DNA of 61,545 bases from a virus, in IMG/VR virus record IMGVR_UViG_3300040806_001491, positions 1 through 61,545 of that record. One strand, 5' to 3'. Under the pieces are notes generated by a model. The model had not been told where the DNA came from, ran no database searches, and was given only the letters and a program-made list of their open reading frames with translations. Positions within the stretch are counted from its first letter, which is position 1. Every line of letters starts with the position of its first letter. Of the stretch, positions 1 through 61,545 are shown one piece after another. The position numbers were made by a program, and so were the translations under genes.

Positions 1-2
1 AT

Positions 3-557
3 ATTGATCCTGCACAAACATTACGTTTTGAATTTTCAGATCCAATTGGTAGATCAGTTATTGATACACAAGGTATAACAACCGGTGCTATTGCAACTAA
101 CATTGCATTTAACACATCTAGAGGTACACCAACTGTTCCTAATGTTGTTAATCCTAGCGATTCACTAGCTCTTATTACAGCATCAGGATATGACGGTGCA
201 GCACAAACACTTAGCTCAACTATTGTAATGAGCGTAGACGGCAACAAATCAGTAAGTGTTGGCGATGTTCCTGGTAAGATTTCATTCTTACCAATCAATA
301 GCGGAGCACTAAGTGGAATTGGCGTAACTATTGATGCTGACAGCAAAATGACTGTCAATAGAGGCTATACTACTGTTGCTCAAGCAACTATGGACATCAA
401 CGGTACAATGCTACTAGAACCACAAACAAGTGCTCCAACAGCAGCAGCAGGTATGATTGCTGTAGCAGACGGAACTACTTGGGATCCTGCATCTAAAGGT
501 GGTGCGTTACCGTATCCAGTATTTTATGATGGAAGTGCTTGGAACGCACTATACTAA
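3..557 (+). CDS. Tail-fibre-like virion protein, C-terminal part (5' end outside window)
   Basis: The reading frame is open from base 3 to the stop at 555-557, so this is the last 184 residues of a longer protein. An internal ATG at 228 exists, but the frame continues upstream in the same style, so I treat it as internal. The protein is rich in Ser, Thr, Gly, Asn and Ala with short beta-strand-like segments, and it ends in a compact tail containing GMIAVADGTTWDP and YDGSAWNALY. This resembles the ends of marine T4-like fibre and structural proteins and the YDG/W segments of the fibre genes at 19.5-26.9 kb. There are no enzyme motifs. The stop overlaps the convergent gene at 554-1240 by 4 nt. 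The structural role is inferred from composition and style. Confidence 0.6.
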   Translation: MDPAQTLRFEFSDPIGRSVIDTQGITTGAIATNIAFNTSRGTPTVPNVVNPSDSLALITASGYDGAAQTLSSTIVMSVDGNKSVSVGDVPGKISFLPINSGALSGIGVTIDADSKMTVNRGYTTVAQATMDINGTMLLEPQTSAPTAAAGMIAVADGTTWDPASKGGALPYPVFYDGSAWNALY

Positions 558-1240
558 TATAAAGAGTGCATACGCTGTATAAAGTCTGAAGAGTAATTAC
601 TCCTAAAACTTTCAAATACAAGTTTTTGTACATTAGATAATGGCATTGGTTGAGACACATCGATGCCATTATTCTTAAACAGAGCATAAGCACTTTCTAA
701 TCTGTCATCACTAAGATGACTTTCAATATCACTAAACAAAAGTGTTTCTTCTTTGTAATCATAACAAAAGAAGTAATTTATACATTTTAATTTTCCGTTT
801 ACAGGAAAATAACTACTAGGATGAAAACTAAATTTATAAAAACCTAGACTTTTATGTGCTTCTTCTATTTCTATGATTTGTTCTTGCCAGTCTGAAACTA
901 CAGAAGAATAATCATTACCTTCGCATCCTGCTTGATCCCACATATCAGAACCTTGTATTTCTAAGTATATTCTTTTGCTAACATGGTCTATTGCATCTAT
1001 TGTAGGAACGTGTTGCGGATAATGTTTTTGCATAAGTGTGAGATAATGAACTTCTCTAAGCCATTTTTCGTTCATCTTATTAGGATCTACAACCTTGTTC
1101 ATTCCTTTGTGATATTCAGTATCGTTGTGATACCACTGACAAAATATTTCTTTATCTTCGCTTATTAAGCTCGTGTAAATTAGATTGTTTCGACAAAGAC
1201 CTTTGCCCGGAACGTCATTGTAATAATAGTTAAAGTTCAT
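554..1240 (-). CDS. Unknown protein, possibly a degenerate kinase-like fold
   Basis: This is a 228-residue protein if the ATG at 1240 is used. The open frame runs back to 1345, but the extra 35 residues would lie inside the divergent oxygenase gene and look like shadow translation. The segment KWLREVHYLTLM followed by RIYLEIQGSDMW faintly resembles the alpha-C Glu and hinge of kinase or phosphotransferase folds. No HxD catalytic loop or DFG motif can be identified, so kinase activity is doubtful. The gene is divergent from the oxygenase at 1268, with only 27 nt between the starts, and its 3' end overlaps the fibre gene by 4 nt. I do not recognise it with confidence. It may belong with the accessory island downstream. 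Confidence 0.6.
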   Translation of the reverse strand: MNFNYYYNDVPGKGLCRNNLIYTSLISEDKEIFCQWYHNDTEYHKGMNKVVDPNKMNEKWLREVHYLTLMQKHYPQHVPTIDAIDHVSKRIYLEIQGSDMWDQAGCEGNDYSSVVSDWQEQIIEIEEAHKSLGFYKFSFHPSSYFPVNGKLKCINYFFCYDYKEETLLFSDIESHLSDDRLESAYALFKNNGIDVSQPMPLSNVQKLVFESFRSNYSSDFIQRMHSLY

Positions 1241-1267
1241 AAATATACTTATATCAAGAGGATAAAC

Positions 1268-2086
1268 ATGATTAGAGGAATTGGTGGGAAACCATATATA
1301 GATCTTGACAAGTACTTGAACATTCCAAGTTTTCAAGCATTGCATCCAGAAATTTGTAAAGGCTTTGCAACAGCAAGACCATATGCTAAAGAAGGTACAT
1401 GGATGGAGCCTGGTTTTAATTTTGATGATTCTAGTTACATATTAAACTGGAAGCCTATATTTCAAACATTTAAAAAGTTTCAAAATCTACCAGATAACGA
1501 TCCTATTAAAGTTGAAGGAATGAAACTGTGGCCTAGTGACTTTAGAAACTTTGAAGAACGTAATATTTTTGTAAGATATTTAAAGGCTGCAATGGGTGCG
1601 CACGACCCTTACATATATTATTTTTTATGGGAAGATGCAAATAATATGAGCGATCGAGGAGAAATTGAGAGGCCTCCTACTCCGGAACAAGAACATTTTC
1701 CAAGTGTTGTAAAATGGGTTGAAAATTTAAAAACACAGGGTGTTATTGAACACATAGGTAGAGTTATATTCTTCTTTAGTGAGTCTAGTTCTAAACCATT
1801 TGAACATAGAGATATTGACCATAGTACACAAGGTGATGAAAACGGATATAGTAATCACAATATAGAATTTATACACATACGCCCTATGATGAAAAGAGGC
1901 TTTTATATATGGGATCCTGAAGCTAAAAAGAAAACATACGTTAACTCTCATTCGTGCTTCTTTAACGATCAAGACTGGCACGGTGGCGAATTTAGTATGG
2001 AGCAAGAATACGGACTACGTATAGATTGTAAATTTACTGATAAGTTTAAAAAACTACTTGGAATAGATCATCTTACACACTACTAG
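1268..2086 (+). CDS. 2-oxoglutarate/Fe(II) oxygenase-like protein
   Basis: This 272-residue protein has the arrangement expected of a double-stranded beta-helix oxygenase. HRD at residues 180-182 fits the HxD iron motif, His238 (in DQDWHGG) fits the distal iron ligand, and Arg251 (in YGLRID) lies where the 2-oxoglutarate carboxylate is bound. Such enzymes hydroxylate or desaturate protein side chains, sugars, lipids or nucleobases, and the substrate here cannot be read from the sequence. The start is ATG 1268 with AGAGGATAAAC as ribosome binding site. The gene ends in a UUCG terminator hairpin (2085-2109) and overlaps the convergent gene by 14 nt. A different oxygenase-like gene faces it, and the radical SAM genes follow. 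Confidence 0.65.
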   Translation: MIRGIGGKPYIDLDKYLNIPSFQALHPEICKGFATARPYAKEGTWMEPGFNFDDSSYILNWKPIFQTFKKFQNLPDNDPIKVEGMKLWPSDFRNFEERNIFVRYLKAAMGAHDPYIYYFLWEDANNMSDRGEIERPPTPEQEHFPSVVKWVENLKTQGVIEHIGRVIFFFSESSSKPFEHRDIDHSTQGDENGYSNHNIEFIHIRPMMKRGFYIWDPEAKKKTYVNSHSCFFNDQDWHGGEFSMEQEYGLRIDCKFTDKFKKLLGIDHLTHY

Positions 2087-2756
2087 TAATACCTTCGGGT
2101 ATTACTTTTCTTAAACTAGACAGCATACTAGAGCATACTTCAAAAGATACAAATGTATCTCCTTTAAAAAAGTTATCTAGTTTACCTTGTTTATCTACAT
2201 AGTTGAGCCAGGGACTAATGTGTTTGTCAAATAAAAATCTAGAATTATATACTGTTCCTTGTAGTTTTACAAATACCCCGTTGTGTAAATTACCTCTTGT
2301 TAACAGTTCTCTAATTACTAGTTGTTTTCTTACTTTGTCACCGTGATTACTAGCTGTATGCAATCTTCCTGCATCCATGTACCACCATATACCGTCATAT
2401 ACTAAATTGTACATATCTAAATGTTCTAAGTCTATTAAAAAACTTTCTTCTCCAGATAAATTTATATGCCATCTATTATCAATATCAGAGTGTGACATAT
2501 AACAGTTGCCGGGTTCCATTTCTATAATACGAGCTTCGCCTTTTTGTGTAGGTAAAGAATTATATAGCTCTTCTAAAGGTGTATTTTTATAAATGTCTTT
2601 TAGTTTCCACGGATCGTAAAAGAAGTTTTCTGTTGGCTCGTTTAAAACAAGTTTATCACGTTCGCCTTTGACAACTTCAATGTCATTTGTTATAATATAA
2701 TTATTGCATTGATCTAAAAGATCTGTTGTAACTGTATATCCGGTATTTTCTAGCAT
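2073..2756 (-). CDS. Aspartyl/asparaginyl hydroxylase-like 2OG oxygenase
   Basis: This is a 227-residue protein. MSHSDID (residues 87-93) gives an HxD pair at His89 and Asp91, and DAGRLHTASNHGDKVRK gives the distal His133 followed by Arg143; Arg149 in VIREL is the alternative 2OG ligand. The order, spacing and the HTASN segment resemble the aspartyl/asparaginyl beta-hydroxylase branch of the cupin-like oxygenases. A related family with another substrate is possible. It is not similar by eye to the neighbouring oxygenase at 1268-2086, so the two are probably different enzymes. The ATG at 2756 lies beside an inverted repeat shared with the divergent PP-loop gene (2758-2807). Its 3' end carries the neighbour's terminator hairpin inside the coding sequence. 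Confidence 0.6.
   Translation of the reverse strand: MLENTGYTVTTDLLDQCNNYIITNDIEVVKGERDKLVLNEPTENFFYDPWKLKDIYKNTPLEELYNSLPTQKGEARIIEMEPGNCYMSHSDIDNRWHINLSGEESFLIDLEHLDMYNLVYDGIWWYMDAGRLHTASNHGDKVRKQLVIRELLTRGNLHNGVFVKLQGTVYNSRFLFDKHISPWLNYVDKQGKLDNFFKGDTFVSFEVCSSMLSSLRKVIPEGITSSV
2085..2109 (+). terminator. UUCG-loop intrinsic terminator of the oxygenase gene
   Basis: AGTAATACC (2085-2093), loop TTCG, GGTATTACT (2098-2106) form a perfect 9-bp stem followed by a short T run to 2109. This is the usual T4-type UUCG terminator. It starts at the stop codon of the gene at 1268-2086 and lies inside the last codons of the convergent gene. On the minus strand no T run follows the stem, so it should act mainly on plus-strand transcription. 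Confidence 0.8.
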
Positions 2757-2757
2757 A

Positions 2758-2807
2758 AAGTATTTACCAGGTCTACGTTAAGTGCTATGTTTACTTGGTA
2801 AATATTT
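2758..2807. repeat. Inverted repeat between divergent genes (candidate operator)
   Basis: AAGTATTTACCAGGT (2758-2772) and ACTTGGTAAATATTT (2793-2807) are inverted copies that match at 13 of 15 positions, separated by 20 nt. As a result both divergent genes have almost the same 5' context, GGTAAATAYTT, just before the ATG. Neither gene has a clear Shine-Dalgarno sequence. It could be an operator or a pair of weak late-promoter-like boxes. On the plus strand, TGCTATGTT (2783-2791) is a possible extended -10 with TTTACC at -35. Confidence 0.45.
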
Positions 2808-2809
2808 GC

Positions 2810-3526
2810 ATGGACATAGATGGCGTTAACATTCCAATTAACCCTAACTGGAAAAGAATAGGTATTAGTATAAGTGGTGGTGCAGACAGTGCATTACTCA
2901 CATACTTAGTTGCAAGTAATACTAATGCACAAATTTATCTTACCAATCAAATACGATGTTGGAAAACTAGGCCTTGGCAAGAATATATAGCAGACAAAGT
3001 TATACAATGGCTAATGATGGAATTTGATAATATTGTTGGTGTTGAAAGAAATTTTATTCCGCCAGATCTTGAGTGGGGTCGTAAAGGTCAAAATATAGTA
3101 GACGAATATGGAAAACTAAAAAGCGGTAATCAAATTATACTTAGAAGTTATAATGAGTACATAGGACATAAGTATAATTTAGATGCTTGGTTTGCAGCTA
3201 TTAATAAAAATCCAGACATAGATATACCAGGTGCATTAGAAGATAGAAACGAAGGACATATACCTCCAATATTAGAACACATGGGCTGTACTATATGTCA
3301 TCCTTTTGTACATGTAATGAAAGACTGGATTATCAAACAATACTATAGATTAAAAATTACAGATCTGTTAGAACTTACTAGAAGCTGCGAAGGTGATGCT
3401 TTTGACTATCCAGAAGTATTTGGAGATTTAGATTATACTAATTATATACCAGGACAAAAAATTCCAGAATGCGGGAAATGTTTTTGGTGTAAAGAAAGGG
3501 AGTGGGCTCTTGCCAAAATCAAATAG
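2810..3526 (+). CDS. QueC-like PP-loop ATPase
   Basis: From ATG 2810 the protein has 238 residues; an in-frame TTG lies 15 nt upstream at 2795, and neither start has a good ribosome binding site. The motif ISISGGADSALL near the N-terminus is the PP-loop (SGGxDS), which binds ATP and adenylates a carboxylate or carbonyl. Near the C-terminus, RSCEGDA and later ECGKCFWCKER give a Cys plus CxxCxxC arrangement like the zinc site of QueC (7-cyano-7-deazaguanine synthase). An extra CTIC lies before it. No QueD, QueE or FolE genes are in the window, so a deazaguanine role is unproven. It is first in a run with two radical SAM genes, and its end overlaps the next start by 17 nt. An adenylation or amidation step on the island's product is my inference. 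Confidence 0.75.
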   Translation: MDIDGVNIPINPNWKRIGISISGGADSALLTYLVASNTNAQIYLTNQIRCWKTRPWQEYIADKVIQWLMMEFDNIVGVERNFIPPDLEWGRKGQNIVDEYGKLKSGNQIILRSYNEYIGHKYNLDAWFAAINKNPDIDIPGALEDRNEGHIPPILEHMGCTICHPFVHVMKDWIIKQYYRLKITDLLELTRSCEGDAFDYPEVFGDLDYTNYIPGQKIPECGKCFWCKEREWALAKIK

Positions 3527-4781
3527 TTGTACATTTTGTATGCATCCATTTACTGGATTAGCTACTAGAGAAGACGGTGCTATTAAAGTATGCTGCCGTA
3601 GCCAGCCAATTGGATGGATACAAAACGAAACTTTGGAAGAAGTTTGGAACGGTGATGCTATGCGTGAAGTGCGCAGACAAGTACTCAATAACGAGCGTCC
3701 AGATGTATGTAAGCCATGCTTTGACCTCGAAGATCAGGGGGTACAGAGCTTACGACAGCGTCATACAGCAGGTGTTATACCTGAAGCTAGGGTCAACTTA
3801 TACCCTGATGCATTAGACGCTTTAAACGACGATTACACAATGCCTTTTGAACTTCCTACTATGGAGATTAAACTTAACAATTTATGTAATTTAAGATGTC
3901 GTATGTGTAACCCACTAGATAGTACTAGTTGGAAAGATTGGGATCAAGTTACAGAGTTTTACAAAAAAGAAAATAACATTTTGATTCCAATTATTGACGA
4001 ACTTACTGATACACCAGGACAGTATATTGGTCCATTTGATAACAGCGATAATTGGTGGGAATCATTTGAAAAATTATTGCCCTATTTCCGTAGGGTAGAA
4101 TTTGCAGGCGGTGAGCCGTTAATGGATCCGTACCATTATAAAATACTTGATAGACTTGCAGAATACGGCGATAATATAGAATTAAAGTATGCTACAAACG
4201 GCACTACGCTAGGTATAAAAGGCGGACGTACTATACACGACTATTGGCCTAAGTTTAGAAGCATAGCTGTAAACGTAAGCATAGACGGTGTACATGACGT
4301 TTACGAGTACATTAGAGGCAACGGTAAGTTTAGCGAGATAGAAGAAAATGTAAAAGTATTCCAAAGTTTTCCTAACGTAACTAGAGTAGTGGGTGCATTT
4401 ACTGTACAAGCAAACAACATCATGCAAATTGATAAAGTAATTGATTACTTCATTAACAAAATGGGCATTGTGTTTTATTCACATCGTGTAAACTATCCAA
4501 TGGTATTAAGCGCACAAGTATTGCCGCCTCAACTAAAAGCAAAAGTTGTTGATAGGCTAGAACAAATGAAAACCGAAATACTTGAATATCCTTTGGTACA
4601 ACAACATAAACTGTTAGAACAAATTACCTTGCAACAGATACAAGATAACATTAATTTTCTAGAATCAAAATGTATGTATAGCTCGCACTGGAAAGACTGT
4701 GTAGAGTTTAATAAGCGTTTAGATAAAACTAGAGGACAAGATTTTCTATCAGCAAATCCGGAGTTTGCAGATTATGTATAA
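3510..4781 (+). CDS. Radical SAM protein with N-terminal SPASM/twitch-like Cys domain
   Basis: This is a 423-residue protein starting at TTG 3510, with AGGGAG about 7 nt upstream. The N-terminus carries CTFC (Cys7, Cys10), CC (28, 29) and CKPC (67, 70), a SPASM/twitch-like set for an auxiliary Fe-S cluster. The radical SAM motif CNLRCRMC (Cys126, 130, 133) follows, then AGGEPLM near residue 200, which marks the SAM-binding strand. The auxiliary domain usually follows the barrel, so the order here is reversed. The gene at 6652-8070 has the same order and a similar C-terminal end (LDxxRG...PE). The reaction and substrate are unknown. It overlaps the PP-loop gene upstream by 17 nt and the next radical SAM gene by 8 nt. 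Confidence 0.85.
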   Translation: MPKSNSCTFCMHPFTGLATREDGAIKVCCRSQPIGWIQNETLEEVWNGDAMREVRRQVLNNERPDVCKPCFDLEDQGVQSLRQRHTAGVIPEARVNLYPDALDALNDDYTMPFELPTMEIKLNNLCNLRCRMCNPLDSTSWKDWDQVTEFYKKENNILIPIIDELTDTPGQYIGPFDNSDNWWESFEKLLPYFRRVEFAGGEPLMDPYHYKILDRLAEYGDNIELKYATNGTTLGIKGGRTIHDYWPKFRSIAVNVSIDGVHDVYEYIRGNGKFSEIEENVKVFQSFPNVTRVVGAFTVQANNIMQIDKVIDYFINKMGIVFYSHRVNYPMVLSAQVLPPQLKAKVVDRLEQMKTEILEYPLVQQHKLLEQITLQQIQDNINFLESKCMYSSHWKDCVEFNKRLDKTRGQDFLSANPEFADYV

Positions 4782-5673
4782 AGTAACAAGCAAATGGCCA
4801 CATCAAGATAGTGTAAAAATAGAATGGAATATAGGCAAAAGATGCAATCTTGATTGTGCATACTGTCCGTCATTTATACATGATAACTTTAGCCCTCATA
4901 CAGACATAGATGTTTTTAAAAAAGCATTAGCTGAATTATCAAAAATGAATAAACCTTTGAGAATTAGTTTTACAGGCGGCGAGCCATGCGTACACCCTAA
5001 TATTATAGATATAGTCGAGTCGACTAGAGAAGTAGCAGATTGGATTAATATTACTACTAACGGTACACTTCCATATAAGTTATATGGTAGATTACCTGTC
5101 GATCATTATGTTTTTAGTCTACACTTTGATAATGAAGTTGTAGAAAAAACAGTAAACAATATATTGTACTGGAGTCAGTTAAATGATATGGAAAGAAATA
5201 TTCCTTATCAGGTTAATCTAATGGCTCATCATCAGTATATGGATCGTGTAAAAGAAAGCTGTTGTGTATTAGATGGACATAGCGTTCCTTATGTTATTCG
5301 TAGAATAAGATGGACCGAAGGCGATCACGATTGGTTTGACGACATGAGATATGACTCAAAGGATTTAGAATGGATCCTAGACCATAATGCTACAGTTAAA
5401 GCAAATTGTTTAATAGATGATACTGAAGAAATGCATGCCAACGATATTATTAAACATCATAAAAATCAATTTAAAGGTTGGAAATGTAACGCAGGTATTG
5501 AAAGTTTAATGATTAATTGGGACGGTGAAGTACATCGAGCTACGTGCAGAGTGGGTGGGAGTTTAGGTAACATCTATAGTGGCACATTTGAAATTCCTAC
5601 CGAACCAATTACATGTACACGTAATTGGTGTACATGTGCTGCGGATATACCGTTAACTAAAGTTTCCACTTAG
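4774..5673 (+). CDS. Radical SAM protein with C-terminal twitch-like domain
   Basis: The start is ATG 4774 with GGAG 10 nt upstream (an in-frame TTG at 4765 is less likely), giving 299 residues. RCNLDCAYC (Cys24, 28, 31) is the radical SAM cluster motif and FTGGEPC (residues 66-72) the SAM-binding motif. The C-terminal third has WKCNAG, a Cys in HRATCRVGG, a Gly-Asn-Ile segment and TCTRNWCTCAADIPLTK, an auxiliary-cluster domain shared with the genes at 5657-6655 and 8666-9670. These three look like one subfamily with different substrates. It is the last gene of the plus-strand run and ends in a 17-nt tail-to-tail overlap with the opposing operon. Confidence 0.85.
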   Translation: MYKVTSKWPHQDSVKIEWNIGKRCNLDCAYCPSFIHDNFSPHTDIDVFKKALAELSKMNKPLRISFTGGEPCVHPNIIDIVESTREVADWINITTNGTLPYKLYGRLPVDHYVFSLHFDNEVVEKTVNNILYWSQLNDMERNIPYQVNLMAHHQYMDRVKESCCVLDGHSVPYVIRRIRWTEGDHDWFDDMRYDSKDLEWILDHNATVKANCLIDDTEEMHANDIIKHHKNQFKGWKCNAGIESLMINWDGEVHRATCRVGGSLGNIYSGTFEIPTEPITCTRNWCTCAADIPLTKVST

Positions 5674-6655
5674 TAATATGTGTGTCGGGTTGACATCCGC
5701 ATGTTTTATAAGGACAAGTAAATCTGTCAATCTTACTTCTAACATTTTTTAATTTTTCTGTAAATCCTTCTTCAAAAATATTAAAATCTTCTGTTTTAAA
5801 GATAGCAACATTACAACTACCTGTAAGTGAGCCGTCAAAATTTATGCACAAATTTTCATATAACACATTACACTTCCATCCTTGAAAGTGGTTTTCATCA
5901 TTGTTTATATAATCACCTGAACGCTTTGGTAATACACTATCGTTATCGTATAATGCAATACTATCGTGTATCCTAAAGAGATGCATATTTTTTAATAAAA
6001 AATCACTTTCAGGAAGTCTTTTTAATCCACTATTCATATATTCTATCATTTCGGGAGTATAACTTAAATTGTCTTTGCCTTCACATTGTATTACAGGTTT
6101 TGCTTCTATAAACCAAGGGTTTTTACTCGTTTTAAATTTTTCTATAATGTCTTTACATTTTTCAAAATACTCTGCATCCATTAATACTAGAGCTGTAACA
6201 GACACGCCTTGTTCATAAAGATAATCACAAACTTCTATGGTATGATCAATGTCAGCAAATTCATGATGTACACTTAGTGTAACTTTATCAAGATACTTAC
6301 TATGGTTTTCCCACCACCTTAGTGTTCTACTACCGTTTGTTGTTACTGTAAATTCTATGTCATAGACTTTAGATAATCTGTCACAAAATTCTCCAAAGTA
6401 AGGCCATAGTGTAGGTTCGCCTCCTCCTGCAAGATTTAGTTCTACTTTGTTTTTATTATAATGTACACGATAAAACTCAAATAAAGCACTAAAGTTTTTT
6501 ACAATAGTATCTATATTTTTTGAGTATCTGTGTACTCCGTCTTTGCTACCCGGAAAACAATATGTACAATTAAAGTTACATATATCCGTTGGAAAAAATC
6601 TAATGTCTAAAACATCTTTAGGAACAAGACTTACAATTTTTTTTAATTGTGTCAT
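5657..6655 (-). CDS. Radical SAM protein with C-terminal twitch-like domain
   Basis: This is a 332-residue protein. DICNFNCTYC carries Cys26, 30 and 33, and AGGGEPTLW (residues 76-84) is a GGEP variant with an extra Gly. The C-terminal part has WKCNV, a Cys in LTGSCNVA and TCPYKTCGCQPDTHITK, matching the domain of the genes at 4774 and 8666. It is the last gene of the minus-strand operon starting at 12309. Its ATG overlaps the stop of the upstream gene in an ATGA (6652-6655), which suggests coupled translation. The substrate is unknown. It is conserved enough with its paralogues to be an active enzyme rather than a remnant. Confidence 0.85.
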   Translation of the reverse strand: MTQLKKIVSLVPKDVLDIRFFPTDICNFNCTYCFPGSKDGVHRYSKNIDTIVKNFSALFEFYRVHYNKNKVELNLAGGGEPTLWPYFGEFCDRLSKVYDIEFTVTTNGSRTLRWWENHSKYLDKVTLSVHHEFADIDHTIEVCDYLYEQGVSVTALVLMDAEYFEKCKDIIEKFKTSKNPWFIEAKPVIQCEGKDNLSYTPEMIEYMNSGLKRLPESDFLLKNMHLFRIHDSIALYDNDSVLPKRSGDYINNDENHFQGWKCNVLYENLCINFDGSLTGSCNVAIFKTEDFNIFEEGFTEKLKNVRSKIDRFTCPYKTCGCQPDTHITKWKL

Positions 6656-8070
6656 AGTAAATGTGCTAACTCCGGAAATATTTTTGCAGCATTTAAACCT
6701 CGAATATTGTCTAATTTATTTACATATTCTTTAAATCCTGGTAACATATGACTGTTATCTTGTGCATTCATATGTTTTAGAACAGCCTCCCAACGTTTCC
6801 ATCCGTAAGGGTTATGTTTCCAATAGTCGTCATCTTGTCTATAGTTTTTCCATAACCAGTCTTTAAAGTCCATAAATCTTTCTTCTACTTCTTGTTTGTC
6901 TTCTTTAGGTAGAATCTGAATGCTTAAAAACGTAGGAATGTATAATAAGTGCATATTAACTAATCCGCCGCCCATTTGTATACCACCTGGAACATTACCT
7001 GAATTTAACTTTTTAAATCCGCTTTCAACTTTCCACTTCATAAAGTCAGGCAAATGCTTTACATTGAATATCTGTATTGCTGTTGCTAAACTTGTTTGTA
7101 TATTATCCGGAGTATTATCAAGCAAATGTAATGTACGTTCTACAGTTTCAAAGTCAGTAGGATAACGTATGTACTCATCACGTTCATGACATGCATCCAT
7201 ACTTACAGCAAATTTTACTTTTTTAAATTTACTCCATAATTCAATTAGATCGTCATCAACAAGTAGCCCATTTGAATTGTAACGTAGCAAAATTTTATCC
7301 TGATAACCTTGACGTACAATTTCTTCAATAAATTCTTTATGCTCTTTTATCATCAACGGTTCGCCGCCGGCAAAATAAACCTGCTTTAGGTTAGGAATTT
7401 GTCTATACATTTCTTCCCAGAATGTATCTTTTTCATGCCACTTGTTATTGAATTCTTTTTTATCCCACATCATTTGACGCTTAACATCTGGGTCTTGTAA
7501 TACAGGTATTAACTGTTGCCAGTCTTTAACCCATTTGCTACTATCATGCGGACTACACATTACACACTTGATATTACATGTATGTCCTAAACGTAAATCT
7601 AAATATACTAACTCTTCTGGTATTGTACCATCTTCTTTAGTTTGTTTAACTAGTTCGGCCATATCAACACCGTCTTCGTCGTGTTGCCAAGTAGCACTTT
7701 CCCAAATACGCTTACTAACTACGCCAACTTTTTCTTCTTCAAAGCATTTACGACAACTAGCAGGTATTTCTCCTGCAAGCATAGTTGTACGTACACTTTT
7801 CATATAATCATTGTTCCAGGCTTCCATAGGTGTTTCACGACCAAAGTTTGCTGGCTTGCCGTTTTCCATTTTAACTAAGCCTACTTCGTGATCGTTTCCT
7901 GCACCGCTGGCGTTTGCACTACAGCACAATCGCATATCGCCATTTGGTCTTGTAGCAAAGTGTATCCAAGGTAACACACAAAATGTAGGTGTGCCTGTTA
8001 ATGTTTCAATTTCTCGTTGAAACTTTCCTAATTTAGTATCTTCTGGGTTATACCAATACTTGTCTGTCAT
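6652..8070 (-). CDS. Radical SAM protein with N-terminal SPASM/twitch-like Cys domain
   Basis: This 472-residue protein is the longer relative of the gene at 3510-4781. The N-terminal cluster domain has FCVLPW (Cys31), LCC (49, 50) and CRKC (106, 109). The radical SAM motif TCNIKCVMC (Cys165, 169, 172) follows, with FAGGEPLM around residues 233-240. The C-terminus contains LDNIRG and PELAHLL, like its relative. It overlaps the methyltransferase by one base (TAATG at 8070) and the next radical SAM gene by four, so the operon is tightly coupled. The presence of two such enzymes in opposite operons suggests two steps, or two substrates, of one pathway; that is inference. Confidence 0.85.
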   Translation of the reverse strand: MTDKYWYNPEDTKLGKFQREIETLTGTPTFCVLPWIHFATRPNGDMRLCCSANASGAGNDHEVGLVKMENGKPANFGRETPMEAWNNDYMKSVRTTMLAGEIPASCRKCFEEEKVGVVSKRIWESATWQHDEDGVDMAELVKQTKEDGTIPEELVYLDLRLGHTCNIKCVMCSPHDSSKWVKDWQQLIPVLQDPDVKRQMMWDKKEFNNKWHEKDTFWEEMYRQIPNLKQVYFAGGEPLMIKEHKEFIEEIVRQGYQDKILLRYNSNGLLVDDDLIELWSKFKKVKFAVSMDACHERDEYIRYPTDFETVERTLHLLDNTPDNIQTSLATAIQIFNVKHLPDFMKWKVESGFKKLNSGNVPGGIQMGGGLVNMHLLYIPTFLSIQILPKEDKQEVEERFMDFKDWLWKNYRQDDDYWKHNPYGWKRWEAVLKHMNAQDNSHMLPGFKEYVNKLDNIRGLNAAKIFPELAHLL

Positions 8071-8669
8071 TAGTGATGTTTCCCTACTATCATGTATCTT
8101 TCATATTTTGGTGTTTCAAATGTTTCTGCAAAATAAGGAGCAACATCTGACATTTTAATAAAGTCAATTATATCTGTTGCACATCTTACATGCTCTTCAT
8201 GCTCAAAGTAATTATTGCTTTGTATGACTACTGTTGCAAAATGCGGTAATTTTTTTAACCATTTATTATATTGTTCTTGTGTAAGATGTTCACAGCTAGT
8301 GTTTATAACTATATCGGCTTTATAATCATAGTCACACATATCTGCTGTAACGGCTTCAAATCTTCCTTCAATTTCTTGACGTTTGTTTATTGTACGTGCT
8401 ATTTCCTCGCATGTAGGATCTATATCAACACTAACAATAGACTCTATATTAATTTTACTATTAAACAATAGGCTTGCTAGCACACCATTCCAGCCGCCGT
8501 GTATAACAATCTTATTCTTTGACGGCAAAGCAAATGTTTCTAAAGTTTCTACTAACCAAACTTTACTCCTTATTTGTCCTTTCCAAAAACTTTCAAGAGT
8601 ACGGAATTTATCGTCACTATTGCGTATTGCATCCATCCAAAAAAGTACATCTTCTATCTCAACTTTCAT
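8070..8669 (-). CDS. Class I SAM-dependent methyltransferase
   Basis: This is a 199-residue protein. IVIHGGWNGVLASLL (about residues 54-68) is the glycine-rich SAM-binding loop, SVDIDP (80-85) supplies the acidic residue for the ribose, and ADMCDYDYKADIVINTSCEHL fits motifs II to IV of the Rossmann methyltransferases. No target-recognition domain is visible, which suggests a small-molecule, sugar or protein substrate rather than DNA. It lies between two radical SAM genes with overlaps of 1 and 4 nt, so it very probably serves the same pathway. The acceptor is unknown. Confidence 0.8.
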   Translation of the reverse strand: MKVEIEDVLFWMDAIRNSDDKFRTLESFWKGQIRSKVWLVETLETFALPSKNKIVIHGGWNGVLASLLFNSKINIESIVSVDIDPTCEEIARTINKRQEIEGRFEAVTADMCDYDYKADIVINTSCEHLTQEQYNKWLKKLPHFATVVIQSNNYFEHEEHVRCATDIIDFIKMSDVAPYFAETFETPKYERYMIVGKHH

Positions 8670-9670
8670 ATATTTTTTACCTTTGGGATTTTACTATCTG
8701 CACTACTTACACAAGTAGGAGTAATACATTTTTTAGGTTTGCCAAAAATCTTAAAACCATCTGTAATAGTACCAAGAGGTTCGTCATGACAACTATAACT
8801 ACGCTTCACTTCATTCTCTCTTATTACTATTCCCTGATATCCTGCATTGCAGGTCCAGCCTTTAAATTTATTAAAACCAAATGCATTAAATCTTTCTGCT
8901 TGGTCTACATAATACTTATCACCTTTATCGTCCGTAAGTTCTACTTGATATAGAGGTATTAGTTTTTTGTATTCGTCCGGGATTTGCTGTGGGAAACCGG
9001 TTTGCATTTTTTTGATTTGATCTTCTGTATATCCATGTACCACGAAGCTGGCGGTAGGATCGGACTGGGGCTTGAGAGTGACATTAATACCTCTGGCGGC
9101 AAATCGCTCCAAGCGTCCGTAAAGCTCTTCGAACATTTCTGGAACCATAACTTGATTGATTGTAACAAAGGTTCCTCCTTTCATTAGTTGCAAGCATTTG
9201 TCTCCAAACTCTTGCTCGTTTGCAAACTCTGCATGATAACTTGCTGTTATACTTCTGCGTTGCAGAGTTTTAGTGCTGTCTAACCATCTATTCCACCATT
9301 TGCTTCCAGGGCTTAGATTTGTGGTCATATGTATACTTTGGTACTCAGGTGCTGTATCACTACAGTAATGATCTATAATCTCCCCAAAGTATTTATAGGC
9401 TGTAGGCTCGCCGCCACTAAAACTAAAGTGAAAATCTGTAAAGTTATTTGCACGAGCCTGTGCTTTGATACTATCCATAGCCTTTAAGTACGTTTCTAGA
9501 TCTTGGTGGTCAGGGGTACTACATCTTGCGTATGGCCAGCAATAACTACAGTTATAATTACAAAATCTAGCCAGGATCCACGAAACTGTGAAAAGATGGC
9601 TCTTTAGGAGAGTCTTCTGGCCAAACTCAGTAATATTATCCCACGGTATGTCATTAAACTTATTTTGCAT
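8666..9670 (-). CDS. Radical SAM protein with C-terminal twitch-like domain
   Basis: ATG 9670 is preferred, with GAGAGTTAT before it and only an 11-nt overlap with the upstream gene; the open frame runs to 9718. The protein has 334 residues. RFCNYNCSYC holds Cys37, 41 and 44, and FSGGEPTAY (residues 85-93) follows. The C-terminal segment has WTCNAGYQG, SYSCHDEPLGTI and CITPTCVSSADSKIPK, the same auxiliary pattern as 4774 and 5657. I counted about 42% G+C in 9001-9300 and 57% in 9061-9120, above the flanking genes by eye, so this gene may have a different recent history. The function is unknown. Confidence 0.85.
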   Translation of the reverse strand: MQNKFNDIPWDNITEFGQKTLLKSHLFTVSWILARFCNYNCSYCWPYARCSTPDHQDLETYLKAMDSIKAQARANNFTDFHFSFSGGEPTAYKYFGEIIDHYCSDTAPEYQSIHMTTNLSPGSKWWNRWLDSTKTLQRRSITASYHAEFANEQEFGDKCLQLMKGGTFVTINQVMVPEMFEELYGRLERFAARGINVTLKPQSDPTASFVVHGYTEDQIKKMQTGFPQQIPDEYKKLIPLYQVELTDDKGDKYYVDQAERFNAFGFNKFKGWTCNAGYQGIVIRENEVKRSYSCHDEPLGTITDGFKIFGKPKKCITPTCVSSADSKIPKVKNI

Positions 9671-10730
9671 ATAACTCTCTTGAACAGTTTTTAACACACG
9701 TAATACACTTGTTTTCACCTATCCAGTACTGTTCTAATTTTTCCCACATGTCGATTTTTTGCAATAAACCGTCGATATTAGCGGTATTTAGATTAGGAAC
9801 TCCGACATCTATCATTACTTGTTTACTATTGTCTACAGTTATGTCTCTTAATTTTTGTAACACAAAATCACCATTAAGAGGTTCTTCTATCCAATCACTA
9901 CCAATCCAACAACAAGGTAATATATTACCGTAAGGATCTACATATATTTCATTTTTGTTTATACACTGTGGCTCTACTGTAGCATTATCACAAACTTTTT
10001 TTATAAAATTAGGATCTAAAAATGCTTCAATGTTTCCTGCAAACCCAGGATTCCATTTTTCTTGTGTTGCAGGTTCTAGATCGTATATATGTTTACCTTC
10101 TTTATCTTGTACAGCAAATTTTCCTAGATTATAGAATCTTTTGGTGGATTTAAAATTTACTTCTTTAACACCTAAGTTTAAAAGAAATTTTTCTAATTTG
10201 TCTGTTTCGTGTTCATTGTGTGCAAATACTAAACTGTCTACTCTTGCATCGCCGCCGGCTTCTACAAATGCTGTAATACTTTCTATTACTTTTTCAAACT
10301 TAGTATTTCTTCTATATATTTCATGCTTTCCTGCAAATCCGTCAACAGCAAAAATTACTTGTCCGTTTGGACTAATAACATTAGCAAGTTCCTTCCACCA
10401 CTGTGTTGTTCTTAAACTTCCATTGGTATGCAATGCTAGTCGAGTTGTTGGATTGCACTCTCTAACATAAGAATAAATTTCTAAACAATCTTTAGCAAAC
10501 GCAGGATCTCCATAGTTTCCGCAACTATAAAGGTTATTAAGTTTTGATAAAAAATTAGGCGTAAACCATTGTTTAAATTGTTCAATACTGATATCTGCAT
10601 TCTTTATAAATGGTCTGTCAGCACCTCCATTTATATTTCTAGCACACATAGGACATGCTGCTTGGCATTTATCTGTAAGCTCTATATGTAATGCTGTAAT
10701 ATTATCTAAATACTCACGTATTTGTGTCAT
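9660..10730 (-). CDS. Radical SAM protein with C-terminal SPASM-like domain
   Basis: This is a 356-residue protein. DKCQAACPMC contains Cys22, 26 and 29. The usual GGEP motif is replaced by CGNYGDP (residues 70-76). The C-terminal domain has QCINKNEIYVDPYGNILPCCWIG and ends with KCITCVKNC, the classical SPASM style of peptide- and sugar-acting maturases. It is a third subfamily within the island, distinct from the three C-terminal twitch proteins and the two N-terminal ones. It overlaps the glycosyltransferase by 17 nt and the next radical SAM gene by 11 nt. No small precursor-peptide gene is adjacent, so a RiPP maturase role is not supported. Confidence 0.85.
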   Translation of the reverse strand: MTQIREYLDNITALHIELTDKCQAACPMCARNINGGADRPFIKNADISIEQFKQWFTPNFLSKLNNLYSCGNYGDPAFAKDCLEIYSYVRECNPTTRLALHTNGSLRTTQWWKELANVISPNGQVIFAVDGFAGKHEIYRRNTKFEKVIESITAFVEAGGDARVDSLVFAHNEHETDKLEKFLLNLGVKEVNFKSTKRFYNLGKFAVQDKEGKHIYDLEPATQEKWNPGFAGNIEAFLDPNFIKKVCDNATVEPQCINKNEIYVDPYGNILPCCWIGSDWIEEPLNGDFVLQKLRDITVDNSKQVMIDVGVPNLNTANIDGLLQKIDMWEKLEQYWIGENKCITCVKNCSRELYAK

Positions 10731-12309
10731 TTTTAAATTGCTCCCTAAGCCAATCGAAGTCGTTAATTAATCTTAAACGATCTGGCTTATCGAAATTATC
10801 GTAACCAAACTGACGGCCACTACGAGCGCCACTAGTAGCAAATTTTCCAAAACGAGCATTGACACTTTCTTCGCACCAAGTGTTAAGCCTTTCTTCTGTT
10901 TCTGCATTGTCTTTTCTGTCAATAGTACCACTTGCTAATTTTACACATTCTCTAAATGCTGCTCTCCATGTAGTAAATGGATCAACATCAAATTTTGTAA
11001 TATTAGATACTTGTGCAATACTTTTAAAACTTTTACTAATACTAGTTGTCATGTCAACTGTATTGTCTGGTAAATTACGTGTTAGGTGTGTAGGTAATAA
11101 TTTTACACCTCCATATCCGTATTGCAAATTATTTACAGGATTTTTACTACGCCAAACATGAACAGTATTCTTATCCCAATCTTCTACTTCTAGATAGAAG
11201 TTAAAGTCTTTTACAATTTCAGCATCGCCGTCTACTACCCAAAACATATCTGTTTCTGCAAGATGTGCTGCGGCACGATGTGCGTTTTGTATACCTTTAA
11301 TTCCGTGCATACGTTTGGCCCTTGGAAAACGTTTTTTTAGTTCTTCAAAGTTTTTATCTGCTTCTGGTTCGTCATATGTAATCATTACAATATCATAAAC
11401 GTGAGATTGTATTAGAGAACGTCCTGGTTTATCTATCCTACTAGGATTAATATAAACTTCTTTAAAGAAAGCACTCTGTTCGGCATCCATAGGAGTTACA
11501 GATATTGGTAAATCTAGTTCGTTACGTAAAATCTCGCCGTAATGTTTTGCACCTTCAAATGGGTCATTGTGCTTAATTGTATCAAAGAATGTATTAAGCC
11601 AATCAAAGTCTCTTACATTAACAAAGTCCCAATCAGTTAACATTGTCATATTAAGACCTTGTCTTGCTCCGTAGATTGACCAAATACCGTTTTCTACATC
11701 TGTACCAACATTACACCATATATAAAGCCAATGTAAAGTTCTCCACGGATTGCTTAAAAGTTTTTCTTTGCTAATACGTCTACCATTAGATAGACCCATC
11801 TTAACGCCTTCTCGAAATCCTGCTCTCCAAGCCTGACGTTCGCTTGCGTTATTATACACATCTGAAAAACATTCGTTCATTTGTTTGTAATCTAGATCCC
11901 AACAAAAGTCTACTTGTGCTGCTTCGTTATTAGGATCAGCATTTTCATGTGTACGCATGTTTTGTACAATGTGTTTAGGCCAACATTTAACTCCGCCATT
12001 GCCGTACTGTAAATGATTGATTACATTTTTGCCGCACCAACTGATTACAGTATTGTCGCTTACCATATCTTTAGGTATGCTCCAATTTAATAAACTTGGA
12101 CGTATTCTATTGTCGCCGTCAACTGTAACAAATCTGTCTGTGTCAGCAATATCTGCACAGGCTTTGTGTGCTGCATCCGAACCTTTTACACCATGAACAC
12201 GCTTGGCCCACGGTATCTTAGTTAATAGATCTGCATAATTTTGTTCACAGTTGGGTTCGTCGTAAGACAAAAATATTACATCGAAATCATTTATTCGTAG
12301 TTCGCTCAT
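10714..12309 (-). CDS. Tandem-duplicated GT-A-like glycosyltransferase
   Basis: This 531-residue protein is made of two homologous halves. The first half has FDVIFLSYDEPNCEQN, RVHGVKGSDAAH and VTVDGDN (DGD at 64-66). The second, from about residue 305, repeats this with YDIVMITYDEPEADKN, RMHGIKGIQNAH and WVVDGDA. DGD fits the metal-binding DxD of GT-A glycosyl- or nucleotidyltransferases, and both copies keep it. Each half also has an LQYGxGGVK motif. It heads the seven-gene operon, directly under a perfect sigma70 promoter, with the transcript probably starting at the ATG. A role in transferring a sugar to the radical SAM pathway's product, or to a host surface glycan, is inference. Confidence 0.75.
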   Translation of the reverse strand: MSELRINDFDVIFLSYDEPNCEQNYADLLTKIPWAKRVHGVKGSDAAHKACADIADTDRFVTVDGDNRIRPSLLNWSIPKDMVSDNTVISWCGKNVINHLQYGNGGVKCWPKHIVQNMRTHENADPNNEAAQVDFCWDLDYKQMNECFSDVYNNASERQAWRAGFREGVKMGLSNGRRISKEKLLSNPWRTLHWLYIWCNVGTDVENGIWSIYGARQGLNMTMLTDWDFVNVRDFDWLNTFFDTIKHNDPFEGAKHYGEILRNELDLPISVTPMDAEQSAFFKEVYINPSRIDKPGRSLIQSHVYDIVMITYDEPEADKNFEELKKRFPRAKRMHGIKGIQNAHRAAAHLAETDMFWVVDGDAEIVKDFNFYLEVEDWDKNTVHVWRSKNPVNNLQYGYGGVKLLPTHLTRNLPDNTVDMTTSISKSFKSIAQVSNITKFDVDPFTTWRAAFRECVKLASGTIDRKDNAETEERLNTWCEESVNARFGKFATSGARSGRQFGYDNFDKPDRLRLINDFDWLREQFKNDTNT

Positions 12310-12315
12310 ACTGTT

Positions 12316-12344
12316 ATTATACCTTCTAAAAAGGATTTTGTCAA
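12316..12344 (-). promoter_or_regulatory. Consensus sigma70 promoter of the radical SAM operon
   Basis: On the minus strand, TTGACA (12344-12339), a 17-nt spacer and TATAAT (12321-12316) match the bacterial consensus at every position. The A of the ATG at 12309 is the seventh base after the -10 box, so the mRNA is predicted to be leaderless or nearly so. There is no Shine-Dalgarno sequence. This marks the operon as early, unlike the late structural genes around it. Confidence 0.85.
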
Positions 12345-12351
12345 TAATTAA

Positions 12352-13758
12352 TTAATTGGCGCCGGCTTCTAAATACAGGATAACTGAAATAGTATCAACT
12401 AGAGTAGCAGAATCTGCAACCCTAACTGAAACCGTTATATTAGCTTGCTCAAAACTAGCTGAGGAATATTCAAAAATTTTCCAATTATTAGCTGATGGAC
12501 GCATCCACGTATTTTCAGCGTTTGTTATAGGATTACCATCTGCATCTACTCCATCATCGCCGGGTGATATTATCATGTTCGATGACACTACTTGCCATTT
12601 CCATTCGTAATCTGTACGTGTTGGTGTAGGAGAGCCATCTGGTAACCAATTAGACCATTGTTGAGATGAAGTATTGCTTATAACTTCTCCATAAGCAATA
12701 AGTCTAGGCGCAAGATTTCCACCTTCATATGTATGTGTAACTTGAGCATAACTACTATATGATGGATTAATTGTCGTATCAAAGAAAGTTATATTGTTTT
12801 TGGCAAAGACAGGTGTTGCAGCATTTGATGCCGATCCTTGACTTGAAACTACCGGATTATATGATACAGGTTGTAGATCATTTGGTAGTCTACTAGGATA
12901 TTTTATGTTTACCGAAAATGCAACATTTGTATCAACATCTTCGTCAATGTAGTCATCTGGATTACCACTATCTAAATCTTGTAAGGATAATCGTGTAACA
13001 AACTTACCAGTACCGGTAAAGTCATCTACTTTTACTTGTATGTTACCAACATTATTACTGTATGTTGAATTTCCTGTAGAGCTTGCTACATTTACAAATG
13101 TAGTATTAGAATAGTCTGTTGTTGTGTACGTATAACTTAGATTATCTATCATGTTTGACCAATCAAGATCTTTGTCTGAAGTTGCACCACTACTAGATGC
13201 TGCTGCAATTATACCACCTAATGCCCTACTAAAGTGTTGTCTATGTACAGCAGGTGTTGCTACGGCTGTTGCGCCTGCCGAATTGGTAGTATAAGTATAT
13301 CCTCCAGGAAATCCCCAAATTTGATCTATTTCAAGTCTTCCGTTCCAAGCAAGCTCATACGAAGCTGATGGAGAGTTAAGTATTGCAAAATCAAAATTTG
13401 TAAGTTGTCCAGACCTAAGTATAGCTGTATCAAGTGCTGATTCTAGTGTATTGTAATCGGCATCGTCAATTTCGTCAGTACTTGCTGCACTAAACCCAGG
13501 ATCAAAAACACTTCCTCCAAAATAAGTATTAAATGTTGTTGCATAATCAAATTCACCAGTTGTAGAATAATACAAAAAGTCCATTATGTCTTCTGCTAGA
13601 TCATTCCAATCACTAGCACTAATAACTGAGGTACTTGATTTTGTAGTTGTCCCAGATCGTAGTTGCTGACCCATATAACTTGCATAATTAGAAACTAATC
13701 TATCTACAAGATTGTTAAACTGGGTATTGAGAATATTGTCGCCTTCACTAACCGCCAT
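12352..13758 (-). CDS. Virion structural protein, paralogue A of a three-member family
   Basis: This is a 468-residue protein rich in Ser, Thr, Asn, Asp and Gly without enzyme motifs. The N-terminus (FNNLVDRLVSNYASYMGQ, SDWNDLAEDIMDF) and the middle segments GFPGGYTYTTNSAG and DKDLDWSNMIDNLSYT recur in the proteins at 14206-15711 and 18191-19537. The second half is beta-rich and domain-like. The family looks like fibre- or neck-associated structural proteins of marine T4-like phages. It is the last gene of the late operon that begins near 15731. The 3' end lies just before the early promoter of the radical SAM operon. Confidence 0.6.
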   Translation of the reverse strand: MAVSEGDNILNTQFNNLVDRLVSNYASYMGQQLRSGTTTKSSTSVISASDWNDLAEDIMDFLYYSTTGEFDYATTFNTYFGGSVFDPGFSAASTDEIDDADYNTLESALDTAILRSGQLTNFDFAILNSPSASYELAWNGRLEIDQIWGFPGGYTYTTNSAGATAVATPAVHRQHFSRALGGIIAAASSSGATSDKDLDWSNMIDNLSYTYTTTDYSNTTFVNVASSTGNSTYSNNVGNIQVKVDDFTGTGKFVTRLSLQDLDSGNPDDYIDEDVDTNVAFSVNIKYPSRLPNDLQPVSYNPVVSSQGSASNAATPVFAKNNITFFDTTINPSYSSYAQVTHTYEGGNLAPRLIAYGEVISNTSSQQWSNWLPDGSPTPTRTDYEWKWQVVSSNMIISPGDDGVDADGNPITNAENTWMRPSANNWKIFEYSSASFEQANITVSVRVADSATLVDTISVILYLEAGAN

Positions 13759-14206
13759 TGTTTATAAACCTTAGTCTAGTATGTGTATCAGTTGCTTTAT
13801 ATTGTTTAATATTATGTGTTTGTGATAAACTTTTTATTATACCGTTATGCATGGCGCTATCTGACAATACAAGTATATCTACAAAAAGACTTTTGTTGCG
13901 AACTTCTTGTATAGATAAAGCTATATGATCTGGATTGTTAAACCAATCTTGATTTCCTTGAGAATCTTGACCAAACAAGCAAAACACAAAAGAAGGTACA
14001 CCGTTATATATTTTGCAAGCACTCATTGTTACAGGAACGTCATTATCTTTAGTTAATGTAACAATGTCGCTAGTTTTAAATATACTTTCTGCAAGGAATT
14101 TGTCTACCGAATATCCTAGATTTTTATGTAATAATCTATTACACTGATTCCATAGTGTATCAAATATTTCTTGATCAAAATTAATTATGCTACTAGTTAT
14201 TGTCAT
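13748..14206 (-). CDS. Unknown 152-residue protein between two virion paralogues
   Basis: The gene lies between two members of the structural family with overlaps of 11 nt and 1 nt (TAATG at 14206), so it is co-translated with them. The sequence begins with MTITSSIINFDQEIFDTLW and mixes alpha and beta segments (SLFVDILVLSD, HNGIIKSLSQTH), which would fit a small globular domain. I see no catalytic motif; an acetyltransferase-like fold crossed my mind but cannot be supported. From its place it may be a chaperone or a partner of the flanking fibre proteins. That is inference only. Confidence 0.55.
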   Translation of the reverse strand: MTITSSIINFDQEIFDTLWNQCNRLLHKNLGYSVDKFLAESIFKTSDIVTLTKDNDVPVTMSACKIYNGVPSFVFCLFGQDSQGNQDWFNNPDHIALSIQEVRNKSLFVDILVLSDSAMHNGIIKSLSQTHNIKQYKATDTHTRLRFINNGG

Positions 14207-15711
14207 TATATAAACTCTATTTCAAAATTTCCGCCGTTAAAATTAAAAGAGCTTGGGTAAATTGGCAAGAATTGGCTATTACTGTCTTGCCAAGTAAATT
14301 GTATAAATGCCCAAGTAGCTGCCGATCCGTACTGATATAGTAGTCCGTTTGAAGAAACCGTTTGATTTGTAATTGAAGAAGTTGTAGCAAAAGACCGGTC
14401 TAATGTTTTTGATGTTCCGTTATCTAAATCTCTTACAATCAAAGATGTCCATGTTCCTTGAGATGGTACAGTATTATTAGGATTACCTATATATAAGTAA
14501 GGCAATCCGCCCGTTCCATCTGATTGAGCTATAACGTTACTTATTGCAGCAATATAATTACCGCTCCAGGCAGAATCAAATTTTCCTGCATCTACATCAT
14601 CGATAGTTCCAACAATATTAAGTGTCACATGATTATAACCTGATAGATAAAATTTTCCATCGTAGACAATAGAAGAGCTACCTTGGGAAACAGTGCTAGT
14701 GGTAGGGCCGCTGCCACCGCCTGTAGTTGTTGTGGTAGCACTAATCGAAGGCTTCCATTTGTTAACCAAATGTCCTGGATAGTAGACTCTCACACTCAAG
14801 TTAAAATTAGTAGTAACAGCTTCGTCGTATGCTGCTTCAGTATAATCTGTACCTGAGCCGTCACCATCAGAGCCATCTATATAGTGCAAGGCATAGTGTA
14901 TTACATTTGAACTGTCTCTTCTACATATTAATCTTAATACATTTCCTGAATATGCTGTGCTCGTTTCTGTTTGTAGGGTCGAATAGTTACTCCAATTATC
15001 AGACAAAGTAATACTTGTTATAGGCCAAGGATTATGTATATAACTTATGTTGTTTAACATACTTTTAACATCTTCGTCTTTTGATGTTCCGTTACTACCA
15101 GTACCTGAAGCTGTTATAACAATACGGCCGCCACATTGTGTCATAAATCGTATCTTGTTAGTATTATTACCAGTATAGCTAGCTGTTGCACCATTTATAT
15201 TAGTTGCTACAGTGCCATCAGCATCTGTACCACTCCAGTCTACACCCATTTCACAAAAGATTTTTGCGTTATCATCATCTGCGGCTACATTTGTAGTAGA
15301 CGATGCGTTACCTGTAATACTACTAGTAAAGTTTGAATAGCTTGGCTGTCCAGCTTGTTTGGCAAGATCAATTCCATTCTGTAATTGATTTATATCTTGA
15401 TATCTAATTTCTGATCCAAAAACTTCTGGACTGTTATAGCTATCATTGCCGTTATTAAAATTAGAGTTTGAATTAAAAATTAAATTGTAACATTCTGATA
15501 ATGTAAATGATCCTACTTGTGTTGCAAAATAAAAATCTCTAGTGTCAAGTGCAAGTTTTTCAAGATCAAAGTCATTTACAAAAGTAGATACCCTATTATT
15601 TGCGCCTCGGCAAGGCTGACCGTATACAGTAGAATAACTATCTATAATTTGTTGTATCAAACTATCAATATGATCTACTCTAATTTCATCGTTTTGTGCT
15701 ACCGATACCAT
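14206..15711 (-). CDS. Virion structural protein, paralogue B of a three-member family
   Basis: This is a 501-residue protein. The N-terminus (VDHIDSLIQQIIDSYSTVYGQPCRG) and the CGGRIVITASGTGSNGTSKDEDVKSML segment are the family signature, shared with paralogues A and C. The rest is Ser/Thr/Asn/Gly-rich beta structure with no membrane segment or signal peptide. It is the first gene of a late operon: GGAGTAAAAA lies before the ATG and a late promoter box lies at 15731-15738. The protein is probably part of the tail or fibre apparatus. Confidence 0.6.
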   Translation of the reverse strand: MVSVAQNDEIRVDHIDSLIQQIIDSYSTVYGQPCRGANNRVSTFVNDFDLEKLALDTRDFYFATQVGSFTLSECYNLIFNSNSNFNNGNDSYNSPEVFGSEIRYQDINQLQNGIDLAKQAGQPSYSNFTSSITGNASSTTNVAADDDNAKIFCEMGVDWSGTDADGTVATNINGATASYTGNNTNKIRFMTQCGGRIVITASGTGSNGTSKDEDVKSMLNNISYIHNPWPITSITLSDNWSNYSTLQTETSTAYSGNVLRLICRRDSSNVIHYALHYIDGSDGDGSGTDYTEAAYDEAVTTNFNLSVRVYYPGHLVNKWKPSISATTTTTGGGSGPTTSTVSQGSSSIVYDGKFYLSGYNHVTLNIVGTIDDVDAGKFDSAWSGNYIAAISNVIAQSDGTGGLPYLYIGNPNNTVPSQGTWTSLIVRDLDNGTSKTLDRSFATTSSITNQTVSSNGLLYQYGSAATWAFIQFTWQDSNSQFLPIYPSSFNFNGGNFEIEFI

Positions 15712-15714
15712 TTT

Positions 15715-16224
15715 TTACTCCTGTGTAGTATATTTATTTGATTTTAAAGTAAAGGTTTTATCATACGGAGCAACAAAAAATCTCTTGTTTTGATAAGAAC
15801 GTTTATGAACTAGTTTATCTTTTGTAAAATTAAGAGTATCTATAGCAAGGCCGGGATCTTTTTCTGTTACGTAAACAACAATAGTTCCATTAAATTCAAA
15901 ATGTGTTTTCATTGATACAGTGTCTTCTTCAACTGTTAACTCTACTTGAGCATTTGTTGATTGAACAATTTCTATTAGATTAGATTTAATATGTATTGAA
16001 TTGCTCTTTTCAATCTTTTCTAATCTAGGTTTTTTCGTTATAGGATTTTCTACAACAACTACATCTTTTGGAATTTTCCGCCAGGCAGAAAATATCTCTA
16101 TTTGATCTGCAGGACTATAATCGTCAATTGTTAGATAACGGCTTGTAGATCCTTTGTAAGGTGCATCTGGTTGTACTTCTTGTATTTGTCCTTCTTTGTT
16201 ATAATGTATGTACCAAACTACCAT
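15715..16224 (-). CDS. Unknown 169-residue protein at the end of the glycosyltransferase cassette
   Basis: The gene starts at ATG 16224 with GGAG 7 nt upstream and overlaps the glycosyltransferase gene by 26 nt. It reads with the early cassette starting near 18150. The N-terminal part (YIHYNKEGQIQEVQPD) and a mid-part rich in beta strands (KSNLIEIVQSTNAQVELTVEEDTVSMK) suggest a small beta domain. No enzyme motifs are visible. Its 3' end contains the late promoter box of the next operon (15731-15738), so coding and control sequence overlap. I do not recognise it. Confidence 0.55.
   Translation of the reverse strand: MVVWYIHYNKEGQIQEVQPDAPYKGSTSRYLTIDDYSPADQIEIFSAWRKIPKDVVVVENPITKKPRLEKIEKSNSIHIKSNLIEIVQSTNAQVELTVEEDTVSMKTHFEFNGTIVVYVTEKDPGLAIDTLNFTKDKLVHKRSYQNKRFFVAPYDKTFTLKSNKYTTQE
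15731..15738 (-). promoter_or_regulatory. T4-type late promoter box (AATAAATA)
   Basis: TATTTATT on the plus strand reads AATAAATA on the minus strand, 20 nt before the ATG at 15711. It lies inside the 3' end of the preceding gene. It should drive the late transcript for 15711 to 12352. Confidence 0.7.
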
Positions 16225-17023
16225 AATAGTACTCCATTTTTAATTCATCGCAAAAGTGCTTTTCTGTATAATGAAAAACACCTGTTTGTTTATAACCGCC
16301 TACATATAAATCTAAATCTTCTGTTAAGTAGTGTGTAGCAATTTCAGTCCAAGGTTTGTTATAATTGGGCCAATCTTGACATTTAGATTTCATATGCACA
16401 AACGAAATCAAATCGTGTGAACTAGTAATTTGTTCTGTTATACCTAGCATTTCACTAGCTATAGCTGTACTTACATCAATACTAGCCCATGGTTGTTTTT
16501 TCCATAGTTTTATGTCATGCCAATTTGTCATTACCCACTTTAATTGATCAAAGAATTTTTTTGATAACTCTGTTTTTTTAAAATAGTATATTGCACTATA
16601 GAAATCTGGAAGATAATTAGCATCAAATGTAGCTCTATAGTATCTACTAGTTACATTATTATTTCTAAATGTTTTAACATTTGTACAAAAGTAAAGCTCA
16701 TAGTTAGATAAAAAATTCCACTTAATGTCAAAGTTATCTAATATCAACATATCTGTATCAAATACTACAGTTTCGTCGTAGGGAGTAAGGTCGTATGCTG
16801 TAACTCTATTTTCTATTTTCCAATTACTGTTTATAGCTAGATCATTTTCTATAGGTATAATTTTATCAAAAAACTTTTGATATTTTTTAGGTACTTTATC
16901 ATTTGTTACAATACTAACTAAACTACCAGGTGTAGATGAATGTATGCTCATTGCTAATAAACATGCTTGATTTACATAATTATACTCGGAGTTTTGCGCA
17001 AAAAATAAAAATCCTTTACTCAT
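16199..17023 (-). CDS. GT-A glycosyltransferase-like protein (GT8-like)
   Basis: The start is ATG 17023 with GGAG before it; the open frame continues to 17041. The protein has 274 residues. GFLFFAQNSEYNYVNQACLLAMSI begins a Rossmann-like nucleotide-sugar fold, and YDLTPYDETVVFDTDMLIL contains the DTD metal motif. It is a paralogue of the next protein (SKAYDLTPFDTTLVMDVDYML). The acceptor is unknown. It overlaps the upstream gene in ATGA. The two enzymes probably act in sequence on the same glycan, or form a pair, and the early promoter of the cassette points to a host-directed or metabolic role. Confidence 0.7.
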   Translation of the reverse strand: MSKGFLFFAQNSEYNYVNQACLLAMSIHSSTPGSLVSIVTNDKVPKKYQKFFDKIIPIENDLAINSNWKIENRVTAYDLTPYDETVVFDTDMLILDNFDIKWNFLSNYELYFCTNVKTFRNNNVTSRYYRATFDANYLPDFYSAIYYFKKTELSKKFFDQLKWVMTNWHDIKLWKKQPWASIDVSTAIASEMLGITEQITSSHDLISFVHMKSKCQDWPNYNKPWTEIATHYLTEDLDLYVGGYKQTGVFHYTEKHFCDELKMEYYYGSLVHTL

Positions 17024-17811
17024 AGATACTCCTCTAACCAATATTTGTTCATAACATGGATATCACAATTTTCTAATCTTACTGGTATTTTAATTCTCTT
17101 GGCAGATGTTATTGCTTTAAATTCTGTGTCAGATAGCAAAATTGGGGTGTCTTTATCTAAACTGTAGTACATTTTTCCTGGTAGTATATCTGCAAAATTA
17201 TTATCTAACAGATTTAACGCAATACTAAAAAGATAGTCATTTCTAAACATGTCATTTTTAAATTTATACTGATCTACATAATATCTATAATTGTTTTGTA
17301 TAACATTAAGTAAATCAAAAAATTGTTTTACTTCTTTAGTTTTTTGAAAACAAAACACTGTAGCCCAGTAGAACATTGGTCCAATTGAACTAGTATAAGT
17401 AAATTCGTCCCTATCTCTATCAGGATGAATATCTACAGCATCTTTATAAATTTGAAACTGTCTATCTAATTCAAAAGAGTGTTTTAGTGTGTCTGAACAT
17501 AACATATAATCAACATCCATTACCAGCGTTGTATCAAACGGTGTTAGATCGTATGCTTTAGATCTTGCTGTATTTCGAAATGTAAGGGTATTAGTTGTTT
17601 TAGAGCCGTTAGAATATATTCTTTTGCTAAAGGTATTCTTTTCTTGATAATTAATTACTTTTACAAAACTTTTAGATTTTATGTCACTGTCTGTTACAAG
17701 TGCAACAGGAACATCTAAATATTTTTTTATTCTTCTAGCACATTCTTCTGCCTGTTTTATATAATTAATTTGTTCATTAGCAAAAGCAAATAAAAGTACG
17801 CCTTTATCCAT
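17020..17811 (-). CDS. GT-A glycosyltransferase-like protein (GT8-like)
   Basis: This is a 263-residue protein. GVLLFAFANEQINYIKQAEECARRI is the N-terminal nucleotide-binding part, and TTLVMDVDYMLCSDTL contains the DVD (DxD) metal motif. It shares the order of motifs and the YDLTPxD segment with the 16199-17023 product, so a gene duplication is likely. It overlaps the small upstream gene by 8 nt and the paralogue by 4 nt. It has no signal peptide or membrane segment, so it should be cytoplasmic. Confidence 0.7.
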   Translation of the reverse strand: MDKGVLLFAFANEQINYIKQAEECARRIKKYLDVPVALVTDSDIKSKSFVKVINYQEKNTFSKRIYSNGSKTTNTLTFRNTARSKAYDLTPFDTTLVMDVDYMLCSDTLKHSFELDRQFQIYKDAVDIHPDRDRDEFTYTSSIGPMFYWATVFCFQKTKEVKQFFDLLNVIQNNYRYYVDQYKFKNDMFRNDYLFSIALNLLDNNFADILPGKMYYSLDKDTPILLSDTEFKAITSAKRIKIPVRLENCDIHVMNKYWLEEYL

Positions 17812-18133
17812 TAACCAGCCCTTGTACAGAACGATTAGACTTTAATTCTTCATATGCATCAAAGTAAGATTGTAAAGCATTATTTCTTGCTTTTACAAGT
17901 GTTGCTAAAAACTCATCTATATTAGAAATACGAATAGGAGTACCTTTGTCATCGATCTCTATAGTACTAAGGGTATTATGTTCAATAGTATTAAGATAAC
18001 TTATACGAGACGTTGATGCAGAAAATTCTCCTCCATTATAAAATATAATTAAATCAGTTTCAAATTTTTCTTTAAGTAATCTTTTTTGATTAGAGAAAGT
18101 TTTTGCATAATTTGCAAAGTCATAAACGTCCAT
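17804..18133 (-). CDS. Unknown 109-residue protein, first gene of the glycosyltransferase cassette
   Basis: ATG 18133 has GGAG 6 nt upstream and follows a clear sigma70 promoter. The protein begins MDVYDFANYAKTFSNQKRLLKEKFETD and has a C-terminal helical stretch (FLATLVKARNNALQSYFDAYEELK). No known motif is visible. It may be a small helper of the two glycosyltransferases with which it is co-translated (8-nt overlap). Confidence 0.55.
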   Translation of the reverse strand: MDVYDFANYAKTFSNQKRLLKEKFETDLIIFYNGGEFSASTSRISYLNTIEHNTLSTIEIDDKGTPIRISNIDEFLATLVKARNNALQSYFDAYEELKSNRSVQGLVNG

Positions 18134-18156
18134 AATGATACTCCAAGTCTAAGTAT

Positions 18157-18185
18157 ATTATAACTTATCTATTAATAAAAGTCAA
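18157..18185 (-). promoter_or_regulatory. Sigma70 promoter of the glycosyltransferase cassette
   Basis: On the minus strand, TTGACT (18185-18180), a 17-nt spacer and TATAAT (18162-18157) give an almost perfect sigma70 promoter. The expected start is near 18150, leaving a short leader with GGAG before ATG 18133. It lies between the stop of a late structural gene and an early-type cassette. Confidence 0.8.
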
Positions 18186-18190
18186 GAGTT

Positions 18191-19537
18191 TTAATTAGGA
18201 TCTATCTGGAATCTTAATTTTGCAGCTACCCAGTGAGGTCCGTCACCTTGATAACGCCATCTGAGAACAGCATAATGAACAGCAATTCCTGAACATTCAA
18301 AGCTAAAGTTTACTGTGTTTGTTCTTGCACTTGTAGATTTACCATTAATCACACGCTGTACTACAAGGTCAGGTCCAGTGTAACTTAGTGTTCTAATTAT
18401 TAGATCTACATCTCCTGCTGGGTCTTTATCAAGTCCAAACAGTCCGTCTCTAGTTCCATCTACACTAACAGTACCTGTTACTGTTACAGTCCAATCGCCT
18501 AGCGGTATATTGTATTCGCCAATGGTATTAGTATCTGTATTTGTAGGATCATTAAATAATCCCGATGTTCCTGATTGAGAGCCTGTACGAGGTAACTCAA
18601 TGTCAACATAATAATCTGTAACCCCTTGATTAACAAGAGCTGGTTGTGTAGCAACAGGAGTTAGTGGATTATCTAAATAAGAAGGATGATACACACGATT
18701 GTTTAGCGTAAAGTCTGCTGTTACAATTTCGTCAGGAGCACCTGTTGAGCCGTCATCTAATCTTAGTTGAACTTCACCTGCATATGATGTAAGTTTACGA
18801 GCTCTTACATCTAAAAAGTTAGATGTATATGTGCCTGTTGCATATGTGTTATATGCACTTTGTTCAGCAGCAAGTGATCTCCAATTAGCATCACCTTCAA
18901 TTGGGCTCCACACTGGAGGATTGGCACTTATAAGATTTGCCATATCTTCGTAGTCTTTGTTTTTATCATCTTCCGGAACATTAGAAGCAACTACATCAGT
19001 TATTACTATGCCCCCAGCATTTTGCCAATGCCTTGCATGATCTTCATTGCTTGCTCTTCGAGTATCGCCATTAGCATTACTAGTATAATTATATCCGCCT
19101 GGAAAACCAATTATTGTTGATCCTTCAAACCCTACATTTGTATCATCTGGAATTGTAAAAGAAAAATTTGTATTACCTAAATTAGCATAACCCGGATTTA
19201 ATGCTGTTGCTGCATCTTGTATCATCTGTTCTGCTGCATTGTATAATGCTGCTGATATAACATGATTGCTTGGTATTCCTGCTGGTGACCACGGTGACGG
19301 AAGTTGTTGATGCACTTCTTCTTTTGTTGCACTACCTTTAAGAGTAAATGCTCTAGCATCAACTATATCAGAAATTAAATCATTCCAACTTTCGTTTGTA
19401 ATAATGTCATCCGAACCAACAAAACGTGTTAATGGTCGACAAAGTTGTCCTAGTTCTAATCCCCAATAATTTATTGTTTGAGTAACTAGTTCATTAAACG
19501 TGTCTGCTGTTGCTGATGTAGTAGTGGTAACTGGCAT
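18191..19537 (-). CDS. Virion structural protein, paralogue C of a three-member family
   Basis: This is a 448-residue protein. The N-terminus (FNELVTQTINYWGLELGQLCR, NESWNDLISDIVD) and the segment GFPGGYNYTSNANGD with GGIVITDVVASN mark it as a paralogue of the proteins at 12352 and 14206. The second half is beta-rich. It follows the large fibre gene at 19553 with a 15-nt gap and no promoter between them, so it belongs to the late operon starting near 22544. The glycosyltransferase cassette downstream separates it from its two relatives. Confidence 0.6.
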   Translation of the reverse strand: MPVTTTTSATADTFNELVTQTINYWGLELGQLCRPLTRFVGSDDIITNESWNDLISDIVDARAFTLKGSATKEEVHQQLPSPWSPAGIPSNHVISAALYNAAEQMIQDAATALNPGYANLGNTNFSFTIPDDTNVGFEGSTIIGFPGGYNYTSNANGDTRRASNEDHARHWQNAGGIVITDVVASNVPEDDKNKDYEDMANLISANPPVWSPIEGDANWRSLAAEQSAYNTYATGTYTSNFLDVRARKLTSYAGEVQLRLDDGSTGAPDEIVTADFTLNNRVYHPSYLDNPLTPVATQPALVNQGVTDYYVDIELPRTGSQSGTSGLFNDPTNTDTNTIGEYNIPLGDWTVTVTGTVSVDGTRDGLFGLDKDPAGDVDLIIRTLSYTGPDLVVQRVINGKSTSARTNTVNFSFECSGIAVHYAVLRWRYQGDGPHWVAAKLRFQIDPN

Positions 19538-19552
19538 TAGTAATTACTTCCT

Positions 19553-22519
19553 TTAAACTTTTAAAACACATTCAACAAGTTTTTCGCCTTCTTCTGCATT
19601 ACTGTTTAGTGCGATACCTACTAATGATCCTCCGTTAATTACAGTACTTGCACAACCATTGTCGTCTACATATACAGCTTGTCCTTTTTTAACAGGACCT
19701 ATAACTCTAACTGGTACACGCCCTTTAAGCGCAATATACTGGCCTTCAGCTTCTGCATTCATCATAAATGCTGGATCTGTACTTACAACACCTATAGCAA
19801 TATCGCCACGTTGTGCTGTATCTGCTTCGTATTCTTCACTTTGTGAAATACTAACAACAGTACCAGGAGATAGCTCTTCTGGTGTTGAATATTTTTCTGC
19901 TAAGTCAGCATAGTATGCTTGAGTTGCAACACCAACAAAATTACCAGTGTGTAGTGTAATACCGTCGGCATCATACGTACTATGTCCAGTACTATTATGA
20001 GTCATAGTAATATTTGTGCTAGATGTTGTAACTTTTTGTGGAGCATTAGAATCGTTAATATTCTTAATTTCTGAAGTGCTAATTCCACCAATAGTATCAT
20101 TTAAACCGCTTACAGCACTTGATATTTTTGCATCAACTTCACCTGAACTATCTATACCAAGATTAGACCTAGCTGTTGCTTTGCCAGAAGCATCACTAGC
20201 ATCTACACCTAAGCCGCCAACTGAAAGAGGTATAATTCCTCCGCTTTCGCCAACATAGTTTAGTGTAGTAACGTTGATAGTACCAAATGTAGCTGAAGTA
20301 CCGTCAAAAATGTTTGCATGTAGTGTACCTGAATCACCTTCTACATATACATCTGGGTGTGTTTTACTTTCTTGATATGCGCTTCCGACATCAGTTGGAA
20401 CTGTTGTAATAAAGAAATTACCTGCAGACGAAGTTGAAACTGTCTTAATAGTATCTGATTCTAATGCAAGATTTGCTGTTCCATTAAATGTTCTTGCTAC
20501 AACATCAACTACTTTAGTTGCACCTTGACCAATATAGTCATATATATCGCCACCAACATTACCAGTAAACGTACCTGTGTGATCTCCAGCTGCATTGCCT
20601 GTTAAATTACCAGTTACATTACCAGTTAAGTCACCAGTTACATCGCCAGTTACATCGCCAGTTAAGTTACCAGTTACATCGCCTACGATATTACCGCTAA
20701 AGTCTCCATGGAAGGTATTTGCATATAAATCACCGTCGCCGTCTCTAGCAGCTAGTACACCTGCTTGTGCTGTTGCACTTGCACTAATTCCTAGTGTAAC
20801 TCTTGCATTTTCTCTAGGTGTTGCATCTTGTACTTCATTTACAAAAACATTTAAATATGCTTCACCTGTAACTTCTTTAATACTTTCTACAAAGTTACCA
20901 GTAGTGTCTGTTCCTAGTGCAATACTATCTGCATTGTTAGTAATATTAATTGTTAAATCTGATGTTCCATCAAGTGTTCCACTACCTGTAACATCTCCAG
21001 AAAATGTAATTGTTCTAGGTGTTTGCCATTTAGTGGCTGATGCAGCATTACCATTAAGTTCACCAACAAACTGTCTTGCAAATACATCTTGATCGCCATT
21101 ACGTACCATTACCGTATTTGCACTACTGTTTACATTTGCGCCACGATACTCGGTACCTACAGCAATAGTGCTTGATCTAGTTGCAACACCGTTAAATACG
21201 TTTGCTGTAATATTACCAGAACCATCTCTTACAGCTACAGTATTATTATCTGCTGCTGTGCTTCCTGTTCTAAAGTCTGTACCGTTAACTAGTAAATTTT
21301 CTGCCTGAGTTACTTTTGCTGTAATTGCAGCATTAACATCAGCCTTATTCCTTAGTGCATCTGCAACTAATTCTCTTGCATAAATGTCTCCAGCGTTGTC
21401 TCTGCGCACTACTGTGTTTGCGTTTTCAACTTTGTCTAAAGATCTATAATTGCCACTTTCATCTATTAGTGTATCTGCTTTATCAGCAATACCTCTAAAA
21501 TTTGCTGCATGTACATTTGCCCATTGTAAATTTAATGACCCTAGATTATAAGTTAAATGAGCACCCGGTACTGGACCTTGTTTGTCCATTTCCATAGGAA
21601 CTTTATTAACACCGTTAGAGTCATTTACTACAAATGACAATCTTTCATCATTTTGTGAGGCTTTAATTACTGGCTTCCCGCCAACGTACTCTAATACTAG
21701 TTGTCCTGTTGCACCAATAGCAAGACCATCGTTAACCTTAATATCAACTTGGCCTAAAAATTCTGCTCCTACTCTTTGAATATATTCTTCAGCTAGAACA
21801 CCGCCTAACTTTTGTGAATTAGTAACACTACCATTTATAATATATTCACTCGATGTTACTCCGCCTTCAGCTTCTTGTGTATCAACAAGATTGATACCTT
21901 TTCTAAGTCTATCAAAACCTAGTATACTATTACTCGAATCGAGTGTAAAATCATCGTTACTTGATATGAAAATTGTTTTACCGTCAACAATACCTTTAAG
22001 TATTAAATGTTGATAGTTAGCAATTTGGCTAGGATCTACAGGGTCTGGTAATTGATCATCGTATACTAGGGCTTCTATTACTTCTGTTTGTCTATTAGTT
22101 GTTACCTTGGGGCCAACAAGCATAAAGTCTGTGCCATTGTAAACATACAGTTGGCTAGTTACATCATCCCACCAAAGATCACCGTCTTTTACATTTTGTG
22201 CTGAAAGATCAGTTCCTGTTGGCAGCTCTCCTTGATGGATATTTGCAAGACTAGTAAATATCTTATTGTCATTTCCATCAAATAGCTTTAAGCGTAAAGA
22301 TGTAGCATCTTGGTCAAACCAAAGTTGCCCTGGAATTGGTCTTGCAGGTTGTTGTTCGCTTGCAAAATTTTCTAACAGTTTTACAAAATTTTCGTTTTGT
22401 ATTTCTCCGTATCCACTATAGTTTTTACCTACTAATTTAATATCAGTAGTATTATCTATGGTTCCGTCTTCAACAACTGTTAAAATACTGTTATTTGTTA
22501 GTTCTATTGTGTATGCCAT
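19553..22519 (-). CDS. Large tail-fibre protein with GxxTG repeats
   Basis: This is a 988-residue protein. The N-terminal module (KLVGKNYSGYGEIQNENFVKLLENFAS... PIPGQLWFD, GDLWWD, QLYVYNG) is shared with the next two genes. The middle has repeats of the type RNGDQDVFARQFVGELNGNA and DGSGNITANVFNG, then a run of four-residue GxxT/GxL turns at about 20547-20700, which suggests a beta-helical shaft. The C-terminal 110 residues (AEKYSTPEELSPGTVVSIS and beyond) form a separate compact domain that looks like a cap. The late box at 22544-22551 lies upstream. It probably adsorbs to the host surface. Confidence 0.7.
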   Translation of the reverse strand: MAYTIELTNNSILTVVEDGTIDNTTDIKLVGKNYSGYGEIQNENFVKLLENFASEQQPARPIPGQLWFDQDATSLRLKLFDGNDNKIFTSLANIHQGELPTGTDLSAQNVKDGDLWWDDVTSQLYVYNGTDFMLVGPKVTTNRQTEVIEALVYDDQLPDPVDPSQIANYQHLILKGIVDGKTIFISSNDDFTLDSSNSILGFDRLRKGINLVDTQEAEGGVTSSEYIINGSVTNSQKLGGVLAEEYIQRVGAEFLGQVDIKVNDGLAIGATGQLVLEYVGGKPVIKASQNDERLSFVVNDSNGVNKVPMEMDKQGPVPGAHLTYNLGSLNLQWANVHAANFRGIADKADTLIDESGNYRSLDKVENANTVVRRDNAGDIYARELVADALRNKADVNAAITAKVTQAENLLVNGTDFRTGSTAADNNTVAVRDGSGNITANVFNGVATRSSTIAVGTEYRGANVNSSANTVMVRNGDQDVFARQFVGELNGNAASATKWQTPRTITFSGDVTGSGTLDGTSDLTINITNNADSIALGTDTTGNFVESIKEVTGEAYLNVFVNEVQDATPRENARVTLGISASATAQAGVLAARDGDGDLYANTFHGDFSGNIVGDVTGNLTGDVTGDVTGDLTGNVTGNLTGNAAGDHTGTFTGNVGGDIYDYIGQGATKVVDVVARTFNGTANLALESDTIKTVSTSSAGNFFITTVPTDVGSAYQESKTHPDVYVEGDSGTLHANIFDGTSATFGTINVTTLNYVGESGGIIPLSVGGLGVDASDASGKATARSNLGIDSSGEVDAKISSAVSGLNDTIGGISTSEIKNINDSNAPQKVTTSSTNITMTHNSTGHSTYDADGITLHTGNFVGVATQAYYADLAEKYSTPEELSPGTVVSISQSEEYEADTAQRGDIAIGVVSTDPAFMMNAEAEGQYIALKGRVPVRVIGPVKKGQAVYVDDNGCASTVINGGSLVGIALNSNAEEGEKLVECVLKV
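20547..20700 (-). repeat. Tandem short repeats encoding a GxxTG shaft
   Basis: Within the fibre gene, near-identical 12-nt units encode alternating GNLT, GDVT, GDLT and GNVT turns. On the plus strand they appear as repeated ccagttacatcgccagtta-like blocks. The number of units could change by slippage and so alter shaft length. Confidence 0.75.
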
Positions 22520-22543
22520 TCATATACCCCTGTAACGATATAG

Positions 22544-22551
22544 TATTTATC
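22544..22551 (-). promoter_or_regulatory. T4-type late promoter box (GATAAATA)
   Basis: TATTTATC on the plus strand reads GATAAATA on the minus strand, 25 nt before the ATG at 22519, in the gap between two fibre genes. Confidence 0.7.
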
Positions 22552-22559
22552 GCCTGCCC

Positions 22560-24776
22560 TTATTCTGTTTGTATTGCTTCTGCTTCAGGAACTTCTGTCC
22601 ATACTCGAGTTGAACCCGAAACAACTACTTTGTAGTATCTTTTTCTTCTAGCAACATTAAGACCCACTGTACCTGAAACTTCGTCTTCAAATGCAATATC
22701 TTCTAATAGCTGCTGGTTTGAGCCATCACCTGGTGGCTGCAATTCATTGTTTGAACTTCTTGTAACTGAAATATCACCGGTATCTATTAAAGTTTTCCAG
22801 TTAACATTTACCCATTCTTTAGTCATAGCGTCATTGATATTAACGCCGTCTACTCTACCGCTGTATTCAACAGTATATAAACGTGCTAGACATCCAATTT
22901 CTCTAAACTGTGCCGGATACATAAATTCTATAAAATCTAATATTTGACTGTTTTGTGTTTCAAAAGATCCATCCGGCATACCTGTAACGTCTAAGAATAA
23001 TGATAACGGTTCGCTTCTTACCTTAGTATCTACATAAAACTTTGTACTAGCATCTTGTGCATTAATAGGATTTCCTAAATTGCTTATAGTTTTTTGATTA
23101 GCGATAGTAATACTTGAAGCACTGTCTATTGTTAACCCGGCACCGGTTGTTTTAATAGTAGGAACACCTGCTATTTCGTCAAGTGTCATAGTAGTATGCA
23201 CTCGAAGCTGTGTAAGTATACCTAAATTTTGTAGGTTTGAATTAACAACATTAGATCCTATCGTAGTAGCATTTAAAACTTCGTCATCGTCTACTCTAAT
23301 TGATTTTCCAGCTACAAGATTTATATTATCACTGAATTCCCAGTTAGTTCCGTTAATAGTATCATTGATCCACTTAATGTGTTTATCATATTGATTAATA
23401 GAGCTGGCTGGACCTTTTACAATTATGCCGGCACCGTTTGCTGTAATGTCTGTTCGTTGACTAACTCCTGTAGCATAAACTGTTTGGTTACTATCAACTT
23501 CTTGTGTTAAACTTCCGGATTGGCTACCTATAAACGCATCGTTAGAATTAGTTGTAAATGTTCCGTTAATAGGTTCAAGATACATTGTAGATCTATCTGA
23601 TGAAATAGATTTAAATGATCCTGATGCTAAACTGTTGGTTTGTGTTATAATTTCACCTACAACTAGTCCACTAGCAATAGTTGCTTTTAGCGGTGTGTTA
23701 AAAGTAAGTACAGCGTCAGCATGACCTAATTCTATATTATAATCATCTACTGTAAGTGTAGCGGTCTCGATAGTTGTATTAGAGCCTTCAACTACTAAAT
23801 CACCTCTAATTCTAGCATCACCATTTACATCTAATGTACTAGTAGGAAGAGCACCTTGGTCCATGTTTAAACCTACACGTCTTGTAGGTGCATGAATTAC
23901 TACTCCGTCAAAAAAGTCATCTACATCGTTTAGTAGTCTAAAACGCATACTATCATTAGTATTGTTAGTTTGTATATTAAAGAATGGTCCAGATGTTCTA
24001 AGTTGAGCGTTTTGTGTTGGTCCAATAATAAGACCTTGCGGACTAGCAATAGTCAAACTTCCTGAAGTATTTCCATCTGCATCATTACGCAAAAACTGAG
24101 AGGCTGTTAATCTAATAGTTTCGCCAGTGACTTGATCTGTTTGGTCAGTGATTAAACTGTTTGCAGCATCTGATAATCCAAATAATCTAAAATTGTCTTG
24201 ATCAATAATTGTAAAACCTTTTTGGATTGCTCCTGAAATTCCTGGTATATTCTGTGCTGACACTGGAGTAAAAGTTTCGTTACTAAGAACAGCAACTCTA
24301 GAGTTTGCTATCCATAAAACTAATACTGTTCTACCTTTACTATCATTACCTGTAACAGTAATTACTTCAAAGCCTGATTTACCTTGTGCTGCACTGTATA
24401 TAGGCCCAACCAATTGGATATCAGATCCGTCAAAGAAATATAATTTGTTATCAGCATTGTCAATCCATATATCGCCTGCAACCATTTGCGGCTGTGTATT
24501 TTGTACAATAGGACCATTTGACTTAAATCCAAAACCATCATATATTTTTAATCTACTTTCTGATGTATCAAACCAAAGTTGTCCTGTTAACGGCGTAGAT
24601 GGAGCACTTGTGCTAGCAAAATTTTCTAGCATTTTAATAAGGTTTTCGTTATAAAATTCTCCGAATCCTGTATAGTTTCTTCCTATTAATGTTAAATCTG
24701 TAGATGTTTGATCAATTTGTCCGTCAACTAGTTCTACTAGTAATGATCCATCTGTTTTATTTAATTTGTAACTCAT
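22560..24776 (-). CDS. Tail-fibre-like structural protein, second of three paralogues
   Basis: This is a 738-residue protein. The N-terminal module (LIGRNYTGFGEFYNENLIKMLENFAS, TPLTGQLWFD, GDIWID, KLYFFDGSDIQLVGP) is the same as in the two neighbours, in the same order and spacing. The middle has beta-helix-like segments (DVNGDARIRGDLVVEGSNTTIETATLTVDDYNIELG), typical of fibre shafts and chaperone-style tails. The C-terminus (RRKRYYKVVVSG, WTEVPEAEA) looks like a small globular head. It overlaps the upstream gene by one base at 24776. Confidence 0.65.
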   Translation of the reverse strand: MSYKLNKTDGSLLVELVDGQIDQTSTDLTLIGRNYTGFGEFYNENLIKMLENFASTSAPSTPLTGQLWFDTSESRLKIYDGFGFKSNGPIVQNTQPQMVAGDIWIDNADNKLYFFDGSDIQLVGPIYSAAQGKSGFEVITVTGNDSKGRTVLVLWIANSRVAVLSNETFTPVSAQNIPGISGAIQKGFTIIDQDNFRLFGLSDAANSLITDQTDQVTGETIRLTASQFLRNDADGNTSGSLTIASPQGLIIGPTQNAQLRTSGPFFNIQTNNTNDSMRFRLLNDVDDFFDGVVIHAPTRRVGLNMDQGALPTSTLDVNGDARIRGDLVVEGSNTTIETATLTVDDYNIELGHADAVLTFNTPLKATIASGLVVGEIITQTNSLASGSFKSISSDRSTMYLEPINGTFTTNSNDAFIGSQSGSLTQEVDSNQTVYATGVSQRTDITANGAGIIVKGPASSINQYDKHIKWINDTINGTNWEFSDNINLVAGKSIRVDDDEVLNATTIGSNVVNSNLQNLGILTQLRVHTTMTLDEIAGVPTIKTTGAGLTIDSASSITIANQKTISNLGNPINAQDASTKFYVDTKVRSEPLSLFLDVTGMPDGSFETQNSQILDFIEFMYPAQFREIGCLARLYTVEYSGRVDGVNINDAMTKEWVNVNWKTLIDTGDISVTRSSNNELQPPGDGSNQQLLEDIAFEDEVSGTVGLNVARRKRYYKVVVSGSTRVWTEVPEAEAIQTE

Positions 24777-26872
24777 TAGCCGCCTACTCCAGTGTATATA
24801 ATATAGTTTACAGCAACAAACGGATTCATAACATTTAATGATTCGCCAACATTGTCATCAGTGTCAATCTTACCAGTTTTAGGTATCAGTAACCCTTGTG
24901 CTGATCCAGTTGCTTGCGTAGCCGGAAAATCACTAACTACGTTTGGATCTGATGATGATTGAGTATCATCAGGTCTAACAGCATAAAACTCTAAGTCTTG
25001 TTCTCCTTGACTGTTGTAACTATATAATTCGTGTTCGTGTTCTGGTAAGTTGTTAACACCAATTCTTCTAGCTTGTGTAGCATAAGTTGGTGAAGCACCT
25101 ACGTTATCAGCACCTTCAGTTACTCGTCCTCGAGCATTACCGTTCATGTTGTCAACACCTAGAGGAAATGCTCCTCTCATATCAGGTAATCCAAAAAATC
25201 CTGTTTGATTATTTTGTTCTGATTGAACTGTGGCTGCATCTTTAAAAGAATTACCAATAACATCATATAACGGTAGATAATCTTCTATCCTTATATTTCT
25301 ACCGTCACAAAACAACCAACCATCAGGTTCTTCTGATCCAGCAAATGGAACTATAGTACCTATTGGCATTAATCCAGTAATACCATTGAATATAGAACTT
25401 GCTTTTACTTTGTAAGTTCCAGTAGGCTCTGAATTTCTATATAAAATAAACTCGTCTTGTGGTTCAGTAGCTGAAACAAGAGTTTGACCATTAATAAACT
25501 CGTCATTAACTGTAGTTTGGAATGTAAGTGTTCCTTGTTGTCCGTCAAAGCTAACATTAGGTGCTGTTACTTGTCCAGACATCCTAAGTACTGTAGGCGT
25601 TGTTAATTTGTCAGCACTACCTGCACGTTGTGATACAGAACCAATAACGTCTCCTACCAACGTACCTCTAAACTCTGTTGCATGAACAGTATTAAATTTG
25701 TTTATAGGTGTACCAACAGTAATTGTATTACTAGAAGGAACAATATTTCCGCCTGTTGTAATTTCTCCTAAGACAGTTAAGGTATCTCCGATATTTGCAT
25801 CTCCTGCAATACCTACACCACCGTCTACTACCAATGCTCCGCTGCTAATACTAGTTGAAGGTATCTGACCTGAAACTTCAATAACTGTATCAGTTTTTAT
25901 TTTTCCGCCAACATGTAATGTTGCATCTTGATCAGGATTAAGTTTGTTAACACCAACGTTTCCAGAATTTCCATCAAGTCTTAATTGTGTTCCTAAAACA
26001 CCGTTTACAGAAACTCCAAAATCTAAGTTGCCGCCGCCTTCATTAGACAAGTAACCTGCACTACCAGTCACTCTTAGTTTTAATAAACTATCTGCTCCAA
26101 TTGTAGTAAGTCCATTATCATTTTGAATACTTATACCATAATTTGTAACATTGACCTGGTCTTTACGCATAAAGCTACTTGCTGGAATTGGATTATCAAT
26201 ATCTGCTTGTGTAGTACCAACTATTAAACCTTCTGCTTTTTCTGCAATACCTCTAAACTTAGTTAATCCGTCTCCTGTAATATCAATCGTTGATAAATTT
26301 ATACCAGGACGAATAATATTAAACCCTTCGATTTTAGTTTTTGGTGTAAATGTTTCGCTTGCTATAATAGCTACTTCTTTACCTTTAGTTTCTATTAAAA
26401 CAGCACCGTAGGTTCTATCATCTGTTCCAATTACTTCAATTGGTCTAGAACCAGTAGCTAGGCCTTCTGCAAATTCTGGGCCTACTAATATCCAAGTAGC
26501 ACCAGTAAACAAATATAACTGTTGATTGTCAGTATCTGCCCACAAATCTCCTACTACTGATTTGCCTACATCAGGAGCGGTTGGAGCTTTTTTTAATCCT
26601 CCTGCTGCTACCCAATTAGTACCATCATATAATTTTAATTGATCAACACCAATCGTATTATCATACCAAAGTTGACCTTCAATTGGATTAGTAGGTTCTT
26701 GATTATTAGCAAAATTTTCTAATAGATGTAAAAAGTTTTCAGCTACAGCCGCACCGTATGCTGTTGTGTTTCTTCCTGGCAACGACAAACTAGTTTCTGT
26801 ATTTAGAGTACTGTCCTCTATAACTAGTGTTCCTTTATTAGTTAAATCTGAAAATTTTATTTCGTATGCCAT
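24776..26872 (-). CDS. Tail-collar-domain fibre protein, third of three paralogues
   Basis: This is a 698-residue protein. The N-terminal module (LPGRNTTAYGAAVAENFLHLLENFAN, PIEGQLWYD, GDLWAD, QLYLFTG) is shared with the previous two proteins. The C-terminal 180 residues begin GLMPIGTIVPFAGSEEPDGW and contain LFCDGRNI, GLPDMRGAFPLG and NLPEHEHEL, which identify a phage tail collar domain as found in T4 gp12-like fibres. The histidines in EHEHEL may bind metal at the trimer tip. The gene lies 4 nt downstream of the structural gene at 27490. Confidence 0.8.
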   Translation of the reverse strand: MAYEIKFSDLTNKGTLVIEDSTLNTETSLSLPGRNTTAYGAAVAENFLHLLENFANNQEPTNPIEGQLWYDNTIGVDQLKLYDGTNWVAAGGLKKAPTAPDVGKSVVGDLWADTDNQQLYLFTGATWILVGPEFAEGLATGSRPIEVIGTDDRTYGAVLIETKGKEVAIIASETFTPKTKIEGFNIIRPGINLSTIDITGDGLTKFRGIAEKAEGLIVGTTQADIDNPIPASSFMRKDQVNVTNYGISIQNDNGLTTIGADSLLKLRVTGSAGYLSNEGGGNLDFGVSVNGVLGTQLRLDGNSGNVGVNKLNPDQDATLHVGGKIKTDTVIEVSGQIPSTSISSGALVVDGGVGIAGDANIGDTLTVLGEITTGGNIVPSSNTITVGTPINKFNTVHATEFRGTLVGDVIGSVSQRAGSADKLTTPTVLRMSGQVTAPNVSFDGQQGTLTFQTTVNDEFINGQTLVSATEPQDEFILYRNSEPTGTYKVKASSIFNGITGLMPIGTIVPFAGSEEPDGWLFCDGRNIRIEDYLPLYDVIGNSFKDAATVQSEQNNQTGFFGLPDMRGAFPLGVDNMNGNARGRVTEGADNVGASPTYATQARRIGVNNLPEHEHELYSYNSQGEQDLEFYAVRPDDTQSSSDPNVVSDFPATQATGSAQGLLIPKTGKIDTDDNVGESLNVMNPFVAVNYIIYTGVGG

Positions 26873-26875
26873 AAG

Positions 26876-27490
26876 TTACACCTCGTTGAAACCTGTTAAA
26901 CTTTGTACCCTTACAGTATAATCAATTTGAATAAGTCTGTTCAACGACTTTTGCACCGGGTGGAAAATAACATGTGTTAGTAGTCTACCAACAGTATTGT
27001 CGGTTCCTCTACTTATTAGTCCTAATTCATCAAACACAAACAAGTCTTCTGATTGAGTTGCTGTATCAAATGCATCTTGTCCTTGTGGCTCACCGTAATC
27101 TAACAAACATGAAACTAAGATATCGGTATAGTTTGCTCCACTTACATGACGTGTTTCTATTTTATTTCTGACAGGGTCTAAATTTTCGTTACTTAAATCA
27201 TCAACTACTTTGCTATAAGTTTGACTATATAGTCCAGCATTTGAACCAGTAGAGTTAGGTGTCAAGTATGTAATAATACCAGTAGGATCAACTGACGTTC
27301 CTCCGTTACCAAACGCCATTTGATATATAGGCCCTTGCCCGGCATTAGCCAAACTTTCAGCTAGTGCTATACTCATATTTTCGTAATGGATTGCATTACG
27401 CTTATCAATAAGGACTTCGCCGGATTCAGGGTCACTTATCTTAATGTGTCCTTGAACTAGCACTCCTTGCATATCTTTTAATTTATCCAT
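26876..27490 (-). CDS. Probable virion structural protein, about 204 residues
   Basis: ATG 27490 (MDKLKDMQG) is preferred because AGGTGG lies 8 nt upstream; the open frame extends four codons to a GTG at 27502. The sequence has GHIKISDPESGEVLIDKRNAIHYENM at the N-terminus and LTHVIFHPVQKSLNRLIQIDYTVRV near the C-terminus, both beta-strand-like. I see no enzyme motif. It is the first gene of the late operon that also carries the collar fibre, so a fibre-attachment or baseplate role is likely. The function is not proven. Confidence 0.55.
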   Translation of the reverse strand: MDKLKDMQGVLVQGHIKISDPESGEVLIDKRNAIHYENMSIALAESLANAGQGPIYQMAFGNGGTSVDPTGIITYLTPNSTGSNAGLYSQTYSKVVDDLSNENLDPVRNKIETRHVSGANYTDILVSCLLDYGEPQGQDAFDTATQSEDLFVFDELGLISRGTDNTVGRLLTHVIFHPVQKSLNRLIQIDYTVRVQSLTGFNEV

Positions 27491-27512
27491 GTTTGTTTCC
27501 ACCTGTCATATG

Positions 27513-27520
27513 TATTTATT
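27513..27520 (-). promoter_or_regulatory. T4-type late promoter box (AATAAATA)
   Basis: TATTTATT on the plus strand reads AATAAATA on the minus strand, 22 nt before ATG 27490. It overlaps the stop codon region of the giant gene. Confidence 0.65.
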
Positions 27521-30500
27521 TTGGTAAGCTGGTTGTTGTTTCTCTCAAGAAATCAGCAATTGAATTTCTTGCGTATCTCAACTGTTCTCCCGAATTTACC
27601 CATGTTTTTCCTATTTTTCTAACTGTATATAACTTAACGTCCTCTGGTAACGTTGTTTCTAGAGTCAGTGTGCCGCCTTCAATAGTATATTCAGCAGGTA
27701 CTGTAACATCTGCTTCCGGACTATCTTGATTAATTGTATTATCAAATACCTGTAAAGGTCCTTTTCTTAAACGCTTACCTTGAGCAAATACCTCAATTTC
27801 GTCACTTGACGAAGGTACAAAGTCTAAACTGTATGTATTTGATTCCCCGTCTGTAATAAATTGTAGTGTACGAGACTCGTCAACATATGGTATTGTTTCT
27901 TGTCTACCTTGATCTTCAACTTCTGTACCAGCTGCATAGACATTCTTTGTACCAGTGCCTAGTGTACCTCTACGTAATTGTCCTAGTGTGTTTCCGTTAA
28001 CAGTAAAATACTCTATTCTTTCCCCGTCAATAAACAATACTCCAGGACTGTTTATTTCTTTACTAGGTGTGCCTATACCGCTTGCATCTACAAGTTCAAT
28101 AGTATCATCATTATAGTGTAAATCTGACGCTAATTGGAACACTTTGTCTGAATTTAATCTCTTGTAATGTGTTCTGTTAAGCATGTCTTTAAAGATTCTA
28201 TAACCAAACTTACTATTGGTCTTTTGAGCTGCAAAGTGTATTACTTCAATTATATCGTCTGCTGTTACAGGGATTTTAATTTCAACTTTATCGTTAAATC
28301 TTGAAAGTGTGTAATCAACATTAGCATCTAATAAAGTTCCGTTTAATGTTACCCATACATAGTCTACACTAAGTGCAGGCTTACGTAAAGAAACTATACC
28401 TCTAGTAAGCAAGTGATAATTATAGTAATCTCTGCTTCCTGCTTGTGTTGTAATTCTTGAAGTAACTGTTTTTACTTGTCTTTCAATACCTTGTATATCA
28501 TGCTTACTAAAAGTAAATATTTCTATAGTTTCGTTTTGCAACGGAACATTTTCTAGTATAACAATATCTCCACCTTCTATCAAACCTGTGCCTGATATCT
28601 GTGCTGTTGCCTCGCTTATTATACCTTCTATAGTAACTGTATTTCCGTCATTAAATAAATCAATTACTTCTTGCGCTGTTCCTTTGATTTCTAAAATATT
28701 GTTAGCAAAAGATTTTATTACATAGGTATATGTCGACGAACCTGAAGTAAATGTAACTTCTTCTCCTTCTTGGAATCTTCCGTCTAATGAAGTTAACGAA
28801 ATTCTAGTATTTGTATCAAATCTGTATTCTCCAGTACCAAGTACAAATATTTCAATAGTATCGCCAATATCGCCAACGTTATCAAATAATGAAACTGTTG
28901 TGTTTGCAAAGTCCCAACTAAACTCATCTAGGAAAGACAGCTTAGTTCCATTTCTAAATACTAACACGTTTTCAGGGCTAACAGAACTATACGGAATTTG
29001 TCCTAAATCTAGAGTAAAGTTTCTTATTCCTGGCTGAACTGTAAATTCTTCATTGTAGTCGGGTGTTAATATCTTATTTCCTACTTTTACAATAATATTA
29101 TGTGTTAAAGGCAGACTGTCAAATGGACTTTGTGCCAGTGTATACGCTGCTGTGCTGCCATCAGCTGTAAACTGATCTACTGTTGCCTGACTAAATGATT
29201 GTTCAGCACTTTGATATATTGCATACTGTATTTTTGCATTTTCTTCAGGAGCAATTACAAATTTAAATGCAATAACACCTTTGTTATCTCCGTAGCTTTC
29301 ATCAGCTTCAAAGATATTAACTTCAACAGGGTTACCGTCAATTGTTACAAATACACTAACATCTTGTTTTTCTAAAAATTCTTTGCCATCAACCGTTGTT
29401 GCTGTTTTAGGATACAATACATTCGAAACAAATATTTGTGTAACACCGTCTCCTACAAAGTTATCAATATCAAGCAAGTTTTCACCATTAACTCCCATTG
29501 AGAAAATGTTAACACTATCTCCTGCATTTAATCCCGAGTCAAATGTTAAAAATCCTTCTTCATAATTTACTTCATAATTTTTTACAATAGTTCCGTTAAC
29601 TTTAACAAAACATGCTTCTGAACTATGAGGTAGTATAGACAAGTCAAATACAGTTTGTCCTTGATCTGATTGATAATTACGAACACTGATTAAGCTACCG
29701 CCGTCTGCTGGTCTGTCAACAACTTTAATATCTAACACATCTAATAATTGTCCAGGAACTAGTTCTTCAGGACCTTTAGATGTAGTAGGTGTAACAAAAC
29801 CATCACCGTCTACTGTAATATCTTCTGGTGCATACCCTGTTGCTGTACCGTATGCTAAGTTTCCGCCCTGTAGTACAGTATCTAAACCTATACCTTCTGG
29901 TAAGAAACTTCCGTCTGATGTACTCTTACGAATAATTATTTTAGATTGATCTTTATATAAACTTTCTAGTTCAACAACATTTTCAAACTTAATTGTTAAA
30001 TTTTCTGCATCATAAAATTCGCTAGATGTAGTAAGTGTTGGCATAATAGCATTTGGATTTGCTAATGCTAATGTTTCGCCAGAAGTAGGATCTACGTAAG
30101 TTCGTGTACTTCCGTCATAATTAGGATCATCTATTCTAACGCCGTTTACATATACATTATAATCAGTATTATCATCTAACGCCTGTTCTAATTGGAATAC
30201 TGTTGTGCTTCCATCATATGCAAATACTATATCTTCGTAGCTTTCGTCATAGGAATCCCAGCTGTCAGTATACCATCCGGCGTTATCCCATCCTAGATTT
30301 TGTCCAAACTCAAAACTCTTTACTTGAACGCCGCCGTAGTCAATACCATCCATTAGTTGACTTAGATCTTTTCCTAATAATCCTTCATTAGATTCGTATA
30401 GTAAATTTATTCGATCTTGTGCATTTAACAAGTCCATATTTCTGTTATATTCTATAACAATAGTACTATCTTTAGGAGGTGTGTTAACAAATAAAACATA

Positions 30501-33500
30501 TCCTATTTGTCTCTTATAAGACTTAGTCTTGTCGTCTTCGTTACCAACTGAATACTCACTACTTAAAGGCTCTTGTCCGTCTATAGTAATTTTAGTTTTA
30601 TTCTTGGTAATATTTAAAGGCCATTTTAAATAATATTTTAATTGACTTCCTGAAGCTGTAAATGTTTCAGTTTCAATTAAATTAGTAGTTTCATATTGAC
30701 CACTTACTCTATCAAAACGTTGAGTAACTTTTATTGATCTAGTTTTTTCATTACCCATTACTAGCGAAATTTTAGCAGGAATACTTCCTTCAACTTGAGT
30801 TCCTTCTACTTCAATAGTAGGAATGCCAAAATATCCGGTACCTGGATTTGTAATTTCAATCTTTTTAATAGAACCTTGTCCTAAGAATGCTTTTGCTGTG
30901 GCATCTCGGCCGCCTCCGCCTCGGATAGTAATTACTGGAACTTCAGTATATCCTGTGCCGCCATCTTCAATGTCAATTCTAATTACTTGAAGTGCTGCAT
31001 TGTCTAACCAATGACGCTCCGGATACTCTGTAATACTTTCAGGTAAGTTAGTTAAAACATTCTCATCAACCTTAATTGATTTTGGTTCTATAATTCCTGT
31101 TGCTTCGTTATATACAGGTGTTAGATCAAAATCTGTTACTACCGATCCAGTATTTTCTTGTTTTTCGTAACTGGACAAGTATTCTCTAATATTAGTTTTA
31201 TATGGTTTAACTTCCCTAATATATTCTTCATAACTTGGTAGATTATCATTTTGGAATGTTACTCTTTGTGTAAGCTCTCCTACATTATGTTTTGCTTTTA
31301 CAAAACTAGTTTTAAATAACCAATCTACATATTTTTGCTCGCTTAGAACATAACGTAATTGAGCAAAAAATAGATTATTATATTCTATTTCTAATTCGTC
31401 TACAAACAAATTGTCTCTAATTGCTTCAAATATTTTTCTAAGTTCTACAGCATTGTTTGTTCCGGTAATACAACTATTTGTAAATTGTATAGTACCATCT
31501 TGTCTGCCAACAACTTCGTAGTTTTCAGTATACTGTGGAGTATCTTTATTAACACTTTTTCGATAAAGAACCCAACCGCCTGAACCAGAGTTTTCTACCT
31601 TAACAATATCACCAATATTGTCATCAATTATGTTTAGCTGATAAGGCTCATCAATTAAGAAATCAATGTTTGTTAAAGTGCTATAACCTTCTGCATACCA
31701 GTCTGAATAATTCCAGTAGTCTCTTACATCATAGGATTGTCTTTGTCCTTGAGTCCATTCTCTTGTAGTTGCATCGTAAGTATATATTGCCCATTTACCG
31801 TCAATTGTTGAGTCTGCTCTAACTAGAGCACTTAGAGGTCTAACTGTAATAGTTGTATTTGCATCATAATAGTTTCCTTGTGCTAATACTTCTGTTTCAA
31901 TAATTTGTCCTAAATTATTAATATACGTTTCTATTATTGCTTCAGAACCTGTTCCATTAATTGTTAGTGTAGGTCCTTTTCGTTTAGACGAAACATTAAC
32001 ATCGAATGTGATGTCTTTATAACCTCTACCAGGATTTTCAATAGTAACACTTACAATTTTTCCATCTTGTATTACAGGAATCAGCTGTGCTGTTTCTGCT
32101 CTTACAGTTCCAATAAATCTTAGTTCGTCTTCTGTATCAACCGAAACATCGTAGTGTCTACTTATATCTGTTGGCTGTGGATCAAAATCTAATAACGAAT
32201 CAATGTTAAAGTTGTCAAGAAGTAGTGTTTGATCTAACACTCTGTTAACTCTTTCAAAGTACTCTTTTCTTGCTTCAACTGGATTTTTAAACCAACTTTG
32301 TCTTGGTGTAAATAGAGATCCGTATTTTTGCTTGTCACTAAGTGTGCTATCTGGAACTATTCTACCAAATTTATCTTGTTCACATAAACTATCAAACCAT
32401 TTTAGTTCTATGTCTCTCTTTGGCTTACTAGTTGAAAGGCCTTCAGAAATAATTTGATATTCATTATGTATGTTTTGATCTTGATTGTCAATAGTCCAGT
32501 AACGGAAATTAAGAGCTACATCATTATCAGAAATATCTTTTTTTACATTATGTAAAATAAATTTGTCATTTCCTGCTAAACTTACAAAAGGCACTAACTT
32601 ACTGTTTGGATTTTCAATAAGTGATGCTACTTCGTCAGCTGATTTCTTTCTATTTTCTACATTAGGAACTTTAGTTGGACGTCTTACCCAGTAATAGTAT
32701 CTAGTAATAAAACGCTGTGCAACTTTGTCATATGTTTGATTCTGTACATATAAACGATCACCGTATAAAGAAGTACCAGTAATATTTCGTCTGGCTCCTT
32801 CGTTTGTTCCGCTTAGGTTATCCCATTCTGAAGGTAATACTGTTGTTTCTACCCATTCGTACACATCAATACTTGCACCAAACGCAAGTCTATTCCAAGC
32901 AAATTGTGAATAGTTTATATCGCCTTGATATGCATTTAAGAATTTAGCTCTACTTAAATCCCACCATAATTGTCCAACTTGATCTTTACCCCAAGTATTA
33001 AACAAATCTACAAACGCTTCTTCGCTTACGTTATAAGTTGCAGGGTCATAATATGTTTTATATGTTAATTCTTGTTCTGCAACACCTATTAATTTATTAG
33101 CAACCGGATCAACAATATCTAAATATCTAATAAGTTCGCTAGACTTAGTATTATACAAGAAGCAACCTTTAAATTTATTAATGTTAACTTGATCTGTAGG
33201 CTCTCTATGAACTACCCAACTATTATCACCTGGAGTTTTTCTAAAATTAATAATTTGTCCGTTAGCATCTCCGTAATTAGTTAAACCTACGTAAACATGA
33301 TTTTGTTTTATAAGTAAATTTTTTCCAAAACCGTATACATCAAAATCTCTATAGCTAATTTGTTGTCCGTAAACTAGTGTATTGTTAATTCTTTCATACA
33401 AATATACAACACCACTATCTATTACTCGTCTAACAAAATTAGTAAATCCGTTGTCAAGGAAAGTATTATTTCCGTCAAATGTAGTATCTAAACGAATATC

Positions 33501-36500
33501 ACCATTAGCACTTGTTACAGCAAGTTGATCTCCATCAAATCCAATTCTAAATCCAAAGTTTTCAACTGGTTCTGCATTTTCACTTGTTAATGTCTGTGTA
33601 AGTTGATACCCATTAGAACCAAGCAAGTATATAAAGACTTTTCCTTGGAACTTAGAATTGCTATCTGCATCCGGAGCACTTACAGCAATTAATTTTCCAT
33701 CGTCGGATACAGCTACCTGCGAACCAAAGCCTGGTGCATCTTCAGGTTGTTCTATAACTTGATATAAAGAATGATGGAATTCATCAAGTCTGTACACGGC
33801 AATTTTAATAGTGCTATCATATTCGACCACCGAAGCTATTGTTTTTCCGTTTTCAGATGTATCAAAATTGCTTGCAAATCCTATTAATGGATTGTCCTGA
33901 TCTTGATTAACTACAAGAACTGGATTTATTGCTGTTTCACCAGCAAAATTATATCCTGAAGTATTTGGTAGGTAACCTACAAAGTCAATATGATCGCCAA
34001 TTTCGCTCCATTTGTTTGGATTAAATGGTCCATCTTGCATATTAATTTTTGCTCTGTACCATGTTCCGTTATATTCAACAACATCATTTGCTGAATATAA
34101 TGAGTTTTGACTATAAGATCCTTTATAGTTTGGATCTTTTGCAAGAGTCCAGTTATAAGAAATATTATTTAAGTTTCCGTATAGCACCTGATGCAATCGG
34201 CCCCTAGATTCAGGACTTACATTTCCTCGATCGTCAGCGTGTGATTCGTCACTATTAATTAATAATCTAGTATAATCAGGTGTTTGTGCAAGTTTAATAA
34301 CCGAACCAAGTTTTCTTTCATTTTCTCTATTAGGAAGTATAAATCCATTAACTAAATTAAATGTATTATTAAATTCGTTATATTCGTATACGAAATAAGC
34401 ACCTTCATTTGTAAAGGAACTTGCATCTTTTGTATTGTCAATAGGAATATTATTAACTTGTACCCAGTCGTTATTTTGATCGCTAGGGTATAATGGGCTT
34501 CTTGATATTCCTAACCTAGTTTCTTCTATCCAAGATTGCCACTCGATGTTTGTTACAAACTTAGTTTTAAAACTAGCCGTATCTATTGGAGTAAAGACAT
34601 TAACATCGTAATCAATTTGATCAGGTATTGCAAAATTATCTTGTTCATAAAATACAGCAACCTTACCGATATCTCCATCAGCAAGTTGTCTTGCTTGTAT
34701 ACTACCTAGTTCAACTTCATTGCCGTTAGGAAAGATTTTCTTAATAGTTGATAAAAAGTCTGTCTCGCCGTATCTTCGACCAAATGTAAAAGTACCGTCA
34801 ATTATTTTAATCCAGAGTCTTGCACTTAAATTATCTCTTTGATAGTGCATAACTCTTGCTCTAGCACCATTTTCAGCTTCTTGTACTAAGTCACCAACTT
34901 CAAACTCTATATCAGTACGAGTTAGTCTTATGTCTAACCATCCATCCCATAAATCATCAGGATCTGATATAGTATGTGTCTTATTAACAATGTCAAAACT
35001 TAGACCAGTGTCGCTTAGATCCCATTCTACTCTATCTCTAATGAATCTAATCTTTGTATCTATATCTAAAGGATTACCGTCAGCATCAAGCTGTCTTGCT
35101 TTGTTTAACCAAAGACCTAATTTAACTTCTTCGCCGTTTTCTAATTTTTGTGAAGCCACATCAGACACGGCTTTATCTAAACGAACTACCCATCTATTGT
35201 CTAACTGATCAACAGGTAATATATCTCCAAGCCCAGCATTACCTACATAACTAAGAACACGCATCATGCTTGTTTCTTTTTGGAATGCTGTTGTTCCTGC
35301 TATTTGGAATGGTGGATTATTTTGCTGTGATAATAAACTATTACTAGTAGGCAACGGTGTTGCTGTTGCTGTATCTAGTGTTAAATCTTGATAAACTAAA
35401 CCTCTGTATGTATCAACTTGTGGATCGTCAACAACATATGTTCCGTTAGTTTCTATTTCCCAATATCCTCCAAGACTTTGTGATCTTTCTATAGTATCTG
35501 CTAGAGGTCTTGCATAGTTTCCTATTAAAAACACATTGTCAATTTTTAGTTGGTCGTTGTTAGCAAAAATACCATTTTTATTATTAACGTAAAGTACCAT
35601 CTTGGCACTTTCAATTCTTACTTTTACTACAGTGGCATTACCTGTATCAGTTGTAACAACATCGCCTACTTCTGGTATTGCCAACGGATTTTCTATGTAA
35701 AATACTTCATCAACTTTTCGTCTAATTTCGTGAGGACCAGCTTCTAAAAATGTGTTTGTGATATTTGCATATGCATTGTTAAATGGTTTTTCTATTTTGC
35801 TAATGAAGCCTGCAAAATCTCCCGGTGCGCTTGATCCTAACAATCCTACACTTGCATCTACAGGTATAGTAAGAGCTGCATCTCTATAAAGTTCTACAGT
35901 ATCATTTGCAACAGCCTTAACATAAAATCTTTGATTTTGTAAACCTGCTATACCAAAATTTTCTTTGACATTTAATGCAATGTCTGGATTTGAATTATCA
36001 AAGGAAGGTATTACCAAAGGATTTCCATTTGCATCAAATTGAGTTGCAGATGTTTCTAAAAATCCATTGTTAGGTATTTCTGTAAGTAATATTTCGTCAC
36101 CAGTAGCTAAGTTAATTTCCAATTGACCACTAAATGCACTAAATGCTCTTGCACTATTTTCTTGATATGTTCCTGCCCACGCTGTGCCGTTTACAGTTTG
36201 TGTTAAATCGATATCTGAATATAGTTCAAATTCATCTGCATTTATAACTCTAATATAATACTCATTGTTTATATCTACTAATCCAACGGCGCCTGCTATT
36301 ATTATACGTTGTCCGTTTTCAAATTCGTGACTTTCGCTTTCAATTCTAACAGGATTAAGTTTAAAAACTTGATTTACTACACGAACAAAACTATCAAACG
36401 TAACATGAATTCTGTCAGTATCATCTACTGAAGTTTCAAAAATATTTTTTATCGGTATCTTGTTTATTGGTCGTAAATTGTTAGTAATTTCGCTGTGTTC

Positions 36501-39500
36501 AAAATAAACATAATCCCCTGGCTTAGATCCATCATACATATCGTCAGGTGCTCTAACTAGTACATGATCTGTTACAAAAGGTATAGTAACAGGATTGCTA
36601 TCTGATACATCTTGATTAATATCGAAGTTTGGATTTTCTTGTTCGATGCCTAGAGGATAGTCTCCTGTTATTAAAGTAGGAATGTTTGAATAGCTCCCGT
36701 AAGTATCAAAAAGGTTGTCTTCTATTTTAGAAATTAAATCAAAACTATTAAACGAAACGTTGTCTACTTGACCTTTAACACTTCTTCTAGATTGCCAAAG
36801 ATTTTCAGCATATGATACAATAGCTGCATTATTATAGTTTGCGGTTATATCAAATTCATCCTTAAATGCACTCTTTACATTTGATGCAAAAGGTGCTGAT
36901 ACAGCTATATAGTTGCCGTCTTGGCTGACCGCAACACTTTGTCCGTAACGACTATTAGAACTTGCATAATTGTCAATTGGTTCTAGTGTAACTAAAGGTT
37001 CTAGATTTTCATTTTCTGAGGTTCTTTGATAAACATACACTTTGCCGTCGCCGTCTTCTGGAGCGCCAATAGCTAGTATTTTGTTATCAGCCGAAGCTGA
37101 TAAAGATTGACCGTAAAATGTTGCTGTAGTTGTTGGATTGTTTATTGTTTCGTTTAATGCATAACTTTTATTAGATTTAATAACATTCCATTTTCCACTA
37201 CCGTTATCATCAACCCAAATTATTTCGCCGTCATCAACATCTTGTTGTGCATATAAGTTTGCATCACTTAACGTTTTAACTCTATTACTAGTAAACTTAG
37301 AAACTATTCCATTTGCTTCATCAACAGAATCGGGTATATTTTCTCCTAGATTAATTGTAACTCGATTTAATACTGAAGTTACAACTTCATAAAAACCGTT
37401 AAATCCTGGAACATCTTGTATTCCGATAATGTCACCTTCTACAAACGATGATAGTCTATCAAAGAATATAGTTGCAGAAGTGCCGCCTCCGACTTGTGCT
37501 GAGGTTACTTTTAATCCACTGTCAATATGTTTGTATACATTCCAATCTTCACTATCAAATGTAGCCCAAACATATTCTCCTTGCTCAATCTCTTCAATTG
37601 GAATATTTAAAATATCTGCTTTTTGTAGTATAGTCCACTGTACATCATCAGCTCTAACATATCCTGCTGTTTTTACAGGATTTTCTTCTACATATTTTGT
37701 AGGAAATGGTGCATGAGTATAATCTTTTGTTTTTAGATAAACTTCGTCTTCGGTTAATCTATAAACTAAGTCTGTTGGTACATCCGGTACTTCATTTGTA
37801 AGTAATACTGGCTGCGGACTTATTAAAAATTTATCTTCTGATAATTTAAATTCAACTTCTTCAAATCCGTCTGCTGCACCATATTGTCCTAATTTTACAG
37901 CCCATTCTTCGTAAAATTCAATGCTGTCTTTATTAGCACTACTTAAACTATCAAATAATTTTGACAATGCATTCTTAGTACCTTTATCGGCAATCATTCC
38001 TTGATAGAACTTATATTGACTAACATCGTCATTAATAATGTTAGAAAGATACTGGCGTTTTTGATAACCAATCAAGTGTTGGGCAATTCTTTGTTGCTCA
38101 ACATCAAAATTGTCAGTATCTAAATCATAAAAATCTGCAAACTGATTTACTTTATATTCAAGATTAGGTTTTAATCCAGGTTCGGGCTTTTCATTTAATC
38201 TATACCATTTGTTTGGATCAAAAGTTTCTGAACCAGTTACTTTGTTAATTGCGGTATAGTAAAACTCTTTGTTCTTTACAATATCTCCAATGGCATAATC
38301 TTTCCATTGTTCCCAATCATATACAATAGCATCATCATATAAGAATCCTGGAATGTTTAAAGTACCTTTCCAGTCGGCGGTTCTATAACCTAAAACTCTA
38401 ATTCTTTCTTGTCTATATCCAGTTTCAGGTTCATATATTACGTCTTTAAATGCTGTTTTAGAATCTAAAACAACGGTATGTTCTTTTTGAACTAACGGAA
38501 GTTTAATTGCATATACACCATCTGCTGTATTTTTAAGAGTAAGGTCAAAACCGTTTTCGTCTTGACGTACAATGTTTAAGAAATCTTCTCTAATTTGTGT
38601 TCCGTCTGCTTTTAAAACACTATACTCATAAAAGCTATCAAAAATATTATCAACCATAGTATTATCTCTATAGAATCTAATATTTTGTGCAGCTGGACTT
38701 AAACTAATTAATGTTCCTGAGTCCCAGTTTTGCGATGCCCAGAATAAAAATTCTTTGGCACTTAGTTTCCAATTTTCTACACTAGCAATATCTGAATTAT
38801 AATTTTCAAATATAAATCCTAGGTCTTCTAGATACTCGCCATAGCCTATTAAGAAGTCGACTACTTCTTGACTTGTTCTAAGTTGTGTTCCGTATGGCAA
38901 AATTTGGACTGATGACTTGTCAAAAGAAGTTCTTATTAATGCACTTCTACCTCCGTCGTTAGGTAGTTCAGGAAGTACTACAAACTTTGTTCCCTCAAAT
39001 GTTGAAGTACTTGTGTGTGTTTCTAAAGTACGATAATATCTATCATTATATTTTACAACTTTACCTTGCACATATTGTTTGTTTTCATTCCATTCGGTAA
39101 AAGATTCACTAACTCCGCCAACAGTAATATTAGTGTCACTTGAACGCTCGTTATACTGATAATACCTAAAGACAGGATCTGTAGAATCATAGCCTCGTAT
39201 AATCCAACCACTTGCAGATTTTTCAACTACTACTCCGCTATAATTTGCAACATCAATTGGACTGGATGTAGTTAAAATTACTCTGTAATTTTCTTCAGGA
39301 ACAAATACGTTGCCTTCATTTAAAGGTGTTCTAGAATCTAAAATAAGATTTAGTTTTGACTTGTCTGTAAATCCACCTAACTTAAATGCAATTTGATTTT
39401 CTAATCTTGTTAATCTTTCTTTATAGTTTGAAAAATTAGTTAATACATTGCTTGCTAGGTAGTTTGCTATAAAGTTTACTAACCCTAATGTAAATATACG

Positions 39501-42500
39501 CTGTACATTTCCGGCATCATTAGGAAAAATTAAATCAGAAGTTTTAATTCTTCTTCCAGTTTCACTATAAACAAGTTGGCCTGCACTATTTCTTACAGTT
39601 CTTAGTCTATCAAAAGCAAGACCTATAGTTTTAGCAGGTTTGTTTAGTATAAACGACTTAATTAGTGCAAACGGATATTCAGAGCTTCGTCTCCAAGCTG
39701 TTTCAACCGGTGCTTCGTCTCCAAACACAAATGCTTTTCTTGTTAAACTATTAACATAATTTTTTGCATAGTTACTATCTAAAGGCGAAAGTAGTTCACC
39801 TTGATCGTTTACTGGCAAGTGATTTGTTAATCCGGGTCTAGCATATTGTGATAGTGTTCTAATAGGTCTACCAGGTTGTCTGATTTTACCTTTTTCAATA
39901 TCTTGCCATAAAATTAAGTTATTACTTGTATATGGCGCTGGTCCGTACTGATCTTCCCACCAATCAGGTTTAATACTAAACCCTAACATTTCCCAAGGGT
40001 GAGTGTGCGGATGATCGGTATCATATGCATTTTTGTATACAGCTCTCCAAAAACCAGGTAAAGGCTTACCGTCAGGCGATGACATAGAGCTATAATTGTA
40101 TGTAAATGTATTTGCTCTTTGATAAAACGCAAAACTAGTATAATCTTCATTTCCAATGACATTTAACCAAGATGCAAAGTCTTTTATCATTGCTGTATCA
40201 AGATTTGATCTAGGTATCCTGTCAGAGTCTCTGTACTCGCCTTCTATAAATTCATGTATATCAAAAATACTAGTGTCGTAATCTAGTTTAAGATTATTAT
40301 ATATTCTTCTTTCAATTTCAAGGATAAGATCGTCTCTATAATCATCGTATGCTATAATCTTAGAACCATCGTGACCTATTATAATTTTTTTAGGTTCAAT
40401 ATACGTGTCGTCAACTGTAATCTCCGGAATATACTTAGGGTATAATCCAAGTTTTGTTGGAGTAGGAGGTATGTAATTGCCGTCTGTAGTTTCATACTCG
40501 TAGATATCAATTCTATCATTTAAATTTTTTGTTGCTGTAATTTGACAAAAACCTTCATTATTAAAAGTATAGTCTTTATCAATAATAAGTTGTGTATCAT
40601 TTATATAAACGCCTACAGCTTTTACGTCAATAGCGTCTTCATTAAAAGTCCTTGACAATGCATAAAATTCATTTTCTGGATCAAAAACTGTGTAGGTAAT
40701 TCGTTTTGCTCCTGTAACAGGAGCCATGTCCGAAAAGTAAAATGGCATAGTAATATTCTTATCACTATTCATTTCTCTTAGAATTATATCAACATGCTCT
40801 TTAGGCGATCCATCAAAACCTGTAGAATAAGCTGTTTGTAAAAACAGTCTTTTAAATTTAGCATACTCTCTACGACTATAATCTATTGCCTTAATAATAT
40901 TATTATCTTTATCAGTTAAATGATACAGTGCTAAATTAATAGGTCCAGAGTGTTGTAAAAACTTTTTACCATAAATGCCTACGTTTCCGAGATCTCTTAA
41001 ATTACTAACTCCTGGATATGCTCCAGAAAATCCGTCAACTTCTGAAACTATACTTTCTACATGCTCATTAACTTCACCTAATGTAAAATCATTAATTTCA
41101 TTGTTTAAAGGATTTCTTTCATAATTGCTTGGAATCTCGTATAAACCATTTTGGTTTTTACTTGCCGAGCTTTGTGTTTTTATTAAAATTATATCATTTT
41201 CATTTGCAGAAGAATTTAAACGCACTACTTTAGTAGAAACTTTGTTAACAATTTCAAAGTCTACACCTTCAAATAGCAAATTGTTGTTTTGGAAAAGTTT
41301 TACTTTAATATCATTTATTAAATGGCTGTTGTTGTAAACATCGATATTAAAATCTGTTTGTCCTTCGTTGGCAATGTATTGTCTTATAACATCTTGACGA
41401 CTATTGCCTTTGGCTTTTATCCAGCCATTAACAGATTTAAAATTTTCTCGAGACGTATGCTGGTGTAACACACAATTACTTGTAGAAACAGTTATTGGCT
41501 GTGCTGCAACTACATACTCAAACTCATCAGCAACTAAATTAAAATCATAAACAATATCACCCACATTTGATATAGATCTATATGATAATGGAAAACCTAG
41601 TTCAGTATCAACAGTGCCTGATCCAATTCTATAAGAAAATACTTTATTTCCCCTAAAAGTAGATCCAGGATATTCGTTCAAGTCTCCGTAACTAGATCCG
41701 TTGTCATCAAATAAATCAAATAATGGTGCTTGATTAACTTTAGTTTTTTCCTGTGTTAAATTCCAAGAAGCACCGTTAAAATAAAATAATCTTCCTTGAT
41801 AAGCCTGGCCATTGAGTGCTAATACAACTTCGTTTAATTTTGGTACAGAATCAGGTTCTTCTACAAGAGTAATTTGTCTTTTACCGTTATGATTAATAAA
41901 TCTAACTTTAAAAATTTTGCCTGCTTCTCTAATATCTTGTTCAGCGGTAAACAATACACGCATTCCGTCAACTAAATCAATTCCGTCTATGTTGTATCCT
42001 AATGATCCTTCAATAGTACTAAAAATGTCTGTAGTAAATGTATCAATTAAGTCAACATTAGATTTGCCTTCTGTTCCATATTGAAACAAATGCAAGCCTG
42101 CATTAAATTCTATAATAGGTCTTGTTGCACGAGCGGTTTGATCAACACTAATAGGCTGACTGTTATACTCTGCACTATTTTCAATTACTGTTTTATGAAA
42201 CCATCTATTGCCTCTGCTCCAAGCGTTTCTATCCGAACTAGCACGATTAACAACAATATAGTCCTTAGTTGCTGTATACCCTGCTGCATTGTCAAACGGC
42301 AATCTGTCAAATGCTTGTGTGTCGAAAGGAATTTCTAAGTCTTCATTGTAAGTGCTTGGTATTTCTAAATCGTCTTCACTTACTAACTGAATTCTCTCTC
42401 CAACACCTTCAACATACCATTGGCCTTTGCTATATTTTTCAGGAGTAACTTCTCCAATAAACTCTAGTTTCATACCATTAGAAAGAGGAAATCCTCTTTC

Positions 42501-43385
42501 TGTTGTATAATTTTTCTTTCCTAAAATTTCTTTTTCAACATCAATTTTTGTATTTTCTTCGATATCTAGAATTTGTATCATTCCAGAATTATTAATATCT
42601 TCTGATGAGACGTAATATAAAACATCAGGAGCACCTTCTGGTACTGTAAATATTATTGTTCCTTGTGCAACACCTTGTTCAGATATACCATCTTCATAAT
42701 TAAATCCTGCATCCAATGTTTTTGAGGTCCTAATATTAAATGGCATATCAGGAGCATCAATATCAAACTTATATGTTTGACCTCTATACAAAATTATTGT
42801 AGGTGTTTGTGTTAGTCCGTCTGGCGAAAATACATATGCTTCGTTATCAATATTTGTTTCTAAAGTAATTGTATATGTAGATTCTACAGCTTTACTTTGT
42901 CCAAATATTTGTACCGCTTGAGGGCCGTTTGGTAGCCAATAGTATTCACGAAAGTTTACAAACATGTCCCAGTTTACATTAGGATTCCATGCATAGTATT
43001 CTTGACTGTTTAAAAAATTTTGATTTTCAACATTGCCGCCAAAGTTTTTAATTTGATTGATATAATCATTATAATCTTTATAAAGTACAACGTTTCCAAT
43101 ATCGTTTTTAATAATAGTAGCAGGCTCTAGCTGATAGTCTTCTCTTTGTTTAGAAGTATCGCCAATATAATTGTCATCTGCTAAAAATGCTTTAGAATGT
43201 TTTCTTCCAAAGTACCCGTTAATTTTTTCAGCAACACCTGGTCTTGTAACCTGATCTAATGTTGCTTCTAAAAACTTTTTGTTTACGCTAGTTCTAAAAT
43301 ATCTAGGTAATAGAGATGCACTGTTCCTTTTTTCATTATTACTTGTTGGAACTGGGGATTCATTCTGGTCGTCATTGTAGGCCAT
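27516..43385 (-). CDS. Giant 5,289-residue baseplate-associated structural protein
   Basis: A single frame covers 15.9 kb. The N-terminus (RYFRTSVNKKFLEATLDQVTRPG, YYAWNPNVNWDMFVNFREYYWLP) looks like the start of a wedge-type structural protein. Around residues 2080-2160 and again near 3215 there are FG-GAP-like blades (GQSLSASADNKILAIGAPEDG; GFGSQVAVSDDGKLIAVSAPD), which suggests beta-propellers. The C-terminal part has many fibre-type repeats of the YNRNGxxL/VNGVxI kind and ends with SIADFLRETTTSLP. It directly follows gp6 (1-base overlap), the position where T4 has gp7, gp8, gp9 and gp10, so it may replace several wedge or fibre-connector proteins. There is no enzyme motif. Confidence 0.7.
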   Translation of the reverse strand: MAYNDDQNESPVPTSNNEKRNSASLLPRYFRTSVNKKFLEATLDQVTRPGVAEKINGYFGRKHSKAFLADDNYIGDTSKQREDYQLEPATIIKNDIGNVVLYKDYNDYINQIKNFGGNVENQNFLNSQEYYAWNPNVNWDMFVNFREYYWLPNGPQAVQIFGQSKAVESTYTITLETNIDNEAYVFSPDGLTQTPTIILYRGQTYKFDIDAPDMPFNIRTSKTLDAGFNYEDGISEQGVAQGTIIFTVPEGAPDVLYYVSSEDINNSGMIQILDIEENTKIDVEKEILGKKNYTTERGFPLSNGMKLEFIGEVTPEKYSKGQWYVEGVGERIQLVSEDDLEIPSTYNEDLEIPFDTQAFDRLPFDNAAGYTATKDYIVVNRASSDRNAWSRGNRWFHKTVIENSAEYNSQPISVDQTARATRPIIEFNAGLHLFQYGTEGKSNVDLIDTFTTDIFSTIEGSLGYNIDGIDLVDGMRVLFTAEQDIREAGKIFKVRFINHNGKRQITLVEEPDSVPKLNEVVLALNGQAYQGRLFYFNGASWNLTQEKTKVNQAPLFDLFDDNGSSYGDLNEYPGSTFRGNKVFSYRIGSGTVDTELGFPLSYRSISNVGDIVYDFNLVADEFEYVVAAQPITVSTSNCVLHQHTSRENFKSVNGWIKAKGNSRQDVIRQYIANEGQTDFNIDVYNNSHLINDIKVKLFQNNNLLFEGVDFEIVNKVSTKVVRLNSSANENDIILIKTQSSASKNQNGLYEIPSNYERNPLNNEINDFTLGEVNEHVESIVSEVDGFSGAYPGVSNLRDLGNVGIYGKKFLQHSGPINLALYHLTDKDNNIIKAIDYSRREYAKFKRLFLQTAYSTGFDGSPKEHVDIILREMNSDKNITMPFYFSDMAPVTGAKRITYTVFDPENEFYALSRTFNEDAIDVKAVGVYINDTQLIIDKDYTFNNEGFCQITATKNLNDRIDIYEYETTDGNYIPPTPTKLGLYPKYIPEITVDDTYIEPKKIIIGHDGSKIIAYDDYRDDLILEIERRIYNNLKLDYDTSIFDIHEFIEGEYRDSDRIPRSNLDTAMIKDFASWLNVIGNEDYTSFAFYQRANTFTYNYSSMSSPDGKPLPGFWRAVYKNAYDTDHPHTHPWEMLGFSIKPDWWEDQYGPAPYTSNNLILWQDIEKGKIRQPGRPIRTLSQYARPGLTNHLPVNDQGELLSPLDSNYAKNYVNSLTRKAFVFGDEAPVETAWRRSSEYPFALIKSFILNKPAKTIGLAFDRLRTVRNSAGQLVYSETGRRIKTSDLIFPNDAGNVQRIFTLGLVNFIANYLASNVLTNFSNYKERLTRLENQIAFKLGGFTDKSKLNLILDSRTPLNEGNVFVPEENYRVILTTSSPIDVANYSGVVVEKSASGWIIRGYDSTDPVFRYYQYNERSSDTNITVGGVSESFTEWNENKQYVQGKVVKYNDRYYRTLETHTSTSTFEGTKFVVLPELPNDGGRSALIRTSFDKSSVQILPYGTQLRTSQEVVDFLIGYGEYLEDLGFIFENYNSDIASVENWKLSAKEFLFWASQNWDSGTLISLSPAAQNIRFYRDNTMVDNIFDSFYEYSVLKADGTQIREDFLNIVRQDENGFDLTLKNTADGVYAIKLPLVQKEHTVVLDSKTAFKDVIYEPETGYRQERIRVLGYRTADWKGTLNIPGFLYDDAIVYDWEQWKDYAIGDIVKNKEFYYTAINKVTGSETFDPNKWYRLNEKPEPGLKPNLEYKVNQFADFYDLDTDNFDVEQQRIAQHLIGYQKRQYLSNIINDDVSQYKFYQGMIADKGTKNALSKLFDSLSSANKDSIEFYEEWAVKLGQYGAADGFEEVEFKLSEDKFLISPQPVLLTNEVPDVPTDLVYRLTEDEVYLKTKDYTHAPFPTKYVEENPVKTAGYVRADDVQWTILQKADILNIPIEEIEQGEYVWATFDSEDWNVYKHIDSGLKVTSAQVGGGTSATIFFDRLSSFVEGDIIGIQDVPGFNGFYEVVTSVLNRVTINLGENIPDSVDEANGIVSKFTSNRVKTLSDANLYAQQDVDDGEIIWVDDNGSGKWNVIKSNKSYALNETINNPTTTATFYGQSLSASADNKILAIGAPEDGDGKVYVYQRTSENENLEPLVTLEPIDNYASSNSRYGQSVAVSQDGNYIAVSAPFASNVKSAFKDEFDITANYNNAAIVSYAENLWQSRRSVKGQVDNVSFNSFDLISKIEDNLFDTYGSYSNIPTLITGDYPLGIEQENPNFDINQDVSDSNPVTIPFVTDHVLVRAPDDMYDGSKPGDYVYFEHSEITNNLRPINKIPIKNIFETSVDDTDRIHVTFDSFVRVVNQVFKLNPVRIESESHEFENGQRIIIAGAVGLVDINNEYYIRVINADEFELYSDIDLTQTVNGTAWAGTYQENSARAFSAFSGQLEINLATGDEILLTEIPNNGFLETSATQFDANGNPLVIPSFDNSNPDIALNVKENFGIAGLQNQRFYVKAVANDTVELYRDAALTIPVDASVGLLGSSAPGDFAGFISKIEKPFNNAYANITNTFLEAGPHEIRRKVDEVFYIENPLAIPEVGDVVTTDTGNATVVKVRIESAKMVLYVNNKNGIFANNDQLKIDNVFLIGNYARPLADTIERSQSLGGYWEIETNGTYVVDDPQVDTYRGLVYQDLTLDTATATPLPTSNSLLSQQNNPPFQIAGTTAFQKETSMMRVLSYVGNAGLGDILPVDQLDNRWVVRLDKAVSDVASQKLENGEEVKLGLWLNKARQLDADGNPLDIDTKIRFIRDRVEWDLSDTGLSFDIVNKTHTISDPDDLWDGWLDIRLTRTDIEFEVGDLVQEAENGARARVMHYQRDNLSARLWIKIIDGTFTFGRRYGETDFLSTIKKIFPNGNEVELGSIQARQLADGDIGKVAVFYEQDNFAIPDQIDYDVNVFTPIDTASFKTKFVTNIEWQSWIEETRLGISRSPLYPSDQNNDWVQVNNIPIDNTKDASSFTNEGAYFVYEYNEFNNTFNLVNGFILPNRENERKLGSVIKLAQTPDYTRLLINSDESHADDRGNVSPESRGRLHQVLYGNLNNISYNWTLAKDPNYKGSYSQNSLYSANDVVEYNGTWYRAKINMQDGPFNPNKWSEIGDHIDFVGYLPNTSGYNFAGETAINPVLVVNQDQDNPLIGFASNFDTSENGKTIASVVEYDSTIKIAVYRLDEFHHSLYQVIEQPEDAPGFGSQVAVSDDGKLIAVSAPDADSNSKFQGKVFIYLLGSNGYQLTQTLTSENAEPVENFGFRIGFDGDQLAVTSANGDIRLDTTFDGNNTFLDNGFTNFVRRVIDSGVVYLYERINNTLVYGQQISYRDFDVYGFGKNLLIKQNHVYVGLTNYGDANGQIINFRKTPGDNSWVVHREPTDQVNINKFKGCFLYNTKSSELIRYLDIVDPVANKLIGVAEQELTYKTYYDPATYNVSEEAFVDLFNTWGKDQVGQLWWDLSRAKFLNAYQGDINYSQFAWNRLAFGASIDVYEWVETTVLPSEWDNLSGTNEGARRNITGTSLYGDRLYVQNQTYDKVAQRFITRYYYWVRRPTKVPNVENRKKSADEVASLIENPNSKLVPFVSLAGNDKFILHNVKKDISDNDVALNFRYWTIDNQDQNIHNEYQIISEGLSTSKPKRDIELKWFDSLCEQDKFGRIVPDSTLSDKQKYGSLFTPRQSWFKNPVEARKEYFERVNRVLDQTLLLDNFNIDSLLDFDPQPTDISRHYDVSVDTEDELRFIGTVRAETAQLIPVIQDGKIVSVTIENPGRGYKDITFDVNVSSKRKGPTLTINGTGSEAIIETYINNLGQIIETEVLAQGNYYDANTTITVRPLSALVRADSTIDGKWAIYTYDATTREWTQGQRQSYDVRDYWNYSDWYAEGYSTLTNIDFLIDEPYQLNIIDDNIGDIVKVENSGSGGWVLYRKSVNKDTPQYTENYEVVGRQDGTIQFTNSCITGTNNAVELRKIFEAIRDNLFVDELEIEYNNLFFAQLRYVLSEQKYVDWLFKTSFVKAKHNVGELTQRVTFQNDNLPSYEEYIREVKPYKTNIREYLSSYEKQENTGSVVTDFDLTPVYNEATGIIEPKSIKVDENVLTNLPESITEYPERHWLDNAALQVIRIDIEDGGTGYTEVPVITIRGGGGRDATAKAFLGQGSIKKIEITNPGTGYFGIPTIEVEGTQVEGSIPAKISLVMGNEKTRSIKVTQRFDRVSGQYETTNLIETETFTASGSQLKYYLKWPLNITKNKTKITIDGQEPLSSEYSVGNEDDKTKSYKRQIGYVLFVNTPPKDSTIVIEYNRNMDLLNAQDRINLLYESNEGLLGKDLSQLMDGIDYGGVQVKSFEFGQNLGWDNAGWYTDSWDSYDESYEDIVFAYDGSTTVFQLEQALDDNTDYNVYVNGVRIDDPNYDGSTRTYVDPTSGETLALANPNAIMPTLTTSSEFYDAENLTIKFENVVELESLYKDQSKIIIRKSTSDGSFLPEGIGLDTVLQGGNLAYGTATGYAPEDITVDGDGFVTPTTSKGPEELVPGQLLDVLDIKVVDRPADGGSLISVRNYQSDQGQTVFDLSILPHSSEACFVKVNGTIVKNYEVNYEEGFLTFDSGLNAGDSVNIFSMGVNGENLLDIDNFVGDGVTQIFVSNVLYPKTATTVDGKEFLEKQDVSVFVTIDGNPVEVNIFEADESYGDNKGVIAFKFVIAPEENAKIQYAIYQSAEQSFSQATVDQFTADGSTAAYTLAQSPFDSLPLTHNIIVKVGNKILTPDYNEEFTVQPGIRNFTLDLGQIPYSSVSPENVLVFRNGTKLSFLDEFSWDFANTTVSLFDNVGDIGDTIEIFVLGTGEYRFDTNTRISLTSLDGRFQEGEEVTFTSGSSTYTYVIKSFANNILEIKGTAQEVIDLFNDGNTVTIEGIISEATAQISGTGLIEGGDIVILENVPLQNETIEIFTFSKHDIQGIERQVKTVTSRITTQAGSRDYYNYHLLTRGIVSLRKPALSVDYVWVTLNGTLLDANVDYTLSRFNDKVEIKIPVTADDIIEVIHFAAQKTNSKFGYRIFKDMLNRTHYKRLNSDKVFQLASDLHYNDDTIELVDASGIGTPSKEINSPGVLFIDGERIEYFTVNGNTLGQLRRGTLGTGTKNVYAAGTEVEDQGRQETIPYVDESRTLQFITDGESNTYSLDFVPSSSDEIEVFAQGKRLRKGPLQVFDNTINQDSPEADVTVPAEYTIEGGTLTLETTLPEDVKLYTVRKIGKTWVNSGEQLRYARNSIADFLRETTTSLPK

Positions 43386-46300
43386 TAGTAGCTGCTACCT
43401 CCATTTGTACCGATAGAGTAGTTTGCAAAATTTGTTTGCTCTACTGTAGTAGTTGAACTAGATACTACTCCTGTTGTATCATTATCAACTGTTGTAACAA
43501 GATCTCCACTTGATCTTAAACGAGATGCTGTTATTGCATCAATAACTTCTATGTTATCTACTGTTGCACCGCTTACAAAAATTTCGTCTGCTTCAGACTT
43601 TACTTCAAATAAACTACCAAATGCTTGTGTTGACTGATTAGGAACAATAACAATAGATGCTAAATCTGGAGCAACACTGTTCATAATGAATGTTGCAAGC
43701 TCTTGGAAATAAAATGTTTCGCCAAACTCCCAATTTTCTAGTGCAAAATAACTATTAATTGCACTAATTACTCTTGCTTTAATTTCGTTATCATTAACAA
43801 CAAGATCTGGATTTTTAACTATTTTAAATGTTGCTTGCAAATCACTAGCCGCCTTTGTTCCAAACAGTATTTTGTACTTAACAGGATGATAAATTACTTC
43901 GTCACTGATTGATTTAATCTTATTAATTTCCTGTCCAAAGTTATTAAACAAAGAATCGGTGCTAGGAGGCAAAGGTTTTTCATTTAATGATCCTTCTAAC
44001 CAACGTCTATATGACGTATCATATGTTTTCGATAACAGATATGTATCTATAATATTTGAACTACTAGGATCGATTCTGTTGCTTTCATCTGCTGCATGTT
44101 CGTATTGGAATTGTAGCTGATCTCTTCCTTTATACGCACGGTAAGTTGTTAGTAGACTTAGTGCTTCGTCTGCTTCGTTATAAATTTTAAATACATCAGT
44201 TTCATGGAAGTAAAAGATAGTTTGATCTAAAAAGTTAATTAATCCAATTGTAGTGACTTCTGCTTCGTTAGCAAAAACTTGTATTTGTTTACTTGCTTGA
44301 TCTACATATCTAAAATCTTCAACACCGTCTGCTGTTGTATACTGTTCTTGAAATATCCACTGATGTTTTATATTAGATGAAACAATATCTTCAAAGATAT
44401 CAGGATTATCAATAACACCGTCATCATCAGAATCAAAGAAACCTACTTGAATCTTCTTACTATCTACATAACCTTCACGATCTCTGTATTCTTCTTGTAA
44501 CTCTAAAGAGTATCCAATGTTGAGAGGTAGTAATCCTAATTTAGTAGTTGTTCCTGGACGTCTGTTTATAGGTAATATTGTAATTTTGTCTTTAACAATT
44601 TCACCAGTTTGAGGATTGTACACTTTGTCTGAACTATCATAATAGAAACGTATTTCTTTATCGCTCTCAAACACATATCTTTGATTTCTATATGTTAGTG
44701 TATACTTTTCTCCGTCTGTTTCAAATAATAATAACCAACTAGAATCTTGTCTTGTACTTGTAGTGTCTCCGGTCTTACCTGTACTAAATTCGCCATTAAT
44801 ATTTAGGTCACTATCTACAATAACTCTCCATAGTCCGGTGTTTACATCAAATCGTAATCCAAAACTTTTATATGCAAAGAACTGATCTATCATTCTAGTT
44901 TTAACATCATTTTCTAGTGTAGTTGCAAGTCTTGGAATTAATTGTTCTACTAATGCTCCTTCCGGAATAACATCATTAAACACAACCGGTCCTCTGCCGT
45001 TTGTTATATCTGTTCCTGGTCCAGAAACACTAACAACTTTAGTCCATTTATATGTAGACGCATTAGGATGATCTGCAGGACCTTCCATAAGTTTTGACAT
45101 ATCGTCTAACATAAAATGATAGCCTTCTGGTGCAATAAATTTTATTAAAGAACCAGGCGACACATACTTAAAATTATTACCTGTAAATGTGCCCAATCTT
45201 AATGATCTACCCGATTCTTGCAAATAACCTGTTGACTGATTTAAACTTCTAGTTGTTTGCACCCAAGATGCATTTAGGTCACTTACTATAATTCTTGGAA
45301 ATTGACTATAATAATAATTTTTAATTTTGATGTCAGATATAATAGGCTCTATTGTATTTTTTATAATACCTTCAATATCTGTTCTGGTAGTAAAATTAAA
45401 CTGTGCTTTTGTTTTTAAGAATTGCGTATATAATATTCCGTCTATACCAAATAGATTTGTTTTAGAATATTTTCCAGTTGCATCTAATAAATCAAAATAT
45501 CTGCTTATGCCACTACTTGTTCTATTAACACTTTTTACTTTAATAATTTCTTGACTAACATTAAGCGGAGCAACATTATAATCTTCTCCAGTTACCATTC
45601 TATTCTGAGTATAATATGTAGCAGGTGCATTTGTTTTAATGCTTTCATTAGACTCTGAAGTAGCAGCATTAGATATTGTATATTTTAAATTAAGTCCAAT
45701 AGTAAGTTTTTCAGTAGTGCCTGATTTAGAAATATAAGGAACTGATATTGAAATCCCGATCATATCGTCAGGATTAATAATCATATTTCTATTATCTGAA
45801 ATACGATAATAAACACGGAAACTACCTTTAGGAAGCTCACCAAACACACCGTCTGAGAAAATTAAACTAATTCTATCTTCAACACGAGTTAGTACACTAT
45901 AAATGCTTCTGATATTTTTGTTTAAACTATTATAAACAATATTGTTTCCTTCAACAGCATCGACTTTAGTCCATAGTTCGTTTTCTATACCTGCATTATC
46001 TAATCTATAAAGCCATACATCAGTATTGTTAACATTTGTTGCATCAATAGCAACTGTTTGGTTAGTACTTGGCGTTTGAACAGAAAAATTTCCGGTATCT
46101 AAACGTCCTTGACGGAAATGTAGGAAATATCCAGTATTGCTAGACGAAGCGCCTTGGCCGTCATCTCTATATAAGAACGAAAGATTGTTTCCAGGTAATG
46201 GTGGTTCTTCTATTATTTCACCGTTTGATACATCAGTTGAAACAATCTCAAACTGGCTGCTTTTTCCGTTAATATTTTTACTAAATCCGTAGTTAGGAAT

Positions 46301-46885
46301 ATCTGTATTTGTTGCATTAAATCTATACTGTTCTACATTAATTCCATTAACTGAGTCTACTTTAATAGGACGACCGATAACACTATTTGCAGGTAATGCT
46401 GCATTTAAAACTTTTACAAACTGTTCATACCAATACTGGTTAGAAACATCATTCCAAACAATAGTTTGACCACCTAGATTTACTCCATTAGAGTCTAAAA
46501 TATTTTCCGATGTAGTAACACTTGCAAATTTTAATAGTCCGTTTGCTGATTGATTACGCTTAGGATTATAAGAAAGTAAACGTGCTAAACGTAGTATACT
46601 TTCTCTACGCTCTGCAAGTTCTAGATAGTTTTCTCTTGCATTTAAATCAATACGGAAAGCAATGTTTTGTCCAAGGTAAGCAATAAGATCAATCAGTGCT
46701 AGATATTCTGAACTTTCAATGTAATCATTAAAGTCTTCTGGATAATTTTGACGTAGATAGTTAATCATTGTTCGACGTAAATTGTCGAAGTCATAACTTT
46801 GAAAATCTGCGTTGCGGAATGACTGGTAGACACGCTTCCAGTCTTCGGCTAGTAATAATCTATTTTGACGATCTGTAGTTGACAT
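43385..46885 (-). CDS. gp6: Baseplate wedge subunit gp6
   Basis: This is a 1166-residue protein. The N-terminus (LLAEDWKRVYQSFRNADFQSYDFDNLRRTMINYLRQNYPEDFNDYIESSEYLALIDLIAYLGQNIAFRIDLNARENYLELAERRESILRLARLLSYNPKR, given here only in part as a recognisable signature) is characteristic of gp6. The C-terminal region has a baseplate J-like part with SINSYFALENWEFGETFYF. It is longer than T4 gp6 (660 residues), as in other marine T4-like phages. gp6 forms the wedge ring with gp25 and gp53 in the baseplate. A late box (46910-46917) lies 25 nt upstream, and the giant gene follows with a 1-base overlap. Confidence 0.9.
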   Translation of the reverse strand: MSTTDRQNRLLLAEDWKRVYQSFRNADFQSYDFDNLRRTMINYLRQNYPEDFNDYIESSEYLALIDLIAYLGQNIAFRIDLNARENYLELAERRESILRLARLLSYNPKRNQSANGLLKFASVTTSENILDSNGVNLGGQTIVWNDVSNQYWYEQFVKVLNAALPANSVIGRPIKVDSVNGINVEQYRFNATNTDIPNYGFSKNINGKSSQFEIVSTDVSNGEIIEEPPLPGNNLSFLYRDDGQGASSSNTGYFLHFRQGRLDTGNFSVQTPSTNQTVAIDATNVNNTDVWLYRLDNAGIENELWTKVDAVEGNNIVYNSLNKNIRSIYSVLTRVEDRISLIFSDGVFGELPKGSFRVYYRISDNRNMIINPDDMIGISISVPYISKSGTTEKLTIGLNLKYTISNAATSESNESIKTNAPATYYTQNRMVTGEDYNVAPLNVSQEIIKVKSVNRTSSGISRYFDLLDATGKYSKTNLFGIDGILYTQFLKTKAQFNFTTRTDIEGIIKNTIEPIISDIKIKNYYYSQFPRIIVSDLNASWVQTTRSLNQSTGYLQESGRSLRLGTFTGNNFKYVSPGSLIKFIAPEGYHFMLDDMSKLMEGPADHPNASTYKWTKVVSVSGPGTDITNGRGPVVFNDVIPEGALVEQLIPRLATTLENDVKTRMIDQFFAYKSFGLRFDVNTGLWRVIVDSDLNINGEFSTGKTGDTTSTRQDSSWLLLFETDGEKYTLTYRNQRYVFESDKEIRFYYDSSDKVYNPQTGEIVKDKITILPINRRPGTTTKLGLLPLNIGYSLELQEEYRDREGYVDSKKIQVGFFDSDDDGVIDNPDIFEDIVSSNIKHQWIFQEQYTTADGVEDFRYVDQASKQIQVFANEAEVTTIGLINFLDQTIFYFHETDVFKIYNEADEALSLLTTYRAYKGRDQLQFQYEHAADESNRIDPSSSNIIDTYLLSKTYDTSYRRWLEGSLNEKPLPPSTDSLFNNFGQEINKIKSISDEVIYHPVKYKILFGTKAASDLQATFKIVKNPDLVVNDNEIKARVISAINSYFALENWEFGETFYFQELATFIMNSVAPDLASIVIVPNQSTQAFGSLFEVKSEADEIFVSGATVDNIEVIDAITASRLRSSGDLVTTVDNDTTGVVSSSTTTVEQTNFANYSIGTNGGSSY

Positions 46886-46909
46886 CTATCGCTTCCTTAC
46901 TTTATACAA

Positions 46910-46917
46910 TATTTATG
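46910..46917 (-). promoter_or_regulatory. T4-type late promoter box (CATAAATA)
   Basis: TATTTATG on the plus strand reads CATAAATA on the minus strand, 25 nt before the gp6 ATG at 46885. Confidence 0.7.
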
Positions 46918-46937
46918 TTATTTAGAAAAGTGCGTAT

Positions 46938-47384
46938 TTAATTGATGAGTCCATTATTCTCATCAAATTTTAATACCATAGATTCAGAAATACTGTAGGG
47001 AAGATAGGTTAAATCGCATTCAATTTGTATGCCAGATTCGTATGCTGATACGGCTATATTTTCAGCATTTACTCTTGGATCATAGTTGATTATTTCAGTA
47101 ACGTTTTTTGCAATAGCGTTTTTTACTTGCGGCGTAAGAGGTTCAAATAGTACGTCCCAAATTATTGTTCCAAAATTAGGATTTTCTAATTTTTCGCCTT
47201 TACGTATATGAAAATGATTTATTAAGTCTTGTTTAATTAATGCAATATCGTAAACAGTGTAACTGGTATTTTCAGGATTAACTGTAGTCAGCCCTCTGTA
47301 AGCACGGCTTTTAACCTGAGGTTTAGGACTTTCTGATGACTCAACCCTAATATTTTTATACAAATCTTTTTCTATAGTACTCAT
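46938..47384 (-). CDS. gp25: Baseplate wedge subunit gp25
   Basis: This 148-residue protein has the gp25 signature in the middle: IKQDLINHFHIRKGEKL, ENPNFGTIIWDVLFEPLT and INYDPRV. gp25 binds the gp6 ring and helps start sheath assembly in the contractile tail. The N-terminal 35 residues (SPKPQVKSRAYRGLTTVNPEN) are an extension rich in Pro, Lys and Arg. A late box lies at 47390-47397. The gene is separated from gp6 by a short gap with its own late box, so the two can be transcribed independently. Confidence 0.9.
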   Translation of the reverse strand: MSTIEKDLYKNIRVESSESPKPQVKSRAYRGLTTVNPENTSYTVYDIALIKQDLINHFHIRKGEKLENPNFGTIIWDVLFEPLTPQVKNAIAKNVTEIINYDPRVNAENIAVSAYESGIQIECDLTYLPYSISESMVLKFDENNGLIN

Positions 47385-47389
47385 AGCAA

Positions 47390-47397
47390 TATTTATC
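47390..47397 (-). promoter_or_regulatory. T4-type late promoter box (GATAAATA)
   Basis: TATTTATC on the plus strand reads GATAAATA on the minus strand, 6 nt before the gp25 ATG. That is very close for a leader, so the first bases may be leaderless or the true start may lie further in. Confidence 0.5.
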
Positions 47398-47401
47398 CGC
47401 T

Positions 47402-48166
47402 TTAAACTGTGCTATCATTACCAGCTTGTGCTGCTGCTGTACCGTCAATTGATACATCTGCTTCAGGAGGTAATGCCCAGTTACGTTTAACATGTTTTAC
47501 ATATTGTTTATCGCTGTTAAAACTATAGTTAGAAATTTTAGCATCGTTGCCTTGATTTCCACCAAGTACTTTAATAGTACCGTTTGATGTTATTTCTTTA
47601 ATAAATCCAATATGTCCGCCACTACGTGTTTTTGATTTAAACACGACAATATCCCATTTACGGATCTGTGAAGTATCACGCCAGTTTACTTCTCCGCCAT
47701 AATTTCCCCAACCTTGACTACTCATAGTTCTATTGCTAGGAAGACCGGCTGTAACTAATACCCAACTAACAAATGCTGAACACCATGCATATGCCATTTC
47801 GCTACTATCTCGAGTATAGCTTAAATTACAGGCTCTGTAACATTCAAGTATTCTTGGATTGCCTGGGTTTCCTCTTTCAGCCCAATCTTGAGTCAGTACA
47901 TTATTAAGAATTGCATCTAGTCTTTCCCAACCAGGATTTTCTGGAATAGGACCAGGTTCAACATCACCAGGAGCATAACCTCCGCCGCCGCCTGGACTAT
48001 ACGAGCCGCCGCCGTTATTTCCATTACCTCCGAAGTTTCTTGGATAGTCACCTTCTAGATCTAAATAATTAAATCTTCCACTTTCTAAAATATCGTTAGA
48101 ATTTTCGTAATCTCTAGGTTCTAACGGATTAACTACTACTGATGTTGGTACTAATACTTGACACAT
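47402..48166 (-). CDS. CHAP/NlpC-P60-type cell wall peptidase
   Basis: This is a 254-residue protein. A Gly/Pro/Asn-rich linker (residues about 45-75) precedes a catalytic domain with Cys129 in AYAWCSAFVSWVL and His185 in SGGHIGFIK, and GGNQG following, which is the Cys-His arrangement of CHAP and NlpC/P60 amidases or peptidases. It should cut peptide stems of peptidoglycan. It is coupled to the gp5-like spike gene by TAATG at 48166, and no signal peptide is present. It may therefore be a virion-associated lysin that works with the GH19 domain of the spike, but an endolysin role is possible. Confidence 0.8.
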   Translation of the reverse strand: MCQVLVPTSVVVNPLEPRDYENSNDILESGRFNYLDLEGDYPRNFGGNGNNGGGSYSPGGGGGYAPGDVEPGPIPENPGWERLDAILNNVLTQDWAERGNPGNPRILECYRACNLSYTRDSSEMAYAWCSAFVSWVLVTAGLPSNRTMSSQGWGNYGGEVNWRDTSQIRKWDIVVFKSKTRSGGHIGFIKEITSNGTIKVLGGNQGNDAKISNYSFNSDKQYVKHVKRNWALPPEADVSIDGTAAAQAGNDSTV

Positions 48167-50790
48167 TATCCTAACCTCGGGTCATATGAATCAGGGTTTG
48201 GACTTTCAATCCAAGTCATATCCCATGTTCCATCTGCATTTTTCTTATTTTCAAGGTATCCTAAATCTTTAGGTCTACCTAAATCGTATCCTCTTGCTGT
48301 TCCTGCAATAGCCATACGCATGTTTCCTACAATGTCAGGTTTACCTAGGTCTCTATAACGTTCACCTAGATATGCTGCACACACAGCACATGAAGTTTCT
48401 ACGTCTGTCAACAACACTGTTGGGTCGTCAACAATAGTTACAGCAAAAGGATTGTATGCTTCTTTTGCTGGATCGTTTTGTGTAGGGTCGCTTTCGTCTT
48501 GTATAAGAGTTTCGTCAATTAAGCCTGCAAGTTTACCATAACGTTGGTGATTTGCTTTACCTGTTAACTGAATTAATCCTCTACCAATAAACTTAGCACC
48601 ATCACCTGGTGTTGTATTTCCTAGACCACGTCCTGTGCTGTTTCCTGGACCGTAAACTAATTCAAAGAATTGAGGATCATCTTGTTTAATCGTTGTAAGC
48701 TCTGCATCACTAACTTGTCTTGCTCCGCGGAAAATACTTCTAATTCTTTCATTACTAGTACCTCCGTATCCTCTTTCTGATTTTAATTGTAAGCCAGACT
48801 CTGTTTCAGCACATGCAATAGCAGCAAAAATTTCATCAGTGTTGAATCCTGCAATTTCTCTAAGTTTTTGTGCAAAGATTCTAGTAAGTGCTTTCTTTTC
48901 GATTTCAACAGCCGGTGGATCAGGTGGTATGCTTGCAGCACCTTGTGACGAGTATCCAGTACTACCTTCAACTCCGGCGCCGCCGCTATTGTAAAAGCTA
49001 GGTTGTGATCCACTTTGAGCAAATGTTCCGCCCGGTCCTCTATTAAATGTATCAGGCGTAGCTGGTGGGTAACTTTCTCCAGTTTGTCCGCCTGCTCTAG
49101 TTTTTTCTGGAGTGTACTCTGCTGGATTAATATGTTCGTGTTCAAACCAAGGCTCAATCTGAGGAACGCGAGTAGTAGCAAATGCTACTTCCGGCGGAGT
49201 AGGATCAAACACATTTGGAGCTGCTGGTATAATAGCATTTGCTGGTTCTGGTGGTGCAGCTGGCTCTGCTCCTTGAATGTCAACATTTGCATCTGACTTA
49301 ATTTGTGTATCGGAGGTTGACTTCATTCCAATAGTTGCTTCACTGTTAACTAATATACTTCCTACAGCCTTAACACCTATTGCATTACCCGATTGTATTT
49401 TTGTTGCTAACGAACTAATTTGACTTAGTTCTGCTTTTGTTTCTACTTTAATATTTCCAAGAGCTTTTAAATCGTATTCACCATCTGTTGTTAAACGTAT
49501 ATGACCGCAGCCTTCAATACCAACACTAGTTGTACTTCCTATAGCAAGATGATCAGCAGAAAGAATACTTGTCTGTCCTTGCGCTGCGGTTTCTAAGTCT
49601 CCGTTAGCATATGCTATAAAATTTTCTTGTGCATTTAGAGATACATTTGTTCCCGACGAAACAGCCCAATCTTTACCTGCTACAAAATTAGTTGTTAAAC
49701 TACTGTTTACTCTTACTGTTTCTGCAACTAGGTTAAAGTCTTTACTTGCTGTTAAATTAATATCTCTTGCTGCGGTAAAGTTTAAATCATTAGAACTGTG
49801 TACACTTACACTGTCTGCGGCATAGATATCAATTTTACCGTTACTAGTCATTTCTATCCAACTAGTTCCTCGACCGTTTGCAATATAAATTAAATCTTCT
49901 GAATTGTGTAATAATATTTGATGACCTGTTCTAGTTCTTAAACGCACACATTCATTATGAGGGATAGATCTATCACCTTCTTCACCGTTACGAACATTTG
50001 AATATTCCATTGGACTATCTTTTGGATGTCCTCTACGTATAAGTTTATCATCGCCGTCGTCGAAAACTAGACTACTTCCACCGAGTCTACTACTAGGAAT
50101 ATTTGCTGTACCTTCGTGCGGGCCTTGAGGAGTAGAAGGAGCGCCATTTCTTTTATCCAACGGTCCAGGAGTTGAAATTCCGTATACATTACTAGGTGCT
50201 TCTCTCCTTGAACTAGATGATGTTAAACCTCTAACTTCGTCGTCGATAAGACCTTGTGCTGCAAGTCTATTTGCAAAATCTTGATTTACAGGTTTAGGAT
50301 ATCTTGTAGGTTCTCTATCTGTAGGATTAGTAATAAACTTGTTGTATTCACCAACTGGAAGTTTTCTATTATTATCAGTAGTGTTAAACTTTGTAGTAAC
50401 TCTAGGCTCTGGAATCATGAAGTTCATAAATTCGTCTTGAACACAACCTATCCAAAATCCTCTAGCCATATTGCCTTCTGCAAAAATAACTAATACTCTT
50501 GAACCAACATCAGGAGGAACAAACCAAAATCCATAACTTTTTTGTGTAGTTTGGTATGAGTCATTCCTGTTATTACCGTTTAGTGGAGTAGTTCCATAAA
50601 ACGGATTCATATATCGAACTGTGATTATTTGTCCGCTACGCTGTGGCTGGTTTCCTGAGCCTGAAGACTTTAATAATTCAACTTGAAGTCCTCCCATAAA
50701 TTTTGGGTCAAGATGATTTACAACAACAGCTTCGTACGGTCCTGGATTATCTAAAGGACGTTCGACGCCAGTTCGTCTTTCAGTAGGCAT
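48166..50790 (-). CDS. gp5: gp5-like baseplate spike with C-terminal GH19-like lysozyme
   Basis: This 874-residue protein has three parts. Residues about 10-130 (NPGPYEAVVVNHLDPKFMGGLQVELL, VGSRVLVIFAEGNMARGFWIGCVQDE) are an OB-fold spike domain as in T4 gp5. Residues about 290-510 are short repeats (KIDIYAADSVSVHSSNDLNFTAARDINLTASKDFNL and similar) expected to form a triple beta-helix needle. From about 628 a GH19-like domain follows with ACAETESGLQ and GDGAKFIGRGLIQLTGKANHQRYG. In T4 the lysozyme sits before the needle, whereas here a chitinase-type lysin is at the C-terminus. It pierces and digests the cell wall during injection. Confidence 0.85.
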   Translation of the reverse strand: MPTERRTGVERPLDNPGPYEAVVVNHLDPKFMGGLQVELLKSSGSGNQPQRSGQIITVRYMNPFYGTTPLNGNNRNDSYQTTQKSYGFWFVPPDVGSRVLVIFAEGNMARGFWIGCVQDEFMNFMIPEPRVTTKFNTTDNNRKLPVGEYNKFITNPTDREPTRYPKPVNQDFANRLAAQGLIDDEVRGLTSSSSRREAPSNVYGISTPGPLDKRNGAPSTPQGPHEGTANIPSSRLGGSSLVFDDGDDKLIRRGHPKDSPMEYSNVRNGEEGDRSIPHNECVRLRTRTGHQILLHNSEDLIYIANGRGTSWIEMTSNGKIDIYAADSVSVHSSNDLNFTAARDINLTASKDFNLVAETVRVNSSLTTNFVAGKDWAVSSGTNVSLNAQENFIAYANGDLETAAQGQTSILSADHLAIGSTTSVGIEGCGHIRLTTDGEYDLKALGNIKVETKAELSQISSLATKIQSGNAIGVKAVGSILVNSEATIGMKSTSDTQIKSDANVDIQGAEPAAPPEPANAIIPAAPNVFDPTPPEVAFATTRVPQIEPWFEHEHINPAEYTPEKTRAGGQTGESYPPATPDTFNRGPGGTFAQSGSQPSFYNSGGAGVEGSTGYSSQGAASIPPDPPAVEIEKKALTRIFAQKLREIAGFNTDEIFAAIACAETESGLQLKSERGYGGTSNERIRSIFRGARQVSDAELTTIKQDDPQFFELVYGPGNSTGRGLGNTTPGDGAKFIGRGLIQLTGKANHQRYGKLAGLIDETLIQDESDPTQNDPAKEAYNPFAVTIVDDPTVLLTDVETSCAVCAAYLGERYRDLGKPDIVGNMRMAIAGTARGYDLGRPKDLGYLENKKNADGTWDMTWIESPNPDSYDPRLG

Positions 50791-53700
50791 TAAGTAACTC
50801 CTCCGGTTCGTGATATTGTGTTAACAGCACTATTAACTTGGTTTCTTAAATCTTCAGATGACAAACTTGATGTTGCTGCATTTAAAGCAGAAGTTGCTTG
50901 CCCTGCAAGATTTTGAATACTACTTGTATCTAGTCCTGCTGTAAGCCCTCCAGCAGCAGATCTGATGTCCTCTGCAGATATTGGTAAGCCAGTAATATCT
51001 AAACTTGTAATTTGAGATTGTAAATCTCCAAGATTTAATTGACTAAATTGTGATTGTAAATCTCCTAATTGTCCTGATAAATTTAGTTCAGAAAATTGAC
51101 TTGCAATATCACTAGGTATGTTTATTTGTTCACCGCCAAACGAAACATTTACATTTGGCATTATATCAGTGAATCCTACATTAAATGCATTTTGAAGTTT
51201 TTCTTCAACTGTTAAAGGAATATTAATAGCTTCTTGAACATTAGTAACAATACCACTTGCAAGTGTTGGATCATTATTAATATTATTAGCAGCATCGCCT
51301 TGTATAAACGGAGTATTTTCACCCGGGGTTCCTGACTCTCCTGTGTCTAGAGGTTGGTTTGGTACTCTAAATGCTTTTAAAGTTTGTGTAAATGTTCCTC
51401 CACTAAATTCGTTATCTACTTGTGTTAACCTATATAGACCACTAAATGCATTTACCGGAACACTGGAATTTGGAAACGATAGTAAACCATTGTCGCCGAT
51501 GTCTACAGGCGTTCTAAAATTAATAATAAAATGTACCTCGTTTCTTTGATAATCGAGAGAACCATCTGCGTTGATAGTAGGAACATTACCCGGACCACTA
51601 CTATAGTTTCCCATGCCGCTGTCGGCTATAAAATAAGGATCTCCCATTATTTTCATTTCGATGTTAATCATGTCAACACCTTCAACAAGGGCTTTTTGAA
51701 ATTGTCGAGCAACGGTTATTTCTGGAGTTTCTGTTCCTCTAGCGCCTCCGGCTCTATTTTCTTCGTTAGTATCTTCTACAACGGGAGCCGTTCCGCTTTG
51801 ACTTACAACTTGATTTCCTGGATTTTCTACTAGAGTTGTTTGCTGAGTAGGAGCAACACCATCATTTGCCTGTGTTCTAGTATCGCTAGAACTCATGCCA
51901 CCGTCAGCTCGTTTAGATTGAAAATATGCAAATTTAAAATCTATGCTAAAATCTAATATGTCTTTGTTTTTTCCTGTATAGATATAATTGTAAACTTTAC
52001 TTACATTTCTTGCTATTTCTTCAGTACCGACTGTAGCTGTGCTAGGTTGTTGAAAATGACTACTTTGTACTTCGTACATTAATACACGATACACATAAAT
52101 TTTTGGATTGTCGCCGGTTGCCGAAACAGAGTTAGTATTTTCTAATAAAAAGCATTGACTGTCAATTCTAAACCAAGGAATATTTCCTCGACCATTCTCT
52201 AATGTTGAAGCAGCAGCCTTTCCATACTCACTTACTAGCACAAGTTCTTCAATAATTTTTTCAATTTTAGTGCCTTTTTTCCATTTAAAAGTTCGCAAGT
52301 CTTCAGATACTTGCATTGCGCCGCCGTTTGTAAAAATCTTTTTAGTTTCGTCCCATTCAAACGCTGCAATGCCAAACGGGGTATCTCCGCCTTTAAATAC
52401 ACTAGATGCTATTTTGCATTTACCTATATCATTGACTGTTGATTCGTTTTGTACTGTTTGTCTAATATTGTCAGCTGTTTGAGAACTTGCTTCTAGTCCT
52501 AACAGTCTACTTCTATATGCATTAAAATTGCTCGGAACTGGAACATTAGGATTTCCTGAAATACTTGCAAAAACTTCTTCGTCTGTTAGTCCTTCAGTAC
52601 TTGCTAAACTGATAGTAGCTCTATTTGTGTTATCAGGCTGTCCGCCTTGAATACTAGATGCAGGGTCTTTTGGAAAAATTATAATGTATTCGTCTTGTTT
52701 ACTAGTTGTTTGTGTTTGTGTTGCTTCTAATATTCTTGTATTAAGTAATGTTGTTAAACTCTTACCTCCAGTTTGTAAAAGTTCTACTAAATCACCGCCT
52801 TGTATTTCAACATCTGTTTTTGTGCTTTGAACAGTATCTTGAAGTGTTTGTTCATTCCATGCAATAGCTCTAACATCATATGTACAACCTCCTTCGTTAA
52901 CATTAAATTCCATATTAACTAATGTGATCGGAATTACTCTTCTTAAATTTCCGTCTGTGCTAATTTTTCCATCATCGTCGTATCCTATCCATTCTATAAT
53001 TAAGTAATACGGTGCTTTATTAAAATTAGTGATTCCTTTTTTCTGTGCAGCAACAATACAACTCTGCAGGAAAAGTCCCATACTGTATGGTTCAGTTACT
53101 TGAAATGAAATATTTGTTGCGTTTGATGTTCGTGTTCTAGTAGTTGGAGCAATAATAGCACCAATCTCTATATTATCTATAAAAAATTCTAACCCTTCGC
53201 CGCCTTCTGGTGTTGCTCCTTTTGTTGGGCCACCGCCGCTATTAATAATAACTGTTTCAGGAGTTGATCTCCTATAAGTATTAATCGGGTCATTTACTTC
53301 ATCAGTGCTTAACATACCAAAAACAAATCTATAATTTACACTGGCATATTTTTCTAAGACATTATCTAATGCATTTGGTGTTGAATATCCAGAAGTATTA
53401 CTTCCGTTATAAGAAGATCCGTTGTTAGCTGATGTTGAACTTCCTGAGGATGGTGAAAAATCTAAAGAAAATTCTTGTTGTATAAAGTCATTAAATAAAT
53501 CTTCAATTTGATCTTCTAACAAATTTTTAAAACTAGCACCGTCAAACTTTGCAATAGCATCGGTTAGTAGGCCGCCGCCTTCGTTTAGAACATTAATAGC
53601 ATTTCCTAAATTAGACTGTGTTAGCCCCGAATTAATAAGACCTTCAATGTCACTAGCAGCACCTGCTATTCCGTTTTCTAGATCTTGAGCAAACGCGGTA

Positions 53701-53792
53701 GCTTCAGATCTCAAAGAATCAACTTGCGAATTAAGTTTGTTCTGGATCTGATTTCCTAGATTATTCAAAGACCTAGTTGGATTAATTGCCAT
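50790..53792 (-). CDS. Large baseplate hub-associated virion protein (1000 residues)
   Basis: The gene sits between gp53 and the gp5-like spike, as expected for a hub component. The N-terminal 100 residues are helical and low-complexity (IQNKLNSQVDSLRSEATAFAQDLENG). The middle (IGAIIAPTTRTRTSNATNISFQVTEPYSMGLFLQSCIVAAQKKG, GGCTYDVRAIAWNEQTLQDTVQ) is beta-rich and resembles hub-type domains such as gp27 without clear identity. The C-terminus is again helical (LSGQLGDLQSQFSQLNLGDLQSQITSL) with heptad-like repeats. It may combine hub and tail-associated functions. It overlaps the spike gene by 1 base and follows gp53 by 1 base. Confidence 0.55.
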   Translation of the reverse strand: MAINPTRSLNNLGNQIQNKLNSQVDSLRSEATAFAQDLENGIAGAASDIEGLINSGLTQSNLGNAINVLNEGGGLLTDAIAKFDGASFKNLLEDQIEDLFNDFIQQEFSLDFSPSSGSSTSANNGSSYNGSNTSGYSTPNALDNVLEKYASVNYRFVFGMLSTDEVNDPINTYRRSTPETVIINSGGGPTKGATPEGGEGLEFFIDNIEIGAIIAPTTRTRTSNATNISFQVTEPYSMGLFLQSCIVAAQKKGITNFNKAPYYLIIEWIGYDDDGKISTDGNLRRVIPITLVNMEFNVNEGGCTYDVRAIAWNEQTLQDTVQSTKTDVEIQGGDLVELLQTGGKSLTTLLNTRILEATQTQTTSKQDEYIIIFPKDPASSIQGGQPDNTNRATISLASTEGLTDEEVFASISGNPNVPVPSNFNAYRSRLLGLEASSQTADNIRQTVQNESTVNDIGKCKIASSVFKGGDTPFGIAAFEWDETKKIFTNGGAMQVSEDLRTFKWKKGTKIEKIIEELVLVSEYGKAAASTLENGRGNIPWFRIDSQCFLLENTNSVSATGDNPKIYVYRVLMYEVQSSHFQQPSTATVGTEEIARNVSKVYNYIYTGKNKDILDFSIDFKFAYFQSKRADGGMSSSDTRTQANDGVAPTQQTTLVENPGNQVVSQSGTAPVVEDTNEENRAGGARGTETPEITVARQFQKALVEGVDMINIEMKIMGDPYFIADSGMGNYSSGPGNVPTINADGSLDYQRNEVHFIINFRTPVDIGDNGLLSFPNSSVPVNAFSGLYRLTQVDNEFSGGTFTQTLKAFRVPNQPLDTGESGTPGENTPFIQGDAANNINNDPTLASGIVTNVQEAINIPLTVEEKLQNAFNVGFTDIMPNVNVSFGGEQINIPSDIASQFSELNLSGQLGDLQSQFSQLNLGDLQSQITSLDITGLPISAEDIRSAAGGLTAGLDTSSIQNLAGQATSALNAATSSLSSEDLRNQVNSAVNTISRTGGVT

Positions 53793-53793
53793 A

Positions 53794-54096
53794 TTATATT
53801 CCTAGTGTTCTTTTTAAGGCTGCTTCTTGTGGTATATAAATTTTAACTCCTGGTATTAAATCAAACACAGGATCTTTTAGTACATCCATATTTCTTTGTG
53901 CAAATACCCACCAAAGTTTTGGTGTGCCGTATACCGCTTGGGCTAGCAAGTCAGGTCTGTGAGTGTAAATTGGTTCTATTTCATATAACGGATCGTCATC
54001 ACTAGCTGGTATAGCTCGAATACGTAATATATCAAGATATTGATTTTGTTTTACTTTTGTACCATAATAGGGACTTGTTTTTTTATATGCCGACAT
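53794..54096 (-). CDS. gp53: Baseplate wedge subunit gp53
   Basis: This 100-residue protein has the gp53 pattern: LDILRIRAIPA, YTHRPDLLAQAVYGTPKLWWVFAQRN, and VFDLIPGVKIYIPQEA at the end, a LysM-like fold that helps close the wedge. It is about half the length of T4 gp53, which is usual in marine T4-like phages. It follows gp48 with a one-base overlap and precedes the hub candidate. Confidence 0.85.
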   Translation of the reverse strand: MSAYKKTSPYYGTKVKQNQYLDILRIRAIPASDDDPLYEIEPIYTHRPDLLAQAVYGTPKLWWVFAQRNMDVLKDPVFDLIPGVKIYIPQEAALKRTLGI

Positions 54097-54938
54097 TAGA
54101 TAAATCCTTCTCCGTCTAAGTCACCTTTGATAAAGGAATTTAAATTGAAGGAAGAAACTTTCTTTCTACTGTACATTGGTTGTACAGTAACAGCAAATTG
54201 ACTTTGTGCAGGTACCCAACCTGTTTTTGCAGAAGTTTGTGCAGATCTACTCTGTCCTGTTGCGGCTTGAAAAATTTCTTCTTCTGTTAATGTATCTCCT
54301 ACGTCAACATCCATAATATCACGAGAATCTGCAGATCCGTTTAAGCCTGTTTTTATGTAATCTACATCTGCTGGTAAATCAATATTAAACGTTGTGACTA
54401 CAACAGGAACATTATTAAAAACAAAATCGCCGTATCCATTGAGTTTTACTATTGGTGGTGGGGCGCCTAAATTTTGACCCGCACCGTAAAACATTTTAGT
54501 TACACTTCTTAAATAATGTAGTACAGCAATCCAATATTTGGCGTCAACCGCATTTTCAACAAAAAAATCTCCTACAATAGTAAAGTTTTCAGTACTACTA
54601 TTCTGGTAGTTGAAGAAAGGATAATTAGTATGTATAGGTTGTAATGCATTATAATTAGCACTATGGTTCATAATAATAGACGGAGTATAAGGAAATACTA
54701 ATCCATCTGTTTCTTTGAGTGGTGCAAGTATCGGACTATTATTAAAGGCATCAATGTCTGGCAAACTAAGTCTTACTCGCCAGTCACTGTCATTAAATGA
54801 AGCCGTAGACGGAGTTTTAACATTGCCAGAAAGAGCGTTTCTTAAACTAGGTGTACCAAATAAGTCACCAAGGGGTCCTAGTTGTCCTTTGATACTTCCT
54901 ACCGCTTTGTCTGCGAATCCTTTTAAAAAATTAGCCAT
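54096..54938 (-). CDS. gp48: Baseplate tail-tube cap protein gp48-like
   Basis: This 280-residue protein matches the tube-initiation proteins of T4-like phages: WRVRLSLPD, VFPYTPSIIMNHSANYN, ENAVDAKYWIAVLHYLRSVTKMFYG and LNGYGDFVFNNVPVVVTTF, with a C-terminal FAVTVQPMYSRKK. gp48 and gp54 are related, and either identity is possible; gp48 is favoured because no second copy is in the window. AGGAGA lies 8 nt before the ATG, and a late box at 54958-54965 follows. It is the first gene of the minus-strand baseplate operon that runs to 47402. Confidence 0.75.
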   Translation of the reverse strand: MANFLKGFADKAVGSIKGQLGPLGDLFGTPSLRNALSGNVKTPSTASFNDSDWRVRLSLPDIDAFNNSPILAPLKETDGLVFPYTPSIIMNHSANYNALQPIHTNYPFFNYQNSSTENFTIVGDFFVENAVDAKYWIAVLHYLRSVTKMFYGAGQNLGAPPPIVKLNGYGDFVFNNVPVVVTTFNIDLPADVDYIKTGLNGSADSRDIMDVDVGDTLTEEEIFQAATGQSRSAQTSAKTGWVPAQSQFAVTVQPMYSRKKVSSFNLNSFIKGDLDGEGFI

Positions 54939-54957
54939 TATGCATTCTCCTGTAAAG

Positions 54958-54965
54958 TATTTATT
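54958..54965 (-). promoter_or_regulatory. T4-type late promoter box (AATAAATA) overlapping the gp55 promoter
   Basis: TATTTATT on the plus strand reads AATAAATA on the minus strand, 20 nt before the gp48 ATG. Its last two bases (TT) are the first bases of the -35 TTGACT of the plus-strand gp55 promoter, so the two promoters share DNA. Confidence 0.75.
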
Positions 54966-54992
54966 GACTTTTTAAAGTACATAGTTTATAAT
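54964..54992 (+). promoter_or_regulatory. Sigma70 promoter of gp55
   Basis: TTGACT (54964-54969), a 17-nt spacer and TATAAT (54987-54992). The expected start is near 54999, giving a 15-nt leader with TTGGAGAAA before ATG 55014. It is read divergently from the late promoter of gp48. Confidence 0.85.
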
Positions 54993-55013
54993 AAGATATC
55001 AATTGGAGAAAAT

Positions 55014-55844
55014 ATGAGAAAAGTAAATTACCTTAACAATAAAGACATTTTAGCCGAAATACATAAGTCAAAGTCACGGTTTTGTAGCTTCATTGATCAG
55101 GACTATCACCAGTATGATATCATACTTACTGATGTTGAAAAAATCAACATCCGTACTATTGCAGAAGCAAAGCGTAACAAAGCAAAACGATTAGGTGATG
55201 CCGAGTATCAAAGAAGAAAGGCCAATGGTGAACGAGTAAAACAAGCAGAATGCGAAGTTGATTATAAAACTATCACTAAAGAAGAATTAATATTTCGCAT
55301 TATGACGTTTGATCATGTTCCTGAAGAGCCTGGTCGTAAGAAAAATCCTAAAACTGTAGCAGATACAAAAGTGAAACTAAACTTTCCTCCATTCCAACAT
55401 TATAAATTTGACGATGACGGCAATTTACAATGTGTAGGCAAAAGCCATTGGGTTGGCGGTATGGAAAACGGACACTTCAGTATGAAACATGCAAAGGCAA
55501 CAGACAAACTTGCTATGATGTGGATGAAACTATGTGAACGCTATGCAACTAGAGGAAATGTACGAGGATATACCTACAATGACGAAATGCGAGGACAAGC
55601 AATACTACAACTTGCACAAATTGGCTTACAATTTGACGAAAGCAAGTCAAATAATCCTTTTGCTTACTATACCGCTGCCGTTACTAATAGTTTTGTACGC
55701 ATTATTAACATAGAGAAACGAAATCAAAATATACGTGACGACATATTAGAAATGAACCATATGAATCCTAGTTATACAAGACAGTCTCAAGGAGAATGGG
55801 AAGCAGCCGTAAAACGTGAAAAAGAAAATCAAAATAATGGTTGA
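55014..55844 (+). CDS. gp55: Late-transcription sigma factor gp55
   Basis: This is a 276-residue protein. The region about 185-250 (YTYNDEMRGQAILQLAQIGLQFDESKSNNPFAYYTAAVTNSFVRIINIEKRNQNIRDDIL; key residues Y, DEM, FDE, NPFAYY, IEKR) is the sigma region 2-like core of gp55, which directs host RNA polymerase to the NATAAATA boxes listed here. T4 gp55 has 185 residues; here about 140 extra N-terminal residues contain basic stretches (EAKRNKAKRLGDAEYQRRKANGERVKQ). The promoter is sigma70-like, so it can be made before late genes. The stop codon overlaps the gp47 promoter -35 element. Confidence 0.85.
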   Translation: MRKVNYLNNKDILAEIHKSKSRFCSFIDQDYHQYDIILTDVEKINIRTIAEAKRNKAKRLGDAEYQRRKANGERVKQAECEVDYKTITKEELIFRIMTFDHVPEEPGRKKNPKTVADTKVKLNFPPFQHYKFDDDGNLQCVGKSHWVGGMENGHFSMKHAKATDKLAMMWMKLCERYATRGNVRGYTYNDEMRGQAILQLAQIGLQFDESKSNNPFAYYTAAVTNSFVRIINIEKRNQNIRDDILEMNHMNPSYTRQSQGEWEAAVKREKENQNNG

Positions 55845-55869
55845 CAAAAGTGTACAAATATCGTATACT
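55841..55869 (+). promoter_or_regulatory. Sigma70 promoter of gp47-gp46
   Basis: TTGACA (55841-55846), a 17-nt spacer and TATACT (55864-55869). The -35 element overlaps the stop codon of gp55. The predicted start is near 55876, followed by AGAGGA before the TTG start of gp47. Confidence 0.85.
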
Positions 55870-55898
55870 TTAACACAGTATGATAGAGGAATTTTATC

Positions 55899-56909
55899 TT
55901 GTTTAAGAAAGCTGCCGTTTTTACGGATATACATTTTGGACTAAAAAGTAATTCAAAGATACACAATCAAGATTGTGAAGAATTTGTTGACTGGTTTATA
56001 GCACAAGCTAAGGAAAACGGTTGTGAAACCGGTATTTTCTGTGGTGACTGGCATCACAACAGGAATAGTCTTAACCTTACAACCATGGACGCTACTATTC
56101 GTAGTTTAGAAAAACTAGGAAATAGTTTCGAACAGTTCTTTTACTTTCCTGGAAACCACGATTTGTACTACAAAGACAAGCGTGACATCCATTCTGTTGA
56201 GTTTGGCAAGTATGTGCCAGGCATAACAGTTGTAAACGAAATTTTAGAAAAAGAAGATGTTGCACTTATACCTTGGTTAGTAGGTGACGAATGGAAACAA
56301 ATAGAAAAAATTAAAGCCAAATATATGTTTGGACACTTTGAATTGCCAAGTTTTTATATGAATGCTATGGTTAAGATGCCTGATCATGGAGATTTGCGAC
56401 CACAACACTTTGTAAATCAAGATTATGTGTTTTCAGGACACTTCCATAAACGTCAAGTACAAGGTAAAATTCATTACATTGGTAATGCATTTCCGCACAA
56501 TTATGCAGATGCATGGGACGATGAACGTGGCATGATGATACTTGACAAAGAAAATAGTGAAGAACCAAGGTACATCAATTGGCCAGACTGTCCGAAATAT
56601 AGAACTGTAAAATTGTCTCAGTTATTAGATCCTAATTCGGATATCATTAAAAGTAAGATGTATTTGCGTGTTACTATTGACGTTCCGATTAGCTATGAGG
56701 AAGCACAGTTTATTAAGGAAACGTATATTAATCAATACGATTGTAGAGAAATTACACTTATTCCTCAAAAACAAGTAGAAGAAATTACAACAGACGTTGA
56801 CATTACACAATTTGAAAGTGTTGATCAAATTGTAACGAATGAGATTGTAGCTATCGAAAGTGAGAGCTACAAAACAAAAACACTACTAGACATATACAAT
56901 AATTTGTAG
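55899..56909 (+). CDS. gp47: Recombination nuclease subunit gp47 (Mre11/SbcD-like)
   Basis: The start is TTG 55899 with AGAGGA about 9 nt upstream; no ATG fits better. The 336-residue protein has all metallophosphoesterase motifs: DIH (10-12), GDWHH (49-53), GNHD (85-88), a His in GHFE (146) and GHFH (180-183). With gp46 it forms the Mn-dependent complex that resects DNA ends for recombination-dependent replication and host DNA breakdown. gp46 follows after 7 nt. Confidence 0.93.
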   Translation: MFKKAAVFTDIHFGLKSNSKIHNQDCEEFVDWFIAQAKENGCETGIFCGDWHHNRNSLNLTTMDATIRSLEKLGNSFEQFFYFPGNHDLYYKDKRDIHSVEFGKYVPGITVVNEILEKEDVALIPWLVGDEWKQIEKIKAKYMFGHFELPSFYMNAMVKMPDHGDLRPQHFVNQDYVFSGHFHKRQVQGKIHYIGNAFPHNYADAWDDERGMMILDKENSEEPRYINWPDCPKYRTVKLSQLLDPNSDIIKSKMYLRVTIDVPISYEEAQFIKETYINQYDCREITLIPQKQVEEITTDVDITQFESVDQIVTNEIVAIESESYKTKTLLDIYNNL

Positions 56910-56916
56910 GATTCCA

Positions 56917-58689
56917 ATGATTAGAATAAAAGATTTGACAGTTAAAAATTTTATGAGTGTTGGCAATCAAACTCAAGCGGTTGATTTTAACAAAGACAAC
57001 CTTACCTTAGTGTTAGGAGAAAATCTAGACCAAGGAGGCGATGACAGCGGCTCGCGTAATGGTACAGGTAAAACAACTATTATTAATGCATTAAGTTATG
57101 CATTATACGGTCAAGCACTAACAAATATTAAACGTAACAACCTTATCAATAAAACAAACGGTAAAGGTATGTTAGTTACACTTCATTTCGAAAAAAATAA
57201 TACTGATTACCGAATTGAAAGAGGACGGTCGCCTAATGTACTAAAGTTTTTTATTAACGACCAAGAGCAAGAACTTATTGACGAGTCGCAAGGCGATAGT
57301 CGTAAAACACAAGAAGACATTAACGACTTGTTAGGTATGAGTCACGACATGTTTAAGCACGTTGTAGCACTCAACACCTATACAGAACCGTTTTTATCAA
57401 TGCGAGCAAACGACCAACGTGCTATCATTGAACAGTTATTAGGTATAACAATACTAAGTGAAAAGGCAGAAGCACTAAAAGAACAAGTTAGACAAACTAA
57501 AGATCTAATTACTGAAGAAACTCTCAAAATTAATGCAATACAAAGTGCCAATGAAAAAATTGATGTTACAATTAGTAGTTTAAAGAGCAAGCAAAAAGCC
57601 TGGCTTGGTAAACAGTCTACAGATATTATAAAATTAAAAGAATCTATCGACGAATTAGAACGTGTAAACATTGAAAAAGAGCTCGAAGCACACGAACAAT
57701 TAGCAAATTGGACTGAGATGAATAATGCTGTTACGGCTCTTAATAAAGAAAAAAGCACACTAGAGAGTGCATTACTACGTGCTACTAAATCTGTAGAAAA
57801 AGCAGAAAAAGACATCGCAAATCTCGAAGATGCTACTTGTTATACTTGTGGTCAAGCACTACACGACGAGAAAAAGCAAGAAATTGAAGAACGAAAGAGC
57901 AAAGAATTAAATGATGCGATTGCATATCAAACTGAAGTTGCTGATAAACTAACTGAAGTTATCGAAGGCTTAACAGAAATTGGTAACATTAATGGTCGTC
58001 CTAATACGTTTTATGAAACAGCCAAAGAAGCATATGAACATAGACAAAACGTTGATAGTTTAAGACAGGCTTGGCAGAATAAAAAAGACGAGGTTGATCC
58101 TTATAAAGAACAAATTGAAGACCTTGAACAAACAGCAATTCAAGATATTGATTGGACTATTGTAAATGATCTTAATAGTTTTAAAGACCATCAAGATTTT
58201 CTGTTAAAACTTCTTACAAACAAAGACAGTTTTATTCGTAAGAAAATTATTGATCAGAATTTAATGTATCTAAACAATAGATTAACTTCTTACTTAGATA
58301 AATTAGGATTGCCGCATCAAGTAGTATTCCAAAATGATCTAAATGTAGAAATTACACAACTTGGACAAGACTTAGATTTTGATAACTTGTCAAGAGGTGA
58401 GCGTAATAGATTAATTCTTGGTATGAGTTTTGCATTCCGTGACGTTTGGGAGAGCTTGTATCAAAAAATTAATCTGTTGTTTATCGATGAACTTATTGAT
58501 AGCGGTATGGATGCAAACGGAGTTGAAAATAGTTTAGGCATTCTTAAAAAGATGGGTCGTGAAGGCGAAAAGAATGTATACCTAATTTCACACAAAGACG
58601 AATTAGTCGGTCGTGTTAACAATGTAATGAAAGTTGTAAAAGAAAACGGATTTACAAGTTACGAAAACGACATTGAGATATTTGAATGA
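56917..58689 (+). CDS. gp46: Recombination ATPase subunit gp46 (Rad50/SbcC-like)
   Basis: This is a 590-residue protein. The P-loop GSRNGTGKT (residues 45-53) is followed by a coiled-coil region with the zinc hook CYTC (308-311) in the middle, the ABC signature LSRGERNRL (about 490) and the Walker B part LLFIDELIDSG (about 520). The coiled coils are short, as usual for T4-type gp46. It works with gp47. GATTCCA precedes ATG 56917 without a strong ribosome binding site, so translational coupling to gp47 is likely. The next gene overlaps it by 4 nt. Confidence 0.93.
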   Translation: MIRIKDLTVKNFMSVGNQTQAVDFNKDNLTLVLGENLDQGGDDSGSRNGTGKTTIINALSYALYGQALTNIKRNNLINKTNGKGMLVTLHFEKNNTDYRIERGRSPNVLKFFINDQEQELIDESQGDSRKTQEDINDLLGMSHDMFKHVVALNTYTEPFLSMRANDQRAIIEQLLGITILSEKAEALKEQVRQTKDLITEETLKINAIQSANEKIDVTISSLKSKQKAWLGKQSTDIIKLKESIDELERVNIEKELEAHEQLANWTEMNNAVTALNKEKSTLESALLRATKSVEKAEKDIANLEDATCYTCGQALHDEKKQEIEERKSKELNDAIAYQTEVADKLTEVIEGLTEIGNINGRPNTFYETAKEAYEHRQNVDSLRQAWQNKKDEVDPYKEQIEDLEQTAIQDIDWTIVNDLNSFKDHQDFLLKLLTNKDSFIRKKIIDQNLMYLNNRLTSYLDKLGLPHQVVFQNDLNVEITQLGQDLDFDNLSRGERNRLILGMSFAFRDVWESLYQKINLLFIDELIDSGMDANGVENSLGILKKMGREGEKNVYLISHKDELVGRVNNVMKVVKENGFTSYENDIEIFE

Positions 58690-58892
58690 GTGAACTTGAG
58701 AACGACACACACGACGAACTTGTGTTAGCATACTTAGAATATTTTAAGGCTAACGAAAAGTTTGAACAGAGAAAGTCTTATAGAACAAGACTTGCTGCTC
58801 GTCGTGCGTTGAGATCTCTAAGAGAACTTGCAAAAACACGAATGGACGAAATACAAGACACATATTATTCAAAAGGCACCGAAGAAGAATAG
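58686..58892 (+). CDS. Small basic helical protein downstream of gp46
   Basis: This 68-residue protein starts in an ATGA overlap with gp46. The middle is very basic and helical (QRKSYRTRLAARRALRSLRELAKTRMDE), suggesting nucleic acid or polymerase contact. It could be a small DNA-binding or recombination-associated factor, in line with its neighbours. No named family is recognised. Confidence 0.65.
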   Translation: MSELENDTHDELVLAYLEYFKANEKFEQRKSYRTRLAARRALRSLRELAKTRMDEIQDTYYSKGTEEE

Positions 58893-58911
58893 GCATTTTA
58901 TAAGTAAGTTC

Positions 58912-59361
58912 ATGCAATGGACTTATGAAGGCAAACCAGTTGATACAATACCAGACGAGTATGAAGGTTTTGTTTATCTCATAACCAATCTAACAACTGG
59001 GCAAAAGTACATAGGCAAGAAACTAGCAAAGTTTAAAACCACTAAGCCACCTCTCAAAGGCAAAAAGAATAAACGCAGAGGCTATAAAGAATCAGACTGG
59101 CGTGACTATTGGGGATCGTCAGACAGATTAAACGCAGATGTACAGGCACTAGGCCCAGAAAACTTCACAAGAGAAATATTATATCTTTGCAAAGGCAGAG
59201 GCGAAATGTCCTACATAGAGGCAAGAGAGCAATTTGACCGCCGTGTATTAGAGAGCGACGAGTATTACAATGGAATTATTAATGTTAGAGTTGGCGGTTC
59301 CGACAAATTGCGACAGGCATTGCTAGAACATAGCATCAAGGCAAAACAATCCGACACATAA
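58912..59361 (+). CDS. GIY-YIG-like endonuclease
   Basis: ATG 58912 is preferred (149 residues); the open frame extends back to 58828, inside the preceding gene. FVYLITN (20-26) and KYIGKK (32-37) are the GIY and YIG strands, and the rest includes DYWGSSDRLN, NFTREILYLC and a Glu in SYIEAREQF, as expected for the catalytic face. Such proteins are common in T4-like phages (Seg-like) and nick or cut DNA. Its gene lies directly before the structured non-coding region at 59362-59777, so a link to a mobile intron was considered (see rejected items). Confidence 0.75.
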   Translation: MQWTYEGKPVDTIPDEYEGFVYLITNLTTGQKYIGKKLAKFKTTKPPLKGKKNKRRGYKESDWRDYWGSSDRLNADVQALGPENFTREILYLCKGRGEMSYIEAREQFDRRVLESDEYYNGIINVRVGGSDKLRQALLEHSIKAKQSDT

Positions 59362-59777
59362 GGTTAGCGGGCCAGTTCAAAAATACCGCTGTGGAAAAAG
59401 CATCCGTATAGGAGCACACGTAACATACTGAGCGGCATCCGGTAGTAGGATGTTTGATTGGTATAGGCGGAATGTCGGCTGTCGAAAAAACGCACAATGT
59501 ACATAAAAACCGTATGCACAGGAACGAAGCAACGGGTAAAAGTATAGTGTATTAGCTATAATTTAGAAATTATTGCTTATAAGCTATATCTTGATGTCGA
59601 CGTAGGTTGGGAAAGGTCAGAGCCCATTGTACAGCGCAAAATACCTACTTCCAAGTCTCGGCTGTGACGAACTCACATGAAGCTAATTTTGAGACAGGCT
59701 GGAACCGTAACAGGTTCCGTCTGACTGAAACAATCTACATGAAACTTAAACATTAACACTTCGTGTTAATGTGTTTT
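59362..59777 (+). ncRNA. Candidate structured RNA of about 400 nt, unknown class
   Basis: No long open frame covers this stretch. I counted about 44% G+C in 59361-59730 (162 of 370 bases), well above the AT-rich neighbours. Hairpins and long-range pairs can be seen: AGCGG (59366-59370) with CCGCT (59386-59390), and a second AGCGG (59431-59435) that could compete; CATCC/GGATG (59436-59452); an AT-rich hairpin (about 59553-59586); GTAGGT/ACCTAC (59602-59648) enclosing TGGG/CCCA; GTCTC/GAGAC (59655-59695) enclosing TGTGA/TCACA (59663-59677); and GGAACC/GGTTCC (59701-59718). It ends in a terminator. I recognise no known RNA family. No clear promoter is visible just upstream, so it may come from read-through of the gp47-gp46 transcript, perhaps processed. 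Confidence 0.55.
59750..59777 (+). terminator. Intrinsic terminator at the end of the structured RNA
   Basis: ACATTAACAC (59750-59759), loop TTC, GTGTTAATGT (59763-59772) form a 10-bp stem followed by GTTTT. It closes the plus-strand early transcript and separates it from the late genes downstream. Confidence 0.8.
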
Positions 59778-59893
59778 ATCATAATAACTTATATCATACA
59801 AACGAAGTGTATAGTTTGAGCGTTAGCGAAAACTTGTTTCGTGCAACGAAACATATAAATACACTTAACAAACTATCTTAAGGATAACTCAGA
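59778..59893 (+). promoter_or_regulatory. Leader with hairpin and T4-type late promoter (TATAAATA at 59854-59861)
   Basis: TATAAATA (59854-59861) matches the T4 late consensus exactly, 33 nt before ATG 59894. It is preceded without a gap by a perfect 8-bp hairpin, TGTTTCGT-GCA-ACGAAACA (59835-59853). ACGAAGTGT (59802-59810) is the exact complement of ACACTTCGT (59756-59764) in the terminator loop, so an alternative pairing is possible. AAGGATAACTC precedes the start codon. Confidence 0.75.
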
Positions 59894-60526
59894 ATGAATG
59901 TTTATGATATTATTGCAGAAAAGAAAGATCTAGACGAAGCACCTGTTGGCGCACTAAAACAGATAGGTAGACGTGTAGGTTCTAAAGCAGCTGGTATGGT
60001 TGGTATGAAACAAACAGCTGGCAATTTAAGTGGTAAGGCTGATACTGGAGCAGAAGCAAATCAACTACGCAAAGGGTTTTCTAACTTCTTAGGTCGTATG
60101 ATGAAGTCTCCTAAAGAAGCTAACGCACAAGATTTAGCAAAATATCTGTCACAAAATGGTTATCCTGTAACATCGCTTAAAGGAATGAGTGGTGTACTAA
60201 CTAAAAAGCAAATTGATCAAATTACTCTTAAGGCGGTTGCTGATAAAGCTGCCGGTGATGATGTTCCTGGAGTGGGCGGCGCTGCCGCACCGCAAAGCGG
60301 GCCACAAAGTGGAGGACAGGCTGCACCTGCTAAAAAACAAGGCGCTTTAAAATCTTTTGCCCAAGGATTTAAACAAGGTTCATCTGGAGATGCAACTACA
60401 GCAGCACCCGGCGGCACAGCAAATGCTGCTCCTGCTGATAAATCAGTTAAAATATCACCTGAGTTACAAAAGAAAATTAATAGTTTAAATCCGCAACAGA
60501 AAAAACAATTGGTAGGTATGCTATGA
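59894..60526 (+). CDS. Unknown late protein of 210 residues with Ala/Gly/Pro-rich linker
   Basis: The start is ATG 59894, behind the late promoter at 59854, with AAGGATAACTC upstream. The N-terminus (MNVYDIIAEKKDLDEAPVG) is followed by a helical domain (residues about 55-125: NQLRKGFSNFLGRMMKSPKEANAQDLAKYLSQNGYPV), then an Ala/Gly/Pro/Gln-rich linker, and a short C-terminal helix (LQKKINSLNPQQKKQLVGML). The composition and late promoter fit a virion protein, but the function is unknown. It overlaps the next gene in ATGA (60523-60526). Confidence 0.65.
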   Translation: MNVYDIIAEKKDLDEAPVGALKQIGRRVGSKAAGMVGMKQTAGNLSGKADTGAEANQLRKGFSNFLGRMMKSPKEANAQDLAKYLSQNGYPVTSLKGMSGVLTKKQIDQITLKAVADKAAGDDVPGVGGAAAPQSGPQSGGQAAPAKKQGALKSFAQGFKQGSSGDATTAAPGGTANAAPADKSVKISPELQKKINSLNPQQKKQLVGML

Positions 60527-61545
60527 GATTACAAGAAGTAACAGGATATAATTCACGAACAGCAAAAATACTAACAGAAGGATATCAAGACCTTACTGAA
60601 AGTCAAATACTATATCTTGGCAAGTTTGAAAAAGAGCTATGGCCACTTGTTGAACAATATGTAAAACTTGCTGAAGCAGAATTAACAAAAGATCAAATTA
60701 TGAGCATCTTCCAAGGTGCTGAAGAAGTTGCAATGGCAAGCGGCGATAATACAACTGTTGCTGGTAAGATTGGTAAAGGTGCAGCAGCAGCGGCTAAACT
60801 TCCAATTGATATTGCTAAAAAAGTTGATGCAAAAATTAATGAACTAGGACGTATGGCACAAAATGCAGGTCCTGTAAAAAATGCTGATCAAAAATTTGAA
60901 GAACTTAAAAAACAAATTACCGCAAACAACAGCGACAGTAAAATTGTACAAGGTATTCAAAAGATCAGTGATTGGGCTAAAGAAAATCCTGGCAAAGCAT
61001 CACTTGCTGTTGGTATTCTAACTACTATGGCAGCATTTGCAGGCGGTCCTGCAGGTGGTGCAGCAGCAGGTTTAATTCTACGTGCTTCTAAAGATTTACT
61101 ACAAGGCGAAAAACTTTCAACAGCGGTTGGTAAATCAATTAAGACTGGTGTTTATGGTGCTCTTGCTGGCCTAGCATTTAAAGAACTTACAGACAACATA
61201 GTTGACAACATTGCAACAGCGCAAAACGCAGAACTAGATGCAATGGAAGCAGCAATGAAAGCAGAAAACTTCCAAAATGCAAAAGCAGATCTGTTTGCTG
61301 ATCTAGGTATGGACGTTGATGCACTTGACGGTGCAAGTAGAATGAGAATGAGTGGTAACTTAAATCAGTTTTTCTATTCATATGATACTGTTATTCCACC
61401 TGACATGATGGCACAGTACAATGCTCTTGAAGCGGCTATGGACAGTGCAAAAGACTTTAGTCCAGAACATTATGCAGCAGCAGCTAAGTTTCACGACTTT
61501 ATGGGTCAGCTAGTAAACAATCCTGAAGCAAAGAACTTAACAGCA
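60523..61545 (+). CDS. Unknown late protein, N-terminal 341 residues (cut by window end)
   Basis: The frame opens at ATG 60523 (overlap with the previous stop) and stays open to the last base. The N-terminus is MRLQEVTGYNSRTAKILTEG, similar in style to the MNVYDIIAEK start of the gene before. Residues about 165-190 (ASLAVGILTTMAAFAGGPAGGAAAGLILR) and a second Ala/Gly-rich helix (TGVYGALAGLAFKEL) could be membrane-inserting segments. The rest is helical and rich in Ala, Asp and Glu. It may be a virion protein ejected with DNA or acting at the membrane; that is inference. Confidence 0.6.
   Translation, partial: MRLQEVTGYNSRTAKILTEGYQDLTESQILYLGKFEKELWPLVEQYVKLAEAELTKDQIMSIFQGAEEVAMASGDNTTVAGKIGKGAAAAAKLPIDIAKKVDAKINELGRMAQNAGPVKNADQKFEELKKQITANNSDSKIVQGIQKISDWAKENPGKASLAVGILTTMAAFAGGPAGGAAAGLILRASKDLLQGEKLSTAVGKSIKTGVYGALAGLAFKELTDNIVDNIATAQNAELDAMEAAMKAENFQNAKADLFADLGMDVDALDGASRMRMSGNLNQFFYSYDTVIPPDMMAQYNALEAAMDSAKDFSPEHYAAAAKFHDFMGQLVNNPEAKNLTA

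Follow-up and report, generated by a model that had tools for sequence, protein, structure and literature searches.

RESULTS

A structured RNA occupies the longest gene-free gap in the window

The region directly downstream of gp46 and a GIY-YIG gene in a 61,545-nucleotide IMG/VR virus record (here called the window) almost certainly encodes a real, conserved structured RNA, as judged from covariation among homologous loci. With a probability of roughly 40%, we read it as a trans-acting phage RNA, derived from a transcript 3′ end, that presents two identical docking or seed sites to one external partner.

Open reading frame lists place the longest gene-free gap of the window at 59362 to 59893, between the GIY-YIG stop codon (59361) and the next gene (59894), in line with the initial annotation, which had described the only long gene-free stretch here; the structured RNA takes up the first 416 bases. 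The raised G+C content that it had reported was also observed, at 0.40 to 0.47 across the gap in 200-base steps compared to 0.348 for the whole window. Folding of the region surpassed that of shuffled sequences on the plus strand (z = −2.4; 2 of 100 shuffles as good) and was no better than shuffles on the minus strand (z = −1.0). Neither tRNA nor tmRNA was found in the region using Rfam and ARAGORN, Rfam returned no matches to the region at gathering threshold or at E < 0.1, and no promoter-like signal above chance was seen ahead of the RNA. A conserved protein, one of the refuting outcomes named in the initial annotation, is not encoded here, as indels break every frame and the spacing between two invariant blocks, taken modulo 3, is 24/23/16. 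In homologues, conservation begins at the GIY-YIG stop codon and ceases at the terminator, in agreement with 59362-59777, and class A RNAs are co-oriented with the GIY-YIG gene and begin at its stop codon.

Covariation defines a pseudoknotted secondary structure

A structure of 60 pairs was evaluated in an alignment of 66 sequences (63 of class A and 3 of a sister class). Pairing was retained in 88.6% of cells, and 43 pairs displayed double changes. Altogether, 448 double-change cells were observed, compared to 148.7 ± 12.1 after shuffling and 70 to 129 when partners were slid, and the covariation score was 0.319 versus 0.151. The homologue alignment proposed in the initial annotation thus uncovered covariation in many helices, strongly supporting its designation of the region as a large structured RNA candidate.

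Comparison of homologues yields a 5′ domain (P1 to P3), a pseudoknotted core (P4/P6), and a 3′ domain in which a hairpin is flanked by two repeated modules, each bearing the same 7-mer (Table 1). Because P6 crosses P4, the core is a pseudoknot. P6 is invariant in most of class A, and compensatory changes were found in L384, L260, L282, and L046; specifically, GTAGGT/ACCTAC is replaced by GCAGGT/ACCTGC in L384 and by ACAGGT/ACCTGT in L260 and L282. The 3′ side of P5 carries a conserved GGAACGAAGC. Two other pairings were considered and rejected: GTAGGTTG/CAATCTAC, an RNAalifold alternative in class-A model R1, since L384, L260, and L282 compensate in ACCTAC instead, and GTCAGA/TCTGAC, which is invariant within class A and finds no support in the sister class. 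Of the two competing partners proposed initially for CCGCT (59386-59390), the one at 59366-59370 is real and forms P1, while the second AGCGG copy (59431-59435) is not conserved and looks like a chance occurrence. A terminator had been placed at the end of the region, and a hairpin is indeed found there; its 65% pairing probably reflects changes in hairpin length that leave it misaligned. Overall, the RNA is larger and stranger than first described, and we regard its structure as close to certain.

Table 1. Features of the RNA and its locus (window coordinates unless a locus is named)
Feature	Position	Strand	Evidence or remark
gp46 (SbcC-like), upstream, same orientation	56917..58689	+	phrog_77, E = 2.5e-102
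GIY-YIG gene (SegE type), directly upstream	58912..59361	+	PF19835, E = 9.9e-36
Whole structured RNA	59362..59777	+	>130 IMG/VR homologous loci; covariation; GIY-YIG stop codon to terminator conserved
Hairpin P1	59366-59370 with 59386-59390	+	99.4% of cells paired; both-side changes in 4 of 5 pairs
Helix P2	59391..59419 (59391-59393 with 59417-59419; inner 59400-59401 with 59414-59415)	+	92-96% paired; compensatory changes
Hairpin P3	59425..59464 (59425-59429 with 59460-59464)	+	98.1% paired; 71 double-change cells
Long-range helix P4	59498..59503 with 59628..59633	+	Five inner pairs 95.7% paired, both-side changes in all five
Hairpin P5	59510..59535 (59510-59513 with 59532-59535)	+	96.1% paired; compensatory changes
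Length-variable hairpin	59539..59592	+	Covarying base pairs; short or missing in many homologues
Pseudoknot helix P6	59602..59607 (GTAGGT) with 59643..59648 (ACCTAC)	+	99.7% of cells paired
Small hairpin GGG-AAAGGTCAGAG-CCC inside P6	59609..59625	+	100% paired; loop AAAGGTCAGAG near-invariant; a single pair changed, from G-C to U-A
Twin motif copy 1 (ACATGAA)	59675..59681	+	Co-changes with copy 2
Hairpin between twins (GGAACC/GGTTCC)	59701..59718	+	98.7% paired; both-side changes in 3 of 7 pairs
Twin motif copy 2 (ACATGAA)	59737..59743	+	Co-changes with copy 1
Intrinsic-terminator-like hairpin, RNA end	59750..59772	+	Double changes in all 10 pairs; 65% of cells pair
RF01718 matches in sister loci	L245:3460-3602; L265:3504-3647		First 141 nt of RNA

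Two identical 7-mers change together

Near its 3′ end, the window RNA carries the feature that defines the twin family, two identical, co-changing 7-mers that flank a hairpin. In 109 of the 112 class-A RNAs compared, copy 1 equals copy 2, even though nine or more variants of the 7-mer exist. When the twin columns were left out of tree building, parsimony assigned 14 changes to copy 1 and 15 to copy 2, and at positions 1, 2, 3, and 5 all 10 changes occur in both copies. Every variable twin column covaries most strongly with its counterpart in the other copy, at 97 to 100% identity and with essentially no Watson-Crick pairing. Sister subclasses carry other sequences, each doubled at the same place (AGATAAT, AGATGAT, TGTCAAG, TGCCAAG, GGTGAAG, GGGTAAT, TGGTAAA, and TCGTGAT). 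We know of no RNA family with two co-changing identical 7-mers.

The bases that directly flank the two copies are unlike one another and have stayed so (CTC versus TCT), making gene conversion unlikely, and the spacing between copies ranges from approximately 46 to 70 nt as set by hairpin length, which counts against a DNA-level operator. Pairing of palindromic twins with one another was dismissed, as most variants (AGATAAT and TGTCAAG, for example) are non-palindromic. Complements of the twins were sought as well: no partner was found within the RNA, no fixed place within the locus, no enrichment near phage gene starts in seven phage genomes or contigs, and no common place across genomes in orthologous phage genes. 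Since the 7-mers stay identical while changing and have no complement in the RNA or locus, we infer that both dock the same external partner.

Homologues form multiple subclasses with exchangeable domains

Homologues were collected with the upstream GIY-YIG protein as bait, and the downstream region was examined in the first 80 loci; it was present in nearly all of those with enough downstream sequence. A protein-independent scan with an invariant 26-mer of the RNA returned at least 120 stretches. Among the matches listed, a GIY-YIG gene lay upstream in the same orientation in every case where the contig was long enough, with the RNA directly after it in most and extra sequence between the two in some. 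In total, 140 full-length copies and 20 with a short 5′ end were retained, and the genomes searched, with pieces joined, each held one copy. BLAST against 50,697 phage records yielded nothing below E = 2, and thus no isolate there has a recognizable copy; querying phage records at the DNA level with class A, B, D, and F sequences likewise returned no isolate, only a few class-A matches at E of 2 or more.

When GIY-YIG proteins of other lineages were used as baits, gp46-linked GIY-YIG genes were nearly always followed by an RNA-like stretch of one of several divergent kinds, and about ten divergent subclasses of the RNA occupy the locus in sister phages. Class A and class B2 (L265) have 112 nt in common across the twin-hairpin-twin region (77%; BLAST E = 5e-15), and L140, whose 3′ domain is of class-A type, has 39 nt of its 5′ domain in common with L254 of class E at 97%. 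A covariance model of the class-A 3′ domain matched L384 (1e-15), L260 (2e-13), and L282 (5e-8), and marginally L279 (0.03), with no significant match in RNA-free control loci. Class-A model R1 gave no significant detection of B or B2; the kinship of class A and B2 is therefore distant. More weakly, BLAST chains, locus, and common architecture suggest that the most divergent classes are also kin. Judged from these sequence comparisons, the 5′ domain and 3′ module are swapped between lineages, such that the RNA is an assembly of exchangeable domains.

Downstream of the RNA terminator, the window holds a short element, AGTTTGAGCG-n4-CGAAAACT, and a second small hairpin (59811-59840). The element recurs after the terminator in most homologues and explains some of the BLAST links between classes. 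The phage GIY-YIG gene was also seen in contigs assigned to metagenome-assembled genomes (MAGs), namely L433 and L434 (Neomarinimicrobiota) and L435 (Gammaproteobacteria), of which L433 carries the RNA too (covariance model E = 3e-33); all three are probably phage contigs binned into MAGs.

Polynucleobacter-1 corresponds to the 5′ third of some sister RNAs

Rfam searches of the window and 12 divergent relatives, at gathering and relaxed thresholds, returned a single family, RF01718 (Polynucleobacter-1), in sister loci. Full-length matches correspond to the 5′ third of sister RNAs at the same gp46/GIY-YIG locus (L245, 99.7 bits; L265, 63.4 bits; gathering score, 37). The window RNA itself did not match the RF01718 model at gathering, nor at E ≤ 5 when the region was searched. 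The initial statement that the RNA belongs to no recognizable class therefore holds for this sequence, but with sister RNAs at its locus matching RF01718 at 63 to 100 bits, the family is not entirely detached from known classes. Matches to RsaH, mir-287, CrcZ, and RAGATH fell below their own gathering scores and were judged to be chance; the weak match of L259 to CrcZ (E = 0.019) was thus not taken as evidence of kinship. No match was obtained to Rfam or ARAGORN models of group I or II introns, RNase P, or tmRNA.

An RNA-only pattern scan for RF01718 returned eight loci, seven of which are this RNA, each directly after a GIY-YIG gene. gp46 is visible in six of the seven, the exception (L481) being a contig too short upstream; the eighth locus lies inside a gene and is apparently a chance match. 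In L479, L481, and L484, an RF01718-type 5′ domain is combined with a 3′ domain like that of classes D/E. The RF01718 RNAs and the window RNA thus occupy the same position directly downstream of gp46/GIY-YIG, and homology between RF01718-bearing L265 and class A extends beyond the Rfam model, into the twin-hairpin-twin 3′ region, whereas the window's 5′ domain is unlike RF01718. Moreover, the family as described spans 141 nt, while the RNAs here span approximately 400 to 500 nt and have a 3′ domain absent from the model. RF01718 was published among 104 candidate motifs (Weinberg et al. 2010, PMC2864571). Its table entry lists Burkholderiales, fresh water, and estuary; of the three status columns, the second is marked "y", possibly to indicate that a cis-regulatory role was assigned. 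No further paper using the name Polynucleobacter-1 was found in the literature searched. A search for RF01718 in 369 genomes of one class was negative; as a control gave no signal either, absence is unproven. Overall, these comparisons argue that Polynucleobacter-1 is a fragment, one exchangeable domain, of a larger phage RNA.

The RNA is linked to a SegE-type GIY-YIG gene

Wherever flanking sequence suffices, the RNA comes after a SegE-type GIY-YIG gene, in the usual case where the gp47-gp46 operon ends. Among 154 scorable RNA-bearing loci, gp46 lies directly upstream in 120; another 30 have it 0.6 to 2.5 kb upstream, and the remaining 4, all of class F (L243, L267, L372, and L394), have it inverted or at another place; the GIY-YIG gene and RNA are kept together in all 154. 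Eight loci that were inspected (for example, L096, L122, and L152) have 243 to 294 nt between the GIY-YIG gene and an otherwise intact RNA, with an own reading frame in several of these inserts and the same conserved 5′ boundary of the RNA. A short frame (GIWPTGKHQG...) was noted at this place in L096 and L139, again with the boundary undisturbed.

The window's upstream gene belongs to the SegE_GIY-YIG endonucleases (PF19835), and its product retains the domain across the full profile. RNA was not found beside Melnitz-type GIY-YIG relatives (65 to 70% identical) or in several other contexts; the PF19835 relatives of a cyanophage pair, Melnitz, and a Sinorhizobium phage sit in other contexts and gave no RNA match. 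Phage records often label this SegE-type protein "NAD synthetase" (phrog_447), which appears to be a propagated misannotation. A gene for a 68-amino-acid basic protein without a Pfam or PHROG match lies between gp46 and the GIY-YIG gene in the window (58686-58892) and is kept in most class-A loci. Just ahead of the next gene (59894), the sequence TATAAATA (59854-59861) resembles a T4 late promoter, which probably places the RNA at the border between operons.

DISCUSSION

The RNA described here, approximately 415 nt and noncoding, would most likely be liberated as the 3′ portion of the gp47-gp46-GIY-YIG transcript, with the intrinsic terminator forming its end. It may then act in trans as a two-seed guide or a two-site decoy, the core serving as scaffold. 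The partner of the 7-mers is probably a nucleic acid read by base pairing, such as an RNA or the DNA of the host, or a phage transcript from a distant locus; a protein seems less likely. Exchange of the 5′ domain and 3′ module between lineages would be expected for parts that face a host-specific partner. The RNA also appears to be an autonomous unit, intact and with the same boundary where an insert follows the GIY-YIG gene, and we count this toward a trans role. Weighing against it, the searches of phage sequences described above turned up no target for the twins, and no promoter-like signal above chance precedes the RNA.

The identical twin sites could alternatively be explained by a protein partner, and the strict linkage could mean that the RNA serves the GIY-YIG protein. 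It is conceivable, if doubtful, that the RNA is a partner or regulator of the adjacent nuclease, which would bind it at the two identical sites, perhaps as a dimer, and be directed or restrained by it, or cleave it. Consistent with this, RNAs found without a protein bait are all downstream of a GIY-YIG gene among the matches listed (contig permitting), as are all seven true RF01718-pattern matches; the pair stays together in the four loci with displaced or inverted gp46, and the domain is intact over its profile. Against it, the close relatives without the RNA indicate that the fold needs none, and twin variants differ between phages whose GIY-YIG proteins are approximately 85 to 95% identical to that of the window, a pace that fits base pairing better than a switch in protein specificity. 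Rather unlikely, in our estimate, is a cis-acting 3′ untranslated region that stabilizes the gp46/GIY-YIG mRNA, provides its termination, or places it under the control of a ligand. Co-orientation, the class A start at the stop codon, the terminator, the lack of a visible separate promoter, and the status entry for RF01718, if it denotes cis-regulation, agree with such a role; however, the unit persists despite inserted coding sequence and relocation of gp46, its size, pseudoknot, and near-invariant core exceed the needs of a stability hairpin, and two co-changing identical 7-mers would be left unexplained by a purely cis function.

A degenerate or unrecognized intron or ribozyme (group I/II or RNase P-like) is very unlikely. 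Catalytic RNAs typically have a core of this kind, pseudoknotted and built from near-invariant blocks, and a homing-type GIY-YIG gene lies beside the RNA; however, none of the Rfam models for these families matches the window or 12 divergent relatives, even at relaxed E-values, and the RNA interrupts no gene, as the GIY-YIG gene before it is complete and the gene after it is a separate one. Least probable of all is a conserved signal read at the DNA level, such as an origin of replication or a packaging site next to the recombination genes; the single copy per genome searched and the proximity to gp46/gp47 would suit it, but compensatory changes in many helices, including the crossing one, largely refute it, and folding is strand-asymmetric with a twin spacing that follows hairpin length. 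A trans-acting RNA with two identical docking sites is the reading that we prefer.

CsrB/CrcZ-type protein-titrating RNAs and repeated-seed small RNAs also repeat a short unpaired motif as a docking site, which is fixed by one conserved protein or target. In contrast, the motif here drifts between phages while both copies stay equal. Some members of the group formed by GOLLD, ROOL, and OLE are phage associated, and the RNA described here is about half the size of GOLLD or less. No Rfam-model match to the three was obtained. Like them, it is long, elaborately folded, and noncoding, and their function is unsettled (PMC12286853); unlike them, it is fixed beside gp46/GIY-YIG and carries twin co-changing 7-mers.

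Together, these data describe an RNA that is widespread in marine T4-like phages, although comparison at the DNA level did not reveal it in the phage collection searched. The orphan Rfam family Polynucleobacter-1 turns out to be one exchangeable domain of a far larger phage RNA that occupies a genomic address of its own, and the evolutionary signature of the co-changing identical 7-mers is unusual, can be tested, and points toward one specific partner. It is an improbable thought that the pseudoknotted scaffold, the two copies of a drifting 7-nt address that have to remain identical, and the GIY-YIG protein together recognize one nucleic-acid partner and form a compact RNA-guided or RNA-licensed nuclease or a host-takeover system; if true, marine T4-like phages would widely possess an RNA machine of a new kind. 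Identification of the partner would uncover a further level at which phages control their hosts, or a novel pairing of RNA and nuclease.
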